From contig NZ_VKDE01000022.1 in the NCBI RefSeq assembly GCF_007097485.1, forward strand, positions 1 through 64,000: DNA of 64,000 nt, read 5' to 3'. The notes under the pieces are model-generated. The model saw nothing but the letters and a program-made list of their open reading frames with translations, was not told the DNA's origin and searched no databases. Numbering within the stretch: position 1 is the first letter of the stretch; every line of letters starts with the position of its first letter. Below are positions 1 to 64,000 of the stretch, piece by piece. The stretch comes from Carboxylicivirga sp. M1479 (GTDB taxonomy: Bacteria; Bacteroidota; Bacteroidia; Bacteroidales; Marinilabiliaceae). A program made the position numbers and the translations under genes.

Positions 1-629
1 TGTTTTTCTATAAAGGCCATCGCTTTCTCGTGAATAGGGATTGGAGCATAAGTCCCTTTTTTATCACCGGCATTATTGTCAAGGATTTCTTTTTCATTAT
101 TGTTGTACAAATGCCATGGATAATAACTATGTGCATTACGCTGACAGTTATAGCCATAAAACTCATCAAATCCCTTTGCAATAGGGTCTCCCGATGAATT
201 AGGATAACCAAGCCCCCATTTCCCAAAAGCACCAGTAGCATAACCGTTTTGTTTGAACAATTCAGCAATGGTAAAATCTTCAGTTCTCAAAGGATGCTGG
301 CCTTCGTTACTATGTCCCTTATTACCCCTGATATAAGTATGCCCGGTGTGCTGCCCAGTCATTAGGGCAGAGCGTGAAGGGGCACATACGGTACTACCAG
401 AATAGTGCTGTGTAAATTTGATTCCTTTGGCAGCCAATTTATCTATATTAGGTGTTGTAAATTTGGTTTGCCCGTAGCAACTCAGGTCGGCATAACCCAG
501 ATCATCTGCCAGGATATAGATGACATTTGGTTTACTATTCTCTCGCACTTTCTTAACATTGCATGCACTCAACAAAGAGAGTAATAGTAGCATCAAAGAC
601 ATCGGCTTTATAAATGATATAGTCTTCAT
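1..629 (-). CDS. S1-family sulfatase lipoprotein (C-terminus beyond window)
   Basis: Partial gene; the window holds the first 209 codons or so. The start ATG at 629 gives a signal peptide with lipobox LSAC (Cys23), so the enzyme is probably an exported, membrane-anchored lipoprotein. It then shows the alkaline-phosphatase-fold metal aspartates (ADDLGY, Asp42/Asp43) and the sulfatase signature C-A-P-S-R (Cys82 to Arg86), where Cys is converted to formylglycine. The GKWGLG motif follows. This matches the arylsulfatase A (SulfAtlas S1) family, which removes sulfate esters from glycans. It follows two other sulfatases on the same strand, only 9 bases after the stop of the preceding one, so it is probably cotranscribed. 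Substrate cannot be read from the sequence. Confidence 0.93.
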   Translation of the reverse strand, partial: MKTISFIKPMSLMLLLLSLLSACNVKKVRENSKPNVIYILADDLGYADLSCYGQTKFTTPNIDKLAAKGIKFTQHYSGSTVCAPSRSALMTGQHTGHTYIRGNKGHSNEGQHPLRTEDFTIAELFKQNGYATGAFGKWGLGYPNSSGDPIAKGFDEFYGYNCQRNAHSYYPWHLYNNNEKEILDNNAGDKKGTYAPIPIHEKAMAFIEK

Positions 630-638
630 TATAGTAAA

Positions 639-2099
639 TTAATTAGATTGATATTTCGGATTCAATTCTGTTGGCACGGGCGCATTTGTTTCTTCACGCC
701 ACTTTTCGAGCATGCCTAATAATTCATCTGCTTTTTCCGGATTGGATTGAGCCAGGTTGTTTTGCTCACTCAAATCTTCTTTCAGATTATACAATTCAAT
801 GTCGTTATTCTCAAAATACTGAATGAGCTTCCAATCTCCATAACGAATGGCAGAGCCAGGACGGGTGCGGAATAAAGGGTCGAAAGTAGTGGTATCGTTT
901 TTCACATATGCCGCGAGGTAAATTGGAAAATGCCAATAAAGCGGCCGGCTATCCATTTCTGATTGATTAGTCAGTAACGGTAGAATTGATTGGCCATCCA
1001 ACACTTTACCAACTGGTTTTGATACACCTGCAACTTCAAGTATGGTTGGGTAAAAATCCAGATTGCTTATTGGTGTTTCAGACTTAGTACCTGCCGGAAT
1101 ATTACCCTTCCAATACGCAAACATAGGTTCTCGTATTCCACCTTCGTAATACGCCCCTTTACCTGAACGCAAAGGCCATTGTTTGGTGAATTTGTAGTGT
1201 CCTCCATTGTCGGAAATAAACAGGATAAAGGTATTTTCAAGTTGTCCGGATTCCTTCAGCCTGGCAATCATTCTTCCAATTTGTGTATCCAGATTCTCAA
1301 CCATGGTAGCATATTTGGCATTATTCTGCCCATTCCATTCAGGCTTGTTTTCGTATTTAGCCAGTAGCTCTTTATAAGGTTGAATAGGGGCATGTACCGC
1401 ATAGGGTGAATAGTAAAGGAAAAACGCTTGGTCTTTAACGGAGTTAAGAAAATCCAGTGTTTTATCCATTATAAGGTTAGTAAGGTAATAATCATCGCTT
1501 GGCGCCGTTAATGAAGGTACCCGTTTATATGGAGGATAGTAGCTGCCGGGATTACCGGAATGGTTGCCTCCAATATTTACATCAAAACCTTTTGTGGTCG
1601 GATCATCGTTCAAGTGCCATTTCCCTGCATGACAGGTAACATATCCTGCTTCCTTTAAAACTTCGGGTATGAGAATATTGTCTACAGGAATATAATCATT
1701 GTTTTTTGTAGGAACTAATTTACGAGTGGAGCTCTTCCCTCTGGCTGAAGGAGATACCGTATAAATTCCATGACGCTGCGGCCATTGTCCGCTCATCATA
1801 TTGGCACGGCTTGGCGCACAATTCGAAGCTGAGGCATAGGCATTGGTGAAGATCATACCTTCTGCAGCTAAGGCATCCAGGTTGGGGGTTTCGTAATACT
1901 CAGAGCCCATAAAACCGACATCACGCCATCCCATATCATCAATATTAATAAGGAGTATATTTGGTCGAATCTCTTCTGTATTATTTTCAGCATTTTTTAT
2001 TTCAGCACTATATATTTTGGCTTTATTACTGCACGAAAACAGCATAAGACAAATAAACGTAAGTGATAAACTTTGAATACAACTCTTTGCTTGTATCAT
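639..2099 (-). CDS. S1-family sulfatase lipoprotein
   Basis: 486 residues. The signal peptide ends in lipobox LFSC (Cys23), predicting a surface or periplasmic lipoprotein. Catalytic features are visible in order: metal site NIDDMGW (Asp54, Asp55), formylglycine motif NCAPSR (Cys94, Arg98), GKWH (Lys160, His162), His236, and the second metal site SDNGG (Asp297, Asn298) followed by a conserved Lys in the GKGAYYEGG segment. Length is typical of an S1 arylsulfatase or iduronate-sulfatase-like enzyme. The stop lies 9 bases before the next sulfatase's ATG, so the two form an operon. A nested dyad lies upstream at 2172-2229. Role inferred: desulfation of the locus's polysaccharide substrate. Confidence 0.94.
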   Translation of the reverse strand: MIQAKSCIQSLSLTFICLMLFSCSNKAKIYSAEIKNAENNTEEIRPNILLINIDDMGWRDVGFMGSEYYETPNLDALAAEGMIFTNAYASASNCAPSRANMMSGQWPQRHGIYTVSPSARGKSSTRKLVPTKNNDYIPVDNILIPEVLKEAGYVTCHAGKWHLNDDPTTKGFDVNIGGNHSGNPGSYYPPYKRVPSLTAPSDDYYLTNLIMDKTLDFLNSVKDQAFFLYYSPYAVHAPIQPYKELLAKYENKPEWNGQNNAKYATMVENLDTQIGRMIARLKESGQLENTFILFISDNGGHYKFTKQWPLRSGKGAYYEGGIREPMFAYWKGNIPAGTKSETPISNLDFYPTILEVAGVSKPVGKVLDGQSILPLLTNQSEMDSRPLYWHFPIYLAAYVKNDTTTFDPLFRTRPGSAIRYGDWKLIQYFENNDIELYNLKEDLSEQNNLAQSNPEKADELLGMLEKWREETNAPVPTELNPKYQSN

Positions 2100-2171
2100 C
2101 TTTATTTTTTTTTAAAAATATTGAATATTATATTACTCTTTCTGCCAGACAGACTTTTAATACCGTTTACT

Positions 2172-2229
2172 CATCAAAATACGCCTTTAGTGCATTCCAT
2201 TTTTAAAGGCACGTTGATGATGTTATGGC
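2172..2229 (-). terminator. Nested dyad between two sulfatase genes
   Basis: CATCAA (2172-2177) pairs with TTGATG (2224-2229) and GCCTTTA (2183-2189) pairs with TAAAGGC (2214-2220), giving a two-part stem. It lies in the gap after the 800-codon sulfatase frame. No strong T-run follows on the minus strand, so it may be an RNA processing or stability hairpin rather than a full terminator. Confidence 0.45.
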
Positions 2230-2320
2230 ATTATATTGGCGCATTATGAAATACAAATGGTATAACCTTTCATAATAATCCATTTAAAGGAAAGGATAGC
2301 AAGTAACCATCATTAACAAT

Positions 2321-4645
2321 TTAAGCCTTAATAAACTGTTTCTCAAATATCTCTCCTTTAGTATGTGCTATTATTTTGCATACATAAACTCCAGATTTAA
2401 GGGGCTTAACCGAGATGCTAAGCTCCTTACTTCCTGCTAATTCGGCTCTATCATCACTATAGACTATATGCCCTGTAATATCATAAACAATTACTTCATA
2501 CCTCCCTGAAAAACTATTATTTAGGCTAATATTTAGCATATCACCAGCAGGCAATGGATAAAGATTTATCATTTTCGAAGCTTCTGACATCGGATTACTA
2601 GAGGTCAGTTTTTCAAAAAAAAAAGAAATTGGATTTTTAGTCATCTCTGGCCCGCTCATAAACAGTTCAATTAACGGAGTTTTGAGCTCATTTTGCTGAT
2701 AAAAAATTCGAACAGGGTGATATCCTGCTTTTAAGTTAACAACGCTTGATATTTCATTCTCTGAGAAATGAAAATCATTATCTAACAAGTGTATATCATG
2801 CAGCATAATATGACAATTGGAAGCTGAATTGAGATAAAAGGTATAGGTACCATCCCGAGGCACATTTACATAAGCATTGCAATAATAACCTACTTCTGAA
2901 TCCTGTTCATCACTATTTATATCTTCCAGACTTTCGCAAATAACACTTTCGATAGGAGATAAATACTCAAAGTTAGGCACCCAAGCGTACTTTCCACTGT
3001 AAGTAGATTTGAGAAGGCCCCTTTTAACATTTTCTAGCTCTACTGCTGGAATTAATTCTTTATCGTATGGTCGATTAACAACTTCTGCTTTTCGTACCTG
3101 CAACACTTTATCTAGCATTTGTTGCTGCAGCACAGGCATACTAGAGGCAAGGTCATTTTCCTCACGTTCATCTTCAACTACATTATATATTTCAAAAGGG
3201 GTGCTATGATTTTGTACGTTGTAACGCACACCTTTGTAGTCTCCCATTCTTATCACCTGCATCTGTCCTCGTTTCCTTCCTCGTTTCGATAGTTCAAAAT
3301 CTGAATATTTAGGTGTTGCACCGGCTGCCGTGTATTCGTGATAGGTATACCCTTTATCAACTTGCTTGTCATTTTCCTGTTTTAAGGATGGCATCAAAGA
3401 AACGCCATCGGTATAGGCTGGAACAGTTGTATTTGCCAGTTCACAAAAAGTAGCTAACCAGTCCCACTGTCCCGATGGAAAATCAACTTCAATTCCTGCA
3501 GGGATAACACCAGGGTAGTAACAAATGGTTGGCACCCTTATACCACCTTCCCACATATCGCGCTTAATACCGTTAAAATTACCATAGGACTGAAAAGATT
3601 GAGCTTTTTGTCCACCGGAGCTATGTGGTCCATTATCTGATGAGAAGACAATCATTGTTTGCTCATCGATGTTTAAGTCTTTTAATAGTTGTAATAAATC
3701 AGCCACGGCATTATCAACCCGTCGAATCATAGTGGCATGTTTCTTTTCATTTACCGTCCAATTTTTTGAAGCATAATCAGGATGAATGAATGAATCCTTG
3801 GTTCCAGAGGCGGTATTTACATAGGGAGTAGGCGAGTTGGCATTGGTCCATTGAAGCCCTCCGTTTAATCCGCCACCAGCTGGATAAGCCTGCGTAGGCA
3901 CTTGTAAAGCTGAGTGTGGCACATCGTATGCCAAGTATAAAAAGAAAGGTTGCTCAGGATTGTTTGAGCGATGCTCGCTTATCCATTGTTTAGATTTTGC
4001 AGCAAAAGCGTCGGTGGTATAACAAAGTTCAGTATTGTCCATCAACATGTTATAACCATCGGTAAAATAGCAATACTTTTTAGTATTCGTAGGTTCAGGG
4101 TAATGAAGGTGCCCTTGGTTATGGTATAAAAAGCCAAAGAATTGATCAAAGCCTCTTTTCATAGGGTGAGCTTCTAAGCTCGCTGGATCGGGATAAGGAT
4201 CTATACTTAAATTACGCTTCCCTGCCAGTCCTGATTTACCAATATGCATGGTTTTATATCCGGCTTTTGAAAGCACCTGAGCCACATTTAAACCATTGCT
4301 TAATGGCATATCAAATTGGTTGTCGCGTATACTGGCATGCCCTTGATGCAGCCCTTCTAAAAGCGATGAACGGGCCGGTGCACATACTGGTGCAGCAGTG
4401 TAGTGATGTGTTAACATAGCCCCTTCATTGGCTAACAAATCCATTTGTGGGCTTAGCATTTTTTTAGCACCTGTTTGCTGATTCTGCCAAAAGTTTCCAA
4501 GATCTCCGTAACCTAGGTCATCGAGATAGATGTAAATGATATTTGGTTCATTATTAGTATTTAGATGTGCCTTTTTAAACCATTGAGCCTGTAGCACCAT
4601 ACCGATGTTAAAGCACACCAATAAGATCGAAATCTTTATTTTCAT
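2321..4645 (-). CDS. Secreted S1 sulfatase with type IX secretion sorting tail
   Basis: About 774 residues from the ATG at 4645, chosen because it starts a clean signal peptide (MKIKISILLVCFNIGMVLQAQ). The frame stays open 26 codons further upstream, to 4723. Metal Asp pair YLDDLGYGDLG (Asp42/43), formylglycine motif C-A-P-A-R (Cys88), GKSGLAG, HSALQVP and SSDNGPH give a complete S1 sulfatase core to roughly residue 540. A beta-rich region with PA14-like character follows (about 560-690). The last 75 residues are a Por-type sorting domain (NLYPLPAGDMLNI near its start, SGVYVCKI near its end), so this enzyme should be exported by the type IX system, unlike its two lipoprotein neighbours. Confidence 0.93.
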   Translation of the reverse strand: MKIKISILLVCFNIGMVLQAQWFKKAHLNTNNEPNIIYIYLDDLGYGDLGNFWQNQQTGAKKMLSPQMDLLANEGAMLTHHYTAAPVCAPARSSLLEGLHQGHASIRDNQFDMPLSNGLNVAQVLSKAGYKTMHIGKSGLAGKRNLSIDPYPDPASLEAHPMKRGFDQFFGFLYHNQGHLHYPEPTNTKKYCYFTDGYNMLMDNTELCYTTDAFAAKSKQWISEHRSNNPEQPFFLYLAYDVPHSALQVPTQAYPAGGGLNGGLQWTNANSPTPYVNTASGTKDSFIHPDYASKNWTVNEKKHATMIRRVDNAVADLLQLLKDLNIDEQTMIVFSSDNGPHSSGGQKAQSFQSYGNFNGIKRDMWEGGIRVPTICYYPGVIPAGIEVDFPSGQWDWLATFCELANTTVPAYTDGVSLMPSLKQENDKQVDKGYTYHEYTAAGATPKYSDFELSKRGRKRGQMQVIRMGDYKGVRYNVQNHSTPFEIYNVVEDEREENDLASSMPVLQQQMLDKVLQVRKAEVVNRPYDKELIPAVELENVKRGLLKSTYSGKYAWVPNFEYLSPIESVICESLEDINSDEQDSEVGYYCNAYVNVPRDGTYTFYLNSASNCHIMLHDIHLLDNDFHFSENEISSVVNLKAGYHPVRIFYQQNELKTPLIELFMSGPEMTKNPISFFFEKLTSSNPMSEASKMINLYPLPAGDMLNISLNNSFSGRYEVIVYDITGHIVYSDDRAELAGSKELSISVKPLKSGVYVCKIIAHTKGEIFEKQFIKA

Positions 4646-5080
4646 ACTTGTTTTTTTTGGAATTAATCTTAAAAAATTCTTTTCTAACACTTTTATCGAC
4701 TTATCAGGCCTATCGCATCTCAATAGTGCGTATTTAGCTTAGCAAATGGTTAATTTCAAAGAAGCAACTGTAAATACCTTGTATTCTACCTAATATCTGA
4801 ATGCATAGATCTGCCCAAAAATCTATGCATCCAAATTATTATCAAAGATATAATGTAAAACAGGATCTTGTGCATTAACATCAAGTAGTGATACGGTAAC
4901 CACTACCAACAACATTACTTTTAAACATGTAATTTTTTTTCATAATATTTAATTTTTAAGTTTCTATTAATAGCACGTTCAACACATTGGGTCTTGCTTG
5001 AACAAACAGATTATCTTATATTCAATCAACATATTTGTTTAAATAAGTTGGTTCATTGTATATACTTCATCAAATATCTA
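4646..5080. other. Intergenic region with a 10-bp hairpin
   Basis: About 435 bases without a convincing gene. It contains a perfect hairpin at 4801-4830 (ATGCATAGAT, 10-nt loop, ATCTATGCAT). The rest is AT-rich, and I recognise no promoter with confidence. It separates the metallopeptidase gene from the T9SS sulfatase, so the hairpin may end or process the upstream transcript. Confidence 0.5.
4801..4830 (-). terminator. Perfect 10-bp hairpin downstream of the metallopeptidase gene
   Basis: Arms 4801-4810 and 4821-4830 are exact reverse complements. There is no U-run, so factor-independent termination is uncertain and mRNA end protection is equally possible. Confidence 0.4.
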
Positions 5081-6778
5081 CTAAAAGACATCAACTTCAC
5101 ACACAGTAAGGTTTTCGGCACCAGTGAGTGCATCAGTCCATATCTGGTCAACTATAATTTTAAAGTATTGAGCCGACACACTATTGGCAAATGAAAGACT
5201 TAGCTCTTTAGCAGCGGCTAAGGACTCGGTCTGATAATTACCCTGCTCAGTCCAGGTAACATTATCATTGCTTGTTTGAATGATAATATGCTTGGGTCTA
5301 AATTGCTTACCATCTTTATTGCTAAATAAATAAACACCGTTCATCTCCATAACCGTGCCCATATTCACTGTAATTTCATGAGGGCCATGTTCCGCAATAT
5401 TATAAGGCCAATTAGAATGCCAGTAGCTTCCGAAAAATCCATCTAGTAATAAATGGGCTTTTTCTTCGTCATTGGAGTGTGAATTACATTGAGCTGTCCA
5501 GGCAGAACGGTCTGATAAATTATAATAATTCGCATTATAATTATAAATGATATCATCATTTGGAATCATCGAAGCAATATCAGTGGTATAAGAATGCTTG
5601 GCAATCACTTTTTTAATACCATTTTCAAATATTACGTTTAAACTTATTTCACATTCATCTTTATTTATAGTCTGATATCCATTAAACAAATCTTCGTATG
5701 GAACTACAAATTCAACATTATACACTCCATGCTCAGAAAGTGTAGGTATTACCGTATAAGTAATTTCGTCGTAATTATCGTTTGGAGGTGAAGCACTTTC
5801 ATTAACAAAGTCGAATCCAATATATACATTAGTAACTTTGGTATCCGCTATAAAGGAGGCATCAAACAGAATGCTATTATTGGCTAAATCTTTATCAATA
5901 TTTATTTCATTTTTCTGCACCGCAGGTTGATCTCCATAGTAAATGATACCATTATCAGTTTTGTTAAAAACTGAATTGACATTTAAGATGGCACAACTAC
6001 TTTTTGTTAAGTATACATTTTGTGGATTATTTTTAAAGGTTTGATTTCCATTGCCCATTAAGTTAGACATCGGCTTATCGGAAGCTTTATTCTTTACGTG
6101 TGGCAAATTTAATCCATGCCCTAATTCATGCATTATCCCACCTAATTTTTCATTATACAACAGATCTAAGCCATCTAACACCTCCCCACTCGGAACTACC
6201 TCAAAATTGTCGGGTGTTGTAGCCTGACACCATTTACCCAAACCAGCAAAACCTACGCCACTACCTCCAAGACCTAATATTATAGTATGCTCACTAAGCT
6301 CCATACCTTGGTTCGCATCAAAATAACCCTTTACTATTTTGTTAATATCAGACATTTTAAGGGCCTTGTAAAACTCACTTGTTTCAGGTGCATCAAACAC
6401 ATGTACTTTAACTGTTCCATATTGATTAGTTAATAAACCAAATGTTTTTGAACCAAAACCCTGCATTTCCATTTGTTTGGCGTACCAGACTTGTATAAAT
6501 GAAAACATGTCAGATATATCACCTAGTATTTCATCATTAACAGGGTAATCTTGTGGTTTGAAATAAACAACATTTAAAGCTTGTTGGTCTTGCGGGCTAA
6601 TTGACCAAACATCATCTTCCTTCACTGGAGGAGGAGGTTCATTTTCAATATCTAAATTCGCATCTTCCGAACATGAATTCAAAATAACAATTAATACCAA
6701 ACCAAAAACAGATAGTAAATGTATGGGCTTACTGTTCAATTTTAGTCTTTGATTAACAAAGGAATATATTCTTTTCAT
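5081..6778 (-). CDS. Zinc metallopeptidase lipoprotein with C-terminal F5/8 type C domain
   Basis: 565 residues. The signal peptide ends in a lipobox (LNSCSEDAN, Cys36) followed by an acidic/proline linker, typical of a surface-exposed lipoprotein. The zincin motif HELGHGLNLPH (HExxHxxxxxH, around residues 220-230) and a downstream NLMGNG Met-turn candidate indicate a metzincin-like peptidase. The last 150 residues resemble a discoidin/F5/8C carbohydrate-binding module (SYWHSNWPY, MNGVYLFSNKDG, PKHIIIQTSNDNVTW). It lies between the LamG lipoprotein and the sulfatases on the same strand, so it probably acts on a glycoprotein or protein associated with the sulfated glycan. I cannot assign a MEROPS family; M6, M60 or a DUF family are possible. 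Confidence 0.8.
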   Translation of the reverse strand: MKRIYSFVNQRLKLNSKPIHLLSVFGLVLIVILNSCSEDANLDIENEPPPPVKEDDVWSISPQDQQALNVVYFKPQDYPVNDEILGDISDMFSFIQVWYAKQMEMQGFGSKTFGLLTNQYGTVKVHVFDAPETSEFYKALKMSDINKIVKGYFDANQGMELSEHTIILGLGGSGVGFAGLGKWCQATTPDNFEVVPSGEVLDGLDLLYNEKLGGIMHELGHGLNLPHVKNKASDKPMSNLMGNGNQTFKNNPQNVYLTKSSCAILNVNSVFNKTDNGIIYYGDQPAVQKNEINIDKDLANNSILFDASFIADTKVTNVYIGFDFVNESASPPNDNYDEITYTVIPTLSEHGVYNVEFVVPYEDLFNGYQTINKDECEISLNVIFENGIKKVIAKHSYTTDIASMIPNDDIIYNYNANYYNLSDRSAWTAQCNSHSNDEEKAHLLLDGFFGSYWHSNWPYNIAEHGPHEITVNMGTVMEMNGVYLFSNKDGKQFRPKHIIIQTSNDNVTWTEQGNYQTESLAAAKELSLSFANSVSAQYFKIIVDQIWTDALTGAENLTVCEVDVF

Positions 6779-6883
6779 TTTTTTAAAAGTCTTTCAATCT
6801 TATAAATATATAAGCAACAAGTGTCACCTAATACGTAATAGTTTTCATTAATCTTCGGTGAGATTTAAAAAGCCAAAACCAAC

Positions 6884-6918
6884 TGTGTTCATATGGCATT
6901 AACTTCCATATGAACACA
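6884..6918 (-). terminator. Perfect 13-bp hairpin downstream of the LamG gene
   Basis: TGTGTTCATATGG (6884-6896) pairs exactly with CCATATGAACACA (6906-6918) around a 9-nt loop. On the minus strand it is followed by a GTTGGTTTTGG tract. It is a likely terminator or processing hairpin separating the susCD-LamG unit from the peptidase gene. Confidence 0.55.
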
Positions 6919-7043
6919 CATTGCTGGTTTCAACCAACCATACCATAACCGCAATTGTTATGAAGAATGATTACTTTTATTTCTAAAATAATATTCACTT
7001 CTGGCTGTATCATCGTTACTAGCTAAGTTCAATAAAAATATGT

Positions 7044-8372
7044 CTATTGCCCCGCAGTACTTTGCATTACTTCTAATAATTGCTGCTCGGTCAATGCAAA
7101 ATCATAAACACGCACGTCATCTATGCCTCCATCATTGATAAATGTGCCATGGAATAAATCACCACCTTTCCATTGTCCCCCGATTAGTGTATTTTCAGGA
7201 TTTGAATTATTAACAGTGTTAATGACAATGGTTTCATCTGTGCCTCTTTCACCTACAAGACTATTGCTATTACCAACATATAAAACAGAACCTGACAAAT
7301 AATCTGTTCCATCATGTGTAACGGCTACAAATGTCCATACACCAGGTATTAGAGGGTCGGTAAACGTACTTCCAACTCCTTGTATAGAAATCGTTAATTG
7401 ATTTGTTTTAGAAATTACCAGATTATATCTTTTACCATTTGCTTCTGTACCCTTTGGTCTGGAACCAAAACCTACTATTGGTCTTACGATAGACGTGTTA
7501 TTAGAAATTTTAACCCAAGCTGTAATCGTACGTTCTGAATTACCAGTAATACCACCCCAAGTACTTGTCAAATGGTTTGCCGGATTAATAGTTCCTTCAT
7601 AAGCAGAGCCCGAACCATGACTTATATAAGTTGCTGTACCTCCGGAAGCAACACTCAAATTACCTGCAATACCAACAGTCCCATCATTGATTAAGCTATT
7701 CTCAAAATTATAATGCAATACAGGCAATATTTGCTTCACAATTGGCACCTCGACACGAGCATTAATACTACGGTAATCTGAACGATCACCATTTAGATAC
7801 ACAGTTGTTAATTTAAAGTTGTAAAGGCCTGATAGCTCAATATCCTGATAAAGAATACCTGTCTGATCGTTTGAGATGTTAGTTGTGCCTAAATCACTTT
7901 TACACTCAATGTAATCAACTCCTTCTCTATCAGATAATGTATATTTAATTTCAATGTGTTTATTATCGATTACCACAGCCTCTAAGTTAGTAACTACGTT
8001 CGGCACAAACTCTCCAGCGGTAGAACTAAGCATAATGGCCTCCGATTTAACACCGTTGGTGTACACAGTTGACAAATAAAAAGTATATTCTAAGGCAGGA
8101 TCCAAAAACTCATAACGTTTAGTAGTTGAGTTAACTGAAATATTATGTGTACCTAAATCGCTGGTACATTCGATATAATCAACTTCTTCTGTTGTTGATA
8201 AAGCATATTGAATTTCGATGCTATTGGGTCCTTTAACAGTCACAGCATTGTCCACTACATTGGCTCTATCGCCATCTATCAAAACCTCTTCAGGAATTTG
8301 GTATTCTGTACATGAAAACAGAACAACTAAACCCATTATCAAGAGGCCTATGTTTAAACTTATTTTTCTCAT
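7044..8372 (-). CDS. LamG/concanavalin-like domain lipoprotein of the glycan locus
   Basis: About 442 residues from the ATG at 8372; an alternative ATG at 8402 adds ten residues. The signal peptide has lipobox LFSC. Two tandem beta-sandwich repeats of about 85 residues follow, each containing the phrase VDYIEC.SDLGT, resembling fibronectin-like/DUF4998 modules. The C-terminal 210 residues look like a LamG-type laminin/concanavalin fold (ENSLINDGTVG, RTITAWVKIS, GVWTFVAVTHDG, IDDVRVYDFALTEQQ). This is a common architecture for surface glycan-binding proteins encoded after susD genes, occupying a SusE/SusF-like position. It begins 73 bases after susD2. Ligand unknown. Confidence 0.82.
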   Translation of the reverse strand: MRKISLNIGLLIMGLVVLFSCTEYQIPEEVLIDGDRANVVDNAVTVKGPNSIEIQYALSTTEEVDYIECTSDLGTHNISVNSTTKRYEFLDPALEYTFYLSTVYTNGVKSEAIMLSSTAGEFVPNVVTNLEAVVIDNKHIEIKYTLSDREGVDYIECKSDLGTTNISNDQTGILYQDIELSGLYNFKLTTVYLNGDRSDYRSINARVEVPIVKQILPVLHYNFENSLINDGTVGIAGNLSVASGGTATYISHGSGSAYEGTINPANHLTSTWGGITGNSERTITAWVKISNNTSIVRPIVGFGSRPKGTEANGKRYNLVISKTNQLTISIQGVGSTFTDPLIPGVWTFVAVTHDGTDYLSGSVLYVGNSNSLVGERGTDETIVINTVNNSNPENTLIGGQWKGGDLFHGTFINDGGIDDVRVYDFALTEQQLLEVMQSTAGQ

Positions 8373-8445
8373 ACTTTTAATTTTAAATAGCGTTTCTTTC
8401 ATCGCGGATCTTCATTCAATCCGCAATAAATCGGAACTTACTTGT

Positions 8446-10206
8446 TTACCATCCTGGATTTTGCTCCAGTTCAAAACTTCCAAATACTTCGCCCCGTGGA
8501 ATTGGATACCTGTTCATATAGTTATCGAACACTCGTTCTTCCACTTGCTTTAGTGAATAGCTAAAAGATTCGTCCCACAGTAGATTACCGTCAGCATCTT
8601 CATCTTGCGCTCCATCATTATCTTCGTCACGAGGAATCAAACTACGCTCAATATCCACGCCATGAATTGGTTGATTAAACACCTGCTCGCCTATATTCCA
8701 ACGGCGCACATCCCAGTGACGGTGGTTCTCAAATGCTAATTCTACACGACGCTCGTTGCGTAACTTTGTTCTGAACTCATTGGCATCAGCAGCAACCACA
8801 TCGGGCATACCAGCACGCGCACGAACTTGATTTACAGCATCACGAGCAGTCATACCATAACCCTCAGGATCCACATCCGGATCGTTGTAAAGCTCATTCA
8901 TAGCCTCAGCATAATTCAGTAACACCTCGGCATAACGGAACAAGAACCAGTTATGTTGCTTTATATTACCTGCAATAAAATCTAAATCGGTATGAATGTA
9001 TTTTTTTAGATAATAACCAGTGCGTGTCCCCATGCTAAACTCCTGAACTGGGGCATCTAAACCATCTTTAAAAACTTCAACTTTGCGGGCAAAATTGGCA
9101 TTACCCACATCCATTTGTGTACCGTTGTAAATAATTGTTTCATAGAAACGTGGATCGCGATTTGCATAAGGATTAGCAGCGTGCTCTACATTGTTCCAGT
9201 CAAAAACACTACCATCAGCCATTTCAAAAGCATCCACTAGTTCTTGCGTTGGATTCGTTAAGCCTTTGCCAGCCTCGAAACCAATAGGATAATTATTTTT
9301 CTCCAGACTATTAGCAGAAGCTAGCTTCCTATCAAAAATAACATCGGTATTTTCTAAGTGCAAACCAGAACCTGGCGTAAATAAACTGGTATAATCTACT
9401 CCATCAACACTATACCCCATGTTAAACAGGCGCGATGCATTCACAGCACAACTGTCTAAGAAACGGTTATAACTACCATCTGGGTTGTTTAAAGCACTCG
9501 CCGCATATAAAAAGGTGCGTACTTTTAATGCTAAGGCTGCGCCTTTAGTTGCATGACCCATGTCTGAATTAGCCACACCAGCATTATCACGTAAATACAC
9601 TAATGCTTCGTCACAAGTGGCTGCAATATATTCAACCACTTCATGAAATGACTTTTTTGTAGGATCTGCAGGTGTATATTCATCAACCCACTCGTCAACA
9701 ATTGGCACACCACCATAGCGTTTAATTAACTCAAAGTAGAAATAGGCTTTTAAGAAACGTGCTTCGCCTCTCCACCAAGTTAAATCCTCCATATTAGCAT
9801 CATAAGAGTCATTCCACCTATCTTTGTAAAAAGTAAGTGTATCCGAATTGGCAATAAACGAATTAGCTAAACGAATTCCCTTATAATTAACCGACCAAGA
9901 ACTGTTCGGATGATTAAAAGCACTTAATGCGCCAGAATTAAATCGTTCTATATCACTACTCAAGTTCGCATGTTCGGCATCATCTGTTGATGCCGCTAAG
10001 AACGCCCCTTCAACAGAAGCAAAAGTACCTGGTGTCTTGCTATAAATTGATGCTAAGTAGCGTTTAACAAGAGAATACTCTGTCCATACCAGTTCATCTG
10101 TGTAAGCCTTATCTACATCATATTCCATATTATCAGAACAAGAGTAGCTACTTAAAGCGACCACACAACAGATACATATTATTATAAAATTATTAAAATT
10201 CCTCAT
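8446..10206 (-). CDS. SusD/RagB-family glycan-binding lipoprotein (second pair)
   Basis: 586 residues. Signal peptide and lipobox SYSC near residue 23. The TPR-rich SusD fold is recognisable by GEARFLKAYFYFELIKRYGG, the RYAEVLLNYAEAMNE segment, VRARAGMP, and LRNERRVELAFENHRHWDVRRW. It functions as the lid of a SusC barrel, binding oligosaccharide at the cell surface and delivering it to the transporter. It lies 11 bases after the stop of susC2, in an operon. Frequent YxxxR and aromatic residues fit a carbohydrate binder, but the ligand cannot be deduced. Confidence in family is very high. Confidence 0.96.
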   Translation of the reverse strand: MRNFNNFIIICICCVVALSSYSCSDNMEYDVDKAYTDELVWTEYSLVKRYLASIYSKTPGTFASVEGAFLAASTDDAEHANLSSDIERFNSGALSAFNHPNSSWSVNYKGIRLANSFIANSDTLTFYKDRWNDSYDANMEDLTWWRGEARFLKAYFYFELIKRYGGVPIVDEWVDEYTPADPTKKSFHEVVEYIAATCDEALVYLRDNAGVANSDMGHATKGAALALKVRTFLYAASALNNPDGSYNRFLDSCAVNASRLFNMGYSVDGVDYTSLFTPGSGLHLENTDVIFDRKLASANSLEKNNYPIGFEAGKGLTNPTQELVDAFEMADGSVFDWNNVEHAANPYANRDPRFYETIIYNGTQMDVGNANFARKVEVFKDGLDAPVQEFSMGTRTGYYLKKYIHTDLDFIAGNIKQHNWFLFRYAEVLLNYAEAMNELYNDPDVDPEGYGMTARDAVNQVRARAGMPDVVAADANEFRTKLRNERRVELAFENHRHWDVRRWNIGEQVFNQPIHGVDIERSLIPRDEDNDGAQDEDADGNLLWDESFSYSLKQVEERVFDNYMNRYPIPRGEVFGSFELEQNPGW

Positions 10207-10217
10207 TTTCTTACCCT

Positions 10218-13211
10218 TTAAAATTGTACGTTTAGACCTATATTAAATGATTTTAATAAAGGATGACCTGAGCGTACTTCAGGATCAATATCCCCATCAA
10301 TATTATGTAGCACGGCTAGATTGTGTCCACGTATATACAACTTGGCACTGGACATTTTAATACGACTTAAAACAGAGCTATTAAATTTATATCCCAATTC
10401 AGCAGTACGTAATCGCAAATAATTACCATTTTGCATATACATTGTACTGGCCACATAATTGTTGTAATTATCCTGTACAGTTAAACGAGGTAATGATGCA
10501 CTGTTGCTTCTTTCGGGTGTCCAATAGTTAGCTGCCGCATATTCTGATACATTCCCATATCCTGAACCTAATGGACGATAGATATCATGTCCGTTCATCA
10601 TTAGATCACGCTGACTACCATCAAGAGATGCGGATATGTATATTCCTTTATACTCAAGACCAAGGTTCATACCATAGTGCATCTGAGGAAAACTATTTCC
10701 AATGACAGTACGATCATACTCATCAATCATATTATCCCCGGGTGTAATGTTTAAATATTTAACATCGCCCGCTTGCACCCGATCCAAAGTATTCACCGGC
10801 GAAGATGCAATGTCAGAAGCATCCTGGTAAAACCCATCGGCAATATAACCATAAATAGCAGTGATAGATTGCCCCACCATTGGTGTAGGGTCATTTTCTA
10901 GCTGGTAAAATTTAGTGATTTCATTTTGAGCAAAACCAATATTTCCTTCCACATACCACGACCAACCCGTAGCTAAAGTTTCTGCGTAAGAGAGACTTGA
11001 TTCAAAGCCAGCGTTCTTAACCTCACCGTAATTAACTTGGGGCACAGCAAAACCAACCATATCTGTCACCACAGGGTTGATAGATTGCAATATATCGGTA
11101 TTTGTTTGATTAAAATAGTCAAATGAAAGATTCACTTTTTGGAATAAAACAGCATCAAATCCAATATTGAACTGATGATTTTTTGACCACTCCAACTTAT
11201 CATTCACACCAGTAGATTCACTTAAACCTGTCACATTGCCACCTGTTCTAGCAAAACGGTATGAACCATCACTAGAATAGTCCGAAACATGAGAAAAACG
11301 CCCATAACCATCTAATAAGCTACTTCCTGTAATACCATAACTACTGCGCATCTTAAGATAACTCAACCATTCCATATCGCTTAAGAAAGCTTCATTACTC
11401 ATAACCCATGAAGCCCCTATCGCTGGGAAAAAGCCATATTGATTATCCGGATTATAAGAATTATTACCATTGTAAGCCCCTACAATATCAATAAAATAGG
11501 TGCTTTTATAACCATAATTAGCACGTAATGATAGACCTTGGAAGTTAAATGGCTCAGCATTATTTTGTTGAACATATGAACTATAGTCATATAATAACAT
11601 AGCATTAATTGCATGATCTCCAAATGCACGATCATAGTTCAAATAAGCACGGTAAGTTTCTGTTCTGTATTGTGATACCGTGCGCGCTAAAGAAGTTATA
11701 GTCTTCTCTTGCCCAAAAGGTATATAACTTACTCCCAATGATCCATCCTCTTGCTGGGTCAATTGACGATCATACACTTCATAAGATGCTGTAAAACGCT
11801 CATTTCCCGTAAAAGCATTAATGTAAGATCCTTCTACACTAGCCGTTAAACCATCAGCAATAACATCTAAATCATAATTTAAACGAAGGTTAAAGTTTAC
11901 AAAACGGGTATGTGAATCAGTGTAGCCTTTTCCAGCAATCTGTGCCATCGGGTTAGCGCGATACTGGTTAGAGCCACCATAGCTACCATTTTCGTTGTAC
12001 AATACATAACGATTAGCTGGTGAGCTCATAATATTGCTGAACAAACTGGCAGTACCAACTTCTGGATCGTTCCTATTTTCAAGTCGACCTCCGATACCTA
12101 AGTTTAAATCAAATTTCGATGTTAAATAAATGTCCGCATTGGTTCGGAAATTTATACGATTAAAGTTATTGGCTGTGCTATACTGCTGATTCTCTTCGGT
12201 ATGCTTAAACAACCCATCTGCATGCATGTAACCAATGAGAGAGTAATACTTAACGCGATCTGATCCCCCTCTAAATTCAAGACTGGTATTCATATAATCT
12301 GTAGCACTCTTCAACATCTCTTCCTGCCAATCCACATTCGGATAATTATAAGGATCGTTATCTAGGCGGTAGCCTTCAAGCTCGTCGTTTGAATAACGAG
12401 GGGCTAAACCATCATTATCATGAGCCTCATTTACCATGTTTGAGTAATTATAAGCATCAACGTATTCAGGCAGCGTTGTTGGCATTAAAGTACCAAAGTC
12501 GGCATTTACCTTAATAGACGTTTTGCCATCGTAACCACGCTTAGTTGTCACCAAAATAACACCATTGGCAGCACGTAAACCATACATAGCCGTCGCCACA
12601 GCATCTTTCAATACAGTAATACTCTCAATTTCATAATTATTTAAATGAGAGAAATTACTCGGAAAACCATCTACCAAGATTAATGGAGCTGCATCTCTGA
12701 AAGAGCTCAAACCACGAACATACATTGACAAACCATTACTACCAGGTTCTCCCCCACTCATTAAAGTGGTTAATCCGGCCAATTGACCAATAGTGGCATG
12801 CTCAGTATTCGTAAAGCTAGTCGCTTCTATTTTATCAGCAGTTAAAACATCCATAGCTGATGAACTGGCCAAACGGTTAACCTTACCGTAGGCTCCATCA
12901 ACCGTTTTGACAAAAGGGTTATCGTGCAAGCTATAAACAGCACCTTCGCCTTTAACAAGTAGTTCGTTTACTTTTTGCCCTTCAAAGTATACCTCCAGTA
13001 AATCATCGGTAGAAGCATTAATAATAAACTCACCTAGCTTACCAGAAATTGCTTCGTCACCGTTTTTAGGGTTCTTAATCAGGTAACCGGTCAGCACCTT
13101 ATTTTTACTACTCTTTATTGATCCGGATACCTCTTGAGCAAAGGCATTAACACCAGATGCGATGAATAACAGTAGCAGGATATAAATCCTTGTATATTTA
13201 TATATTTTCAT
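10218..13211 (-). CDS. SusC/RagA-family TonB-linked outer-membrane transporter (second pair)
   Basis: 997 residues. Signal peptide ending FAQ. The plug domain is clear (YVRGLSSF, PLILVDGFPSNF, IESITVLKDAVATAMYGLR, GVILVTTKRG), followed by a 22-strand-type barrel ending in GLNVQF with a terminal Phe. The N-terminal carboxypeptidase-D-like region is poorly conserved and the usual EVVVVGYG TonB-box segment, present in susC1, is not recognisable. It is paired with susD2 downstream (11 bases) and follows susD1 by 14 bases. It probably imports oligosaccharides of the same substrate as pair 1, but of different structure or size. Confidence 0.96.
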   Translation of the reverse strand: MKIYKYTRIYILLLLFIASGVNAFAQEVSGSIKSSKNKVLTGYLIKNPKNGDEAISGKLGEFIINASTDDLLEVYFEGQKVNELLVKGEGAVYSLHDNPFVKTVDGAYGKVNRLASSSAMDVLTADKIEATSFTNTEHATIGQLAGLTTLMSGGEPGSNGLSMYVRGLSSFRDAAPLILVDGFPSNFSHLNNYEIESITVLKDAVATAMYGLRAANGVILVTTKRGYDGKTSIKVNADFGTLMPTTLPEYVDAYNYSNMVNEAHDNDGLAPRYSNDELEGYRLDNDPYNYPNVDWQEEMLKSATDYMNTSLEFRGGSDRVKYYSLIGYMHADGLFKHTEENQQYSTANNFNRINFRTNADIYLTSKFDLNLGIGGRLENRNDPEVGTASLFSNIMSSPANRYVLYNENGSYGGSNQYRANPMAQIAGKGYTDSHTRFVNFNLRLNYDLDVIADGLTASVEGSYINAFTGNERFTASYEVYDRQLTQQEDGSLGVSYIPFGQEKTITSLARTVSQYRTETYRAYLNYDRAFGDHAINAMLLYDYSSYVQQNNAEPFNFQGLSLRANYGYKSTYFIDIVGAYNGNNSYNPDNQYGFFPAIGASWVMSNEAFLSDMEWLSYLKMRSSYGITGSSLLDGYGRFSHVSDYSSDGSYRFARTGGNVTGLSESTGVNDKLEWSKNHQFNIGFDAVLFQKVNLSFDYFNQTNTDILQSINPVVTDMVGFAVPQVNYGEVKNAGFESSLSYAETLATGWSWYVEGNIGFAQNEITKFYQLENDPTPMVGQSITAIYGYIADGFYQDASDIASSPVNTLDRVQAGDVKYLNITPGDNMIDEYDRTVIGNSFPQMHYGMNLGLEYKGIYISASLDGSQRDLMMNGHDIYRPLGSGYGNVSEYAAANYWTPERSNSASLPRLTVQDNYNNYVASTMYMQNGNYLRLRTAELGYKFNSSVLSRIKMSSAKLYIRGHNLAVLHNIDGDIDPEVRSGHPLLKSFNIGLNVQF

Positions 13212-13225
13212 AATCGATTGCTCTT

Positions 13226-15094
13226 TTAATAACCAGGATTTTGAACAAGACCTTTGCCTTTATTGATTTCATAACGAGGAAAAGGCATCAGATATAATTT
13301 ATCTTTCCAGATACGTTGTACGGTAGTTGGACACTCCTTAATCATATAGTCTCCAAACTCATAGGGCACTCCACTTTCATCTACTACACCATTCGCTACA
13401 TCATCTTCATTTATACGATGCACACCAAACTTAGTAGCACCAATGGTTTCAGCTGCTATTTTCCAGCGTTTAACATCAAAGAAACGCTGATCTTCGAAAA
13501 TCATCTCAATGGCACGTTCTTTACGAATCATTTCTCGCATAACATCTTGTGATGCTGCAGCAAGTGGTGTTACACCGGCTCTGATTCGAATTTTATTAAG
13601 ATTCGTAACAATATCACCATTACCAGGATCTGCTTCGTTTAAGGCTTCAGCATAATTAAGATATAGCTCTGGCAAGCGCATGTAAATATACGGTGCATCG
13701 TATCTTAAGTTTGTGTTAGCTGTTTGTAGATCCTCGTGCATAAACTTACGCATATAGAAACCCGTAATCCATCCGTTAACTAGCAAATTATTAGATTTTG
13801 GAGAAACAGCTGGGGCATCCATACTATTGTAAATATTAGCATTAATGGTTAAGCCACCAAAATCCGCTTTATCGTGTACAATTGATGCCTGAAATCGAGG
13901 CTCCATAGTTGCCCAAGGGTTTTCGGCTCTGTAATTAATAGGAGCTCCATCAATGGTCTCATACATCGAGATGATGTTTTGAGTGGGATTGTTCCAACCT
14001 GCACCGTTATTGTTGGCCCCATCTCGAGGAGGTAAAAAGCGACCATACCATCCACTCGCACTTTTACTATTGTTAAAATTAGCAACTCTTCTCGAAAAAA
14101 GAATGGCTTCCGTATTTCCAAAAACCTCACGCGTGGCCAAGGTATAGTCCTCTATAGGTTGACCTGTATTGACTAGTGTGTACCCTGCTCCTTCACAATA
14201 CTGTATGGCCTCACGTGTTACATCGGCAGCTTTTTGCCAAAGCGAAGCATCGTATCCTCCCATCCAGATCAAATTATTATTTGCAGGATTGTCCATTTGC
14301 ATATAAGGCGCATCAGCATTAAACAAGGGGCTAGCAGCCCACAACCACAAGCGCGAACGCAAAAAGTAGGCACTGGCACGTGTTACTCGTCCCTGATTAG
14401 CATCGTTATAACTCTCTGGTAAGTTAGGCAGAGCCTCCATAATCATGTCATCTACTCGCTGTATGATATCTGCTAAAGGCGGACGCTCTTCAGATGGGTT
14501 ATCATTTGGGGTCAGAGCTTTTCCCACCCAGGGCACACTGCCATATCGTTTAATCATCTCAAAATAACCAATGGCGTTAAGCATTTGTGCCTGAGCCCTG
14601 GTTGTTTTTACAAATTCACTTGAAGCTCCACGCGTGTTAGAAACCCCCTCAATATACGTAAAGGCTCGATTAAATAATTTGTAAGGCTCTTCAAAAATAT
14701 GTTCCTGATAACGTACGGCCGGGTCTTTACCAATATTAGGAGCATCCTTACCTACATTATCAGCCGATAATTGGGCATCTCCATAGTAAAAAACTCTCGC
14801 TCCATTCCATACCGAACCGGTTACACCCTCATCACAAATGGTTGCCGTAATATTACCTTTGATACGACTTAGATTGCGCGTGCTATTGGAAAAGGCATTC
14901 GTTGGCCATAAATAAGGCACCTGATCATAAGCCGAATTTAACAATTTCTCAGCGTTGATCATGCTGTTAAAAATGGTATCCTGATTAATGTTAGCCTCAA
15001 TGGGCTCCTGGAAAAAATCATTGCAACCAGTGTTTAAGTTCAAGAGACCTAACACTACAATTACACTACTTATATAAAATTTTATCTTTCTCAT
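13226..15094 (-). CDS. SusD/RagB-family glycan-binding lipoprotein (first pair)
   Basis: About 622 residues from the ATG at 15094; the frame extends to a TTG at 15103, which I reject. Signal peptide with lipobox NTGC (Cys24 of this start). SusD signatures are MLNAIGYFEMIKRYGSVPWV, RASAYFLRSRLWLWAASPLF, YMRLPELYLNYAEALNEA, IRIRAGVTPL and RKERAIEMIFEDQRFFDVKRW. It begins 11 bases after susC1 ends, the standard pairing. Slightly longer than pair 2's SusD. It binds the glycan at the cell surface over the SusC1 barrel. Ligand unknown. Confidence 0.96.
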   Translation of the reverse strand: MRKIKFYISSVIVVLGLLNLNTGCNDFFQEPIEANINQDTIFNSMINAEKLLNSAYDQVPYLWPTNAFSNSTRNLSRIKGNITATICDEGVTGSVWNGARVFYYGDAQLSADNVGKDAPNIGKDPAVRYQEHIFEEPYKLFNRAFTYIEGVSNTRGASSEFVKTTRAQAQMLNAIGYFEMIKRYGSVPWVGKALTPNDNPSEERPPLADIIQRVDDMIMEALPNLPESYNDANQGRVTRASAYFLRSRLWLWAASPLFNADAPYMQMDNPANNNLIWMGGYDASLWQKAADVTREAIQYCEGAGYTLVNTGQPIEDYTLATREVFGNTEAILFSRRVANFNNSKSASGWYGRFLPPRDGANNNGAGWNNPTQNIISMYETIDGAPINYRAENPWATMEPRFQASIVHDKADFGGLTINANIYNSMDAPAVSPKSNNLLVNGWITGFYMRKFMHEDLQTANTNLRYDAPYIYMRLPELYLNYAEALNEADPGNGDIVTNLNKIRIRAGVTPLAAASQDVMREMIRKERAIEMIFEDQRFFDVKRWKIAAETIGATKFGVHRINEDDVANGVVDESGVPYEFGDYMIKECPTTVQRIWKDKLYLMPFPRYEINKGKGLVQNPGY

Positions 15095-15105
15095 TTCAAA
15101 CAATT

Positions 15106-18100
15106 TTAGAATGAAACATTAAGACCCATGGTATACACTCTATTGGGTCCAATTGGTGCTTGAGCACCTGATTTTGTTTCTGGGTCAACAAAATCAAGAT
15201 TAGTCCAAGTCAGCAAATTCGTTCCACTGGCATAAATACGAACGGACGAAATACCCATATTCTTTAAAGTTTTACCTTTTAAGCGATAAGCCAATTCAAG
15301 GTTTTTTAATCGAATATAGGAGGCATTTCTAAACCAAAAATCTGAATTTTGATAATTGTGCGCGTGTTTACCCGTTGCGGAGATACGTGGGTATTCAATT
15401 GTTTCACCTGCTGCAGCACGTTCAGGGGTCCAGCGCGTTAATAAAATTTCTTGAGCTCCGTTACCAATACCAGAAATAAAAGGCTCACGTATAAAATTGG
15501 AAATATTGTAAGTAACATCACCTACCCCTTGAAAAAACACATTTAATGACCAGTTTTTATAACTGAAATTCGAACCAAAACCATATGAAAATTGAGGCAC
15601 GGTTAAGTTGCTAAAAACTTTTTTATCCAAATCATCAATAATACCATCGCCGTTTAAATCTTCAAACTTTAAATCACCGGCCTGCAATCCCTGCCCCACA
15701 TATGACGATGATGCTACCTGAGCGTCACCGACCCATGCGTTAGCTTCTAGATAATCGATATCATCCTGTGAATAAAATCCTTTTGAAACAAAACCATAAA
15801 TGGATTTCGGGTGCCTTCCGGTCACTTCCTGCCATTCGTAATCCTGTGCAATTTCATCAGTATACACCAATTCTTTATCTACTTGGTTTAGGTTAGCAAA
15901 AATGTTCACTTTTAGCTTGCCAAGATTAACAGAATAGTCTCCTTGTAATTCGTAACCCCAAACACGTTCCTCTCTAATGTTGCCGGGTACATTCTCTGGC
16001 AATCCTATGATAGATGCAACATTCTCAGATCGATATAATATATCTTTCTTATCCGTATTAAACACATCAGCTTGTAATTTTAATTTACCATCAAACCAAC
16101 GTGTTTCCAAGGCTAGGTTTTGTTGAGAACTGGTTGCCCAAGCAATTAAGGGATTACCAACACCAGTTTGCAAGGCCTGACCTTGACCAACAGGATTCAA
16201 ACCAAATAGGTTACCACCAGAGTAGGATATAGAATAAGTATCATAATAGCCGAAGCGTCCAATTCCACCGTCATTACCAGTTGTACCATAAGACGCTCTG
16301 AATTTCACGAAGGATAAAATGTCATTTTTAGGGAAGAAATTCTCATTACTTAACACCCAACCACCAGAGATAGCAGGGAAGAAGCCATATCTATTTTCTT
16401 GAGCAAACGTTTCTGATCCGTTGTAACCAGCGTTAAATTCAAGAAAGTATTTATCGGCAAAATTGTAAGAAAATCGACCTGCCATCTCAACATATTTCCT
16501 AGGAACATATGTTGGGGCATTTTTATTGTTGTCACCTCCAGATAAAAAGCCAACTTCATTAGTAGTAAAAACACCTACTGCCCCAACGTTATGGCGACCA
16601 AATGAACGCTTGTAGTTAAGCTTTAGACGAACATTAACCGTTTTGGTTTGAGTTTCTGTATTCCTATTACTACCTAAGGTTGTTTCTGAACCGAAACGTT
16701 TTAGGTTTAAATCACCCTCCGGGTCATAGTCACCAACAATTTCGTACACCGGTACACTATTATTGGCTGTAAAGGTATTGCTATATCCATGATCGTATGA
16801 GAAGGTTCCATCAAACTTTAGACCCTTAGTGATAAATTCAAGGTTCTGATGAATAGTCGCTGAAAACTGCATCTTATTAGTATACTTTTCTCGATAACCA
16901 GAATCGTAAATTTGCTGTAATGGCGTGGCATTTACCACATTATTGTTTACACGTATTATTTTACCATCTACAAAAGATACAGCATCAGCTGGTGCTTTAA
17001 ACATTTCCCGAGTAAAACCTTCCCAACCTAAGGCTGGTTCATGACGGTTTCCGAACTGACCTGCTGCACTTGCACTTAAAACAGTGGTATTGGTCAAATC
17101 AATATCTAAATTCGCTCTAAGGTTATAACGTTTATATTTGGATTCATCATCGTAACCAACATTAAAATCCTTGTAGGCATCACGCTCTTGCATATAACCA
17201 ATGGAGGTAAAATAACGTACTTTTTGGTGACCACCTGAAATATTGACAGTATAACGCTGACGATGACCAAACTTATTGGTTAAATCATCATACCAATGAT
17301 TATTGGGATGAGTAACAGGGCTGGAACCTGTGCGAAATTTTTCAATATCTTCATCTGAATAAATCGGAATATCACCGTCATTAATACGACCTTCATTATG
17401 CAAAACAGCATAGTTATAAGCATCTAAAGTGCTCAAAATATCGCCACGCTGCATCAATCCGAATTCGGTTTTAACCGATATTTTTGCTGGCCCATCTTTA
17501 CCTCGTTTGGTGGTGACAATAATAACACCGTTACCACCGCGAATACCATAAACAGCTGTTGCTGATGCATCCTTTAAGGTAGTGATGCTTTCAATTTCAT
17601 CAGGATCCAGATCCTGAAAACCGCGCTCTACCCCATCGACTAAAATCAAAGGATTACCCTCAGATCCACGAATACTTATTGTACTTGCCCCGTCTCCTGC
17701 CTGGCCACTGGACTGTACGACAACCGTACCTGGCATTCGCCCTGTCAAAGCGGTTGCTACCGATGATGATGATGCTGTAGCAAGGTCTTCCGTTTTAATG
17801 GTATTTACAGCACCTGTAACACTAATACGCTTTTGCGTACCGTATCCAACCACAACCACCTCATCAACATTGTTAATATCCGACTCCATTACCACATCCA
17901 ACCGGGTCTGTTCAGCAAAAGCAATCTCCTGAGTTTTCATTCCTATAAATGAAAAGACAATAACTGATTCTTTTACATTGCTAATGGTAATCACATAATT
18001 ACCATCTAAATCGGTGATACCTCCAATAGTAGTTCCTTTAATAGAAACGTTAACGCCAGGTATTGTCAATCCTTCTGTATCTGTTACATTACCATTAATG

Positions 18101-18201
18101 GTAACTTCCTGAGCAAATGCATTCGCGCCCATGAATAGTACAACTACAAAAGCCATTAATCGTAATACACAACTACCTCTGGCTTTTCTTTCTTTTTTCA
18201 T
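15106..18201 (-). CDS. SusC/RagA-family TonB-linked outer-membrane transporter (first pair)
   Basis: 1031 residues, complete. Signal peptide ends ANAFAQ. A canonical carboxypeptidase-regulatory-like domain follows (INGNVTDTEGLTIPGVNV...), then the TonB box region VDEVVVVGYGTQKR, the plug (ISIRGSEGNPLILVDGV, IESITTLKDASATAVYGIRG, GVIIVTTKRG) and a long barrel ending GLNVSF. It heads the susCDCD operon, so the promoter must lie in 18202-19155. It is the energy-coupled importer of glycan fragments. The regulator gene lies upstream on the same strand but is separated by an IS element. Confidence 0.97.
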   Translation of the reverse strand: MKKERKARGSCVLRLMAFVVVLFMGANAFAQEVTINGNVTDTEGLTIPGVNVSIKGTTIGGITDLDGNYVITISNVKESVIVFSFIGMKTQEIAFAEQTRLDVVMESDINNVDEVVVVGYGTQKRISVTGAVNTIKTEDLATASSSSVATALTGRMPGTVVVQSSGQAGDGASTISIRGSEGNPLILVDGVERGFQDLDPDEIESITTLKDASATAVYGIRGGNGVIIVTTKRGKDGPAKISVKTEFGLMQRGDILSTLDAYNYAVLHNEGRINDGDIPIYSDEDIEKFRTGSSPVTHPNNHWYDDLTNKFGHRQRYTVNISGGHQKVRYFTSIGYMQERDAYKDFNVGYDDESKYKRYNLRANLDIDLTNTTVLSASAAGQFGNRHEPALGWEGFTREMFKAPADAVSFVDGKIIRVNNNVVNATPLQQIYDSGYREKYTNKMQFSATIHQNLEFITKGLKFDGTFSYDHGYSNTFTANNSVPVYEIVGDYDPEGDLNLKRFGSETTLGSNRNTETQTKTVNVRLKLNYKRSFGRHNVGAVGVFTTNEVGFLSGGDNNKNAPTYVPRKYVEMAGRFSYNFADKYFLEFNAGYNGSETFAQENRYGFFPAISGGWVLSNENFFPKNDILSFVKFRASYGTTGNDGGIGRFGYYDTYSISYSGGNLFGLNPVGQGQALQTGVGNPLIAWATSSQQNLALETRWFDGKLKLQADVFNTDKKDILYRSENVASIIGLPENVPGNIREERVWGYELQGDYSVNLGKLKVNIFANLNQVDKELVYTDEIAQDYEWQEVTGRHPKSIYGFVSKGFYSQDDIDYLEANAWVGDAQVASSSYVGQGLQAGDLKFEDLNGDGIIDDLDKKVFSNLTVPQFSYGFGSNFSYKNWSLNVFFQGVGDVTYNISNFIREPFISGIGNGAQEILLTRWTPERAAAGETIEYPRISATGKHAHNYQNSDFWFRNASYIRLKNLELAYRLKGKTLKNMGISSVRIYASGTNLLTWTNLDFVDPETKSGAQAPIGPNRVYTMGLNVSF

Positions 18202-19155
18202 AAAAATTAATCTTTAGTTATACGAGTTCAACTACTTACAATTTGAATTAGCACAATCAAAAAAACAGTTAATACCACAAAGAGAATGTATAACACATAC
18301 GTCATGTGCTTTTCTTTTTCAGAACTATTTACTTTTCGAAATTTCCAATTATTAAAACCCATTAATAAGCTCATTGAAACGTTAAATAATATTTAGAACA
18401 CAAAAATGCTCAATGGATAACTTTTATGAGTCTTACTCTACACCAATAAAGGGTAAATAATTTACAATGGAACCGAAGTTTAAATATCATAAAAGAGGCA
18501 TAAAATAACACATAAAAACCACTACACTCTCTTTATCTGCCATTTACACCCATTGTAAACCCATTAATATTATATATCACCTCTGATACTATATGAACCT
18601 CAAGAAAGCCAATGGTTATACTCAGGTTCTCATATCAAGAATATATTTTCTAAAAACCGCGTTTATTTTATGGCATAATATGGATAAAATCGTTAAGGCA
18701 AATTCATATCCTTATAGTTGCTATGTACTTTCAGTAGTTTATTTTTTTGACTTTTGCGTCATTGACTAAAATAGGAACACAAAAGTTAATGAATGACCCC
18801 GGAGCAAGCTCCGAGGTATCAAGTGGCGTTTGCTACGCAAACAATTTTATTTTCGACCCAAGGGTCAAGGAATAAAACCACATTAGATTAAAAAATCATT
18901 AAAATTATTGTCGAATTCAGCATAAAAAGGACAAAATCATCAGGGAAAACCAAGAAATCATTTGATTTCAAAAAGAAGACAATCAACGTATAAAGTAATA
19001 ATACTAATACAGCATTAAGCTAAAACTGCTATAAAAGCTCTGGCTAACCTATGTAGAATTTGTACACCCACCAAAGCATAAGAGACTTCAAAAATCCTAC
19101 AATGAAAGGTGAGACGTTTCAACTCGTTACGAATCAATAAGCTCCAATTAAGTTA
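18202..19155. other. Long leader region upstream of the susCDCD operon
   Basis: About 950 bases with no convincing gene. It should contain the susC1 promoter and the binding site for the HTCS regulator, but I could not identify a convincing minus-strand TAnnTTTG box. The most distinctive content is a run of three short hairpins at 18800-18866. The stretch 18870-19155 is AT-rich and shows nothing I recognise up to the IS end. Confidence 0.5.
18800..18866. repeat. Cluster of three short hairpins (REP-like)
   Basis: Three perfect dyads in 67 bases: CGGAGC-AA-GCTCCG (18800-18813), GTTTGC-TAC-GCAAAC (18828-18842) and GACCC-AA-GGGTC (18855-18866). The flanks share a GACCC start. Close spacing and short loops are typical of an intergenic REP-like or Y1-transposase-associated repeat, but only one copy is in the window. 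Confidence 0.5.
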
Positions 19156-20117
19156 ATTGAGGTCAGTAGATAAATACATATATTAGTAGTCTTTAAAATC
19201 AAGAGATACATGGATATATTTCGGGGTCAAAACCTTCTAGAGTTTGCTGAACGTTTTAAAAGTGATGAAGATTGTAAAGAATACTTAGCTCATTTTAAGT
19301 GGTCAGAGGGATTTAAATGCACCAAATGCAATCATACTGGATGTCAGATTAGAGGTAATCATTCAAGAACTTGTAATAAATGCAGTCATACTGAATCATC
19401 AACAGCTAATACCTTGTTTCACAAAGTCAAATTTGGTATTCGTAAAGCCTTCTTTATTTGCTTTGAAATGTCTACGACAACCAAAAGTCTTTCAGCAAGT
19501 CACATAAGCGTTCGTTTTGGCATTACAGAAAAGACCGCACGGCTATTCATGCACAAGGTTCGTGAAGCTATGAAGTCAAGTGAAAGTTATCCCATAGATG
19601 GAAATGGACACATTGATGAATTTGTTGTAGGAGGTAAAGAAACAGGAGCTGTTGGCAGAAGTTATCATACCAAGAAAAAGAAGATTGTTTGTGCTGTTGA
19701 GCTTACGGAAGACGGTAAAGTTAAGCGAATGTATTCTATGAAGATTGATAATTATTCATCTAAGGAATTAAAAAGGCTGTTCGATAAGCATATCTCAAAC
19801 GAAGCTAATGTTGTAACTGATAAGTGAAAAGGTTACAGGCCTTTAATGAAGCAGTACAATATAGAGCAAGTAGAAAGTGACCATGGTATGAATTTTAAGG
19901 CTTTACACACAATGATACATCAAGTTAAATCATGGCTTAGAACAACCTATTCATGGGTAAGCGAATCTAATATAGATCGATACCTTAGTGAATTTTGTTA
20001 TCGAATAAATAGGTCCCAATCAAAACAGAATATATTTAACAATTTCGTCAGTAGAATGGTAGATGCAGACAAGATTTATCAAGCTAAATTAGTATGTCCT
20101 TAACTACTGACCTCAAT
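19156..20117 (+). mobile_element. IS1595-type insertion sequence, complete ends, inactive transposase
   Basis: 14-bp perfect terminal inverted repeats: ATTGAGGTCAGTAG at 19156-19169 and its reverse complement at 20104-20117. The motif TAAGTTA occurs directly outside each end (19149-19155, and 20117-20123 sharing one base with the repeat), consistent with the 8-bp target duplication known for this family. The element carries one transposase gene, broken by a stop codon. It lies between the HTCS gene and susC1. Ends and probable target duplication are intact, so insertion is relatively recent. Confidence 0.8.
19210..20103 (+). pseudogene. IS1595-family transposase, interrupted by one nonsense codon
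   Basis: The first part (19210-19827) encodes an N-terminal zinc ribbon (CTKC...CNKC) and an ISXO2-like DDE domain (HIDEFVVGGKE, NVVTD). It ends at a TGA at 19825-19827. The same frame continues as KGYRPL... to 20103, including the conserved VESDHGMNFKALHTMIHQVK segment. In this family the position after TDK is normally Trp (TDKWKGY), so TGG to TGA is the likely mutation. No frameshift is needed. The protein would be about 297 residues if read through, normal for IS1595-type transposases. Suppression or readthrough is possible but unsupported. Confidence 0.85.
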
Positions 20118-20243
20118 AAGTTAAAATTAAAAATCCTATAATTAAACTAGAAAGAGCTAAGGTAAATTATAGGCTATTATTTGGGAAACAAAAATCAAAC
20201 TACATAAACATTGCAAATGTTATATAATTCTAAAACAATTTAA

Positions 20244-23200
20244 TTATTCTGCTTTATACTTTTTTCTATATTCCGATGGAATCATACCAAACTCTTTCGA
20301 AAAGCCTCGCCTAAAGCTCTTCGCATCAGCGTAGGCTACTTTATCTATAATTTCCAGTACTGTCATGTCTGTTTCTCTAAGATACTGAGCAGCTCGCTTT
20401 AAACGCATTGAGCGAATATATGCTCCAGGTGTTATATCTATCATTTTTTTACATTTTCGATATAAAGTCATATAGCTCATTGCCATCTTTGTTGCCAACT
20501 CTTCCTTTGTAAATGTAACATTATCTATATTCTCCTCAACAATAGAAATGATTTGTTTTAATAGTTTTACATCATCTTTCTCAATCACCTCACCTTTGGG
20601 CTCCAGTACCACTTTTTCGGCAAATTTATACGATAACTTGCGTCGGGATTCTATTAACAGATTAACCTTTTCAAGAAGTAGTATTGGATTAAAAGGTTTG
20701 ATCATATAAGCATCTGCTCCATGACGAGTGCCTAATAATTCGTCTTTTCCCTCACCTTTAGCCGTTAAGAGAATAACTGGTATATGGGAAACAAGTTCAT
20801 TTGATTTAATTTTCTGACATAACTCAAAGCCATCCATTCGAGGCATCATTACATCTGAGATAACCAACTCAGGCTTATGCTCTAAAACACCTTCATAGGC
20901 CTCTAAACCATCTTTTGCATCAATTACCTCAAAATTTTGTTCCAAAAGCCCATGCAAATACTTCATAATTTCCTCATTATCATCCACAATTAATATTTTG
21001 TCGCCACGAATAGCTTTTGGGAGCTGACGTACTTGCATTTTCGAAAACTTTTCCGTAATACCTTCAAAATGTTTTTCTTTTGTCGGTGATTTTGTAATTT
21101 CATCTGCTAACAAATGACTTGTACCTTTTAGTAAGCTTATGGTAAAGGTGGTTAATTCACCTCGCGTACTTGTTACATTTATTTCTCCTTTATGCAATTC
21201 TATATAACTCTTCACCAGAGACAGTCCGATACCTGTACTGCCAATAGGTGAATGTCCGGGTGGCTGATAAAAACGCTCAAAAATAGACGTCATGCTGGAG
21301 GGAGGAATGCCACTGCCATTATTTGAAATATGGATAAAAATATGCTGTTCATCCTGCTCCAATAATACAGAAACTTCGCCCGTCTGGCCAACATACTTAA
21401 AAGCATTGGATAACAAATTATTCACCACCACTGCCATTTTCTCATTATCAAAATAGAGTGTTGGATTTTTTAATTTATAATTTGTCTTAAAACCAATTTT
21501 TTTGCTTTCAGCATATATTGCAAATGGCTCAGTTAGATGTTTTACGAATTCAATCATATTGTTTTCTGAAGCCTGCAACTGTGCCTTACCAGCTTCCAGC
21601 TTTCTAAACTCCAGGAGTTGATTAACAAGCTCCTGTAATTTGGACGCACTTTGATATACTACCTCAATTTTACTTTTAACATAATCTTGTCCAAGTTTTG
21701 AAAAGTCTTTTTGTAATAACTCACTAACAGGTGCCAGTATAAGGGTTAAGGGGGTACGTATTTCATGTGAAATATTTGTAAAAAACCTCAGCTTATCATC
21801 ATTCATTTTTTTTTGGTTCACTCGCTGTGTTTTTTGTATCTCAACCTCCTGTTTTAACTGTTCCTGCCGTCTTGCCACCTTTACTATCACAAAAACAGTT
21901 AAAACGATCAACAGGACATAAGCACCATTAGCATACCAAGTCTTCCAGGGTGCGGGAGAAACACTTATATTGAGAGTTCTTTCCCGATCACTCCAACTCC
22001 CATTACTATTGGTACCATACAAACGTAATGTATAATCACCAGGCTTTAAATTCGAAAATGAAACGTAACGTCTATTACCCAAAAGCACGCGAGTGCTGTC
22101 TAGGCCTTCCAACCAATAAGCATAATGATTAAGATGAGGGGCTTTATAGTCCAGGGCAGAAAATTCTATGGAAAACTCATTTTGCAGATGATTCAAATGG
22201 ATTCGTTGTTGCGAATTGATACTCTTTTTAAAAGCGCCTTTAGGATTGACCACAGAAGGCTTGTTTAATATTTTGAACTCTGTTATTGCAACTGGGGGAT
22301 TATAATTATTATCCTTTACCTCTTCCGGATTAAAATAAGTTACACCGTTAAATCCACCAAAATACATTTGACCATCGTGCCCAATACAGCCCGATGTTTT
22401 TGAAAAGTTCAACCCACCAATTCCATCTGACTCATCGTAATTCCTAAAGGTTCTGCTCTGCTTATTATACATAGATAAGCCGGCGTTTGTACTCAACCAG
22501 ATATTTCCTTTTTTATCGCTTAAAATACAATTGATGTAATCATCAGCCAAACCATCTTTCTTAGTATACTCCATTAGTTTGAAGCTTCCATTTGGCTCTT
22601 CAACAAGCTGATTTAAACTGCTTGGCGTACCAAACCACACATGACCACTATTATCGGTATGAAGGCATAGTATCGTTTTGTCAAGAGTTGTATAATTATC
22701 AATCAAGTTTTCAACAGCAATAAAAGAGTTCTTTTCGGCCTGATAGAGGTGTAACCCCAGATTTGTCCCTATCCATAATCGATTTCGGTGGTCATAATTC
22801 AAAACCAAGCCCCTATGGGATACCAATTGTCTTTCGTGATCTCTTGCATAAATTTTTTTCTTTAATACAAATTCACTCTTTTCTTTCTCAAACAAGTATA
22901 ATCCATTCACTTCTGAGGCAACCCACAATTGATTACCTAACACTATCAGATCAACAGGTTTGCGCACACGTAAGGAAGGTGAATTAAAGAAGGTAGAAGC
23001 AGGAAGCAATTCTTTTGATCCGTCAATGTTATTTTTTATCACATATAGAGTAGATTCAAGACAAACCCAAATCAATCCATTTTCAGACTGATAAATTGAA
23101 ATAACATGTTCAGATTCAAATTCACTCCTCATTTTATTTTGTATAACTGAAACCTTAGAGAATTTTCCTTCGCCGTTACTTACAAATAAGCCCTTCCCCT

Positions 23201-24293
23201 TGGTCCCAACCCACAATACTCCATCACGATCTTCAAGAACTGAAGTTATGTGTTGCCCTCCAATGTCATTATTTGCGTCATAGGTATAAAACTGTTTGTT
23301 GGCTGATAATCGAACGATCCCTCCTCCATTCGTTCCAACCCAAATATCACCAGCTACATCCTGATAGATATCCAATATAAAATCATAGTCTGAATGGGAG
23401 ATATTATCAACATCTGGTTTTATTTCTACTTTATGAAACGTTAAATCAGCCACGCTAAATTTAAACAAGCCTTGACCTTTTGTCCCAATCCATAAATCAC
23501 CTGCATTATCCTGCATCAAGGAGATACCAGCTTCATTATCTGGCAAATCAGGAATCACAAAGTTGGTAGTGGAACCATTAGAATAATTATAGCGCGTCAA
23601 ATTTAAATTCCAACCCACCATCCAAATACATGGTTGTTGTCGATCGGCAATTATTTTCATTGGATCGTGATAGCCCTTACTAAACCTTATCGTTTTTTCT
23701 ACTTTATCTGCGCTCACGAAGCCTAATCCACTCTGTGTCCCCCAAAATACGAGGGTATCATTAACACAGGTCACCGACCTGCATAATCCGCTACTAATTG
23801 ACTCAATCACATCACCTTCAGCTCTATACTTAACGATTCCATTACCAAAACTGCTAATACAAATATTACCTTTTGAATCCTCATCAAAAGAAATAACAGG
23901 AGTCTTATTTAATTTACCCGAACCTGGTGGCACCACGAATCTCTCTTTCACTAAATCGAAATAACTGTATCCTCCGGTTTGGGTTCCAATCCATAGGTGA
24001 CCATTAGAATCGCGAAACAGACACTCCACTGAAGCACCCTGTATACTGGATGTTTGTTGCCAATCAGGCTTGTAGTGTTTGAACTGATATCCATCGTATC
24101 GATTAAGACCACCTCTGGTTCCAAACCACATAAAACCGTCATTATCCTGAACGATTGAAGTAACTTCATTGTGCGACAAGCCATCTTCTACCGATAGATA
24201 AGATATTTGGTACTCCTGACCAAATGCGATATAGCTTCGCACTATAACAAAAGCTGACAATAATAATACTCTAATACAACGAAAATCGCTCAT
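20244..24293 (-). CDS. Hybrid two-component sensor/regulator (HTCS), SusR-like
   Basis: 1349 residues in one chain. N-terminal signal peptide, then a periplasmic sensor of two seven-bladed Reg_prop propellers (repeats such as LWIGTQTGG, MWFGTRGGLNRYDG), a Y_Y_Y domain, one membrane helix (about 790-812), HisKA (NISHEIRTPLT, His843), HATPase (NNLLSNAFKY, GTGIGLSLVKSYIELH-like), a receiver with phospho-acceptor Asp1147 (LVISDVMMPRMDG) and a C-terminal AraC-type HTH. This is the standard regulator of Bacteroidota polysaccharide loci: oligosaccharide binding outside leads to DNA binding by the same protein. It lies upstream of susCDCD on the same strand. A strong dyad overlaps its start codon. 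Confidence 0.97.
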   Translation of the reverse strand: MSDFRCIRVLLLSAFVIVRSYIAFGQEYQISYLSVEDGLSHNEVTSIVQDNDGFMWFGTRGGLNRYDGYQFKHYKPDWQQTSSIQGASVECLFRDSNGHLWIGTQTGGYSYFDLVKERFVVPPGSGKLNKTPVISFDEDSKGNICISSFGNGIVKYRAEGDVIESISSGLCRSVTCVNDTLVFWGTQSGLGFVSADKVEKTIRFSKGYHDPMKIIADRQQPCIWMVGWNLNLTRYNYSNGSTTNFVIPDLPDNEAGISLMQDNAGDLWIGTKGQGLFKFSVADLTFHKVEIKPDVDNISHSDYDFILDIYQDVAGDIWVGTNGGGIVRLSANKQFYTYDANNDIGGQHITSVLEDRDGVLWVGTKGKGLFVSNGEGKFSKVSVIQNKMRSEFESEHVISIYQSENGLIWVCLESTLYVIKNNIDGSKELLPASTFFNSPSLRVRKPVDLIVLGNQLWVASEVNGLYLFEKEKSEFVLKKKIYARDHERQLVSHRGLVLNYDHRNRLWIGTNLGLHLYQAEKNSFIAVENLIDNYTTLDKTILCLHTDNSGHVWFGTPSSLNQLVEEPNGSFKLMEYTKKDGLADDYINCILSDKKGNIWLSTNAGLSMYNKQSRTFRNYDESDGIGGLNFSKTSGCIGHDGQMYFGGFNGVTYFNPEEVKDNNYNPPVAITEFKILNKPSVVNPKGAFKKSINSQQRIHLNHLQNEFSIEFSALDYKAPHLNHYAYWLEGLDSTRVLLGNRRYVSFSNLKPGDYTLRLYGTNSNGSWSDRERTLNISVSPAPWKTWYANGAYVLLIVLTVFVIVKVARRQEQLKQEVEIQKTQRVNQKKMNDDKLRFFTNISHEIRTPLTLILAPVSELLQKDFSKLGQDYVKSKIEVVYQSASKLQELVNQLLEFRKLEAGKAQLQASENNMIEFVKHLTEPFAIYAESKKIGFKTNYKLKNPTLYFDNEKMAVVVNNLLSNAFKYVGQTGEVSVLLEQDEQHIFIHISNNGSGIPPSSMTSIFERFYQPPGHSPIGSTGIGLSLVKSYIELHKGEINVTSTRGELTTFTISLLKGTSHLLADEITKSPTKEKHFEGITEKFSKMQVRQLPKAIRGDKILIVDDNEEIMKYLHGLLEQNFEVIDAKDGLEAYEGVLEHKPELVISDVMMPRMDGFELCQKIKSNELVSHIPVILLTAKGEGKDELLGTRHGADAYMIKPFNPILLLEKVNLLIESRRKLSYKFAEKVVLEPKGEVIEKDDVKLLKQIISIVEENIDNVTFTKEELATKMAMSYMTLYRKCKKMIDITPGAYIRSMRLKRAAQYLRETDMTVLEIIDKVAYADAKSFRRGFSKEFGMIPSEYRKKYKAE

Positions 24294-24350
24294 CTCCTTA
24301 CATTCTTAAATATTTCGTGAATTTATAAAATAATTAAGAACGTAAGGAGA
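24293..24350 (-). promoter_or_regulatory. Large dyad overlapping the HTCS start codon
   Basis: A 21-nt arm at 24293-24313 and a 21-nt arm at 24330-24350 are reverse complements at 19 of 21 positions, around a 16-nt spacer. On the minus strand the 3' arm includes the TAAGGAG stretch directly before the ATG. In RNA the hairpin would bury the ribosome-binding region. As DNA it could be an operator or a junction of the adjacent element. Confidence 0.55.
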
Positions 24351-24499
24351 GTTTAAAGCAAGAACCAAATAAATTCTGGACTTACAAGTGTCTTTAATGG
24401 CTCTTCGTTATTTCTCAATCAGTTATCGGACAATTCTTGGCTTGAACGGGCAATAAATACAACATTCTTCAATACCGTAGAACAAACTATTCTCAAAAT

Positions 24500-25492
24500 T
24501 CATGCAAGATCTGAATGATTTAATACCTTCAATTTAAATCTATCAATAAGTGAACATAAGTATTCATTCTTGTTTTTGAACGAATCTATTACACTCGCAC
24601 TACTATCTTGATATCTTTCCTTTTTGACGGCAATTACTAAATCTGCAACATCATCGCCTTCATTTAAATTAGTATTCTCCAGAACGGTATTTACACAAAC
24701 TATAAAACAAGCGGCCTTGGCAATTTTGCACCACTTTTCAAAAGCTTTTCCCTTATCAGGAAATAAAGTTACCTGATACCCGCTGAGAGTATTTACTTTG
24801 TGAACATTAAGCATCTCAATAGAACCAACGGCAATCCAATTATATTGTGGATAATACAATGCTCCGAATATGGCATTCTTTTCACCTTCGGCAATGGCCA
24901 CAGGTTTTGTTTTATCAATAAGCAGGTGAGCGCCAAAGAATACTTGTTTTAAATTGAAGTCCTTTTGCTTAGTGATATGATGCACCCAATTAATATAACC
25001 AACCCGCTTTAGAGTAGCTGAATTATATTGCATCACTTTACCTGTTCGTACTCGTCCCAATCTGTTGACTTGCCAGAAAATCGTTTTATTCCCTTTGGCT
25101 GTACCAACGTAATATCTCTGTAATACTTCTAAAACCAAGTGTTCAGGAAAGTATTTAGTCAAGCCGATAGCAAAGTTGTTTTGGTGATAGTTGGTAAGCG
25201 AAGCTAGCATTAGCTTTTTGTCAATACATGAAGGAGGTTGGGTGATCGGTCTTGGTTTAAAAACAGGCTTAGTAAAATCATTTGATTCGTATCCATTTTT
25301 CTCAAAGTACATTTTAGGTGTAAAATGGTATGCACATTTTTCCACACGGTTACATCTACCTGTATAATCTGACAAATGCTTGTTGGTGTGGTGGTCTACA
25401 TACCTGGTAAAAGTCCTTTGCTGACATTTCGGACAATGATACCTGGTTGATCGTCCTTTGTATTTTTCCAATGAATAGCGGATATCTGACAT
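24500..25492 (-). CDS. Zn-finger/toprim-like protein (DUF6371-like, putative primase component)
   Basis: 330 residues. The N-terminus has a zinc-ribbon arrangement (YHCPKCQQRTF, then GRCNRVEKCAYHF, about residues 18-57) like primase zinc fingers. The centre contains a toprim-like pattern: AIAEGEKNAIFGAL (candidate catalytic Glu) followed by YQVTLFPDKGKAFEKW (candidate metal Asp). This matches my memory of Bacteroidota DUF6371 proteins found beside DUF3987 genes in mobile elements. The likely role is initiation of element replication. It is the last gene of the element on this strand. An array of ACTCCAC motifs sits upstream, between it and the ATPase gene. Function is inferred. Confidence 0.7.
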   Translation of the reverse strand: MSDIRYSLEKYKGRSTRYHCPKCQQRTFTRYVDHHTNKHLSDYTGRCNRVEKCAYHFTPKMYFEKNGYESNDFTKPVFKPRPITQPPSCIDKKLMLASLTNYHQNNFAIGLTKYFPEHLVLEVLQRYYVGTAKGNKTIFWQVNRLGRVRTGKVMQYNSATLKRVGYINWVHHITKQKDFNLKQVFFGAHLLIDKTKPVAIAEGEKNAIFGALYYPQYNWIAVGSIEMLNVHKVNTLSGYQVTLFPDKGKAFEKWCKIAKAACFIVCVNTVLENTNLNEGDDVADLVIAVKKERYQDSSASVIDSFKNKNEYLCSLIDRFKLKVLNHSDLA

Positions 25493-25514
25493 AAAAGAAA
25501 CTTTTCTTGTCTTA

Positions 25515-25716
25515 GTGGAGTTTGTGGAGTTGTGGAGGATTGTTGTTTTTCAAGCACTTACTACTCCATACAACTACACTCACTCCACAACTTCATCAAT
25601 TCTGAAATGATTATTGAACTATTTGTACTGTTCCATACTCCACAGTTACTCCACTCAAACTCCACACATAAAGCATTGTGAATCAATCAAACTCCACAAC
25701 TCCGCAAACTCTACAG
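25515..25716. repeat. Iteron-like cluster of ACTCCAC motifs
   Basis: The gap between the two replication-type genes contains about ten copies of ACTCCAC(A/T) or near variants. Three lie on the minus strand (GTGGAG at 25515, 25524 and 25532) and seven on the plus strand (around 25563, 25582, 25637, 25648, 25659, 25691 and 25699), plus a degenerate ACTCTAC at 25708. Spacing is irregular (8-11 bases in the dense parts). The position and inverted arrangement suggest a replication origin or operator. Confidence 0.6.
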
Positions 25717-25757
25717 TATTCTATATTTTTTCCTGGATCAATATCGTTGTAGTAAGA

Positions 25758-27134
25758 TTAATTGAGTACATCAGTTTCGTACACACCTTTCTGCTTTTTA
25801 TGTGCCAGTTTTGTATTGCTCAGCAATTGGTAAGCGTATGATTCTTTGGCTATATTGAGTTTAATGGCCATCTCAATAAACTCTTTGTTGGTGAATTCTC
25901 GTTTGCCAATCTTCTTTAAAACCTGAAACACCTTACCTTCCTTTGAGTTGTCTTCATACACATTTAAAACCATATGGTTTAGCTTTAATGCATTGGAAAA
26001 GAAATAATCCTTAAGCATAATGGCTTTTTTCATTGAGTCCATGGTTATGTACTTAATCGCTTGCCCTTCAAAAAAGCTATTTGAAACTTCAAGGACCAGT
26101 GCAAATCGTAATATATATCTATCCAGTTTTGACAGGATTCCTGATATAGTAGCATCCTTATTGGATGGCTTTACATGTTTGTTTACTTCATCAATAAACA
26201 AGTCCTCTGCCTTCTCAGATAATGGTAACTCTATCGTATTAATACTCTCATAAACTTTATCCATCAAAGCTTTCATCCTGGAATGAAATTTCTCTATCAT
26301 GTAATCATCAGGGTTCTTTTTTCCAATTAATTTCTTTTCCATTTTTAACGGAATAGCAAAAAGAATTCGCTCAAAGAAACCATCTTTTATATCCTTGGCC
26401 TTAAATGATGCAATCACATCGTCCTGTATACTGCCTATGATTGATACACAAGGCATACTCAACGAAGAACTTTCAACTTCTTTACGATCCAGTGAAATTG
26501 GTGCTCCATCCCATATGGATAGAAACTGACTTTGCTTTGAGGTTCCGCTATATCCAATCAAATTCAAAATAAAGCTCTTAAACTCATCGGGCATCAATAT
26601 CATACCATTGGGATTTTGCTTATGGATATTGATGAGAGCCTCAAAAGTCGGATCGGTAGAATACAGTTTTTTCTTAGTCGGTTTCTTTTCACCTAAATCA
26701 GGATCATAATTGGCGATGGCTGCTTCATATTCCTGGTCGTATTGCTTCTGCAAGTTTTTGATGGCTTTAAAAGCTGTTTTTAAGGGAGCACTTTTATTCT
26801 GTCCTGACTTACCGACTAACACCACCCACATGGATGGGTTTTCAATCCATTCAATATGTTTACGCAGATGGTACGAGTTGCCAATAATCCCGGCCAACGC
26901 TGTAAAAATACTTACCGATGTATAGTCGATGTTATAATTCCCGTGCTCATGTAATTCAATAATAGTATCCTGGATAAACTTTGGAAAGATGGTCAATGGA
27001 AATTCCGATTCCTCTGCCATTTTAAGTCTATGGTTAGCTTCATGGATGGACATCTTTCCAAATTTCAGGTGTGCTTTCCCCAGTTCCGTTTTCTCTTTTT
27101 CAATTGATTCCATACGATATAGGGGATTATCCAT
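25758..27134 (-). CDS. DUF3987-type P-loop ATPase of a mobile element
   Basis: 458 residues. A Walker-A-like loop VGKSGQNKS (about residues 111-119) has Asn in place of the usual Gly before Lys, as in many DUF3987 proteins. A Walker B candidate is MILMPDEF (about 182-189). The preceding FPKFIQDTI segment and the later VSIIGSIQDDVI and FERILFAIP segments are typical of the family, which resembles RecA/helicase-type proteins of phages and integrative elements. Its ATG (27134) lies inside the end of the HTH gene (overlap about 8 bases), so the two are translationally coupled. Likely role: element replication, perhaps helicase loading. Exact activity unknown. Confidence 0.8.
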   Translation of the reverse strand: MDNPLYRMESIEKEKTELGKAHLKFGKMSIHEANHRLKMAEESEFPLTIFPKFIQDTIIELHEHGNYNIDYTSVSIFTALAGIIGNSYHLRKHIEWIENPSMWVVLVGKSGQNKSAPLKTAFKAIKNLQKQYDQEYEAAIANYDPDLGEKKPTKKKLYSTDPTFEALINIHKQNPNGMILMPDEFKSFILNLIGYSGTSKQSQFLSIWDGAPISLDRKEVESSSLSMPCVSIIGSIQDDVIASFKAKDIKDGFFERILFAIPLKMEKKLIGKKNPDDYMIEKFHSRMKALMDKVYESINTIELPLSEKAEDLFIDEVNKHVKPSNKDATISGILSKLDRYILRFALVLEVSNSFFEGQAIKYITMDSMKKAIMLKDYFFSNALKLNHMVLNVYEDNSKEGKVFQVLKKIGKREFTNKEFIEMAIKLNIAKESYAYQLLSNTKLAHKKQKGVYETDVLN

Positions 27135-27408
27135 TAATACTTTCCAGATAAGCCTCTATTTCTGAAGCCTTATAGTAGATTTTGCGTCCGGTCTTCTTAT
27201 AAGCGATAACCTTATTGTCACGCATGGTTTGCAAAGTACGCCTACTAACATTTAATAGTTTGCATACTTCTTCGGTGACATACCAACGATCTTTAAAACC
27301 ATCATTCTTGGCCACATTGATACTATCAATCTTATCGTTAATATGGTCAATCTTACCCATTAACTTATTAAAGAGGTGCTCATCTACAATTACAACTGTC
27401 TTGCTCAT
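27127..27408 (-). CDS. Excisionase-type helix-turn-helix protein
   Basis: 93 residues. An N-terminal coiled segment (KIDHINDKIDSINV) is followed by a MerR/excisionase-like winged HTH (WYVTEEVCKLLNVSRRTLQTMRDNKVIAYKKTGRKIYYKASEIEAYL shortened here to its key residues: TEEVCKLLNVS, RTLQ, GRKIYY). This HTH_17 pattern is the usual first gene of Bacteroidota integrative-element operons and may act as a recombination directionality factor or regulator. It overlaps the downstream DUF3987 gene. Five 10-bp-phased GTAA repeats lie 73-122 bases upstream of its start and are an obvious candidate binding site. Confidence 0.85.
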   Translation of the reverse strand: MSKTVVIVDEHLFNKLMGKIDHINDKIDSINVAKNDGFKDRWYVTEEVCKLLNVSRRTLQTMRDNKVIAYKKTGRKIYYKASEIEAYLESING

Positions 27409-27480
27409 TTTTATACGATTTAAATGTGTTATTCATTTTTGTTTCGTCAAACCTAAGCAATACGGTACACTGACTTTCTC

Positions 27481-27530
27481 GTAAAAGATAGTAACGGAAA
27501 GTAAAGGAGAGTAAAAGCAAGTAAAAAATT
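27481..27530. repeat. Five direct repeats of 10 bp beginning GTAA
   Basis: GTAA starts at 27481, 27491, 27501, 27511 and 27521, exactly one helical turn apart. The units read GTAAAAGATA, GTAACGGAAA, GTAAAGGAGA, GTAAAAGCAA, GTAAAAAATT. The array lies upstream of the HTH gene in the intergenic space before the DUF4248-like gene, so it probably binds a protein on one face of the helix. A related sequence occurs at the left edge of the element (24342-24362). Confidence 0.7.
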
Positions 27531-27700
27531 GTTTTGTATCGTATTTTATCGTTTTAACGGTTCTTAATTGAGCGCAAGTAAATAGTACTGAGTACAGACT
27601 AAATTACTTCATACTTCTAATCCTTGACATTTTTTCTATTTAATGCTATTTGTTACTATCTAAAAATCAAACGCTTTTACTTTTATTACTATTTATTACC

Positions 27701-28018
27701 ATGTTCTTCATTTCTTTTGTAATTGCATACTATTTCTCTATAATTGAATCAGAAAAACGTAAAAAAAAACGACTCACAAAAATGATATTTAGAAGAACGA
27801 TTTTGAAACAAGATTTGGCCATTAAATTATATCCACAAAGCTCAAATATAAATGCAGCGATGCAGTTGCTCCGGAAAGAAATAAAACTATCACCTGAATT
27901 GAATAACAAACTCGATTTATTGACAAGAAATAAACGAGCGCATTATTACACTCATAAAGAATTGGAAGCAATTCTGGAACATTATTGTATAAGCCAGGAG
28001 GAATTTAAGTTATTGTAA
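27701..28018 (+). CDS. Small membrane-anchored DUF4248-like protein
   Basis: About 105 residues from the ATG at 27701. A TTG at 27650 would add a longer hydrophobic leader and an ATG at 27782 would remove it. The N-terminus is hydrophobic (FFISFVIAYYFSII) followed by a basic stretch. The C-terminal 75 residues (ILKQDLAIKLYP, AMQLLRKEIKL, YYTHKELEAILEHY) fit the pattern of DUF4248, a small Bacteroidota family that looks like a DNA-binding or adaptor fold. It is clearly a paralogue of the gene at 28533. Function unknown; mobile-element accessory or regulator is plausible. Confidence 0.6.
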   Translation: MFFISFVIAYYFSIIESEKRKKKRLTKMIFRRTILKQDLAIKLYPQSSNINAAMQLLRKEIKLSPELNNKLDLLTRNKRAHYYTHKELEAILEHYCISQEEFKLL

Positions 28019-28532
28019 AAACTTCTTTTGGGAAACCATGATAAAACTTACAGAAAACCTAGCGAAAACAAGCGCAAAAGCACTATATGCACCAATAAGC
28101 AGATAGCTTTTTCATGCTTGAGCGTACTTTCAGAGCATATGCAGACCATATTCAGAGTATATTTCACATGCTTTTGAGCGCTCTGCCCATTTCGTAGTAT
28201 ATATTAAGCATGCTATTTGAATGCTTTCAAAAATCCTGAGAGTACTTTTGGGGTGCTTTGCTCATTATCAATAGTGCTTTGTATAAATCTCCACCAATAT
28301 GAAAACAACACCATTGTTGAATTAGGAAAATGCTTCGTATTTTAGAGTGCATTTTGAGCACTTTATAGGGAATTGTATGGTCTGTCGTGCATGAAACCAA
28401 AAAAAGTTCAAATTGTCGTTAATTGGCTAAGTTGTGTCCGAAATTAGCACAACTGTAAGTCGCTAGTTTTGTGATTTATAATATAATTTTACAACCATCG
28501 AAATGAAGTAGAATAATATTAAACGCAATACG
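28019..28532. other. Gene-free stretch dense in GC(A/T)CTTT/AAGCA-type words
   Basis: About 510 bases without a gene. Between about 28050 and 28380 it carries many short degenerate words (ATGCTTT, GTGCTTT, GTACTTT, GAGCGCTC, AAGCATGCT) on both strands. Their density is much higher than in flanking DNA, but the spacing is irregular, so I cannot define a unit. It separates the two DUF4248-like paralogues and could hold control or origin sites. Confidence 0.4.
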
Positions 28533-28769
28533 ATGATATTACCCCGAACAATATTAAAACAAGATTTAGCTAAAAAACTATACCCTCAAAGTTCAAATAA
28601 AACTTCCGCCATGCAATTAATGCGCAAGGAAATTAAACTATCACAGGAATTAAGCACTAAGCTTGATAAGCTAACACGTAATAAACGGGCTCATTATTTT
28701 ACCCACATAGAACTGGGGATTATCCTGAAACACTTTGGAATTAGCCAGGAAGAGTTCGAGGATTTGTAA
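28533..28769 (+). CDS. Small DUF4248-like protein (paralogue)
   Basis: 78 residues from ATG at 28533. Nearly the whole sequence aligns with the C-terminal 75 residues of the protein at 27701-28018: RTILKQDLA.KLYPQSSN, AMQL.RKEIKLS.EL, LTRNKRAHY.TH.EL. It lacks the membrane leader. The two arose by duplication, and the shared core shows few changes, so both are probably functional. Similar small proteins often accompany Bacteroidota integrative elements. Specific function unknown. Confidence 0.65.
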   Translation: MILPRTILKQDLAKKLYPQSSNKTSAMQLMRKEIKLSQELSTKLDKLTRNKRAHYFTHIELGIILKHFGISQEEFEDL

Positions 28770-28941
28770 AGATTCTATCAAAACTGATGTAATTGTTGAA
28801 TGTAAAACTTCGCATTTTTTTATTCGACAAGAACATTTGCAACATTAACACTCACGGTTGCATTTTTTTTCGATTAGGATTTAAAAAAGTACTCCTTCGT
28901 TTTGAATTGGATACTTTTGTTTATCGTTTAAAAATAATTTT

Positions 28942-29018
28942 TCAGTTGAAGTGCTCAGCACCTCAACTAAATTATATTTGACCTTTTTCAACTGGAGTGC
29001 TGAGCACCTCAGTTGAAA
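28942..29018. repeat. Pair of ~31-bp palindromes with GTGCTSAGCAC cores
   Basis: First dyad is centred on 28957: core GTGCTCAGCAC (28952-28962) with outer arms TTGA/TCAA extending to about 28942-28972. Second is centred on 29003: core GTGCTGAGCAC (28998-29008) with perfect outer arms TTCAACTG (28988-28995) and CAGTTGAA (29011-29018). They are related to each other in either orientation and could form a larger cruciform. No T-run follows, so they are not ordinary terminators. Confidence 0.65.
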
Positions 29019-29160
29019 TAACAGATGAAATTCAATTCTAACAATCAAATGACAGCAAATTTTAGGTTAGAGTCTCAGGCCTCCTACTAAATTTTTATAG
29101 ATTCTTTTTACTGTTATATTACCATGTACTACAACTATAAATTAATAAACTAATAATTCA

Positions 29161-29183
29161 ACTATGCCGCTGAGCAGCATAGT
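29161..29183. repeat. Third dyad with GCTGAGC core
   Basis: ACTATGC...GCATAGT arms flank CGCTGAGCA, giving a 23-bp palindrome with one mismatched pair and an odd centre. It lies about 50 bases downstream of the integrase stop. It shares the GCT-G-AGC centre with the two dyads to its left. Confidence 0.5.
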
Positions 29184-29234
29184 CAAATACAAAAAATAAT
29201 ATATCGCTATGGCGAAGTACATTGCAACCATTAT

Positions 29235-30449
29235 CTAATACAAGTCTTTTATCTTCTCCATATTCTTCTTAATCAAAGCTTCGGTTGTTCTGGCATAACG
29301 TTGAGTCATTTTCGTACTGGAATGACCAAGCGTCTTTGATACAACTTCCAAGGGCATATCATTCTCTAGGGCAACCGTTGTTGCAAAAGTATGCCTAGCG
29401 GTATGTGTTGATATGGGTTTATCAATACCACATATAATTCCTATTTCTTTCAAAAAAGCATTCATTTTTTGATTGCTTAAAACAGGAAGCACCATACCTT
29501 TTTCAATGAGTTCCGGTTTGTATTCGTACTTTTCCATTAACTTTTTGGCGGCCTCAATCACAAAGATGGTACTCATCTGATCAGTTTTCTTGCGTTTTTT
29601 ATGGATCCAGGTAATTCCGTTACCATCGGTTGTGATATGCTCATGCTTTAGAGACTTGGCATCAGAGAAGGCTAATCCAGTAAAGCAACAGAATACGAAA
29701 ACATCACGAACCTGTCGTAAGCGTTCTATGCTTATTTCTTTATTAATTACTGTACTCAATTCCTCTTTGGTAAGATATACAGCATCGACAGGTTTTAGTT
29801 TGAATTTAATGGTAGCGAAAGGGTCTTTCTTCATCCAACCATTGGCCAGTGCAATGAGTACTATTTTTTTGAAATTCTTTAGGTATTTGACAGCAGTGTT
29901 GTGGACGCATTTACGTTCCGTTTTTAGGTATAATTCATAGCTACGTACAAACTGATGATTTAGATCCTCCAAAGCCATGTCTTCACGTTGGTACTGCCAA
30001 CGAATGAAATCCTTTGTGTGCATATAGCTCGTTTCGTAGCGTTGAACTGTATCTGGTGCAAAGTCAATTCCGATTAATTTTCTTGCGTTGTCATTATGTT
30101 CCTGGAAAACTTTTAGTATAGTTCTTCTGCATTCTTTTGTGCCAACTAGTTTTTCCTGAATAATCCGAACTGTGACTGTTTGATTATCCAAGATCATAAA
30201 ATCAATATAGGATAATATCTTTCGGTGATATTGGTCGATGAACTTATTGAGTTCTACAATTTCCAAGCTTCGACCTTTAGCTCTTTCTTTTTTGTCATCC
30301 CAATTATTAGGATTAACATGCTTTTTAAGTGAGAACTCTGTTCTTTCCTTGTTAATGGTAATTCTTACGAAGATTGTTGCATCTCCACTTTTGGTAAGTT
30401 TTGTTCTTTTGATGAAGAACAAGGTTTTGACATTTTCAAGTCCACTCAT
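29235..30449 (-). CDS. Tyrosine site-specific recombinase (integrase)
   Basis: 404 residues. An N-terminal arm-binding segment (FFIKRTKLTKSGDATIFVRI) is followed by a core-binding SAM-like domain (about 110-200) and the catalytic domain. Box II HTARHTFATTVALEND gives the HxxR motif, LGHSSTKMTQRY gives the His and the nucleophile Tyr. At the place of the first catalytic Arg the sequence reads FTGLAFSDAKSL, with Ala, as in CTnDOT-like Bacteroidota integrases where Arg I is missing. It lies about 250 bases from the 3' end of tRNA-Ser with its start toward it, so the attachment site is probably in 30450-30700. It should insert and excise the surrounding element. Confidence 0.93.
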   Translation of the reverse strand: MSGLENVKTLFFIKRTKLTKSGDATIFVRITINKERTEFSLKKHVNPNNWDDKKERAKGRSLEIVELNKFIDQYHRKILSYIDFMILDNQTVTVRIIQEKLVGTKECRRTILKVFQEHNDNARKLIGIDFAPDTVQRYETSYMHTKDFIRWQYQREDMALEDLNHQFVRSYELYLKTERKCVHNTAVKYLKNFKKIVLIALANGWMKKDPFATIKFKLKPVDAVYLTKEELSTVINKEISIERLRQVRDVFVFCCFTGLAFSDAKSLKHEHITTDGNGITWIHKKRKKTDQMSTIFVIEAAKKLMEKYEYKPELIEKGMVLPVLSNQKMNAFLKEIGIICGIDKPISTHTARHTFATTVALENDMPLEVVSKTLGHSSTKMTQRYARTTEALIKKNMEKIKDLY

Positions 30450-30548
30450 AATGATAAATTTTAGTGTTAAAATTATTTCTATGAGTTCATTTCAGAACAA
30501 TTCAAAACCGAGTAATAGAGCGCAATGCAGAGTGTTTTATAACCGTCA

Positions 30549-30584
30549 ATCGAGGACTTTTTTCGAGAAAATTAAGTCCTCGAT
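30549..30584. repeat. 11-bp inverted repeat between integrase and tRNA-Ser
   Basis: ATCGAGGACTT (30549-30559) and AAGTCCTCGAT (30574-30584) are exact reverse complements around 14 bases. A third AAGTCC half-site follows at 30585. Two TTTTTGCA copies 10 bp apart are at 30607-30614 and 30617-30624. They are candidate integrase arm or core sites. Confidence 0.45.
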
Positions 30585-30639
30585 AAGTCCGCTCAAAAAC
30601 TGCGTTTTTTTGCATCTTTTTGCAAAATATTGCGCATTA

Positions 30640-30673
30640 AAAAACCCTGTAAGTATTGACTTACAGGGTTTTT
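30640..30673. terminator. Bidirectional terminator after tRNA-Ser
   Basis: AAAAACCCTGTAAGT pairs perfectly with ACTTACAGGGTTTTT around a 4-nt loop (30655-30658). T-runs occur on both strands. It lies just downstream of the 3' end of the tRNA on its own (minus) strand. Confidence 0.85.
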
Positions 30674-30696
30674 CTTAAAATTGCTTTCGCTATCAG

Positions 30697-30781
30697 CGGA
30701 GAGAGAGGGATTCGAACCCCCGGTACCTCGCGGTACAATGGTTTTCAAGACCACCGCATTCGACCACTCTGCCATCTCTCC
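30697..30781 (-). tRNA. tRNA-Ser (anticodon UGA)
   Basis: 85 nt. Acceptor stem GGAGAGA (30775-30781) pairs with TCTCTCC (30698-30704). The anticodon loop reads CTTGAAA with anticodon TGA. The long variable arm (GTACCGCGAGGTAC) is typical of class II tRNA-Ser, and the T-arm has GGGGGTTCGAATCCCTC. Discriminator is G and CCA is not encoded. It is the probable integration target of the neighbouring element. Confidence 0.96.
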
Positions 30782-30945
30782 AATAAAACAATGTGCATTT
30801 CTTTCAATGCGGCTGCAAATATAGATATTATTTGTAATTAAACAACATCTGAAAGTCAAAAAACATCAATGAAATTACAAAAAATTAATACTATCAATAA
30901 GAATTCTACTTTTATGCATTTTCAAATCACTTTTCGGCCCGAACA

Positions 30946-30976
30946 TTTGGTAAACACTGCAAATACTATATATTTG
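30946..30976 (+). promoter_or_regulatory. Bacteroidota-type promoter of the HU gene
   Basis: TTTG at 30946-30949 and TATATTTG at 30969-30976 are separated by exactly 19 bases, matching the Bacteroidota consensus TTTG-N19-TAnnTTTG. The transcript would start about 45 bases before the HU start codon. Confidence 0.75.
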
Positions 30977-31030
30977 TAGAGGAAAGTTTAAGAATTAAAA
31001 TTTGGTATAACCCTAAAATCTAAGAGTATT

Positions 31031-31303
31031 ATGAACAAGGCTCAATTAATTGATGCAATTGCTGGAGAAGCAGAATTGACAAAAGCTGATGCTAAAAAAG
31101 CTTTAGACGCATTCATTAAAGTAACTGGTACTGCATTAAAAGACGGTGGTCGTGTTGCATTAGTAGGATTTGGTTCTTTTGGTGTTTCTGAAAGAAGTGC
31201 ACGTACAGGAAGAAACCCACAAACAGGTAAAGAAATTGAAATCCCTGCTAAAAAAGTTGTTAAATTCAAAGCTGGTAGTGAGTTAAGCGACTCTATCAAC
31301 TAA
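31031..31303 (+). CDS. hup: HU-family histone-like DNA-binding protein
   Basis: 90 residues, full HU length. [27 protein letters not shown] marks the helical dimerisation part (first 20 residues quoted would suffice: [10 protein letters not shown]). The DNA-binding arm has [16 protein letters not shown] and [15 protein letters not shown] dimers bend DNA and compact the nucleoid, acting in replication, recombination and transcription. It has its own promoter and a downstream hairpin terminator, so it is monocistronic. Its position next to an integration hot-spot may be coincidental. Family assignment is certain; the paralogue number is unknown. Confidence 0.97.
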
Positions 31304-31326
31304 TTTATTACAACCTAAAAATATTA

Positions 31327-31356
31327 AGAGAGTGCTAACGCGCTCTCTTTTTTTTA
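31327..31356 (+). terminator. Rho-independent terminator of HU
   Basis: AGAGAGTGC (31327-31335), loop TAAC, GCGCTCTCT (31340-31348) with one G-T wobble, followed by a run of T. Confidence 0.9.
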
Positions 31357-31389
31357 TTATACCACCTTATTTAACAGCTAATTAAAACT

Positions 31390-32070
31390 ATGATAAAAGA
31401 CCTAATACAGTTTTTGGAGCAATTTTCAAAAGAAGAAAGAAGAAACCAAATCTTTCAAGTTGCCAGTCATCGCACCAGATACTTAACAGTTGTATTAGAA
31501 GATATTTATCAAACTCAAAATGCAAGTGCAGTTTTGCGATCATGCGATTGTTTTGGTATTCAAGACATTCATATTATTGAAAACCAAAACACTTTCAACA
31601 TAAACCCTGACGTAGTTATTGGCTCTACTAAATGGTTGCACCTCCACCAACACAACCAAGAAGACAACAACACGAGAGCCACATTGTGCAAGCTCAAATC
31701 CGACGGCTACCGAATTGTTGCAACATCGCCTCATCAAAACGATGTAAACCTCGATGATTTCGATCTTAATAAAGGAAAATTTGCCCTTGTTTTTGGTAAT
31801 GAGGGAAAAGGAATTTCAGACATTGTAAAAGAGGAAGCAGATGAATTTATGAAAATTCCGATGGTTGGTTTCTCTGAAAGTCTAAACATTTCAGTTAGTG
31901 CTGCCGTATCAATCCAACACTTAACAAACAAACTAGAAAAGAGTACGATAGATTGGAAACTCTCCCAAACCGAATTGGATGAATTATACCTGGAATGGCT
32001 AAGAAAAACAGTCAAAAAGAGTGAGCTCCTCATTGATGAATTCAATAAAAGGAACAATACCCATTTTTAA
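31390..32070 (+). CDS. trmH: TrmH/SpoU-family RNA 2'-O-methyltransferase
   Basis: 226 residues. The three SPOUT motifs are visible: motif 1 NASAVLRSCDCFG (about 38-50), motif 2 ALVFGNEGKGI (about 136-146) and motif 3 SLNISVSAAVSI (about 165-176), which form the trefoil-knot AdoMet site. Length and motifs fit tRNA (guanosine-18-2'-O)-methyltransferase TrmH, which methylates the D-loop G18. Other SpoU enzymes such as RlmB are longer and carry an L30e-like N-domain, absent here. It lies between the HU terminator and a LytTR regulator. Start ATG at 31390 is the only reasonable one. Confidence 0.88.
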   Translation: MIKDLIQFLEQFSKEERRNQIFQVASHRTRYLTVVLEDIYQTQNASAVLRSCDCFGIQDIHIIENQNTFNINPDVVIGSTKWLHLHQHNQEDNNTRATLCKLKSDGYRIVATSPHQNDVNLDDFDLNKGKFALVFGNEGKGISDIVKEEADEFMKIPMVGFSESLNISVSAAVSIQHLTNKLEKSTIDWKLSQTELDELYLEWLRKTVKKSELLIDEFNKRNNTHF

Positions 32071-32140
32071 ATGTTATTTTTTAAGTGGGATACAACAAAT
32101 AATGACGATATTTTTTTATTTTTGAAGAAAATCATATTCT

Positions 32141-32854
32141 ATGAATTGCATTATTATCGATGATGATAAACTTTCAACAAAGATCATTCAGGAATTTGTT
32201 GAAAAAACAGACGACTTGATATTAGCAGGGACATTTGATAGTGCAGTGGGTGCCATTAACTACCTTTCTAAACAAGACGTCGAAACAATTGACCTTATAT
32301 TTTTAGATATTGAAATGCCTGAAATGAGTGGCATTGATTTTCTTAAATCATTAGATGAATTACCTCAAGTTATTGTTTATTCGTCACAAGAAAAATATGC
32401 AATCGACTCTTACGAATATAATGTTACTGATTATCTGCTAAAACCTGTTCAATATGGCCGTTTTATAAAAGCCGTGAAAAGAGCACGTGAGAGATTTGAG
32501 GAGAAAGACACTGTTGTTCGTGAAACTAACGAGATCTTTGTTAAGAACAATAGTTCATTAGTAAGGGTAAAATACGATGACATATTGTGGATTGAAGCTC
32601 TAGAGAACTATGTTGTTCTAAATACTTTTAAGGATAAATTTACCATTCACTTTACAATGAAGGCCATTTCAGAAAAAATGCCTCCAGAACGATACGTCCG
32701 TGTTCATCGCTCGTTCATTGTCAATATTAATAAGATAAAGGTTATTGAAGACAATTCGGTTATAATCAACTACGAAGGTGGATCGAAAATAATTCCAATA
32801 GGAAAGTCTTACAAAGACAAGCTAATGGATGACATCAACTTAATTACAAGATAA
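32141..32854 (+). CDS. LytTR-family response regulator
   Basis: 237 residues. The N-terminal receiver has the acidic pair (IIDDDK, residues about 4-8), the phospho-acceptor in LIFLDIEMPEMSG (about Asp54) and the conserved Lys in LLKPVQYGRF. The C-terminal LytTR DNA-binding domain runs from about residue 135 (DDILWIEALENYVVL, RYVRVHRSFIVNINKI, IPIGKSYKDKL). These regulators normally pair with a membrane histidine kinase, but none is next to it. A TATTTTTG box at 32117-32124 could be its -7 element. It ends at a bidirectional terminator. Target genes unknown. Confidence 0.94.
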   Translation: MNCIIIDDDKLSTKIIQEFVEKTDDLILAGTFDSAVGAINYLSKQDVETIDLIFLDIEMPEMSGIDFLKSLDELPQVIVYSSQEKYAIDSYEYNVTDYLLKPVQYGRFIKAVKRARERFEEKDTVVRETNEIFVKNNSSLVRVKYDDILWIEALENYVVLNTFKDKFTIHFTMKAISEKMPPERYVRVHRSFIVNINKIKVIEDNSVIINYEGGSKIIPIGKSYKDKLMDDINLITR

Positions 32855-32858
32855 AAAA

Positions 32859-32886
32859 GAAACCCGTCTACTCGACGGGTTTTTTA
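32859..32886. terminator. Bidirectional terminator between convergent genes
   Basis: AACCCGTC (32861-32868) pairs with GACGGGTT (32874-32881) around TACTC, with A-run before and T-run after, serving the LytTR gene (+) and the DUF4956 gene (-). Confidence 0.9.
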
Positions 32887-32893
32887 ATGCTCT

Positions 32894-33541
32894 TTAATCA
32901 TCTCCATCGGCACTATCAAAATTACTAACATTTGATACTTCATCATTATAGTAATAGATGATAACATCTGCTGTATCCCGTAAGAAATTAACTTTTCCTA
33001 TTTCAGCACGATGAATTAATAAACCTGTTCTTTCTTTTAAATCATTCAACAGCTCTTCGTAACGTGCAGGTGTTATTAACTCTATTTTCTCATAAATTAT
33101 AAGCTTGCTCGATTCATGCTTAAGTAACCAAACTCGCTCAAGACCAAATGTAACGCCAATAATTAGCAGGTTAGTTACTACCAATTCTCCAATAGAAATA
33201 TAGGAGCCACTCAATGCATTTATTACAGAAACTCCTATTGTTATAAACAGGTAGGTCATCTCCTTAATGGGTATTTGCGTGGTTCGGTATCGGATAATAC
33301 CAAAAATTGCAAACAAACCTAAGGCAAAACCTAATTGCAAGTTCACACTTTCGAGAAGCAAACACAGTAAAAATACAATTGTACTAATTAAAATAAATGT
33401 AAACAGGTAGTCTTTTCGTCTGGCTTTTTGATAATAGATAACTCGCACTAAAATAAGTGCCACCACCAGGTTAAAAGCAAATCGCAGCAAGAGGCTAATT
33501 AATGCTTTGCTATTTATAATTTCATTCAGAGTTATTTCCAT
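32894..33541 (-). CDS. DUF4956-family membrane protein
   Basis: 215 residues. About four membrane helices in the first 145 residues (LLLRFAFNLVVALILVRVIYY, FILISTIVFLLCLLL, LGLFAIFGII, FITIGVSVINAL) and a soluble C-terminal domain ending in acidic residues. The segment GLFAIFGIIRYRTTQIPIKE is the hallmark of DUF4956, a family often found beside VTC-type polyphosphate polymerase or CotH genes. Neither is visible here. It is transcribed toward the LytTR gene. Function unknown; a membrane partner in surface or polyphosphate metabolism is the family's usual context. Confidence 0.88.
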   Translation of the reverse strand: MEITLNEIINSKALISLLLRFAFNLVVALILVRVIYYQKARRKDYLFTFILISTIVFLLCLLLESVNLQLGFALGLFAIFGIIRYRTTQIPIKEMTYLFITIGVSVINALSGSYISIGELVVTNLLIIGVTFGLERVWLLKHESSKLIIYEKIELITPARYEELLNDLKERTGLLIHRAEIGKVNFLRDTADVIIYYYNDEVSNVSNFDSADGDD

Positions 33542-33761
33542 TGGTTATTAGATTTAATCATGTGAGATCTAATATGCAATATCGGCAAAGTCATTAAAAG
33601 GATAAAGAAAACGACACCTTAATTAAGCTCCATTTTGTGTTCAACGGAATATTTCAGTTTCAAACTGTCCAACAAACAAGGATTAAGCGATAAACAGACA
33701 AACGAAATTGATACTTGAATTGTGAAAAGAAACTTTACCGCTAGATAACAATAGGAAGAAG

Positions 33762-34238
33762 CTATGGCTGAACGACTTTAAGAGAATAATGCACTTTAAC
33801 TCGGTAATTCTTTGGGAATTTTGGTAATAGCAGCCACTTTCTATTTTCATATAAACGACCAGAGCGCTGTATTTGAGTAGTTCCAAAAGTAGCGAAGTAT
33901 ACGTCAATAACCTTACTACGATCATTACGCAACACCTCTACTTTAGTGGTTTTAATTGCCTCTTCCCCATTTCTCACAAATTGACTGCATACCACAATCG
34001 ATTTCTTATCAAAGTTAATCTTACCAAAATCTATCGATTCACATTCTGCATTATATTTATATGGTATTTTCTTCAAATCATCTAAAGAATGAGCCACCTC
34101 AAAATTGTTGATTTGCAAACAGAATGATTTGTCTAAATCTAATTCCTTATATATAATTGGTGTTTGCCCTTTTACGGCTGGTAACAACGCCAAGCTTACA
34201 ACAAGCATTAAACACATTATGAGCAAAGCCTTTTTCAT
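33762..34238 (-). CDS. Secreted protein of unknown function
   Basis: 158 residues. A clear signal peptide (LLIMCLMLVVSLALLPAVKGQ) is followed by a soluble domain of about 135 residues with two close Cys residues (CLQI, ECESID, VVCSQF). I do not recognise the family. The pattern KKSIVVCSQFVRNGEEA and NYRVKVHYSL suggests a beta-rich periplasmic domain. It is alone on the minus strand between the DUF4956 gene and a small membrane protein gene. No lipobox is present, so it is probably free in the periplasm. Confidence 0.7.
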   Translation of the reverse strand: MKKALLIMCLMLVVSLALLPAVKGQTPIIYKELDLDKSFCLQINNFEVAHSLDDLKKIPYKYNAECESIDFGKINFDKKSIVVCSQFVRNGEEAIKTTKVEVLRNDRSKVIDVYFATFGTTQIQRSGRLYENRKWLLLPKFPKNYRVKVHYSLKVVQP

Positions 34239-34333
34239 GGAAAGAACTATTAAAAATTACAAAACTTTAAAATCAATCTTGAGAGATTGATTATTCACAT
34301 ATAAACATAGGCTTTTCCATTGATTTAGAAAAA

Positions 34334-34693
34334 TCACTCAAGCGCCAATTCTTTTCTAAATCGTTTTTGCTTGCGAATAAACAGCACTACAAATAGTGTT
34401 TTAATTATAATTCCTAAAGACAAAAACCAAACATACAAACTCATATACTGATCTGTTTTTCGAAAATACACTGCAGCAAAAATCAAAGCTAAGCCAAGTA
34501 TTAATAATACGATTTCCGAACCAACTTTAACCAAACCACTTCGTACTCCAAGTATCAAATAAAGAATTTTCATTGTTCCTCCAACACTAAAGCACAAGGC
34601 TGCCCAAGGGCCTGTTACACTCAAAACCTTCAAGAGAATTCCTATCAAAATTAAGGTTCCCCCAATCATTATTAAATATTTTATCTTTTGCAT
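34334..34693 (-). CDS. Four-helix integral membrane protein, unknown function
   Basis: 119 residues and almost entirely hydrophobic: four predicted helices (YLIMIGGTLILIGILLKVL, AALCFSVGGTMKILYLILGV, IVLLILGLALIFAAVYF, LYVWFLSLGIIIKTLFVVLF) and a short basic tail. The first helices faintly resemble the N-terminal membrane part of GldL-like proteins, but the match is too weak to call. It is monocistronic and faces away from the divergent metallophosphoesterase gene. Confidence 0.7.
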   Translation of the reverse strand: MQKIKYLIMIGGTLILIGILLKVLSVTGPWAALCFSVGGTMKILYLILGVRSGLVKVGSEIVLLILGLALIFAAVYFRKTDQYMSLYVWFLSLGIIIKTLFVVLFIRKQKRFRKELALE

Positions 34694-34838
34694 TTTCTCA
34701 GTTTTAAATTCATCAGAGTAACATCGATAAAAATAAATGGTTCACAGCCATTATCGCTCTTTATCTCCAAAAGGCACTTTCTTCACATGAGATATGTATA
34801 TTTACACTTTTGAAACACACGAAATTAACATTTATACA

Positions 34839-35993
34839 ATGAAAAGCTACGGATTCGTAATTTTCTTAAGCATTATTTTAAGCATTCATTTTGCTGTTAA
34901 TTACTACATATACCACCGCGGCATACAATGGTTAGAAACTATTCCTGCCCTAAAAAACACATTCAGATGGATAATGCTATTATTGCTTATTGCTTATCCT
35001 GCTGGTCGCTTTCTCGAAAGAATATGGTACTCTCCCATTTCCAATTCATTACATTGGATTGGGGCTTTTTGGTTTGCAGGCATGCTATATTTTACCTTGT
35101 TTATTTTTGCAGTTGACATCATTCGACTTTTAAATACACTTATCCACTTCCTACCCAAACAAGGAACAATAAACTACACCAACCTAAAGTATTACACAGG
35201 TATCATCCTTACAGCCACATGTATTCTCATCATTTTCATTGGTTTCATGAATGCCTGGCATCCTAAAATAAACCAATACAACATTAAAATTGAAAAACAC
35301 ATTGAGGGACGAAAGCAATTGAAAATTGTTGCCGCATCAGATATTCATTTGGGAACCATTATTGGCCCACGCAAAACCAATAAACTTGTACAAACAATTA
35401 ATTCGTTAGAGCCAGATATAATATTATTTGCAGGAGATGTTGTAGACGAAGATGTTGGACCAGTAATACGTCAGAACCTCGGAGAAAGTCTTCGCCAACT
35501 TAAGGCCCCGTTAGGAGTATATGCCTGCACTGGCAATCACGAGTACATTGGAGGAGCCGACCGTTCTGTTCAATACCTCGAAGAGCACGGCTTAACCATA
35601 CTCAGGGATTCCTCTATTCTTATCGAAGATCAGTTTTACCTTATCGGTCGAGAAGATAAAGACAAGTCGCGCTCAGGAGCCATACGGAAAAGCATTACTG
35701 ATTTGGTAAATCATCTGAATAAATCAAAACCTTTAATCATGCTTGACCACCAACCGTTTAACCTTGATTTAGTTGAAAAAGAAGCGGTTGATTTACAAAT
35801 TTCTGGTCATACCCACCATGGGCAATTATGGCCTTTTGGCTATATTACCAAACGGATGTTTGAAGTAAGCAGAGGTTACAAGTTAAAAGGCAATAGCCAC
35901 TTTATTGTAAGTACTGGTTTTGGCACTTGGGGTCCTCCTGTTCGAACGGGTAACAGACCAGAAATACTCGAAATCAATGTAAGTTTTAGATAA
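34839..35993 (+). CDS. Membrane-anchored metallophosphoesterase (YkuE-like)
   Basis: 384 residues from the ATG at 34839. An ATG at 34794 is in frame, but that region looks like promoter. Four or so membrane helices occupy the first 165 residues. The calcineurin-like domain follows with all metal motifs: VAASDIHLGT, LFAGDVVDED, ACTGNHEYIG, MLDHQP, SGHTHHGQL. Related proteins (YkuE/YaeI-type) act on cell-envelope phosphodiester or phospholipid-derived substrates, but the substrate here is not deducible. The window contains two further metallophosphoesterases (47038 and 51909); this one and the 47038 protein share the N-terminal membrane layout. Confidence 0.92.
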   Translation: MKSYGFVIFLSIILSIHFAVNYYIYHRGIQWLETIPALKNTFRWIMLLLLIAYPAGRFLERIWYSPISNSLHWIGAFWFAGMLYFTLFIFAVDIIRLLNTLIHFLPKQGTINYTNLKYYTGIILTATCILIIFIGFMNAWHPKINQYNIKIEKHIEGRKQLKIVAASDIHLGTIIGPRKTNKLVQTINSLEPDIILFAGDVVDEDVGPVIRQNLGESLRQLKAPLGVYACTGNHEYIGGADRSVQYLEEHGLTILRDSSILIEDQFYLIGREDKDKSRSGAIRKSITDLVNHLNKSKPLIMLDHQPFNLDLVEKEAVDLQISGHTHHGQLWPFGYITKRMFEVSRGYKLKGNSHFIVSTGFGTWGPPVRTGNRPEILEINVSFR

Positions 35994-35995
35994 CC

Positions 35996-36502
35996 TTACT
36001 GTACTGAGCTTACTAAGTCCATGTTGCTAATTACTTGTTCAAGTTCTCCTTTTTGGCTTAAGGCTTTTATTTCTTTTAAAGCCTTTGTGAACTTCAATTT
36101 ATTGGATGAATTTGAACAATAGGACACAACTCCCTCTAAAGCACTTGCCTGTAAGGATCTAACGCTTTGCGAGTTTTCATCATCTATAAAGTGCATGGCA
36201 AAATAAATGCTATACATATCCATTAAACATTCATCATTTCCTAAAAGCACATCTACATTGGTTTGTGTGTTTGTGTGTTCATTTAGCCACAACTGAACAA
36301 ATTTAGTTGCAATCGATCTTGATTCATCTTTTTTATCGTAGCGTACACCTGTTAAGTAACAACAACATTCCAAAGCTGCCTCTTTCGTTTCTTCTGCTTG
36401 AGATTCATCTTTAACATCAAGATCTGACAAATAGGAAAAATCTTGCGCACTCGCACCGACACTCATTAGGCATAGCACTATATAAATTACAAATTGTTTC
36501 AT
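35996..36502 (-). CDS. Secreted small protein, unknown function
   Basis: 168 residues from the ATG at 36502; the TTG nine bases upstream is rejected. The signal peptide ends GASAQ. The mature part is helical and contains a notable triple cysteine (ECCCYLTG) and two more Cys (NDECLMD, VVSYCSN). I recognise no family. Its stop is two bases from the stop of the convergent phosphoesterase gene. It is probably periplasmic. Confidence 0.7.
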   Translation of the reverse strand: MKQFVIYIVLCLMSVGASAQDFSYLSDLDVKDESQAEETKEAALECCCYLTGVRYDKKDESRSIATKFVQLWLNEHTNTQTNVDVLLGNDECLMDMYSIYFAMHFIDDENSQSVRSLQASALEGVVSYCSNSSNKLKFTKALKEIKALSQKGELEQVISNMDLVSSVQ

Positions 36503-36723
36503 TATCCTCAATTAACATTCACTATTCAATTATTTATTAAGCGATTACGCAGAAACGGATAAACGTTTATATTATTTTGACAAATAGTGCATTTTGAATG
36601 ACAAACACGAGTAAAAGTTCAACAAAGCAAATTAACAACATCACTACCTGAACGTTAAGAATTCCTTATTCATTAACCAACTAGCCAACATTAAAAATCG
36701 CTTAAAAAGTATCGTAAAAAACC

Positions 36724-36731
36724 TATATTTG
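36724..36731 (+). promoter_or_regulatory. -7 box for the TonB receptor gene
   Basis: TATATTTG matches TAnnTTTG, about 53 bases before the ATG at 36784. No clear -33 TTTG was found at the expected distance. Confidence 0.5.
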
Positions 36732-36783
36732 CACGATATTTGCTTGTTTGATACGCTTACAATCACACAACGTATTTTATCTA

Positions 36784-39198
36784 ATGATTCGATTTTATAT
36801 ACTCGTCATATTTCAGCTTGCGCTAATTAATATCTATTCTCAAACCGTTCAGGTAAGAGATAAAAACACCTTTCAGGCTCTTGAACTGGTTACCATTTTT
36901 TCACAATCGCAAGAGGTAAATACGATTACCAACATGAAAGGACAAAGTGAAATGTCAGACTTTGAAGGTGTTGAGAGCATTATTTTTCGATTAATGGGCT
37001 ACGAAACCATCGAGATAAGTTATACTGAATTACAAAACATCAATTTCAAGGTATTGATGGAGCCCAGTGAATTATCTTTAGATGAAGTAGTAATATCTGC
37101 TACAAAGTGGAAACAGGGTCGAAGAGAAAGCCCAGCCAAAATTTCCATTTTAAAACCCAAAGAAATCAATTTTCTGAATCCACAAACGGCGGCGGATTTA
37201 ATGGAAATGACAGGCGACGTATTTATACAAAAGAGCCAAATGGGTGGAGGTAGCCCAATGATTAGAGGTTTTGCAACCAATCGCGTTTTAATTACAGTTG
37301 ATGGTGTTCGAATGAATAATGCCATTTTCAGAAGTGGCAATATCCAGAATATAATTGCCCTTGATCCGTTTGCAAGTAATCGCGCCGAAGTCATTTTTGG
37401 CCCTGGCTCGGTCATTTACGGTAGCGATGCGATTGGTGGAGTTATGGGCTTCTATACATTTGAACCCATTCTTTCTCACGAAGAAGATAAAAGCCTTATT
37501 AAAGTCAATGCACTAACAAGGTACTCATCTGTCAATAATGAAAAAACAGGTCATGTTGACTTTAATCTGGGCTATAACAAGTTTGCCCTACTTACATCCA
37601 TTAGCTATTCCGATTACGATAATTTAAAAATGGGTAAGCACGGGCCCGATGATTACTTGCGTCATGAATATGTAATACGCGAAAATAATGTTGATAAAAT
37701 AGTACCGAACGAGGATCCACTGAATCAAATACCAACAGCTTATAGCCAACTTAACCTGATGCAAAAGGTAAAGTATATGCCTAACGACAATTGGTCTCTC
37801 AATTATGGCTTCCATTATTCCGAATCATCCGATGTTCCAAGGTATGACCGTTTAATAATGACTAATAATGATGATCAACTCAAATACGGCGATTGGTATT
37901 ATGGTCCACAAAAGTGGATAATGAATACCTTAAATGCTCAATATTTATCTTCTCATAAATATTTTGATCATCTTCAAATAGTCGCTTCTCACCAGTATTT
38001 CGAAGAAAGTAGGCATAATCGCAAGCTGAACCAGGACGATATAACCAGAAGAACGGAAAAGGTTAGTGCATTCAGTTTTAACATGGATTTTGAAAAACAT
38101 TGGGATGGCAGCGGCAAGTTGTTTTATGGTGCTGAATTAATCAGCAACAAAGTTGGTTCCAATGGAATAAAAGAGAACCTAATCAATGGGAATATTACTG
38201 ATGCAGCATCTCGTTATCCCGATGGTTCTATTTGGATTTCAGCAGCATTGTATGGAAGTTATTTAAAGCATTTATCGCAAAAAACGAACCTTCAAGCTGC
38301 CTTGCGCTACAATTACATTTATTTGGATGCCACTTTTGATAATACCTTTTACAATTTCCCTTTTGAGAATACAAACATTAACACTGGAGCTTTAACAGGC
38401 AGCTTGGGATTAATTCATAGCCCAACTGATAATTGGCAGCTAAGTAGTAGTTTATCAACAGGTTTTAGAGCACCAAACATTGACGATGTAGGCAAGGTAT
38501 TTGACTCAGAACCTGGAGCCGTAGTTGTACCCAATCCTGATTTAAAACCAGAATATGCGATAAATGCAGAAGTTGGAGCTGCGGTTGTTGTCGTCAAAAA
38601 ATGGAAACTTGACATGACGGCATATTATACCTACCTAACGAATGCTATGGTTCGACGCCCCTACTCCTTTAACGACAATGAATTTATAGATTACGATGGA
38701 GAATTGAGCCGTGTACAAGCGGTACAAAACGCAGCACACGCCTATGTATACGGCATACAGGCAGGCGTTGAATATAAATGGAAAAATGGCTTTAGCGCAT
38801 CCTCTCGATTCAATTATCAAAAAGGCGAAGAAGAACAAGACAATGGCTCCTACTCGCCACTTCGCCATGCAGCACCATGGTTTGGCACAACTCATCTTAC
38901 TTATGAGAAAAATAAACTAAAGGTTGATTTGAATGCGCAATACAATGGCGAAATGAGCTTTGGCAATATGCCCGAATCTGAAATTGGGAAAGCCTATTTA
39001 TATGCAAAAGATGCCAACGGAAACCCATATTCACCTGCTTGGTCGACCTTAAACATTAAGGGTCAATACATGGTGGGACAATACACTACATTAACTATAG
39101 GTATCGATAACATCACTAACGAGCGCTATAAAACCTATTCATCGGGTATTGCAGCACCAGGTCGCAATGTTATTGCTTCAATTCGACTTTCTATATAA
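36784..39198 (+). CDS. TonB-dependent receptor, haem/haemoglobin type
   Basis: 804 residues from the ATG at 36784; the frame extends to a TTG at 36748, which I reject. Signal peptide ends NIYSQ. A carboxypeptidase-D-like domain (about 20-95) is followed by a plug with GGGSPMIRGFATNRVLITVD, then RMNNAIFRSGN, IFGPGSVIYGSDAIGGVM. That last set closely matches the haemoglobin/transferrin/lactoferrin receptor subfamily (HmuR/HutA-like). The barrel ends with a TonB-receptor C-terminal box finishing in IRLSI. It is expected to import haem or another iron ligand through the outer membrane. No haem-utilisation genes are adjacent, so the ligand is inferred only. Confidence 0.9.
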   Translation: MIRFYILVIFQLALINIYSQTVQVRDKNTFQALELVTIFSQSQEVNTITNMKGQSEMSDFEGVESIIFRLMGYETIEISYTELQNINFKVLMEPSELSLDEVVISATKWKQGRRESPAKISILKPKEINFLNPQTAADLMEMTGDVFIQKSQMGGGSPMIRGFATNRVLITVDGVRMNNAIFRSGNIQNIIALDPFASNRAEVIFGPGSVIYGSDAIGGVMGFYTFEPILSHEEDKSLIKVNALTRYSSVNNEKTGHVDFNLGYNKFALLTSISYSDYDNLKMGKHGPDDYLRHEYVIRENNVDKIVPNEDPLNQIPTAYSQLNLMQKVKYMPNDNWSLNYGFHYSESSDVPRYDRLIMTNNDDQLKYGDWYYGPQKWIMNTLNAQYLSSHKYFDHLQIVASHQYFEESRHNRKLNQDDITRRTEKVSAFSFNMDFEKHWDGSGKLFYGAELISNKVGSNGIKENLINGNITDAASRYPDGSIWISAALYGSYLKHLSQKTNLQAALRYNYIYLDATFDNTFYNFPFENTNINTGALTGSLGLIHSPTDNWQLSSSLSTGFRAPNIDDVGKVFDSEPGAVVVPNPDLKPEYAINAEVGAAVVVVKKWKLDMTAYYTYLTNAMVRRPYSFNDNEFIDYDGELSRVQAVQNAAHAYVYGIQAGVEYKWKNGFSASSRFNYQKGEEEQDNGSYSPLRHAAPWFGTTHLTYEKNKLKVDLNAQYNGEMSFGNMPESEIGKAYLYAKDANGNPYSPAWSTLNIKGQYMVGQYTTLTIGIDNITNERYKTYSSGIAAPGRNVIASIRLSI

Positions 39199-39500
39199 TC
39201 GAGTATTCATTTTACAACAATACCAATTCATACACTAGCAACAGTTATGTTATCTATATTGGCGAGTAAATGGATAAAACAGGATGCTTTTTACCGAAAT
39301 TATAGACAATAACGTTAATTAATCACAAAATAAGGCTTTGTTTAAACCATAAAAGTCAATAATCTAAAAAATCGCTCTATCTTTGCGGCTCATTAAAAAT
39401 AAGGACCACTCCGGTCACTTTCAGTAGCACATCGTGGCATATTTGCTAACTCTGGGTAACAGCTGCAAGAACGTGTAAGCGGGTGGATAAATAGCAAATT
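39199..39500 (+). promoter_or_regulatory. Promoter and long structured leader of the RNA helicase gene
   Basis: A TATCTTTG box at 39378-39385 fits the Bacteroidota -7 element and predicts a leader of about 110 nt. The leader is richer in G+C than its surroundings and can form short hairpins (GACC-ACTCC-GGTC at about 39403-39415). Long 5' leaders are common on cold-induced RNA helicase genes. The stretch 39199-39370 shows nothing else. Confidence 0.55.
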
Positions 39501-41177
39501 ATGCAAACATTTAAAGAAACAGGACTTCCTGAGGAAATCCTAAGTGCTATTGGTGAGCTTGGATATGAAACGCCAACACCGATTCAAAGTAAAACTATTC
39601 CTGAAATTTTAAATTATGGTAATGACTTAATTGCATTAGCACAAACAGGAACAGGTAAAACAGGTGCCTTTGGTCTTCCGGTTATTCCGCAGGTTAAAAC
39701 TGAAGAGAAAAACGTACAAGCGTTAATTCTATGCCCTACTCGCGAATTATGTCTTCAGATAACTAAGGACTTACAAAAATACGCTAAAAACTATCGCGAT
39801 CTTTATGTTACTCCGGTTTATGGTGGTACAGAGATTCGCACTCAAATAAAAGCTTTAAAAAGAGGCTCGCATATTGTTGTGGGAACCCCAGGTCGTATGA
39901 ACGACCTTATTAACCGTAAAGCTATTGAGTTAGGTAATGTAAGATGGTTAATACTTGATGAAGCAGATGAAATGCTTAACATGGGTTTTAAGGACGATAT
40001 TGAAGCTATTATGGCACAGACACCTGAATGGCGTCAGACCCTGCTTTTCTCGGCAACCATGCCTGCTGAAATTTCTCGTATTTCAAAAAAATACATGCAA
40101 GATCCGATCGAAATAAGTGTCGGAACAAAAAACTCAGGTTCTGAAAATGTGGAACACCATTTTTATATGGTGCAAGCACATGATCGTTACAAAGCATTAA
40201 AACGTGTAGTTGATGTTATACCTGATGTGTACGGTATCATTTTCTGTAGAACGCGTCAGGAAACAAAAGACATTGCCGACAAACTAATGGCTGATGGATA
40301 CAATGCAGATGCTTTACACGGTGACCTTTCTCAGGCTCAGCGTGATATGGTAATGCACCGATTCAGAAAAAAGCACTTACAATTATTAGTAGCAACTGAT
40401 GTTGCCGCTCGTGGTATTGATGTAAATGACTTAACACACGTTATCAATTACAATTTACCTGATGATATTGAAGCATATATTCACCGTAGTGGACGTACTG
40501 GTCGCGCAGGTAAGAATGGTGTTTCTGTAGCTATTATTCACTCTCGCGAAATGCACCGCATTAAAGCCATTGAGAAGTTAGCTAAGAAAAAATTTGAGCG
40601 TAAAATGGTTCCTAAGTCGGAAGAAATTTGCGAAAAGCAACTATTCCACTTCTTAGATCGCGTTGGAAAAACTGAACTTGAGGAAGCCTCACCGGTAAAT
40701 GCTCTTTTACCATCTGTTTACGAAAAGTTAGCAGCCATGGAAAAAGAAGATTTGATTAAGCAATTTGTTGCTGCCGAATTCAACCGCTTTATGGAATACT
40801 ATAAGGATGCACCAGATCTTAACATCTATAAAGAAGAGCGCGGCAAAAGAGGTGAACGAGGAGAACGCGGCGGTCGTGGAGAGCGTGGCGGACGTGGAGA
40901 TGCTTCATTTAGCCGTTTATTCCTAAACCTTGGTAAAACAGACAAACTAACTTCTGGTGATGTAATTGGTTTGATCAATAGCAACATGAGAGGCGTTACA
41001 GTTAAAGTTGGTAAAATTGAATTACTACGTAACTTCTCATTTGTTGAAGTAGATAAGGAGTACGAACAAGAGGTTATTGACAAGTTGAACAGAAGCAAAT
41101 TAAAAGGTAAAAAAGTAAACCTTGAGGTAGCTTCTCCAAAGCCATCTGGCCGTAAAGAAAGAAGAAGAAGAAACTAA
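39501..41177 (+). CDS. deaD: DEAD-box ATP-dependent RNA helicase with RGG tract
   Basis: 558 residues. Helicase core motifs in order: Q motif (TPTPIQSKTIP), motif I AQTGTGKTGA, Ia PTRELC, Ib GTPGRM, II DEAD, III SAT, IV IIFCRT, V ATDVAARGID, VI HRSGRTGRAG. A basic Gly/Arg-rich stretch (GERGGRGERGGRGD, about 450-467) follows, then a DbpA-type RNA-binding domain (about 470-545) and a basic tail. This is a CsdA/DeaD-like enzyme that unwinds RNA during ribosome assembly and mRNA decay, particularly in the cold. It is monocistronic with a long leader and a strong terminator. Confidence 0.95.
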   Translation: MQTFKETGLPEEILSAIGELGYETPTPIQSKTIPEILNYGNDLIALAQTGTGKTGAFGLPVIPQVKTEEKNVQALILCPTRELCLQITKDLQKYAKNYRDLYVTPVYGGTEIRTQIKALKRGSHIVVGTPGRMNDLINRKAIELGNVRWLILDEADEMLNMGFKDDIEAIMAQTPEWRQTLLFSATMPAEISRISKKYMQDPIEISVGTKNSGSENVEHHFYMVQAHDRYKALKRVVDVIPDVYGIIFCRTRQETKDIADKLMADGYNADALHGDLSQAQRDMVMHRFRKKHLQLLVATDVAARGIDVNDLTHVINYNLPDDIEAYIHRSGRTGRAGKNGVSVAIIHSREMHRIKAIEKLAKKKFERKMVPKSEEICEKQLFHFLDRVGKTELEEASPVNALLPSVYEKLAAMEKEDLIKQFVAAEFNRFMEYYKDAPDLNIYKEERGKRGERGERGGRGERGGRGDASFSRLFLNLGKTDKLTSGDVIGLINSNMRGVTVKVGKIELLRNFSFVEVDKEYEQEVIDKLNRSKLKGKKVNLEVASPKPSGRKERRRRN

Positions 41178-41203
41178 TACATAGAGTATTAAACTGATAT
41201 AAG

Positions 41204-41238
41204 AAAGCCATTTAGAGATAATTCTAAATGGCTTTTTT
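41204..41238 (+). terminator. Rho-independent terminator of the helicase gene
   Basis: AAAGCCATTTAGA (41204-41216) pairs perfectly with TCTAAATGGCTTT (41223-41235) around GATAAT, followed by T residues. Confidence 0.92.
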
Positions 41239-41362
41239 CTTTTAACTTTATAAGACGGTTTGTACCAGCAAACATTCATTTACTGAGCAATAAAAGTTGC
41301 ATATTTTATCAATTTGCTAAAAGTTATTACCTTACTACTTAGATAATGATAATTTTTCTACC

Positions 41363-42115
41363 ATGCAGCTATCCCAACTTACCTATCAAGACATACAGAA
41401 GCATCAGTTTGATTTAGCCATTCTGCCATGGGGCGCAACTGAAGCACATAACTTTCACCTACCCTACGGCACTGATAACTATCAAAATGGAGTTATCGTC
41501 AAACAGGCCGCTCAACTGGCTATTGACAAAGGAGCAAAAATTCTAATTCTACCTGAAATTCCATTTGGTGTCAATACAGGCCAAACAGATATTCCGTATG
41601 TTATTAATATGCTACCAAGTACGCAGTTAGCCATCATCAACGATGTGGCAACATCGGTATTTCAACAGTGTAACAAACTACTGATTTTTAATGGGCACGG
41701 AGGCAATGATTTTAAAACTATTATTCGTGAAGTAGGTCAGAAATTCCCTAATAAGAAACTGCTAAGCTGTAATTGGTTTCAAGCATTGGATAATGATAAA
41801 TACTTTACACACTCTGGCGATCATGCCGATGAAACTGAAACGAGCTTAATGATGTATCTGTACCCTGAACTGGTGCGCCCCTTATCGGAAGCTGGGAATG
41901 GACAACACAAATTGTTTAAAGTAAAAGCCTTGAATCAAAACTGGGCTTGGGGCGAACGCGAATGGACAAAAATAAGTAATGACACAGGCGTTGGCAATCC
42001 TTCAAAGTCAAGTGCCGAAAAAGGGGAACGTTTCTTTAACGATCTGACGCAAGTAATCAGTCAGTTCTTTATTGAGCTGTCGAACACGCCCTTAGATGAC
42101 TTTTACGGGTATTAG
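41363..42115 (+). CDS. Creatininase-family amidohydrolase
   Basis: 250 residues. The metal-binding signature is clear: LPWGATEAHNFHLPYGTD (Glu/His/Asp ligands), IFNGHGGNDFKT, and GDHADETETSLMM. The family includes creatininase, mycofactocin protein MftE and the riboflavin/F420 FAPy deformylase ArfB, so the exact reaction is open. No mycofactocin or creatine genes are nearby. It appears monocistronic. A zinc-dependent amide hydrolase of about this length (240-260) is the safe call. Confidence 0.92.
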   Translation: MQLSQLTYQDIQKHQFDLAILPWGATEAHNFHLPYGTDNYQNGVIVKQAAQLAIDKGAKILILPEIPFGVNTGQTDIPYVINMLPSTQLAIINDVATSVFQQCNKLLIFNGHGGNDFKTIIREVGQKFPNKKLLSCNWFQALDNDKYFTHSGDHADETETSLMMYLYPELVRPLSEAGNGQHKLFKVKALNQNWAWGEREWTKISNDTGVGNPSKSSAEKGERFFNDLTQVISQFFIELSNTPLDDFYGY

Positions 42116-42166
42116 TTGGAAATGAAAAAACTAAGATAAAATAAGAGTAAGACCAATACAGCTCCC

Positions 42167-43216
42167 TTACTCTTCATATTCAAAAAACAACTTGTAAAAT
42201 TTAAGGCCGCGGCCACTATCAAATCCCTTTTCAAGGTATTGACGTTTACCATGTACATAAACATGAAAGTTCTTATCGAGTTTTAATACTGATTTAAAAT
42301 GCTTCTTCTCGCCCTTAACCGCATCTTTCGAAATATCGAAACTATCTTGTAAAGGCATATTTTTTTCTGATTCGAAAAAGCTTTTATAATCGTTAAAAGC
42401 ATCAACCACCTCTGGCTGACGAATCACTTCTTTTGCAAACTCTTTTTCGTCAAAAGCAGCATGCTTATCAAAGTACTCTATTGAGCGGTTCAACATATCA
42501 ACCTGATCAGGTCGTTCCACCTCATTCTCTTCATTAAACACCTCTCCCACAAACCCTTTACACATCTGCAGATAATTATTAGTAAAGTAATAGTTATCCT
42601 CACGAGGTTTAAGCCCAAGGAAATCGTCTTTCCAAAAATGGGCTTCGTTTCCTTTATTTATATTATCTACCGAACAAATTTTATAACCTAAATCTTTTTC
42701 CGTATTAAATATCAAACATCCTTTATCAAGCTTTTTGATGTTAATACCCTCCTGCGCTCCCAATTCAAAGTTGTTATCGCGCAACATTACTTTTAAAAAT
42801 GTATCCTTATTCTCTGACTTAAAAATACCAAGTGCATCAACTATTTCTCCATCAACAACACAGTTATTAAATAATACCATGTAAAACTCGCCGCCTTTTA
42901 TTTTCGGGTGGTTCGATTGTTCATAAAGATGATTGGCAATAGTAATTGAGTTATCGTAAAACGAATTGGGTGCATTAAAAATGGCATCAACCCAATTGTA
43001 TACTTGATTATTCTCAATACCTTCTTCGTGATGAAAATTAAAATAAGCCTCCACTTTGAAAGGCTTAAAAAAGTACTGTTTTAACACATCAATCACCATT
43101 TCATCATCGTGCAATTGTAATTCGGCTTTTGAGAAACGTATTTCTTCAGCCTCTGCTCTACAGCCAATTTGATGAACAACAATGTTTTGTATAGTAGTTT
43201 GTGTAAAATCAATCAT
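42167..43216 (-). CDS. Nucleoid-associated protein, NdpA/YejK (37-kDa) family
   Basis: 349 residues. The N-terminal IQNIVVHQIGCRAE and the central FYMVLFNNCVVDGEIVDALG and FLKVMLRD segments, followed by KGCLIFNT and NKGNEAHFWKDDFLGL, match the pattern of bacterial 37-kDa nucleoid-associated proteins (PF04245). Members bind DNA in a poorly understood way and are sometimes found in defence or mobile regions. Here it is a single gene. Start ATG at 43216. No membrane or signal segment. Function in vivo unknown. Confidence 0.85.
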   Translation of the reverse strand: MIDFTQTTIQNIVVHQIGCRAEAEEIRFSKAELQLHDDEMVIDVLKQYFFKPFKVEAYFNFHHEEGIENNQVYNWVDAIFNAPNSFYDNSITIANHLYEQSNHPKIKGGEFYMVLFNNCVVDGEIVDALGIFKSENKDTFLKVMLRDNNFELGAQEGINIKKLDKGCLIFNTEKDLGYKICSVDNINKGNEAHFWKDDFLGLKPREDNYYFTNNYLQMCKGFVGEVFNEENEVERPDQVDMLNRSIEYFDKHAAFDEKEFAKEVIRQPEVVDAFNDYKSFFESEKNMPLQDSFDISKDAVKGEKKHFKSVLKLDKNFHVYVHGKRQYLEKGFDSGRGLKFYKLFFEYEE

Positions 43217-43343
43217 TTCTAAAGTACTTTTCTGTTATAATAGCGTCACGAAAATAGTGTTTTTCAAGTGAATAATTTCAAAAAGTCACTGTCAATTACA
43301 CCAATACCAATCAAGAAGATAATTGAACATGGTGCTAAAATAG

Positions 43344-43376
43344 AACAGCTGCAATAAGTGAATTATTGCAGCTGTT
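43344..43376 (-). terminator. 14-bp perfect hairpin after the small cytoplasmic gene
   Basis: AACAGCTGCAATAA (43344-43357) and TTATTGCAGCTGTT (43363-43376) are exact complements around GTGAA. It lies just downstream of the minus-strand gene ending at 43398 and is followed by CTATTTTA on that strand. Confidence 0.7.
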
Positions 43377-43397
43377 ACCGTCCATGAAAAGTTAAAC

Positions 43398-43724
43398 TTA
43401 GCTAACCCGGCAGTGATTAGCATACCATGATACCGGATGCTCCGACCCGGCAATCAATTCCTTCAATATCTTCTTGTCATCCCATTGGCTTTCGTAACTG
43501 CAAGACTGATCCAAGGCTTTAGATAATAACAACCATTCTTCAATTACTGGTTGCGTTAATTGACCCTCAAAATTTTTTAATACTTTCAAACAACACTTGC
43601 TAAGAACATGGATTTTAAGTTCTTCTCCTTGCAAGGAGCTACGAGTAGTGTATAGATGTTCATCTACTCTGATGAATTCATTATCATCTAATTTTACTGT
43701 AAACGTGAAATTGACTTTTGACAT
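43398..43724 (-). CDS. Small cytoplasmic protein, unknown function
   Basis: 108 residues. The start is set by a strong Shine-Dalgarno AGGAGG seven bases before the ATG at 43724, unusual in this AT-rich genome. The upstream GTG at 43751 is rejected. The sequence (VNFTFTVKLDDNEFIRVDEHLYT..., ending WYANHCRVS) has no signal or membrane segment and contains four Cys. I do not recognise the family. The strong ribosome site suggests high expression. It ends at a perfect hairpin. Confidence 0.65.
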   Translation of the reverse strand: MSKVNFTFTVKLDDNEFIRVDEHLYTTRSSLQGEELKIHVLSKCCLKVLKNFEGQLTQPVIEEWLLLSKALDQSCSYESQWDDKKILKELIAGSEHPVSWYANHCRVS

Positions 43725-43891
43725 AGTTAGCCTCCTTTTGTTTAGGTTCACTACAAATTACAATATCGGAGCAACGAAGTAAAGCCTAATTATCATGTTA
43801 TCATCAATTTATCTTTATTCTAAATAAACAATTATTTCTGTAATACATAGATGATCAATCGCATGGTAATTTCTAATATCTTTATACTTTT

Positions 43892-46879
43892 ATGCATAAA
43901 CTCTATATCATGCGCATTCGTTTTTTCTTATTCATATATTTCTTCATATCGTTTTTATCTCAGGCACAGTATTACAGCTCAGGCGCCGATCCTGCCAATA
44001 TCAAATGGAAACAGGTAAATTCCGATGTATTCAAAGTTGTTTATCCCGAAGAATTTGATGGCGAAGCAAAACGGTTTATTGCGATACTTGATTCCTTGTA
44101 TCAATATGGTGGTTATACATTGGATCATACGCCAAAGCCCATTAAAGTACTCATCCACTCCCGCTCTGCCTATTCTAATGGCTTTGTTTCTTGGGCTCCC
44201 AAGCGCATGGAAATTTACCCAACACCTCATCAGGATATGTTGGCACAGGATTGGCTTGAACAGTTAGCCATACATGAGTTCAGGCACGTGGTGCAAATAG
44301 ATAAACTCAATAAAGGGTTCACAAAGTTTTTAACAATTCCCTTTGGACAACAAGCAATTGGTGCCGTACTAGGCCTCTATGCTCCATTGTGGTTTTTAGA
44401 AGGCGATGCCACGCTTAGCGAAACTACCTTATCACATTCTGGAAGGGGAAGACGCCCTGCATTTGAGCAAGAAACAAGAGCACAAGTATTAGAAAAAGAA
44501 ATTTACAGCTACGAAAAAGCCTATTTTGGTTCATATAAAGATTACGTACCGAACCATTACCACATGGGATACCTATTTACTGCAGGCGCTCGCTATAAGT
44601 ACGGACCTGAAGTTTGGGAAAAAGCCCTGGATGAGGCTGGTCGAAAGAGTTGGTCGATAACTCCATTTAATCGCGGAGTTAAAAACGTAACAGGTAAAAA
44701 CAAGGTTCCTCTTTATCATGAAATATTTAATGATTGGAAGATGAAGTGGACCATGCTTAATGATTCCATCTCTCCGCCACAAAACAGAATTATTACAAAA
44801 CGAGATACTCGCTACAAAAACTACATGTATCCGAATGCAATTAGTGATGATCAAATAATAACAGAAGTGAGCGGCCCTGGGGAGTTAAATCACTTTGCTA
44901 CTCTTGATATTAAAACGGGCCATGAAGAGAAAATACTTATCACAGGAAGCCGTAATCGAGAACCTTTTTCATACAACAACAATCACTTAGTATGGACCGA
45001 ACTAGAGCAACATCCTCGTTGGGACAATCAATATTTCTCAGTCATCAGAACGTTTAATTTACAAACTCGCAAGCAAAATAAAATTAGCCATAATACACGT
45101 TATAAAGCACCGAGCCTATCACCAGACGGACAAACTATTGCTGTTGTTGAAACAGATTATTCTAATCAGTTTAGCATCCACCTGTTAAATGCCAATGATG
45201 GTACTTTGATTAAAGCTATTAAAACACCGCATAATGCCTACCCCATGAACCCTCAATGGCATGATAACGGCGTTCAATTGGTAATGATCCTATTAACTCC
45301 TGAAGGCAAGCAAATAGTGGAAGTCTCAACCTCATCGGAACAATGGAACAACATTACTGACAAGAGCTTTACTGAAATTCGATTTCCACGTATCCATAAT
45401 AATTTTGTTTATTTCTGTGGTTCATACAGCGGCATCGAAAACATTTACCGCATCCCAATTTCTGGTGGTATTACAGAAAAAGTTACTGAGTCTGCCTTTG
45501 GAGCCACCTATCCATCCATCAGCAATAATGGAATTTTATACTATCAGGACTACACATCGGATGGCTATCAAATCGCATATATTCCCTTATCAGAAATAAA
45601 ACCAATTCCTCTTAAGCCAACTGCATTACCCAACGAAGAAATGTTGCAAAAAATGCAGGCCGATGAAAAAGGAATGCCACAACTCAAAAACCTAGCGACG
45701 AATAGTTACAAAACCAAAAACTACTCGAAATGGAATTTATTTAACTTTCACAGTTGGGCTCCTGCATTTGTAAATATTGATGATGCCAACATTACAGCTG
45801 GAGCCAGTGTATTATCACAAAACCTACTAGGCACCACATTTACCTCCATTGGATTTAATGCCGATGAACAATATTCTCGTGAAAAATTCAATTTCAAATT
45901 TGCCTATCAGGCATGGTGGCCAGTATTTGATTTGGAAGTTAAAGTAGGTAATGAACAACCTATAAATGATTATTTTAAAAACAGTACAGACACGTTTCAT
46001 ATTTTAAGAAGTTCCAAGCCAAATCATCTATGGACCGAATTAAAGATGAAGCTACCTCTTAATTTTTCACGTGGTAAATACTTTCGTAACGTTCAACCAC
46101 AAATAGGCGTGAGCTATCAACAGTCAGATGATTACAGCTACGAACAAACATACATTACAGTGATTGATGATGGAATTATTGAAAAAAGCAAAACAACAGA
46201 AATAGCTGAAGGCCTAGATATTCGCTCATTGGATTACAGCTTTTTTGCATATAACCTGCTACGATCAACACAACGCGATATAGCGAGCCGCTGGGGACAT
46301 GTTATGGAACTCAGTTATCGACATACACCAATGGGTGGAAATAATTACGGTAGCATATTAGGTGTGCACACGCGTTTGTATTTCCCAGGAATAGGACGAC
46401 ACCATAGTATTCGCATAGACAACGACTGGCATACTAAAGAGAAAGGTGAACTATACCAAAAAGGACATACTTATAATCATTTTTACATATTCTCCGATTA
46501 TGTGCGTTTTCCCAGAGGTGTACAGAGCATTACCAACGACGAACTATACTCCTTTAAAGGCGACTACATTTTACCTTTGATGAATCCTGACTTGAACATA
46601 CCCGGCATCTTGTATTTAAAAAGGATAACGGCTAATTTATTTTATGATTTTTCATTAGCTAGCCAAAATCTCCAATATGCCGATACTGGGGCATGGACAA
46701 GCAGAGAATACGATTTTAGCTCCTTTGGCACGGAACTTAGGGGTGAGTTACATCCATTTCGCTTTGTCTTTCCTATAAGCGTGGGTTATCGATATGCTTA
46801 TATACCTAATGGCAAACAGCACTATCACGAAATGCTTTTGTCGATGGGTTTAGCAAGCATTGTTGTTGGTAATAAGTAA
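43892..46879 (+). CDS. Gluzincin-like peptidase / TolB-type propeller / outer-membrane barrel protein
   Basis: 995 residues; a second ATG at 43910 would start the signal peptide more cleanly. After the signal peptide (ends FLSQAQ), residues about 110-240 contain a HExxH zinc motif (IHEFRHVVQ) and a downstream WFLEGDATLSE that could supply the third ligand. The middle (about 290-560) holds propeller-like repeats of WD40/TolB type (PSLSPDGQTIAVVE, PQWHDNG, YPSISNNGILYYQD). The C-terminal 380 residues are beta-rich and resemble a surface-antigen/Omp85-like barrel. The architecture fits outer-membrane proteins of Bacteroidota, annotated variously as TolB-like or peptidase. Proteolytic activity is inferred from the motif only. 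Confidence 0.8.
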   Translation: MHKLYIMRIRFFLFIYFFISFLSQAQYYSSGADPANIKWKQVNSDVFKVVYPEEFDGEAKRFIAILDSLYQYGGYTLDHTPKPIKVLIHSRSAYSNGFVSWAPKRMEIYPTPHQDMLAQDWLEQLAIHEFRHVVQIDKLNKGFTKFLTIPFGQQAIGAVLGLYAPLWFLEGDATLSETTLSHSGRGRRPAFEQETRAQVLEKEIYSYEKAYFGSYKDYVPNHYHMGYLFTAGARYKYGPEVWEKALDEAGRKSWSITPFNRGVKNVTGKNKVPLYHEIFNDWKMKWTMLNDSISPPQNRIITKRDTRYKNYMYPNAISDDQIITEVSGPGELNHFATLDIKTGHEEKILITGSRNREPFSYNNNHLVWTELEQHPRWDNQYFSVIRTFNLQTRKQNKISHNTRYKAPSLSPDGQTIAVVETDYSNQFSIHLLNANDGTLIKAIKTPHNAYPMNPQWHDNGVQLVMILLTPEGKQIVEVSTSSEQWNNITDKSFTEIRFPRIHNNFVYFCGSYSGIENIYRIPISGGITEKVTESAFGATYPSISNNGILYYQDYTSDGYQIAYIPLSEIKPIPLKPTALPNEEMLQKMQADEKGMPQLKNLATNSYKTKNYSKWNLFNFHSWAPAFVNIDDANITAGASVLSQNLLGTTFTSIGFNADEQYSREKFNFKFAYQAWWPVFDLEVKVGNEQPINDYFKNSTDTFHILRSSKPNHLWTELKMKLPLNFSRGKYFRNVQPQIGVSYQQSDDYSYEQTYITVIDDGIIEKSKTTEIAEGLDIRSLDYSFFAYNLLRSTQRDIASRWGHVMELSYRHTPMGGNNYGSILGVHTRLYFPGIGRHHSIRIDNDWHTKEKGELYQKGHTYNHFYIFSDYVRFPRGVQSITNDELYSFKGDYILPLMNPDLNIPGILYLKRITANLFYDFSLASQNLQYADTGAWTSREYDFSSFGTELRGELHPFRFVFPISVGYRYAYIPNGKQHYHEMLLSMGLASIVVGNK

Positions 46880-47037
46880 CAGTACTGATTTACCATTTTA
46901 TAAGCGATAATAAGCAATTGAATTGTAAAAAACCTTAATAGATGTTTACAAACTAACAAGAAACCAAACCTTTGTGTTATTCTTACGTAGTAAAAACTGG
47001 GCTTGAAGATTGAGTAGTATTAACGAAAGAGGTGCAG

Positions 47038-48324
47038 ATGAGGTATAGTTTGGGTGCATTTATCGGATTTGTAATTTTCACAATTCTTATTGATTACTTG
47101 TTGCATCGTTTAATTCATTCCGATGAAACGAAACGAATAAAGCATTTTAGCTTTCCCAATGGTACATTCTGGTATTACAGTGTACCTACCTTTTTTATTT
47201 TCTCTTTTTCTGGTCTCTATGCCATGGTACAAACTGCGTCGAGCAGCAATGTATATGTTTATTTCCAATGGTTTTTAGTTAGTTACCTGGCCATTTACTT
47301 ACCAAAGCTTTTTTATTATCTGGGCTATAAAATTACCCATAGAGCCATCCGTGTTAAAAATAAGTTCGCAAGCGACGGTAAGCTTAAGAAAATGAATGAG
47401 GGACGTTATCCCAGTATTTCGAGAAAGAAGTTCCTAAGCCAAGTGGGAATAGTTATGGCATCGGTTCCATTTATTTCCTTGCTGTTTGGGGTATTAAAGG
47501 GGCGTTTTTCTTTTAGTAAACAGTACACCAAGTTATCGTTCCCAAACTTACCTGATGCCTTTGATGGCATTAAGATTGTTCAGATTTCTGATCTTCACCT
47601 AGGTAGCTTAAACTCCAATTACGAAGAGATGGAGGAAGCGGTACGTTTAATCAATGACGAACATCCGGATTTAATATGCTTTACCGGCGATTTGGTAAAT
47701 AATTTTTATGAAGAAACAATTGGTTGGGAAAAGGTTTTTACGAAATTAAATGCTCGCATTGGGAAGTTTTCTATCTTAGGAAATCACGATTATGGCGACT
47801 ACTCCAAATGGCCGTCAGCGCATGCCAAACAACACAACCTCAATAACATTAAATCGGCACACAACCGCTTAGGCTTTAATCTACTCAATAATAAATCTCA
47901 AACCTTAGAGATTAATGGTGATAAAATAGCGATCTCTGGAGTTGAAAACTGGGGGCATCATCCATTTCCTCAGTATGGTGATTTAAAAAAGGCATCGAGA
48001 GGTATCGAGGAAATTCCTTTTAAACTGCTTCTATCTCATGATCCTGACCATTGGGATGCCGAGGTTAAAGAGAAAACCGATTATGACCTTACCTTATCAG
48101 GTCATACCCATGGCATGCAGTTTGGCATTACCTTTAAAAACTTTCAGTGGAGCCCAGCAAAGTATAAATTTCGTCGTTGGGCAGGCTTGTATAACGAGGG
48201 CAAGAACTTTCTGTACGTTAACCGTGGCTTAGGCTACCTGGGCATGCCCGTACGAGTTGGCATGCCACCTGAAATAACCATTATAGAATTAACAAAGGGT
48301 CCAATGGGCAACGACATGATGTAA
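47038..48324 (+). CDS. Membrane-anchored metallophosphoesterase
   Basis: 428 residues from the ATG at 47038, which has GAAAGAGG just upstream. The frame extends two codons to a GTG at 47032. Three or four N-terminal membrane helices, a basic linker containing a further hydrophobic helix (QVGIVMASVPFISLLFG), then the calcineurin-like domain: VQISDLHLGS, CFTGDLVNN, ILGNHDYGD, LLLSHDPDHWD, SGHTHGMQFG. Closely similar layout to the 34839 protein, so they are probably paralogues acting in the envelope. Substrate unknown. Confidence 0.92.
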   Translation: MRYSLGAFIGFVIFTILIDYLLHRLIHSDETKRIKHFSFPNGTFWYYSVPTFFIFSFSGLYAMVQTASSSNVYVYFQWFLVSYLAIYLPKLFYYLGYKITHRAIRVKNKFASDGKLKKMNEGRYPSISRKKFLSQVGIVMASVPFISLLFGVLKGRFSFSKQYTKLSFPNLPDAFDGIKIVQISDLHLGSLNSNYEEMEEAVRLINDEHPDLICFTGDLVNNFYEETIGWEKVFTKLNARIGKFSILGNHDYGDYSKWPSAHAKQHNLNNIKSAHNRLGFNLLNNKSQTLEINGDKIAISGVENWGHHPFPQYGDLKKASRGIEEIPFKLLLSHDPDHWDAEVKEKTDYDLTLSGHTHGMQFGITFKNFQWSPAKYKFRRWAGLYNEGKNFLYVNRGLGYLGMPVRVGMPPEITIIELTKGPMGNDMM

Positions 48325-48340
48325 ATTTACATTTGTGTCA

Positions 48341-48760
48341 TCACTTGGTTGTATCGCCATCATACATTTGAGTAAAAACAGAATCAACTGGCTCCCAAAG
48401 CTCAATCTTATTGTTTTCGGGATCCATTATATGCACAAACTTACCATATTCATAGGTTTCTATCTCATCGCAAATGGTAACACCCGTCTGTTTTAATTCA
48501 TCTACCAAGGCTTCAATATTTTCCACCCGGTAATTGATCATAAACTCTTTTTCAGATGGCTCAAAGTAAGTTGTTTGCTGCTCCATGGGGCTCCATTGCA
48601 AATACGCCTTTTGCTCCGGATTATCAGCTTCTCTGAATTCAAAAAGGGAACCATATTCATTGGTTGACAAACCTAATTTCTGCTTATACCAAGCGCGCAT
48701 TTCTCCAGGATCTTTACATTTAAAAAGAATGCCTCCTATGCCTTTTACTTTTTTTCCCAT
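48341..48760 (-). CDS. VOC (glyoxalase/dioxygenase-like) family protein
   Basis: 139 residues, one VOC module pair. GIGGILFKCKDPGEMRAWY starts the first beta-alpha-beta-beta-beta unit. VENIEALVDELKQTGV and FVHIMDPENNKIELWEP form the second, with the conserved C-terminal Glu metal position. The family includes glyoxalase I, fosfomycin-resistance proteins and dioxygenases; nothing here indicates which. It is convergent with the metallophosphoesterase, with 16 bases between stops. Start ATG at 48760. Confidence 0.9.
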   Translation of the reverse strand: MGKKVKGIGGILFKCKDPGEMRAWYKQKLGLSTNEYGSLFEFREADNPEQKAYLQWSPMEQQTTYFEPSEKEFMINYRVENIEALVDELKQTGVTICDEIETYEYGKFVHIMDPENNKIELWEPVDSVFTQMYDGDTTK

Positions 48761-48837
48761 ATCACAATTTTTAAAGTTGAATAATTACTTAACTTTTGAT
48801 TGATATGGAAGATATAGAGAATTTAAATCATTAGCCA

Positions 48838-49692
48838 CTATTGAGCCAACCAAGCTTGTAATTGATCAAACTGTTCCAGTGCCTCATTTAATCCTGTTTG
48901 ATATAGTTGATCCAGTTTTATTGGATCATTCTCAATGCGTGACACATTCATCATACTTTGTGGACGAATAACGAATACACGTCCCTCCTGCTCCAAGCGC
49001 TCTATGCGAGCTAAGGTTTTATTATAGCGACTAGCCCGAGAAAGAATGGTCTCTACTAACATGGGGTACTTTTTATAACGGTTCTTTATCAGCCACTTAA
49101 ATTTGGCATCTCCTTTTTGATAAGTCTTGTTACGGGTCAACACCACAACAGCTCGTTCGTTGCTCCTAAGAGCTTCGTCAACGGGTATTGAATCAGATAA
49201 ACCACCATCCATATACTGCTTCCCATTGAACATGGCCATTTTTGACACGAATGGTAAGCTCGAAGAAGCAGTTATTGCTTGCAAGAGCTGTTCCCTGCTT
49301 AAATGTTTACTACTGCAGTATTCGGGCTTACCTGTTTGCACATTGGTAATGCCAATGACAAATTCACTCGCCAATGAGAATAACTGTTCAAAATCAAAAG
49401 GTACTAGCTTGTTGGGTATTTCTCCATATACAAAATCCCAATCGAATAAGTTGCCCTTGGTAAAAAGGTTTCGCCAACTCATATACCTGGGGTCGGCGGT
49501 GTACTTTAGGTTAACAATTTTATTGCGTTCAAACTGTTGGGAAACATAGGATATACCATAAGCTGCACCTGCTGATACGCCAATAACATAAGGAAATTGT
49601 AATTTTTTGATTAGAAATGCATCCAGCACTCCAGAGGTATACATGCCTCTAAAGCCTCCTCCTTCAAGCACCAATGCAGTACTACTTTGCAT
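48838..49692 (-). CDS. Patatin-like phospholipase (RssA/YjjU-like)
   Basis: About 284 residues. Oxyanion-hole motif EGGGFRGMYTSGVLDAF, nucleophile elbow GVSAGA (Ser about 42), and the catalytic Asp in DGGLSDSIPVDEA make a complete patatin Ser-Asp dyad. The C-terminal extension (IRPQSMMNVSRIEND) is typical of the YjjU group. The start ATG overlaps the stop of the upstream gene (CTAATGATG), so the two are translationally coupled; an ATG at 49695 is equally possible. Probably hydrolyses membrane lipids. No signal peptide. Confidence 0.92.
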   Translation of the reverse strand: MQSSTALVLEGGGFRGMYTSGVLDAFLIKKLQFPYVIGVSAGAAYGISYVSQQFERNKIVNLKYTADPRYMSWRNLFTKGNLFDWDFVYGEIPNKLVPFDFEQLFSLASEFVIGITNVQTGKPEYCSSKHLSREQLLQAITASSSLPFVSKMAMFNGKQYMDGGLSDSIPVDEALRSNERAVVVLTRNKTYQKGDAKFKWLIKNRYKKYPMLVETILSRASRYNKTLARIERLEQEGRVFVIRPQSMMNVSRIENDPIKLDQLYQTGLNEALEQFDQLQAWLAQ

Positions 49693-49694
49693 CA

Positions 49695-50975
49695 TTAGTA
49701 CTTAAAGCCTTTAATCGTAGGTCGGTTTACATCACCACTTAACTCCAATACAATCTTTTTACCATCTCGCGGCAGAGACTGGCCTGTCATAAGCTCAAAG
49801 GTTGATAAAGCATTGAGCACACCTGGTACCAAATAATGAATCGTTACATTACCCTTTTCAATTGTTGATGGTGTAAGGTTTTCTTCATCAAGCAATAGTT
49901 TTCCGCTAAAACTAGCATCAATTAGCGATGAAGTAATTTCGGAATCAGAGATGGTCATGCGCTTTTTATCGAGACTTGAATTAAGCACCATTCGATCAAC
50001 ACTCAATTGATCCATTTTCAAGCCTAAAAGAGCAGTACGAGATTCCAACTGTTTCTTTTTCTTACCCGCATATTTAAGCGTCAAACCTTCCAATAAGAAG
50101 TTGGTGGTGTGGCGTGTCAGTTGTCCTTTATTGTTTTTGTAGTTAGCCTCACCATCCATTTTAAGGTACAAGTTCTGAAGCGCAAATCTACCAGATTCTT
50201 CAGGATCGCCCCATTCGATACCTCCTTCGCCTAACTGCAACTCCATTGATGATTTAGCCTGTTCAATTTGTAAAGCATCCATTCCATCACCCGTATAATC
50301 CATATCAGCCTCAAGTTGATAAGTTAAAATTGGTGCCAACACTTTTAGCTCTTCTATTTGCAACTTTTTTTCCTCTGGCTTAAAACGAGCTACCATTTTA
50401 AATTCATCCACATGGTTAAAACGCTTTATTTGATCAGGCGTAAAACCCAATGCATCCATCCAGGGTGTTTGAGCCAAGCTAAGTCCCTCAGCTTCTATTT
50501 TTAATCGTTGCTTTTCCTGTGGAAACTTTTCATTTAAGTGCTTAATATCTTCTTGGGTTAAATGCCCTCTAAAGCTTAGCGATAGTTCATCTATTTCGAT
50601 ATAATCGTTAACCTCTGACACCAAGAACCTACTATTTATTAAATACACTTTAAAGGCTTTCAGCTCCTTAATATTTCTACTCTTAAGCAAACGAACAGCC
50701 TCATGATAAGGCATATCTAATTCTACTTTCTGAGCCGATGCCACCTCAACACCATTTTGATTAACAACATACATGCCCCTTAATCGCAACTCTGAAAATA
50801 GAGGATTAACATCAATCTCTTCGAATTTTATTTGAACATTATCCGTTATTAACTCAACCTTTGCCTCTAAACGCTTTTCAATCTTTCGTGAAAGGATATT
50901 ACCATAAACCCAGTTACCGACAAACAGTCCTGCGATTGAAATAATTACAATACCAATGATAAGTTTCTTTTGCAT
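49695..50975 (-). CDS. AsmA/DUF748-like membrane-anchored protein
   Basis: 426 residues from the ATG at 50975, chosen because it starts a clean signal-anchor (KKLIIGIVIISIAGLFVGNWVYG). The frame is open to 51062. The remainder is a long beta-rich periplasmic region (IKFEEIDVNPLFSELRLRG, VSEVNDYIEIDELSLSF, IKGFKY) like AsmA/YdbH/DUF748 proteins, which form lipid-conducting or envelope-stability structures. It is coupled to the patatin phospholipase, suggesting a joint role in envelope lipid homeostasis. Assignment rests on pattern, not on a clear motif. Confidence 0.6.
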   Translation of the reverse strand: MQKKLIIGIVIISIAGLFVGNWVYGNILSRKIEKRLEAKVELITDNVQIKFEEIDVNPLFSELRLRGMYVVNQNGVEVASAQKVELDMPYHEAVRLLKSRNIKELKAFKVYLINSRFLVSEVNDYIEIDELSLSFRGHLTQEDIKHLNEKFPQEKQRLKIEAEGLSLAQTPWMDALGFTPDQIKRFNHVDEFKMVARFKPEEKKLQIEELKVLAPILTYQLEADMDYTGDGMDALQIEQAKSSMELQLGEGGIEWGDPEESGRFALQNLYLKMDGEANYKNNKGQLTRHTTNFLLEGLTLKYAGKKKKQLESRTALLGLKMDQLSVDRMVLNSSLDKKRMTISDSEITSSLIDASFSGKLLLDEENLTPSTIEKGNVTIHYLVPGVLNALSTFELMTGQSLPRDGKKIVLELSGDVNRPTIKGFKY

Positions 50976-51223
50976 GAGTTGATTGTTAAAAGAATGACCA
51001 ACTAAAAATAGGAAAAATGCATCAGTTAAGTCTCTATTTCTTAGTCTAAATAAACAAAGCACTTAAAATTAGACTTACCAGGCATACTTTTTCAAACCAT
51101 ACCAAGTAGGTGTAGTTTTATAAATAACTGATAACCACATCCATTTATTCCCTAGCATCACATTCCAACTCTCATGCCAAAATTAAAGCTACACCAATAT
51201 ATTTTAAAAGTCAGTATCCTGTG

Positions 51224-51904
51224 CTATTTGAGGTAAAGGCTTATTCCTACCGCCAGTGACAAGGCCATGTGTGGTTTCACATATTTAGTTCTGATGGCCT
51301 CTAACAGATATGCATCAAAGGCCGAAACCTCGCTATAAATACCAATAGCATCAAAATACCCGAGATTCATATGCCGTTTTAATTCACCACCTATGAAAGG
51401 GGCAATATGTATCTTATTCTGAAAATAATATTTCTCGGGATAATATTCTGGTAGCTTATCAAAGGTGTTTTTGGTATTTCCCCAATTAATAGATATTCCG
51501 GCATATGGTTTAAAATACTTTAGTATGGGTTGTTTTGTGAAGTGAAACCTATTTTTAAATGATATAGTAACAACTGAATTCTCACTCCCACCAAAATTCT
51601 CACTCAAATAACCAATAAAAAGTGTTGGCTGATAAACGGGCGTTATGGAATAGCCAAATCCCAATGCCATAAAACCAATGCTACCGGCATACTGAACTTT
51701 ATATTGCCCGGGAATAAACCACCTGTGTTTATACTCTACCGTATCACTTTTAATAACCACCGTTCTCGTTTTGTAAGCACCTTGAAGTGGCTTTGGCAAA
51801 CTAGTTTCAATAGAATCAACATCTGCTTGGGCGTTAACATCCACTACTTGCATAAATATGAAAAGCAGCAATAGACATAGCCAATATGTATTTTTCATGC
51901 CCAT
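51224..51904 (-). CDS. Outer-membrane beta-barrel protein, unknown function
   Basis: 226 residues from the ATG at 51904, four bases after the stop of the upstream phosphoesterase; an ATG at 51898 is also in frame. The signal peptide ends VNAQ. The rest alternates in short amphipathic strands (QYAGSIGFMALGFGYSITPV, FKNRFHF, YAGISINWGN, MALSLAVGISLYLK) and ends in a hydrophobic strand, typical of a small outer-membrane barrel. No family is recognised. Probably cotranscribed with the lipoprotein phosphoesterase. Confidence 0.75.
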   Translation of the reverse strand: MGMKNTYWLCLLLLFIFMQVVDVNAQADVDSIETSLPKPLQGAYKTRTVVIKSDTVEYKHRWFIPGQYKVQYAGSIGFMALGFGYSITPVYQPTLFIGYLSENFGGSENSVVTISFKNRFHFTKQPILKYFKPYAGISINWGNTKNTFDKLPEYYPEKYYFQNKIHIAPFIGGELKRHMNLGYFDAIGIYSEVSAFDAYLLEAIRTKYVKPHMALSLAVGISLYLK

Positions 51905-51908
51905 CTTT

Positions 51909-52721
51909 TCAGTATTCAATACGTTCAACAATAATAGTATCAGACTGCACATCCATTATTACAAGCTCATCGCGTATTGGAGCTGGAATGGATAAATAAT
52001 TGACGTCGCCATATGGTTGAGAATAACCATAACTATGTCCGTGCCCATGCACCGACAATTCCACATTATGCTTTAATAAAAGTTGATTATACAGGTATTC
52101 ACTACCCATATTAAACTGATCGCCCCAAGGTGGTATATGGGCAAATGGGATTACATATTTATAATCTGAATCATTCTCCAAAGCAGTATCGAACCAAACA
52201 AAATCAGGATCAATTACATTTTTTTCCCAAATGATATTATCAAACATCACCAACTTAACATCACGATAGCGAAAAAAGAAGTTAGACTCACCAAACATCT
52301 CGGTGTAAATATCATAGCCATTGGCCAAACAATCATGATTCCCAATAAGAGTGATAACGGGTATTTTAATGTCGTTCATAATATCGCTATACCAGTCAAA
52401 CTCACGCGCATTGGCACTTAGGGTTATATCTCCTAAATGAACAATAAAATCCAGGTCGTTGCGGCTATTGATGTATTTTACTTGTTTTTCAAACTCATCG
52501 TAATAAGTGTGTGAGTCGGCAATTAAGCCTATTCTAAAGGGAGTAAAACCCTCATCGGCCTCAGGAAGCAACTTATTATAATTTGTGACATTTTGCTTCT
52601 TCCACTTTGAGTCAACAATGTTTTGATAGGGACTGTATTCAATTATCTCGTCACAAGATAAGGCGAAAAGACCAACGAAAATGGTCAATAGTATTATACG
52701 ATATAAGTTTGGGTTCATCAT
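51909..52721 (-). CDS. Metallophosphoesterase lipoprotein
   Basis: 270 residues. Signal peptide with lipobox LSCDE (Cys23). Calcineurin-like motifs: GLIADSHTYYDE, VHLGDITLSAN, LIGNHDCLANG, IPFAHIPPWGD, SVHGHGHSYG. The metal set is complete although the first motif reads DSH instead of DxH. It is anchored outside the cytoplasm, unlike the two membrane-helix paralogues in the window. It is in an operon with an outer-membrane barrel gene four bases downstream. Substrate unknown. Confidence 0.9.
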   Translation of the reverse strand: MMNPNLYRIILLTIFVGLFALSCDEIIEYSPYQNIVDSKWKKQNVTNYNKLLPEADEGFTPFRIGLIADSHTYYDEFEKQVKYINSRNDLDFIVHLGDITLSANAREFDWYSDIMNDIKIPVITLIGNHDCLANGYDIYTEMFGESNFFFRYRDVKLVMFDNIIWEKNVIDPDFVWFDTALENDSDYKYVIPFAHIPPWGDQFNMGSEYLYNQLLLKHNVELSVHGHGHSYGYSQPYGDVNYLSIPAPIRDELVIMDVQSDTIIVERIEY

Positions 52722-53014
52722 CTATTTAGGTTAACACGGTTACAGTGATCTAGTTCGATCCTTGCATTAAAATCAACTCAAAGTTAAATACTAAATACTC
52801 CTCTTGTCAAAACAATAGTCTGAAGCTTCAAAATAATTGCATGAAACATCAGAAAGCATGATTGAATTTTTATTCGGAAATGAAGAGATAGACTATACAT
52901 GAGAAATAAGTAGGTTATTAACTTTCATATGCAAATATATCTATCTTTATACATATCCACATATATAGATTATATTTTTTTCATCACATCCTATATCCTA
53001 CTGATTATTAGAGA
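52722..53014. other. Intergenic stretch, nothing recognised
   Basis: About 290 bases before the carboxylase-operon terminator. AT-rich, with no gene or promoter that I can support. Confidence 0.5.
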
Positions 53015-53045
53015 TAAAAAAAAGGCAGGCCTTGCGGCCTGCCTC
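53015..53045 (-). terminator. Rho-independent terminator of the carboxyltransferase operon
   Basis: AGGCAGGCC (53023-53031) and GGCCTGCCT (53036-53044) form a perfect GC-rich stem around TTGC. On the minus strand it is followed by eight T residues. Confidence 0.95.
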
Positions 53046-53075
53046 AATTCTTAAAGTATATAATATGGAGTTTGA

Positions 53076-54983
53076 TTACGCTTTTGGCTCAATTACCATT
53101 AGTACGTCACCTTTGGCCACTGAATCACCTGAATCGTATTTGATTTCGGTAACAACACCATCAACTGCTGCATCAAGGTTGTTCATCATTTTCATGGCTT
53201 CTAATACAACAACTGTATCACCAGCTTTCACTTCGTCGCCGGCTTTCACCTTAAACTCAACAATCATACCTGGTATTGGCGCCATTAAACTACCAGTTGC
53301 CTCAACTTCTTTAGCACCACCTTTAGCACGACGGGCGCGCGGAGCTGCACCACCAACTGCATTAGGATCGTTGATTTCAACAGTGAATACCTCACCATCT
53401 ACTTTCACTTCTAACTCACGGGTAGCACCACCACTACCTTTCGATGTTAACTCACCTGAAAGGGCTTTACGAACCATCTCTTCTTCTTTCTCAACCTGCT
53501 CCATTGTCTTGGCCTGGAACTCAGCAGGAACCTCTTCCTTACCATATTTCCATTTTAAGAAACGCTTACCTGTTACAGGGTATAAAGCACACAATACTTC
53601 ATCATCAATGTCCTGCGTAAAGTCTCTGAACTCGTCTTTAACAGCATCCATCTCTGGCTCAAGGATTGAACCTGGGCGAACAGTGATAGGCTCTTCTCCT
53701 CGTGGGTAATCTTTCAAGGCTTTCTTCTGAACCTCAGGATTGATTGGATCAGTTGTTTTACCATACAATCCGTAACAAAGGTCTTTTACCTCTTTTGTAA
53801 TCTGTGCATACTCACCTTCGTGTGAATCGAACAATACGTTGTTCACGGTTTGTACACCAACAATTTGAGAAGTAGGTGTTACCAAAGGAATGTTACCAAG
53901 ATCTTTACGAACTTTAGGTAATAAACGGAATACTTCAGGTAATTTATCTAAAGCATCCATTGCTTTTAACTGGTTAACCAAGTTAGAAAGCATACCACCT
54001 GGTGTTTGGTGAAGCAATACATTAATATCAGTAGTTGCATACTTAGGGTTGTTATCTAAGTGCTTGTACTTAGGTATGTATTTCTCCATCTCATCAGCAA
54101 TGGCTGTAATCTTGTTGATGTCCATACCTGAATCGCGGTTAGTACCTAACAAGGACATGATTAATGGCTCAACAGCAGCATGTGACGTGCGGTAAGCATA
54201 AGGCCCGATACATGTATCAACAATATCAACACCCGCCTCAATAGCTTTGAAGATAGCCAAATCAGCCATACCCGATGTAAAGTGAGTATGCAGGTTCAAT
54301 GGAATATCTGTGAAAGTCTTGATTTCGCGGATCAAGTTATAAATATCGTAAGGTGCAATTAAACCAGCCATATCTTTGATACAGATAGAGTCAACACCAA
54401 ACGCTACTAATTCTTTTACTTTATTTATGTAGTACTCCATGTTGTACACATCACCACCTAAGCGAGGCTGGTTTAATGTATAACATACCACACCCTGAAA
54501 ATGCTTGTCGTTATCTTTAATAACCTTAGCAGCCGTTTCGAAGTTACGGTAATCATTCAAGGCATCGAAACAACGGAAAATATCCATTCCGTTATCAATT
54601 GAACGCTGAACAAAGGCCTGTACCACATCATCGGCGTAGTTACGGTAACCCACTACGTTCTGACCACGAAGCAACATCGAAAATGGTGTTTTAGGCATGT
54701 GCTTCTTTAGAGTGCGTAAACGCTCCCATGGATCTTCAGCTAAGAAACGGTGCATGGTGTCGAATGTAGCACCACCCCATGTTTCAACAGCGTTATAACC
54801 AGCGTTATCAATCATTTCGGCAACAGGCAACATATCTTCTGTACGACCGCGTGTCGCAAATAAAGACTGGTGACCATCACGTAAACTAACATCATTTATT
54901 TTAATTGGGTTGGCTGCTTTTGGACGATCGGCTCCAAACTCTAGCTTGGCCATTTCTAATACCCCGTGTTTATCGAAATTCAT
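53076..54983 (-). CDS. Biotin-dependent carboxyltransferase: 5S-like domain fused to biotin carrier (OadA/PycB type)
   Basis: About 635 residues from the ATG at 54983; the frame extends to a TTG at 55004. The N-terminal 500 residues are the pyruvate/oxaloacetate carboxyltransferase barrel: INDVSLRDGHQSLFATR, FRCFDALND, CIKDMAGL (carbamylated Lys), LHTHFTSGMA (metal His pair). A linker with basic residues leads to a C-terminal biotinyl domain (EAMKMMN). This fusion corresponds to the transcarboxylase 5S plus 1.3S subunits, or to oxaloacetate decarboxylase alpha. No OadB-type membrane subunit is adjacent. It is last in an operon of three, before a strong terminator. Biotin here would shuttle carboxyl between methylmalonyl-CoA and pyruvate if the partner is the upstream gene. 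Confidence 0.9.
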   Translation of the reverse strand: MNFDKHGVLEMAKLEFGADRPKAANPIKINDVSLRDGHQSLFATRGRTEDMLPVAEMIDNAGYNAVETWGGATFDTMHRFLAEDPWERLRTLKKHMPKTPFSMLLRGQNVVGYRNYADDVVQAFVQRSIDNGMDIFRCFDALNDYRNFETAAKVIKDNDKHFQGVVCYTLNQPRLGGDVYNMEYYINKVKELVAFGVDSICIKDMAGLIAPYDIYNLIREIKTFTDIPLNLHTHFTSGMADLAIFKAIEAGVDIVDTCIGPYAYRTSHAAVEPLIMSLLGTNRDSGMDINKITAIADEMEKYIPKYKHLDNNPKYATTDINVLLHQTPGGMLSNLVNQLKAMDALDKLPEVFRLLPKVRKDLGNIPLVTPTSQIVGVQTVNNVLFDSHEGEYAQITKEVKDLCYGLYGKTTDPINPEVQKKALKDYPRGEEPITVRPGSILEPEMDAVKDEFRDFTQDIDDEVLCALYPVTGKRFLKWKYGKEEVPAEFQAKTMEQVEKEEEMVRKALSGELTSKGSGGATRELEVKVDGEVFTVEINDPNAVGGAAPRARRAKGGAKEVEATGSLMAPIPGMIVEFKVKAGDEVKAGDTVVVLEAMKMMNNLDAAVDGVVTEIKYDSGDSVAKGDVLMVIEPKA

Positions 54984-55069
54984 CTTTTTCTTTTTTAAGT
55001 GCAAAGTACCTGGTGCTTAGTGCTTGTTAGCACTCACCGTTGTCTCTGCCAATTAACTACTTTACTTAC

Positions 55070-55255
55070 CTAAGCGCGAGAGCGTAATAAACGACCACGA
55101 CGTTGAACCATAGCACGGTTGCTCATGATTACCTCTTTACCAGCTGCTTTCCATGAGTTAACATTTGTTACTTCACCGTTTTTAGCTGCTTCTTGCTCAA
55201 GGTAGTAGGCCACAGCTATTAATACCGCTTTTCTCTTTTTTTCTCTTGCTGTCAT
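55070..55255 (-). CDS. Small basic protein of the carboxyltransferase operon
   Basis: 61 residues. A helix (AVLIAVAYYLEQEA) is followed by a short tail with SWKAAGKEVIMSNRAMVQRR, resembling the C-terminal W...GR...M..R part seen in decarboxylase-associated small subunits. It lies 12 bases after the upstream carboxylase gene and 86 before the next ATG, so it is part of the operon. Similar short genes occur at this position in Bacteroidota. Likely a structural or assembly subunit, but too short for a firm family call. Confidence 0.7.
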   Translation of the reverse strand: MTAREKKRKAVLIAVAYYLEQEAAKNGEVTNVNSWKAAGKEVIMSNRAMVQRRGRLLRSRA

Positions 55256-55267
55256 AGAATAAACGTT

Positions 55268-56824
55268 TTACAATGGAATGTTTCCGTGCTTTTTAGGAGG
55301 TAACACCTCTGTTTTAGTCGACATCACTTCCATGGCATCGATTAGGCGCTGCCTTGTTTCACTTGGTAGGATAACATCATCAATATAACCGCGCTTAGCT
55401 GCTAAGTAAGGTACGTTAAAAGCCTCTTCATACTCGTTAATTTTAGCCTCTCTCATCGCGTCCTTGTCTTCTGCTTCAGTAATCTGCTTACGGTAAGTTG
55501 AGATAATCTCAACAGCACCTTTAGCACCCATTACTGCAATCTCAGCCGATGGCCAAGCAAATACCATGTCAGCACCCAAAGGCTTAGAACACATAGCTAA
55601 GTAGGCACCACCGTAATCTTTACGCGTCACTACTGTAAACTTAGGCACTGTAGCCTCGGCATACGACCAAAGTAACTTGGCACCGTGGCGGATAATTCCG
55701 TCCCACTCCTGCTGAACACCTGGTAAATATCCTGGTACATCAACAAAGGTGATCATTGGAATATTGTAGGCATCACAAGTACGCACGAAACGAGAAATCT
55801 TATCAGAAGCATCAATATCTAAACATCCTGCCTGAATCATTGGCTGGTTAGCGATGATACCAACAGAACGATTGTTCAAGTGACCGAAACCAACAATGGC
55901 GTTTTCAGCATAATACTCGTGTACCTGCATAAATTCACCATTATCAAGTACCGACTCAATAATATTCACCATATCATATGGTGTTTTTGGATCATCTGGT
56001 ATAATTGTATCTAACTCCTCGCATGCACGAGTTGGGTCATCACCCATAGGAATCTGTGGAGCCTCTTCCAAGTTGTTGTTTGGTAAGAACTCTAACAATT
56101 CCTTGATTGCATCCAAAGTATCTTCGTCGCTATCGCAGGCAAAGTGTGCATTACCACTCTTGCTATTGTGAACCATGGCTCCACCAAGATCTTCTAGAGT
56201 AGTTTCCTCACCTGTTACTGTTTTAATTACATTAGGACCTGTAATAAACATGTGACTCTTTTTCTTTACCATAAAGATAAAGTCAGTCATTGCTGGTGAA
56301 TATACAGCACCACCAGCACAAGGACCCATGATAGCTGAAATTTGAGGAATAACACCCGAAGCACGTGAGTTACGCATGAAAATCTCACCATAACCTTTTA
56401 AAGCATCAACACCCTCTTCAACACGAGCACCACCAGAATCGTTTAATCCAACAACCGGCGCACCAGCCTTTACGGCTAAATCCATAATTTTACAGATTTT
56501 TGCTGCATGCATCTCACCAAGAGAACCTCCACGTGAAGTAAAATCTTGTGAATAAGCAAAAACAGGACGACCGTTAATTAAACCATGGCCAATAACTACA
56601 CCGTCAGAAGGAATGTTAATTTTTTCAAGACCAAAGTTTACCGAGCGATGCTCAACAAACATGTCTACCTCCCTAAAACTATCTTCGTCAAAAAGATAAT
56701 CTAAACGTTGACGAGCTGAAAGTTTGCCCTTTTCGTTATGTTTAGCCACACGTGCTTCACCACCCATTTTCTGGACTTCTTCACGCTTCTTTTTAAGTAG
56801 CTCAATCTTTTCAGATACTTTCAT
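55268..56824 (-). CDS. mmdA: Acyl-CoA carboxyltransferase (methylmalonyl-CoA/propionyl-CoA type, 12S-like)
   Basis: 518 residues, full length. The two crotonase-like halves are visible: GLNDSGGARVEEGVDAL, GPCAGGAVYSPAMTDF and FITGPNVIK in the first; DKISRFVRTCDAYNIP, FVDVPGYLPGVQQEWDG and AMCSKPLGADMVFAWP in the second. These motifs match methylmalonyl-CoA decarboxylase alpha, propionyl-CoA carboxylase beta and transcarboxylase 12S subunits. First gene in a minus-strand operon with a small gene and a 5S/biotin fusion. No biotin carboxylase is encoded. Likely role: propionate or succinate pathway, moving carboxyl from methylmalonyl-CoA to biotin. Confidence 0.93.
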   Translation of the reverse strand: MKVSEKIELLKKKREEVQKMGGEARVAKHNEKGKLSARQRLDYLFDEDSFREVDMFVEHRSVNFGLEKINIPSDGVVIGHGLINGRPVFAYSQDFTSRGGSLGEMHAAKICKIMDLAVKAGAPVVGLNDSGGARVEEGVDALKGYGEIFMRNSRASGVIPQISAIMGPCAGGAVYSPAMTDFIFMVKKKSHMFITGPNVIKTVTGEETTLEDLGGAMVHNSKSGNAHFACDSDEDTLDAIKELLEFLPNNNLEEAPQIPMGDDPTRACEELDTIIPDDPKTPYDMVNIIESVLDNGEFMQVHEYYAENAIVGFGHLNNRSVGIIANQPMIQAGCLDIDASDKISRFVRTCDAYNIPMITFVDVPGYLPGVQQEWDGIIRHGAKLLWSYAEATVPKFTVVTRKDYGGAYLAMCSKPLGADMVFAWPSAEIAVMGAKGAVEIISTYRKQITEAEDKDAMREAKINEYEEAFNVPYLAAKRGYIDDVILPSETRQRLIDAMEVMSTKTEVLPPKKHGNIPL

Positions 56825-57461
56825 AAATACAGATACTTTACAATTACACCAAAAATTCTTTAATTGTGTTTTACGCTGCCAAAAATATATACTACAAGTG
56901 ATAAGTCGACCTTATAAATGTTAAAAAAATGAAAATTCAAGATATATTTCTTTAATTGAAGAATCAACACCTTATCAGGTCGAATAAATTACGAAATAAG
57001 TTTTACAAAAGACACTGACTTTCAAATTAGAAGCAATTTATCACTTGTAATTGAAATATGTAGAATACCGAATTAGTGATTATACACTTATTATTGTTAA
57101 TATTTAAACATTTATATTTCAGTAGTGATATTTATAACACGCATAAACTACTATTTCTCAAAAGAAATTGGTGAGTAACAGCAGTATAAGTATGAGAGCA
57201 TTTTTAAATAATATTCATACGCTCACTTTTCTGCTAATAATAAATAATGGCCAAACACTCTTAAACGTAAATTGTGCACTTCACCCAAACCAGTCTTCTG
57301 CTCAGCTTGAATAAGTGTCTATTAGATTCCTTACTAAAAATATTCTTTCCTGCATAATAAAAAATCACAATTACCACAACCATGCGCCATAGTATATTGT
57401 TAATAATCAGTAGTGTTAACTCACCACCCTAATGATTTATTACTGCAAGCTCATTAAAACA
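56825..57461. other. Divergent intergenic region
   Basis: About 640 bases between the carboxyltransferase operon (minus) and the aldo/keto reductase gene (plus). It should contain both promoters. It is strongly AT-rich; I find no gene, hairpin array or convincing promoter box to report. Confidence 0.5.
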
Positions 57462-58958
57462 ATGCCTATGACACCTAAAAACATTTCTCGCCGTACCTTC
57501 ATTAAAAATTCTGCCATCGCAACATCTAGTCTCAGCTTATTGCCAATGATATCGATAGAGCAGCTCGACCCCACCCTACCATTAATGACCAGAGACTTTG
57601 GAAAACTAAATCATCAGGTAACAACGTTTGGCCTTGGCGGACAGGCTTCGATACAATGGACTCCTGCAGATGTTGACCCTGTTGCCATCATTGTAAAGGC
57701 ATTTAATTTGGGAGTTAACTATTTCGATACTTCCAATTTATATGGACCTAGCCAATTAAATTTTGGTAAAGCCTTTAATAAGCTTGGATTAATACCCGGG
57801 AAAGCGGGTTATAACGAAAAGCTACGAAAATCAATATTTCTAACTTCAAAAACAGGATTGCGCTATGCTAAAGGTGACTTACAGGTGCCTGGACTATTCA
57901 ACTATAGCAACGGTGACGATGGTTCTCATGCAATTGATGATGTTAAACGCTCATTGACACAAATATTTGGCGATGGCAAAGGATATTATCCCAAAGGTGC
58001 ATACTTAGACATGGTGTTGGCTCATACCATAGCACAACAACCCGATGTTGATGCCATAATGGAAGGATATGATAATCCCGACCCAAAAGCAGAGAGAATT
58101 GGGGCTTTAGCTGCTCTGCTAGATTATAGGGATGGAACAAACACAACCGGATTAAACCCCAAGGAAGAAAAACTGATTAAGCACATTGGGTTCTCAGGTC
58201 ATCATGACACGGCATTGATGATGCAGCTGATTCGAAGAGATCATAAAAACATATTAGATGGCATGCTTGTATCAATCAATGCCAACGACAAGCTTAACTT
58301 TAACATGCAACACAATGTTATTCCTGTGGCAAAAGCCTCAAATATGGGTGTTATTGGCATGAAAACATTTGCCGATGGCGCCATGTATACCAAAGAGGCT
58401 ACTTGGTCAAATAACCCGAAACATGTGGTACGCAGTGTAGGTAGCTCTGAAGTTCCGTACGCACCACTTATTCAATATTCATTAACCACACCAGGCATTG
58501 ACACTTTAATTATTGGCATTGGCCAAATATCGGATAATATAGCCCATTGCCAGTTGGCTAATAATATTGCAGCCTCTCAAATTACGCGTGACGGCCTTAG
58601 TGCAGCACAACGCTTGCAAATTGAAGAATGGGCAGCCAAAGTCAAAAACGGGCAAACAAATTACTTTCAGATTAAAGAAGGTGGACTAAGTGCTGTGCAC
58701 AACATTAAACTTGAAAAGGCAAAAAGTAACCTTTTAAACCTAAGCTGGGACACGGCCTATGCAGGTGAACATCCTATTGATAAGTACCTGGTGTATAAAA
58801 ACGATGAGCTAATTGGAAACATAGCCCACCAGCCACAGATAAGCGATAAACCATTCTCTTTTCATGTAAAAGTAAAGGCCGACGAACAAAATAACATTCA
58901 AATTGTGAGCCTTGATAAAGGGGGTAAGAAAGTGGCTTCTGATGTTTTAAAGGCATAG
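57462..58958 (+). CDS. Exported (Tat-signal) aldo/keto reductase-family protein
   Basis: About 498 residues from the ATG at 57462; ATGs at 57432 and 57468 are also in frame. The twin-arginine motif ISRRTFIKNS is followed by a hydrophobic stretch, so it should be folded and exported by Tat. The aldo/keto reductase barrel follows: NYFDTSNLYGPSQ (catalytic Asp/Tyr), FLTSKTG (Lys), VLAHTIA where other family members have His, and GVIGMKTFADGAM. It is longer than the usual 320 residues because of insertions and a C-terminal FN3-like domain (NLSWDTAYAGEHPIDKYLVY). A redox or sugar-dehydrogenase role outside the cytoplasm is inferred. Confidence 0.85.
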   Translation: MPMTPKNISRRTFIKNSAIATSSLSLLPMISIEQLDPTLPLMTRDFGKLNHQVTTFGLGGQASIQWTPADVDPVAIIVKAFNLGVNYFDTSNLYGPSQLNFGKAFNKLGLIPGKAGYNEKLRKSIFLTSKTGLRYAKGDLQVPGLFNYSNGDDGSHAIDDVKRSLTQIFGDGKGYYPKGAYLDMVLAHTIAQQPDVDAIMEGYDNPDPKAERIGALAALLDYRDGTNTTGLNPKEEKLIKHIGFSGHHDTALMMQLIRRDHKNILDGMLVSINANDKLNFNMQHNVIPVAKASNMGVIGMKTFADGAMYTKEATWSNNPKHVVRSVGSSEVPYAPLIQYSLTTPGIDTLIIGIGQISDNIAHCQLANNIAASQITRDGLSAAQRLQIEEWAAKVKNGQTNYFQIKEGGLSAVHNIKLEKAKSNLLNLSWDTAYAGEHPIDKYLVYKNDELIGNIAHQPQISDKPFSFHVKVKADEQNNIQIVSLDKGGKKVASDVLKA

Positions 58959-58973
58959 AGTTTACCAATAAAC

Positions 58974-59019
58974 AAACACCTCAATTAGCATCTAATAATC
59001 GTGGCTAATTGAGGTGTTT
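58974..59019 (+). terminator. 16-bp perfect hairpin after the reductase gene
   Basis: AAACACCTCAATTAGC (58974-58989) pairs exactly with GCTAATTGAGGTGTTT (59004-59019) around 14 bases, followed by a T-rich tract. It probably terminates the reductase transcript. Confidence 0.8.
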
Positions 59020-59038
59020 GTATTTTATAACTCTAAAA

Positions 59039-59074
59039 GATTCGCGCAGTAGCGAAGATTCGAGCGGTAACGAA
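59039..59074. repeat. Two tandem 18-bp repeats
   Basis: Units at 59039-59056 and 59057-59074 match at 15 of 18 positions, both starting GATTCG and ending CGAA. The first unit also folds (TTCGC...GCGAA). It lies between a terminator and the RlmF gene end. Confidence 0.55.
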
Positions 59075-59125
59075 AATACTTTAATAAACCTCCAATAGAA
59101 ACACTCTTTCCAACTGATAATAAAA

Positions 59126-60094
59126 CTATTCGCTCCAATATTTTGCAGCCCAGGCCTGTTGTTGTTCTTTGTTGTGAAAAGTCCAGGCCAGCACTCGACT
59201 TACTTTTGTTCCCTGACTCATTTTCATGGCTTTGACCTCTTCTACCCCAAGGCCTTTTAGTGCTTTGCGAAACGTTCTGAGGTTAGACTCTTTGGATACT
59301 AAAGTTGAAAACCACAGGCATGACTGGCTAAACTCCTTGCTCTGCTTTATCATGTTGGTAATAAAGCGCTCTTCGCCACCATTACAGTATAATTCCTTTC
59401 CATTTCCACCAAAGTTCAACACTACTTTCTTAACCTCAGTCTTGTTCAGGCTACTCATTTTACGAAGTGAAGAAGCCTCGGCCTCGGCTAATGACGCATG
59501 AAAAGGTGGATTACAAATGGTAACATCGTAATACTCATCATCCGCGATAATGCCCTTAAAAGTATTGTAATGCGCTGTTTGCAGGCGAAGATCGACATTC
59601 CCCTTCAGCGCTTCATTGTTTTCTACCGTTTCCCTGGCTGAGTCGATGGCTACCTGCTCAACATCGGCGCCCACAAACGACCATCCGTACTCGGTATGCC
59701 CAATTATAGGATAAATACAATTGGCCCCTACACCCACGTCGAGACACTTAACAGACTTGCCCATGGGGATAACACCCTTGTTCTCACTTGCCAATAAGTC
59801 AGCTACGTTGTGTATGTAATCGGCTCTACCTGGTACAGGCGGGCACAAAAAGCCCTCGGGAATATACCAATGATCTATCCCATAAAAATGTTTTAAAACG
59901 GCACGATTAAGCATTACCACCGCTTTGGGATTGCCAAAATCAATTGATTCATCATCAAATTTATTCAAAGACACAAAAGGTGCAAGCTCTGGGCAGGATT
60001 GAATAAGTTCTTTAAAATTGTAACGTTCACGGTGCTTATTACGAACATGCAAGCCTGCTTTTACCTTTGGATGTACTCTCTTTTTTTGAACCAT
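59126..60094 (-). CDS. rlmF: 23S rRNA (adenine-1618-N6)-methyltransferase
   Basis: 322 residues. The N-terminus HPKVKAGLHVRNKHRERYNF and the WYIPEGFLCPPVPGRADYIH segment are diagnostic of RlmF. The AdoMet-binding motif CLDVGVGANCIYPIIG (about residues 112-127) and the catalytic motif CNPPFHAS (about 200) complete a class I N6-adenine methyltransferase. It modifies A1618 in 23S rRNA in the nucleolus-free cytoplasm of bacteria. A single gene, start ATG 60094. Length is usual (about 310-330). Very confident. Confidence 0.96.
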   Translation of the reverse strand: MVQKKRVHPKVKAGLHVRNKHRERYNFKELIQSCPELAPFVSLNKFDDESIDFGNPKAVVMLNRAVLKHFYGIDHWYIPEGFLCPPVPGRADYIHNVADLLASENKGVIPMGKSVKCLDVGVGANCIYPIIGHTEYGWSFVGADVEQVAIDSARETVENNEALKGNVDLRLQTAHYNTFKGIIADDEYYDVTICNPPFHASLAEAEASSLRKMSSLNKTEVKKVVLNFGGNGKELYCNGGEERFITNMIKQSKEFSQSCLWFSTLVSKESNLRTFRKALKGLGVEEVKAMKMSQGTKVSRVLAWTFHNKEQQQAWAAKYWSE

Positions 60095-60202
60095 TATGGA
60101 ATTTGTATTGATGATATGCTTTAAAGCTGTTTACTCGGAAAACAAATTGGAGAGCAAATATACGTAAACATGCACAATACACTTCTTAAACGATAAAGAT
60201 AA

Positions 60203-61035
60203 GGCAGAGGCGCTGAGACACAGAGCACGATAATCATTCTAAATAAACTCCGTGCCTTTGCGTCTCTGTGTTCATGTTATTTTTAAAGATGTAGGTATCT
60301 GGAGAAACATTCAAACAAAAACAACACAGAGACGCTGAGGCACAGAGATTAATTATTCTCAATAAAAAACCTCCGTGCCTTTGCGTCTCTGCGTTTATGC
60401 TATTTTTAAAGATGTAGGTACATGGAGAAACATTCAAACAAAAACAATACAGAGACGCTGAGGCACAGAAATTAATTATTCTCAATAAAGAACCTCCGTG
60501 CCTTTGCGTCTCTGCGTTTATGCTATTTTTAAAGATGTAGATACCTGGAGAAACATTCAAACAAAAACAACACAGAGACGCTGAGCCACAGAAATTAATT
60601 ATTCTCAATAAAAGCCTCTGTGCCTTTGCGTCTCTGCGTTTATGCGTTTATGCTATTTTTAAAGATGTAGGTACATGGAGAAACATTCAAACAAAAACAA
60701 CACAGAGACGCTGAGCCACAGAGATTAATTATTCTCAATAAAGAACCTCTGTACCTTTGCGTCTCTACGTTTATGCTATTTTTAAAGATGTAGGTATCTG
60801 GAGAAACGTTCAAACAAAAACAACACAGAGACGCTGAGCCACAGAGATTAATTATTCTTAATAAAAAACCTCTGTGCCTTTGCGTCTCTGCGTTTATGCT
60901 ATTTTTAAAGATGTAGGTACCTGGAGAAACAATCAAACAAAAACAACACAGAGACGCAGAGACACAGAAATTAATTATTCTTAATAAAAACCCTCTGTGC
61001 CTTTGCGTCTCTGCGTTTATACGTTTATGCTATTT
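60203..61035. repeat. Seven tandem ~123-bp units, each a long hairpin
   Basis: The marker GCCTTTGCGTCTCT (one copy variant) starts at 60254, 60377, 60500, 60622, 60753, 60875 and 60999: spacings 123, 123, 122, 131, 122, 124. The 131 arises from an 8-base duplication (GTTTATGC). Each unit has an arm like ACAGAGACGCTGAG and a complementary arm CTCTGTGCCTTTGCGTCTCT flanking about 23 AT-rich bases. A conserved linker (AAAGATGTAGGTA...GGAGAAAC) joins units. Open frames across it (60234-60936) are by-products because 123 is divisible by three. Confidence 0.9.
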
Positions 61036-61079
61036 TAAAATGTGAATTTTGGATAATTAACATATCTCTAAAAAAGCAA

Positions 61080-61256
61080 TACTTAGATAGGGAATTCGCT
61101 TTTAAGCATATTAACCACCTCCCCACTTCGTGGTACTCCTCCTTGGCAAGGAGGAGAAGGATGAAAAACCGTCCCCTCCTGAATTTTAGGAGGGGTGCCG
61201 ACAGGCGGGGTGGTATAATTAGTTTTAAAAGCAATTTCCCTGAATACTTAGACAAT
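61080..61256. repeat. Foldback (MITE-like) element
   Basis: Imperfect outer arms pair across about 175 bases: GGGAATTCGCTTTTAA...ATTAACCACCTCCCC on the left with GGCGGGGTGGTATAATT...TTAAAAGCAATTTCCC on the right. Inside are two strong dyads: CTCCTCCTT-GGC-AAGGAGGAG (about 61136-61156) and CCCCTCCT-GAATTTT-AGGAGGGG (about 61173-61195). No coding gene. The structure is like a non-autonomous transposable element or an intergenic repeat. Confidence 0.65.
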
Positions 61257-61261
61257 AAAAC

Positions 61262-62347
61262 TTATATGCCAAATCGATATTGTATACCCATTAGCACGAA
61301 ATCATTTCCTGTTCCTTTACCAAATTCTCCACGTAAAGTAAGGCTTTGGTTTAACTCCAAGTTAAATCCAAACTGTACACTCCAGTTGTTTATAATATCC
61401 TTTTTAATACCATAATTAACATCTGATTCTATCAAACTTTCAACGGCTAAGCCTATATCTGTCAATTTCTGATTTTGAGCCTCAAGGAATTCGATTTGCT
61501 TTTGTTCCAATGGATTGCCAGGATCTAACTCGGCTATTTTTTGATTATTTTGGTCTATTTTGTTATCAATGGCCGGAAATAGTTCACTACCCAAGTTAGG
61601 TAAAGCTTCGGCTATACCAATAGACCCAAGGTTCCCCTTATGATCAATAAACCCACGATACATCGCCCCCACATAAAGAGCTAACATAGCCTTTTTACCA
61701 AGGTGCACACGATCGCCTATACGGGCAGATACAACAGCCAGGCGTGCTGGGTCAGTCAACAATTCAGAGTGTGACCACGTCATATTCGCATCGATTGAAA
61801 AGAAGTAACTCTTGTATAATTTAGTTACCAGCGTACTTCCGATACCATAGCTATTAGCCGAGAAGTCTACTGTACTTTTAATTTCTGGCAACATCAACAC
61901 CAAATCGCCATTATCATCGTACCAGGTAGGCTGCAGCGAAACATTTGTTGTTCCCGTATTATTCGCATAAATACCATAAACATTCCAAAAGGGAAATACC
62001 CATACATCAGCACGCAAGTTCATACCACTTGATTTGGCAATAGTATTGGTAAAGTTGAGGGTTTCGAGGTTCACATACTCCGATATTAATTGGTTGATGG
62101 GTGAATTAAGATCATCGCCAATTGTCATACCGAATTGTGTAATTTCCAAATCCATTCGGTTATACACGTAATTAACATTTAAGCCGTATGGTAATTGAAT
62201 TTGATAACCTCTTGCTGTTGCTTGTTTTCCAAATATTGGCATGCTATAAGGCCATTCCTTGTTACTTTGAGTGGTATCTATTTGAGCATTGGACAAGCAG
62301 GCTATGCTAAGAAGAACCAGTAAACTAAGTGTTTTAATTTTCATCAT
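61262..62347 (-). CDS. Outer-membrane beta-barrel protein, unknown function
   Basis: About 361 residues from the ATG at 62347 (second ATG at 62344); the frame is open to 62431 but that part is not a signal peptide. The signal ends CLSNAQ. The mature part alternates short strands with aromatic residues (QIQLPYGLNVNYVYNRMDL, VWVFPFWNVYGIYAN, SIDANMTWSHSEL, LYVGAMYRGF) and ends FVLMGIQYRFGI, a terminal strand consistent with an outer-membrane barrel. A central helical stretch (KIDQNNQKIAELDPG) is probably an extracellular or periplasmic loop. No family recognised. Confidence 0.75.
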   Translation of the reverse strand: MMKIKTLSLLVLLSIACLSNAQIDTTQSNKEWPYSMPIFGKQATARGYQIQLPYGLNVNYVYNRMDLEITQFGMTIGDDLNSPINQLISEYVNLETLNFTNTIAKSSGMNLRADVWVFPFWNVYGIYANNTGTTNVSLQPTWYDDNGDLVLMLPEIKSTVDFSANSYGIGSTLVTKLYKSYFFSIDANMTWSHSELLTDPARLAVVSARIGDRVHLGKKAMLALYVGAMYRGFIDHKGNLGSIGIAEALPNLGSELFPAIDNKIDQNNQKIAELDPGNPLEQKQIEFLEAQNQKLTDIGLAVESLIESDVNYGIKKDIINNWSVQFGFNLELNQSLTLRGEFGKGTGNDFVLMGIQYRFGI

Positions 62348-62517
62348 ATTTAAGTTAGTTTGATAAGCAATTTGTTGTGATTTTTCTATCCTTTTAACAA
62401 ATATAAGAAACAAATGTTTGGCTATAACCATTGCATTGCCATGCTAAGAAGCACTTGAAGATGAATAGAGGGCGATATTTAAGAGAGAAGTTGACAGTTC
62501 TCTTATCACGAAGAAAT
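62348..62517. other. Spacer between the barrel gene and the palindrome array
   Basis: About 170 bases. It should contain the promoter of the minus-strand barrel gene. No other structure recognised. Plus and minus reading frames extending from the array run into it. Confidence 0.4.
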
Positions 62518-62794
62518 CAGGTGGGGGATCATCATCATCCCCTTGGGGCGAGACATGATCCCCAAGGGGCGCGGATTTGGAACCATGGGGATAAAGATTT
62601 GCCCCAACAAAAGAACCTTTCGCCCCATGGGGCGAAAAGAAATCCCCAAGGGGATGACAATGCGCCCCATGGGGATGACTGTAAAAAACTAGGGGCGAAA
62701 GTTGTGCCCCTAGGGGATAATCGTGCGCCCCTAGGGGATTAAGGCTTGCCCCAGGGGGATAAGGACCATCCCCTTGGGGCGAAGCCTTTGGCAT
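62444..62794 (-). CDS. Possible heptad-repeat protein encoded across the palindrome array
   Basis: 116 codons. It reads as 13 seven-residue units of the form P-(L/H/Q/P)-G-(A/D/S)-x-x-x, for example PLGAHDY, PLGAQLS, PHGAHCH, then a Ser-rich tail. Its ATG overlaps the stop of the upstream coiled-coil gene (TAATG at 62794), which suggests translational coupling. Against it: the opposite strand is open in the same way and encodes the same heptad pattern, as expected of 21-bp palindromic DNA, and the variable central bases change Leu, His and Gln freely. Coding status is therefore uncertain. Confidence 0.35.
   Translation of the reverse strand: MPKASPQGDGPYPPGASLNPLGAHDYPLGAQLSPLVFYSHPHGAHCHPLGDFFSPHGAKGSFVGANLYPHGSKSAPLGDHVSPQGDDDDPPPDFFVIRELSTSLLNIALYSSSSAS
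62518..62779. repeat. Array of 10-bp CCCCWWGGGG palindromes at exact 21-bp spacing
   Basis: Decamer positions begin at 62518, 62539, 62560, 62581, 62602, 62623, 62644, 62665, 62686, 62707, 62728, 62749 and 62770, every 21 bp with no slip. Seven are perfect CCCC-WW-GGGG with centre TT, AA, AT or TA (62539, 62560, 62623, 62644, 62665, 62707, 62728), as is 62770 (TT). 62749 is CCCCAGGGGG, and 62581, 62602, 62686 and 62518 keep only one good half. The 11-bp linkers differ but nearly all begin AT or CG. The array is GC-rich in an AT-rich genome. Confidence 0.95.
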
Positions 62795-63114
62795 TACTTC
62801 CTGAACTTACGAACCTTTTTAATCAACTCGTCTTCCTTACCCAGTAAACCCGACAGCAAGTCGGCAAAGTTCGATGCCTCGCGGTAAGCCTCATCTAACT
62901 TATCGTTAGACAGTTTAGTAGCCTCTTTGGCCTTGGCAGCGGCTTCTTGCTGAGCGATCTCTGCTGTAGCAGCTTCTTGCTTTTTCACTTTTAAAGCTTC
63001 GACCTTAGTGGCCGGATCAAATCCACTCGTCACCAAGCGATCGTTCGACTCTTCAACAGGGGTAATCATTTGCGATACAAAATCGCGCTTTGTTGCTTCA
63101 TTCATTTTTGCCAT
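62794..63114 (-). CDS. Small coiled-coil protein, unknown function
   Basis: 106 residues from the ATG at 63114; the frame extends upstream to 63255 but with no credible start. It is rich in Lys, Glu and Ala, with a long helix predicted from about residue 40 to 100 (VEALKVKKQEAATAEIAQQE, AKEATKLSNDKLDEAYREAS) and a basic tail (IKKVRKFRK). No signal or membrane segment. It resembles small helical Bacteroidota proteins of unknown function, but I cannot name a family. Its stop overlaps the start of the heptad ORF, and the palindrome array lies immediately downstream, so the array and this gene may form one unit. Confidence 0.7.
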   Translation of the reverse strand: MAKMNEATKRDFVSQMITPVEESNDRLVTSGFDPATKVEALKVKKQEAATAEIAQQEAAAKAKEATKLSNDKLDEAYREASNFADLLSGLLGKEDELIKKVRKFRK

Positions 63115-63564
63115 CTTTTTTTGATTAGGATGATTAATAAATATGAAACCTGGCCTTTTAATTAACAGGCTTCTTAATTTATAGATGCAGCAAGACCAAT
63201 TTACCCTGTAACAAAGTGACCGATTCGCATAAAAAAAATAAAATCCACCTACCACAGATTGCTTCTGTGGCTATTCACCCTAAACCACTCTGTGCTTAAT
63301 ACAGCCTGAATGGATTGAATATGAATAGCCCTGTACCTTAGTGCAGGGGATTGATTGCAAGCGGTTAATTGCAAGCACAACGTGCTTGAACTAAAATGGC
63401 GAATGCCGTAATGATGAATCAATGAATGAAGCTAGTTAACTATATTAGTTAGCGATGAATGATGATTAGTGGGATTGTTTGCTAATTTTAAGGGACAAAA
63501 CAAAGGTGCTAATTGATTTATGACATCCTCTTAATTTTAACAGTCAACTATAAAAACCCAAACT
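63115..63564. other. Divergent intergenic region
   Basis: About 450 bases between the coiled-coil gene (minus) and the partial gene at 63565 (plus). It contains a dyad CAAGCAC-AAC-GTGCTTG (about 63373-63389) and a weaker CCCTG...CAGGG hairpin. No other gene seen. Confidence 0.5.
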
Positions 63565-64000
63565 ATGAACTTTAAACCTGTACTCATTGGCATACTGATC
63601 TTTGTAGGAATCTTTATATCATCCAGTAAAGCCTCAGCAACACACCAAATACCTGATTATTTAGTGATTGAAACTGATACTTTCGAACTATTTAGTAATC
63701 CCCTCACAGCGTATTTTAATTTTAAGAACGAGAAAAAAATAAACGAGCATCATATCAAGTCCTTACATAGCGCATGCTGGAGGGGTTATATTGCTACTTG
63801 GCAATTGGAAAATGACAGTTTATTTCTGATTAAGATAGAAGGCAAAAATGCCAATAACGAAGCAATTAGCTACGACTTAAAAAAGGAATTTGGAAACACA
63901 AAGGTATATGCAGAGTGGTTCACAGGAACCCTCATTAGCCCACGCGGAAATAGATTACAATATCACAACATGGCATATGCCTCGGTTTATGAGAAAGAAA
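63565..64000 (+). CDS. Secreted protein of unknown function, C-terminus beyond window
   Basis: 145 codons visible. ATG at 63565 starts a signal peptide (VLIGILIFVGIFISSSKASA). The mature part reads SACWRGYIATWQLENDSLFLIKIEG... and later VYAEWFTGTLISPRGNRLQY, a pattern I remember from uncharacterised secreted Bacteroidota proteins of about 200-300 residues. No catalytic motif is visible. It is cut by the right window edge, so full length and fold cannot be judged. Confidence 0.75.
   Translation, partial: MNFKPVLIGILIFVGIFISSSKASATHQIPDYLVIETDTFELFSNPLTAYFNFKNEKKINEHHIKSLHSACWRGYIATWQLENDSLFLIKIEGKNANNEAISYDLKKEFGNTKVYAEWFTGTLISPRGNRLQYHNMAYASVYEKE

Follow-up and report, generated by a model that had tools for sequence, protein, structure and literature searches.

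The 64,000-nucleotide stretch analysed here (the window, from Carboxylicivirga sp. M1479, contig NZ_VKDE01000022.1) contains a 273-bp array of 13 units of 21 bp at 62518..62790, with no strand assigned. The array is probably a non-coding DNA element, composed of a row of protein-binding sites for a cooperative dimer. The class to which it belongs looks like an undescribed multi-site DNA element and not an ordinary repeat. Known repeat families keep their sequence, whereas the arrays of this class retain their spacing and layout and have a different sequence at each locus. To our knowledge, no known class combines a conserved pitch and layout with a sequence private to each locus. Literature searches for such arrays found no description, which is weak evidence, as most subscription journals lie outside their coverage. 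The pattern is hard to explain without a ruler, either a protein assembly with a two-turn pitch or an enzyme measuring 21 bp.

Each unit comprises a 2-bp flank (mostly AT or CG/TG), the arm CCCC, a 2-bp centre, the arm GGGG, a second 2-bp flank (AT or CG), and a 7-bp spacer core. The initial annotation, made from the sequence alone, reported 13 registers of exactly 21 bp, or two helical turns, and both the pattern positions and the self-identity of the array bear this out (0.55 at lag 21, compared with 0.37 at lag 20 and 0.38 at lag 22). It also stated that the palindrome is kept in every register, which is true in part: the full CCCC-NN-GGGG is present in 9/13 units and all four W-W centres (TT, AA, AT, TA) occur, but units 1, 4, 5, and 9 have one arm only. 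Eight of the 13 units are CCCC-WW-GGGG, and unit 12 has AG at its centre. The motif CCCCNNGGGG is found 9 times in the window, every time within the array, while shuffled sequences have a mean of 0.15 and a maximum of 2. With a G+C of 0.56 in DNA of 31–44% G+C per kb, the array is indeed the G+C-rich island described earlier. Flank variability within it is 0.48, and AT and CG alternate there. In units 6–7 (62621..62655, no strand), CG-CCCC..GGGG-CG is followed by AT-CCCC..GGGG-AT, as would be expected had one linker been inverted in register. Elsewhere in the window, at 60240-61020, a 123-bp unit is repeated in tandem (6.3 copies, 91% matches), and the minus strand there has long ORFs that look like chance.

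The genome (5.4 Mb, 130 contigs) has further copies of the array, which lie on contigs C1 (88% identity) and C2 (85%) and, more distantly related, on C37; the window copy is C46. Units 1–10 of C46, C1, and C2 match one to one. Since the linkers and the defective units of the window array have counterparts at the same unit positions in C1 and C2, the array has been copied as a cassette. The 27 bp at 62770..62796 (no strand) are 100% identical to C1:193266-193292 and end at the stop codon of the adjoining helical-protein gene; they mark one border of the cassette. The linker of C2 unit 12 is the exact reverse complement of that of C46 unit 2, so segments have probably been inverted without loss of register.

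Substitutions between these copies fall very unevenly. Over units 2–10 (62539..62727, no strand), three pairwise comparisons among the three copies, which are not mutually independent, give 0/216 changes in the arms, 6/108 in the flanks, 18/54 in the centre, and 54/189 in the spacer core. Fisher tests on these non-independent comparisons give p=1e-20 for arms against core and p=2e-14 for centre against arms. The deviant arms AACC, AAAC, and CAAA are preserved as strictly as CCCC. The 11-bp linkers had been considered nearly free, but they include, against each arm, the rarely changing 2-bp flank, and only the core of about 7 bp is free. Unit-by-unit alignment by eye between species (L044 with L045; the window with L078) shows no correspondence; the linkers have turned over, and the rate test therefore concerns one cassette family. 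Column variability in seven arrays picked by hand is 0.05–0.11 for the arms and 0.15–0.46 for the core. In six of these seven, the arms are the least variable of arm, centre, and core, and in L161 the centre (0.05) is about equal to the arms (0.06). Several arms vary in part of the G032:C2 array (CCCT), which counts against arm constraint.

A neutral minisatellite, growing by slippage of whole units, homogenised by conversion, and functionless, is an unlikely account of these arrays. It agrees with the difference in unit number between copies (C46 has 13 and C1 has 12, lacking one unit beyond unit 10), with the near-identical repeats of L046, L085, L092, and L161 (lag-21 identity 0.80–0.86), and with a longer supra-repeat in L113. 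The contrast between frozen arms and free core opposes it, and so do the deviant arms, since homogenisation would erase arms that are here kept unit by unit. The single pitch of 21 over unrelated sequences (part of the regions being seeded on lag 21) and the two unit orientations seen in register by eye also speak against it.

A coding origin, in which the array would encode heptads of the type P-x-G-(A/D)-x-x-x in the manner of PARCEL repeats, is scarcely credible. In the window array, one minus-strand frame lacks stops and forms an ORF whose ATG shares bases with the stop codon of the neighbouring gene; the best plus-strand frame has a single stop. However, a codon reading of the copies shows no change at all at the silent third positions of CCC and GGG and free change in the codons between them, which is the reverse of protein conservation. 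All six frames are stopped in 16/39 arrays, and for eight ORFs taken from arrays neither Pfam nor NCBIfam gives a family over the cut-off. The earlier proposal that selection or copying acts on DNA symmetry and not on protein sequence is thus upheld by the unchanged arms with their frozen silent sites and by the stopped frames, and silent changes, which it named as possible counter-evidence, do not dominate. PARCEL elements share the tandem units, the dyad symmetry at the DNA level, the variable sequence, the patchy distribution, and, in many cases, the opposite-strand ORFs, but they have a coding unit of 75 nt (25 residues), and the unit here is 21 nt and non-coding.

A transcribed row of hairpins, serving as a terminator, stabiliser, or decoy, is highly improbable. 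The location of the arrays at 3′ ends would suit it, and in 17/19 gene-linked arrays the folding energy on the gene strand lies under that of shuffles (z under -2). Folding energies are nevertheless much alike on both strands. Mirror pairs in the 19 gene-linked arrays are at or below column expectation (968 vs 1010 expected; 969 vs 988), with no surplus of G-T over A-C mismatches (198 vs 237; 195 vs 235); these arrays therefore show no sign of RNA pairing. Heterologous half-sites predominate in L080 (by eye), and a single tRNA is all that Rfam finds in the window at gathering score. The frozen silent positions oppose coding and the mirror pairing, no better than expected, opposes hairpins; the constraint therefore lies on the DNA half-sites.

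The array adjoins a gene for a 103-residue all-helical protein (KRDFVxQMI ... RKFRK) at 62794..63105 on the minus strand, which reads towards the array and whose stop codon lies 3 bp beyond the last unit; in-frame starts farther upstream are possible. The next gene on the same strand is a 389-residue ORF at 61262..62431 (minus), with no Pfam family over the cut-off. The AlphaFold2 model of the helical protein has helices at residues 3–19, 21–26, 32–88, and 93–101 (mean pLDDT 92.7, pTM 0.61); in outline it is a helix, a long one of 57 residues, and a short one at the C-terminus. This protein has no family match in Pfam, NCBIfam, PADLOC, or PHROGs, and other members of its family give scattered weak matches (best E=0.0019). 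Foldseek with the model gives three matches with a best E of 8.1, and no solved fold is near. The best PDB sequence match, the MafG coiled coil (E=0.01), is probably helix likeness. Neither the family, PDB-sequence, nor Foldseek searches recognise a DNA-binding family or fold, and no segment looks variable enough to account for the many half-site vocabularies described below.

Homologues of the helical protein occur in 8/71 genomes of the family (the window's own counted) and at 18 named loci, with hosts including Carboxylicivirga, Saccharicrinis, Labilibaculum, Gaoshiqia, Draconibacterium, Maribellus, and Sunxiuqinia. Three homologues are from a metagenome bin labelled Desulfobulbaceae, which is suspected to be mis-binned. 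A virus or plasmid origin was considered and rejected: 43 pattern matches in viral contigs gave 0 confirmed relatives of the gene, and none was confirmed in plasmids. Five viral contigs with a triple CCCC pattern contain G+C-rich repeats that look unrelated. One viral contig has about five terminal 21-bp units like CCCCGTGGGGCCGAACTGACA (L096:12-117), with no sequence kinship to the window array as read.

A 21-bp array follows the helical-protein gene at 21/22 assessable loci in several families, beginning about 10–290 bp past the matched gene. Each place is counted once, named loci that repeat genome-search loci (e.g. L078, L068) being merged where the contigs agree in length or sequence, and two of the 22 (G167, of another family) were examined after the pairing idea had formed. 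For comparison, a strong 21- or 42-bp signal is present in only 12/270 intergenic gaps of the window's genome. The attachment of the array to one gene family is a further point against a functionless minisatellite. Over the first 900 bp past the gene, 16/18 named loci have 21 as the best of lags 12–40; at the other two, the contig ends 42 bp past the gene (L084, which cannot be judged and is left out of the tree) or a single unit and no array is present (L079, which does not enter the profile, pairing, or stop counts). At L079, from about position 2600, this one CCCCCTTGGGG unit is followed by non-periodic DNA with GTGTGC..., which may resemble the beginning of a group II intron. Among the regions seeded on lag 21, this lag is the best of lags 15–30 in 26/26 rows (L079 included, at 0.35), which because of the seeding is no independent test.

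Arrays with the CCCC vocabulary occur in 5/71 genomes of the family, the window's own included, and in one genome of another family. The initial annotation named absence of such arrays from relatives, or variation in their period, as counter-evidence; they are present in relatives, and the related arrays keep the period of 21. Strict CCCC pairs go with the gene, as 4/5 genomes with pairs carry it, compared with 4/66 others (p=0.0003, kinship ignored). The association is incomplete: no helical-protein gene was found in G010, whose genome contains a CCCC array, or in G002, where 21-bp arrays occur.

The half-sites differ by locus and, as read by eye, include CCCC with AAAAC, GCCG with GAAT, GAGA with AACAC, CTGACC, TACCC, AGCAA, and TTACC. 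The letters of one array are found on both strands, often in mixed units. Orientation alternates in L118 and L131, and L133 has a forward and then a reversed block (by eye). The vocabularies cluster on the gene tree and follow it. Array vocabulary correlates with the gene (n=16) in Mantel tests, both in free phase (r=0.35, p=0.0006) and when the arrays are set in dyad register (r=0.24, p=0.012). Vocabulary labels change 5 times on the tree, compared with 9.7 times when shuffled, and 0/200 shuffles are as low; the labels (CCCC, GCC, other) were assigned by eye, that of L079 from one unit and that of L074 from a mixed array. Profile-level dyad symmetry with z>=3 is present in 19/39 arrays and in 12/21 gene-linked arrays. 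Most gene-unlinked arrays lack it. The 21-bp pitch is thus more widespread than palindromic symmetry, and the arrays away from the gene are perhaps of more than one kind. A degenerate dyad profile over 25 arrays, six of them CCCC arrays without the gene, with positions counted from the centre outwards, has almost no C at +0.5, G at 0.73 at +3.5, and G at 0.01 at +5.5; farther out it has C at 0.05 at +6.5, and A at 0.60 with G at 0.25 at +8.5. In 12 other arrays, this profile is not clearly shared.

In the proposed explanation, each 21-bp unit would contain two 6-bp half-sites, each made of an arm and its two flank bases, facing across the 2-bp centre and read by a dimer or by two subunits. Because the pitch equals two helical turns, the bound dimers would lie on one face of the helix and be able to touch. 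The 8–19 weak sites of an array could then work together as a single cooperative assembly where a gene ends; protein binding, the dimeric state, and cooperativity are what we infer for it. A dimeric ligand lining one face of the helix, or else a recombination, segregation, or silencing site, was proposed in the initial annotation; both proposals are hypothetical. It is rather doubtful that the helical protein of the adjoining gene serves as the binder or as a bridging partner: the pairing and the tree favour this, but the lack of a visible DNA-binding feature and the gene-less arrays of G010 and G002 are against it. If the neighbour were the reader, it would represent a novel type of DNA-binding protein that has many different specificities. 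Tentative, and less likely than not, is a hitherto undescribed two-part module of helical-protein gene and array, in which the format (pitch of 21 bp, half-sites that face each other, centre and core free) is fixed, the half-sites are private to the locus and evolve with the gene, and looser 21-bp arrays exist elsewhere in these genomes. The array of such a module may be an address where the protein or a partner polymerises along one helix face. Frozen half-sites beside free positions make the question directly testable, in environmental bacteria.

The row of short sites, the helical phase, and the presence of both orientations in register make the arrays similar to iteron and parS arrays. Plasmid iterons are contiguous short sites in either orientation that are bound along the helix. 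The parS sites of pSM19035, as described in the excerpted text of PMC9499535, are contiguous 7-bp plasmid repeats in either orientation, are likewise bound along the helix, and need at least 4 contiguous repeats for full activity. In contrast, the units here are of 21 bp with 7 free bases, and the products of the helical-protein genes have no Rep or ParB family match in profile searches. The type-2 operator of CsoR/RcnR, with the consensus ATATACCCCTNAGGGGTATAT, has two G/C tracts, a short centre, and a length of about two turns (PMC3902906, in excerpt). There, one to few operators are present, whereas the arrays here form rows of 8–19 sites at 3′ ends; only the CCCC and TACCC vocabularies resemble such operators, and 0/18 aligned neighbouring proteins match the CsoR/RcnR family at E up to 0.1 in Pfam and NCBIfam. 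CRISPR arrays comprise identical repeats of about 25–40 bp, unique spacers, and cas genes, in contrast to the 21-bp unit, 10-bp palindrome, and 11-bp linker of this array. The algal mitochondrial palindromes, as excerpted from PMC4524435, are unrelated. The earlier remark that the array fits no feature class agrees with these comparisons, as REP/BIME (see below), PARCEL, CRISPR, and CsoR operators each miss a defining feature.

REP elements are intergenic, dispersed, and palindromic, and lie mostly between convergent or unidirectional genes; BIMEs have regular unit spacing and alternating orientation, and BIME-2 binds gyrase (PMC3733652 and PMC2817692, in the parts excerpted). A mobile or gyrase-binding repeat of this kind, spread by a RAYT transposase to the 3′ ends of genes, is very unlikely here. 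The arrays are likewise intergenic and dispersed, cassette copies exist, the alternating orientation of L118 and L131 fits, and by nearest ORF 0/14 arrays of the window's genome lie in divergent gaps. This genome has five Y1_Tnp matches, three of them on contig C63, and in Gaoshiqia sediminis an ORF at L082:3713-4339, after a 21-bp array, contains YHIYNRG ... MGNHFHL (by eye), which we take to be a RAYT-type motif. The arrays differ, however, in their 2-bp centre without a hairpin loop and with pairing not above expectation, their fixed 21-bp pitch, and their pairing with a protein gene. Sequence is common only to four CCCC arrays, the other hits being short and the other arrays unrelated, and the window array has 0 GTAG and 0 CGTC tags on either strand. 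Such tags are found in other arrays, with 12 GTAG in L085 and 7 in L080, and 12 CGTC in L092.

The preference for 3′ ends is likely, though not firm. By nearest ORF, seven of the 14 arrays are in convergent and seven in tandem gaps, compared with 35 convergent, 149 tandem, and 60 divergent among 244 background gaps delimited by ORFs of at least 130 residues; p is 0.003 for convergent and 0.045 for divergent, the two ORF rules being different. With the 130-residue rule for both arrays and background, the arrays number 5, 8, and 1, and the effect is weaker (p=0.048 for convergent, 0.20 for divergent). This rule reads the window's own gap as divergent, since the 103-residue gene falls under 130 residues. 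Its use for defining intergenic gaps keeps out lag-21 signals resembling coiled-coil genes, such as those at L106, L107, L112, and L113:13481 (by eye), and it also lost one true array, L113:9669-10080. This twenty-unit 21-bp array begins 23 bp after an ABC-transporter-ATPase-like ORF and contains a multi-unit supra-repeat (by eye). In another species of the genus, a 21-bp array at L148:9501-9740 lies about 50 bp upstream of an IS256-type-transposase-like ORF (by eye).

The 21-bp format recurs with other sequences elsewhere in the window's genome and in relatives. The 864 kb covered in this genome, with the known arrays and the window among them, contain 270 gaps of 150 bp or more. Of these, 20 have z>=5 at some lag, and 12 of the 20 are at 21 or 42 bp, the commonest intergenic repeat spacing in this DNA; shuffled gaps gave one signal in all. 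Two signals are found in 100 kb of G002 (same genus) and one in 80 kb of G032 (another genus, gene present). No 21-bp signal is found in 160 kb of G006 and G009 (same genus, gene present), and other relatives, over 583 kb in all, likewise lack 21- and 42-bp signals; of this DNA, 241 kb come from other genera of the family and 342 kb from other families. Within the latter 342 kb (L163-L182, other families of the order), where 0 gaps are at 21 or 42 bp, four gaps have a best lag of 23 bp, and other lineages may have another pitch.
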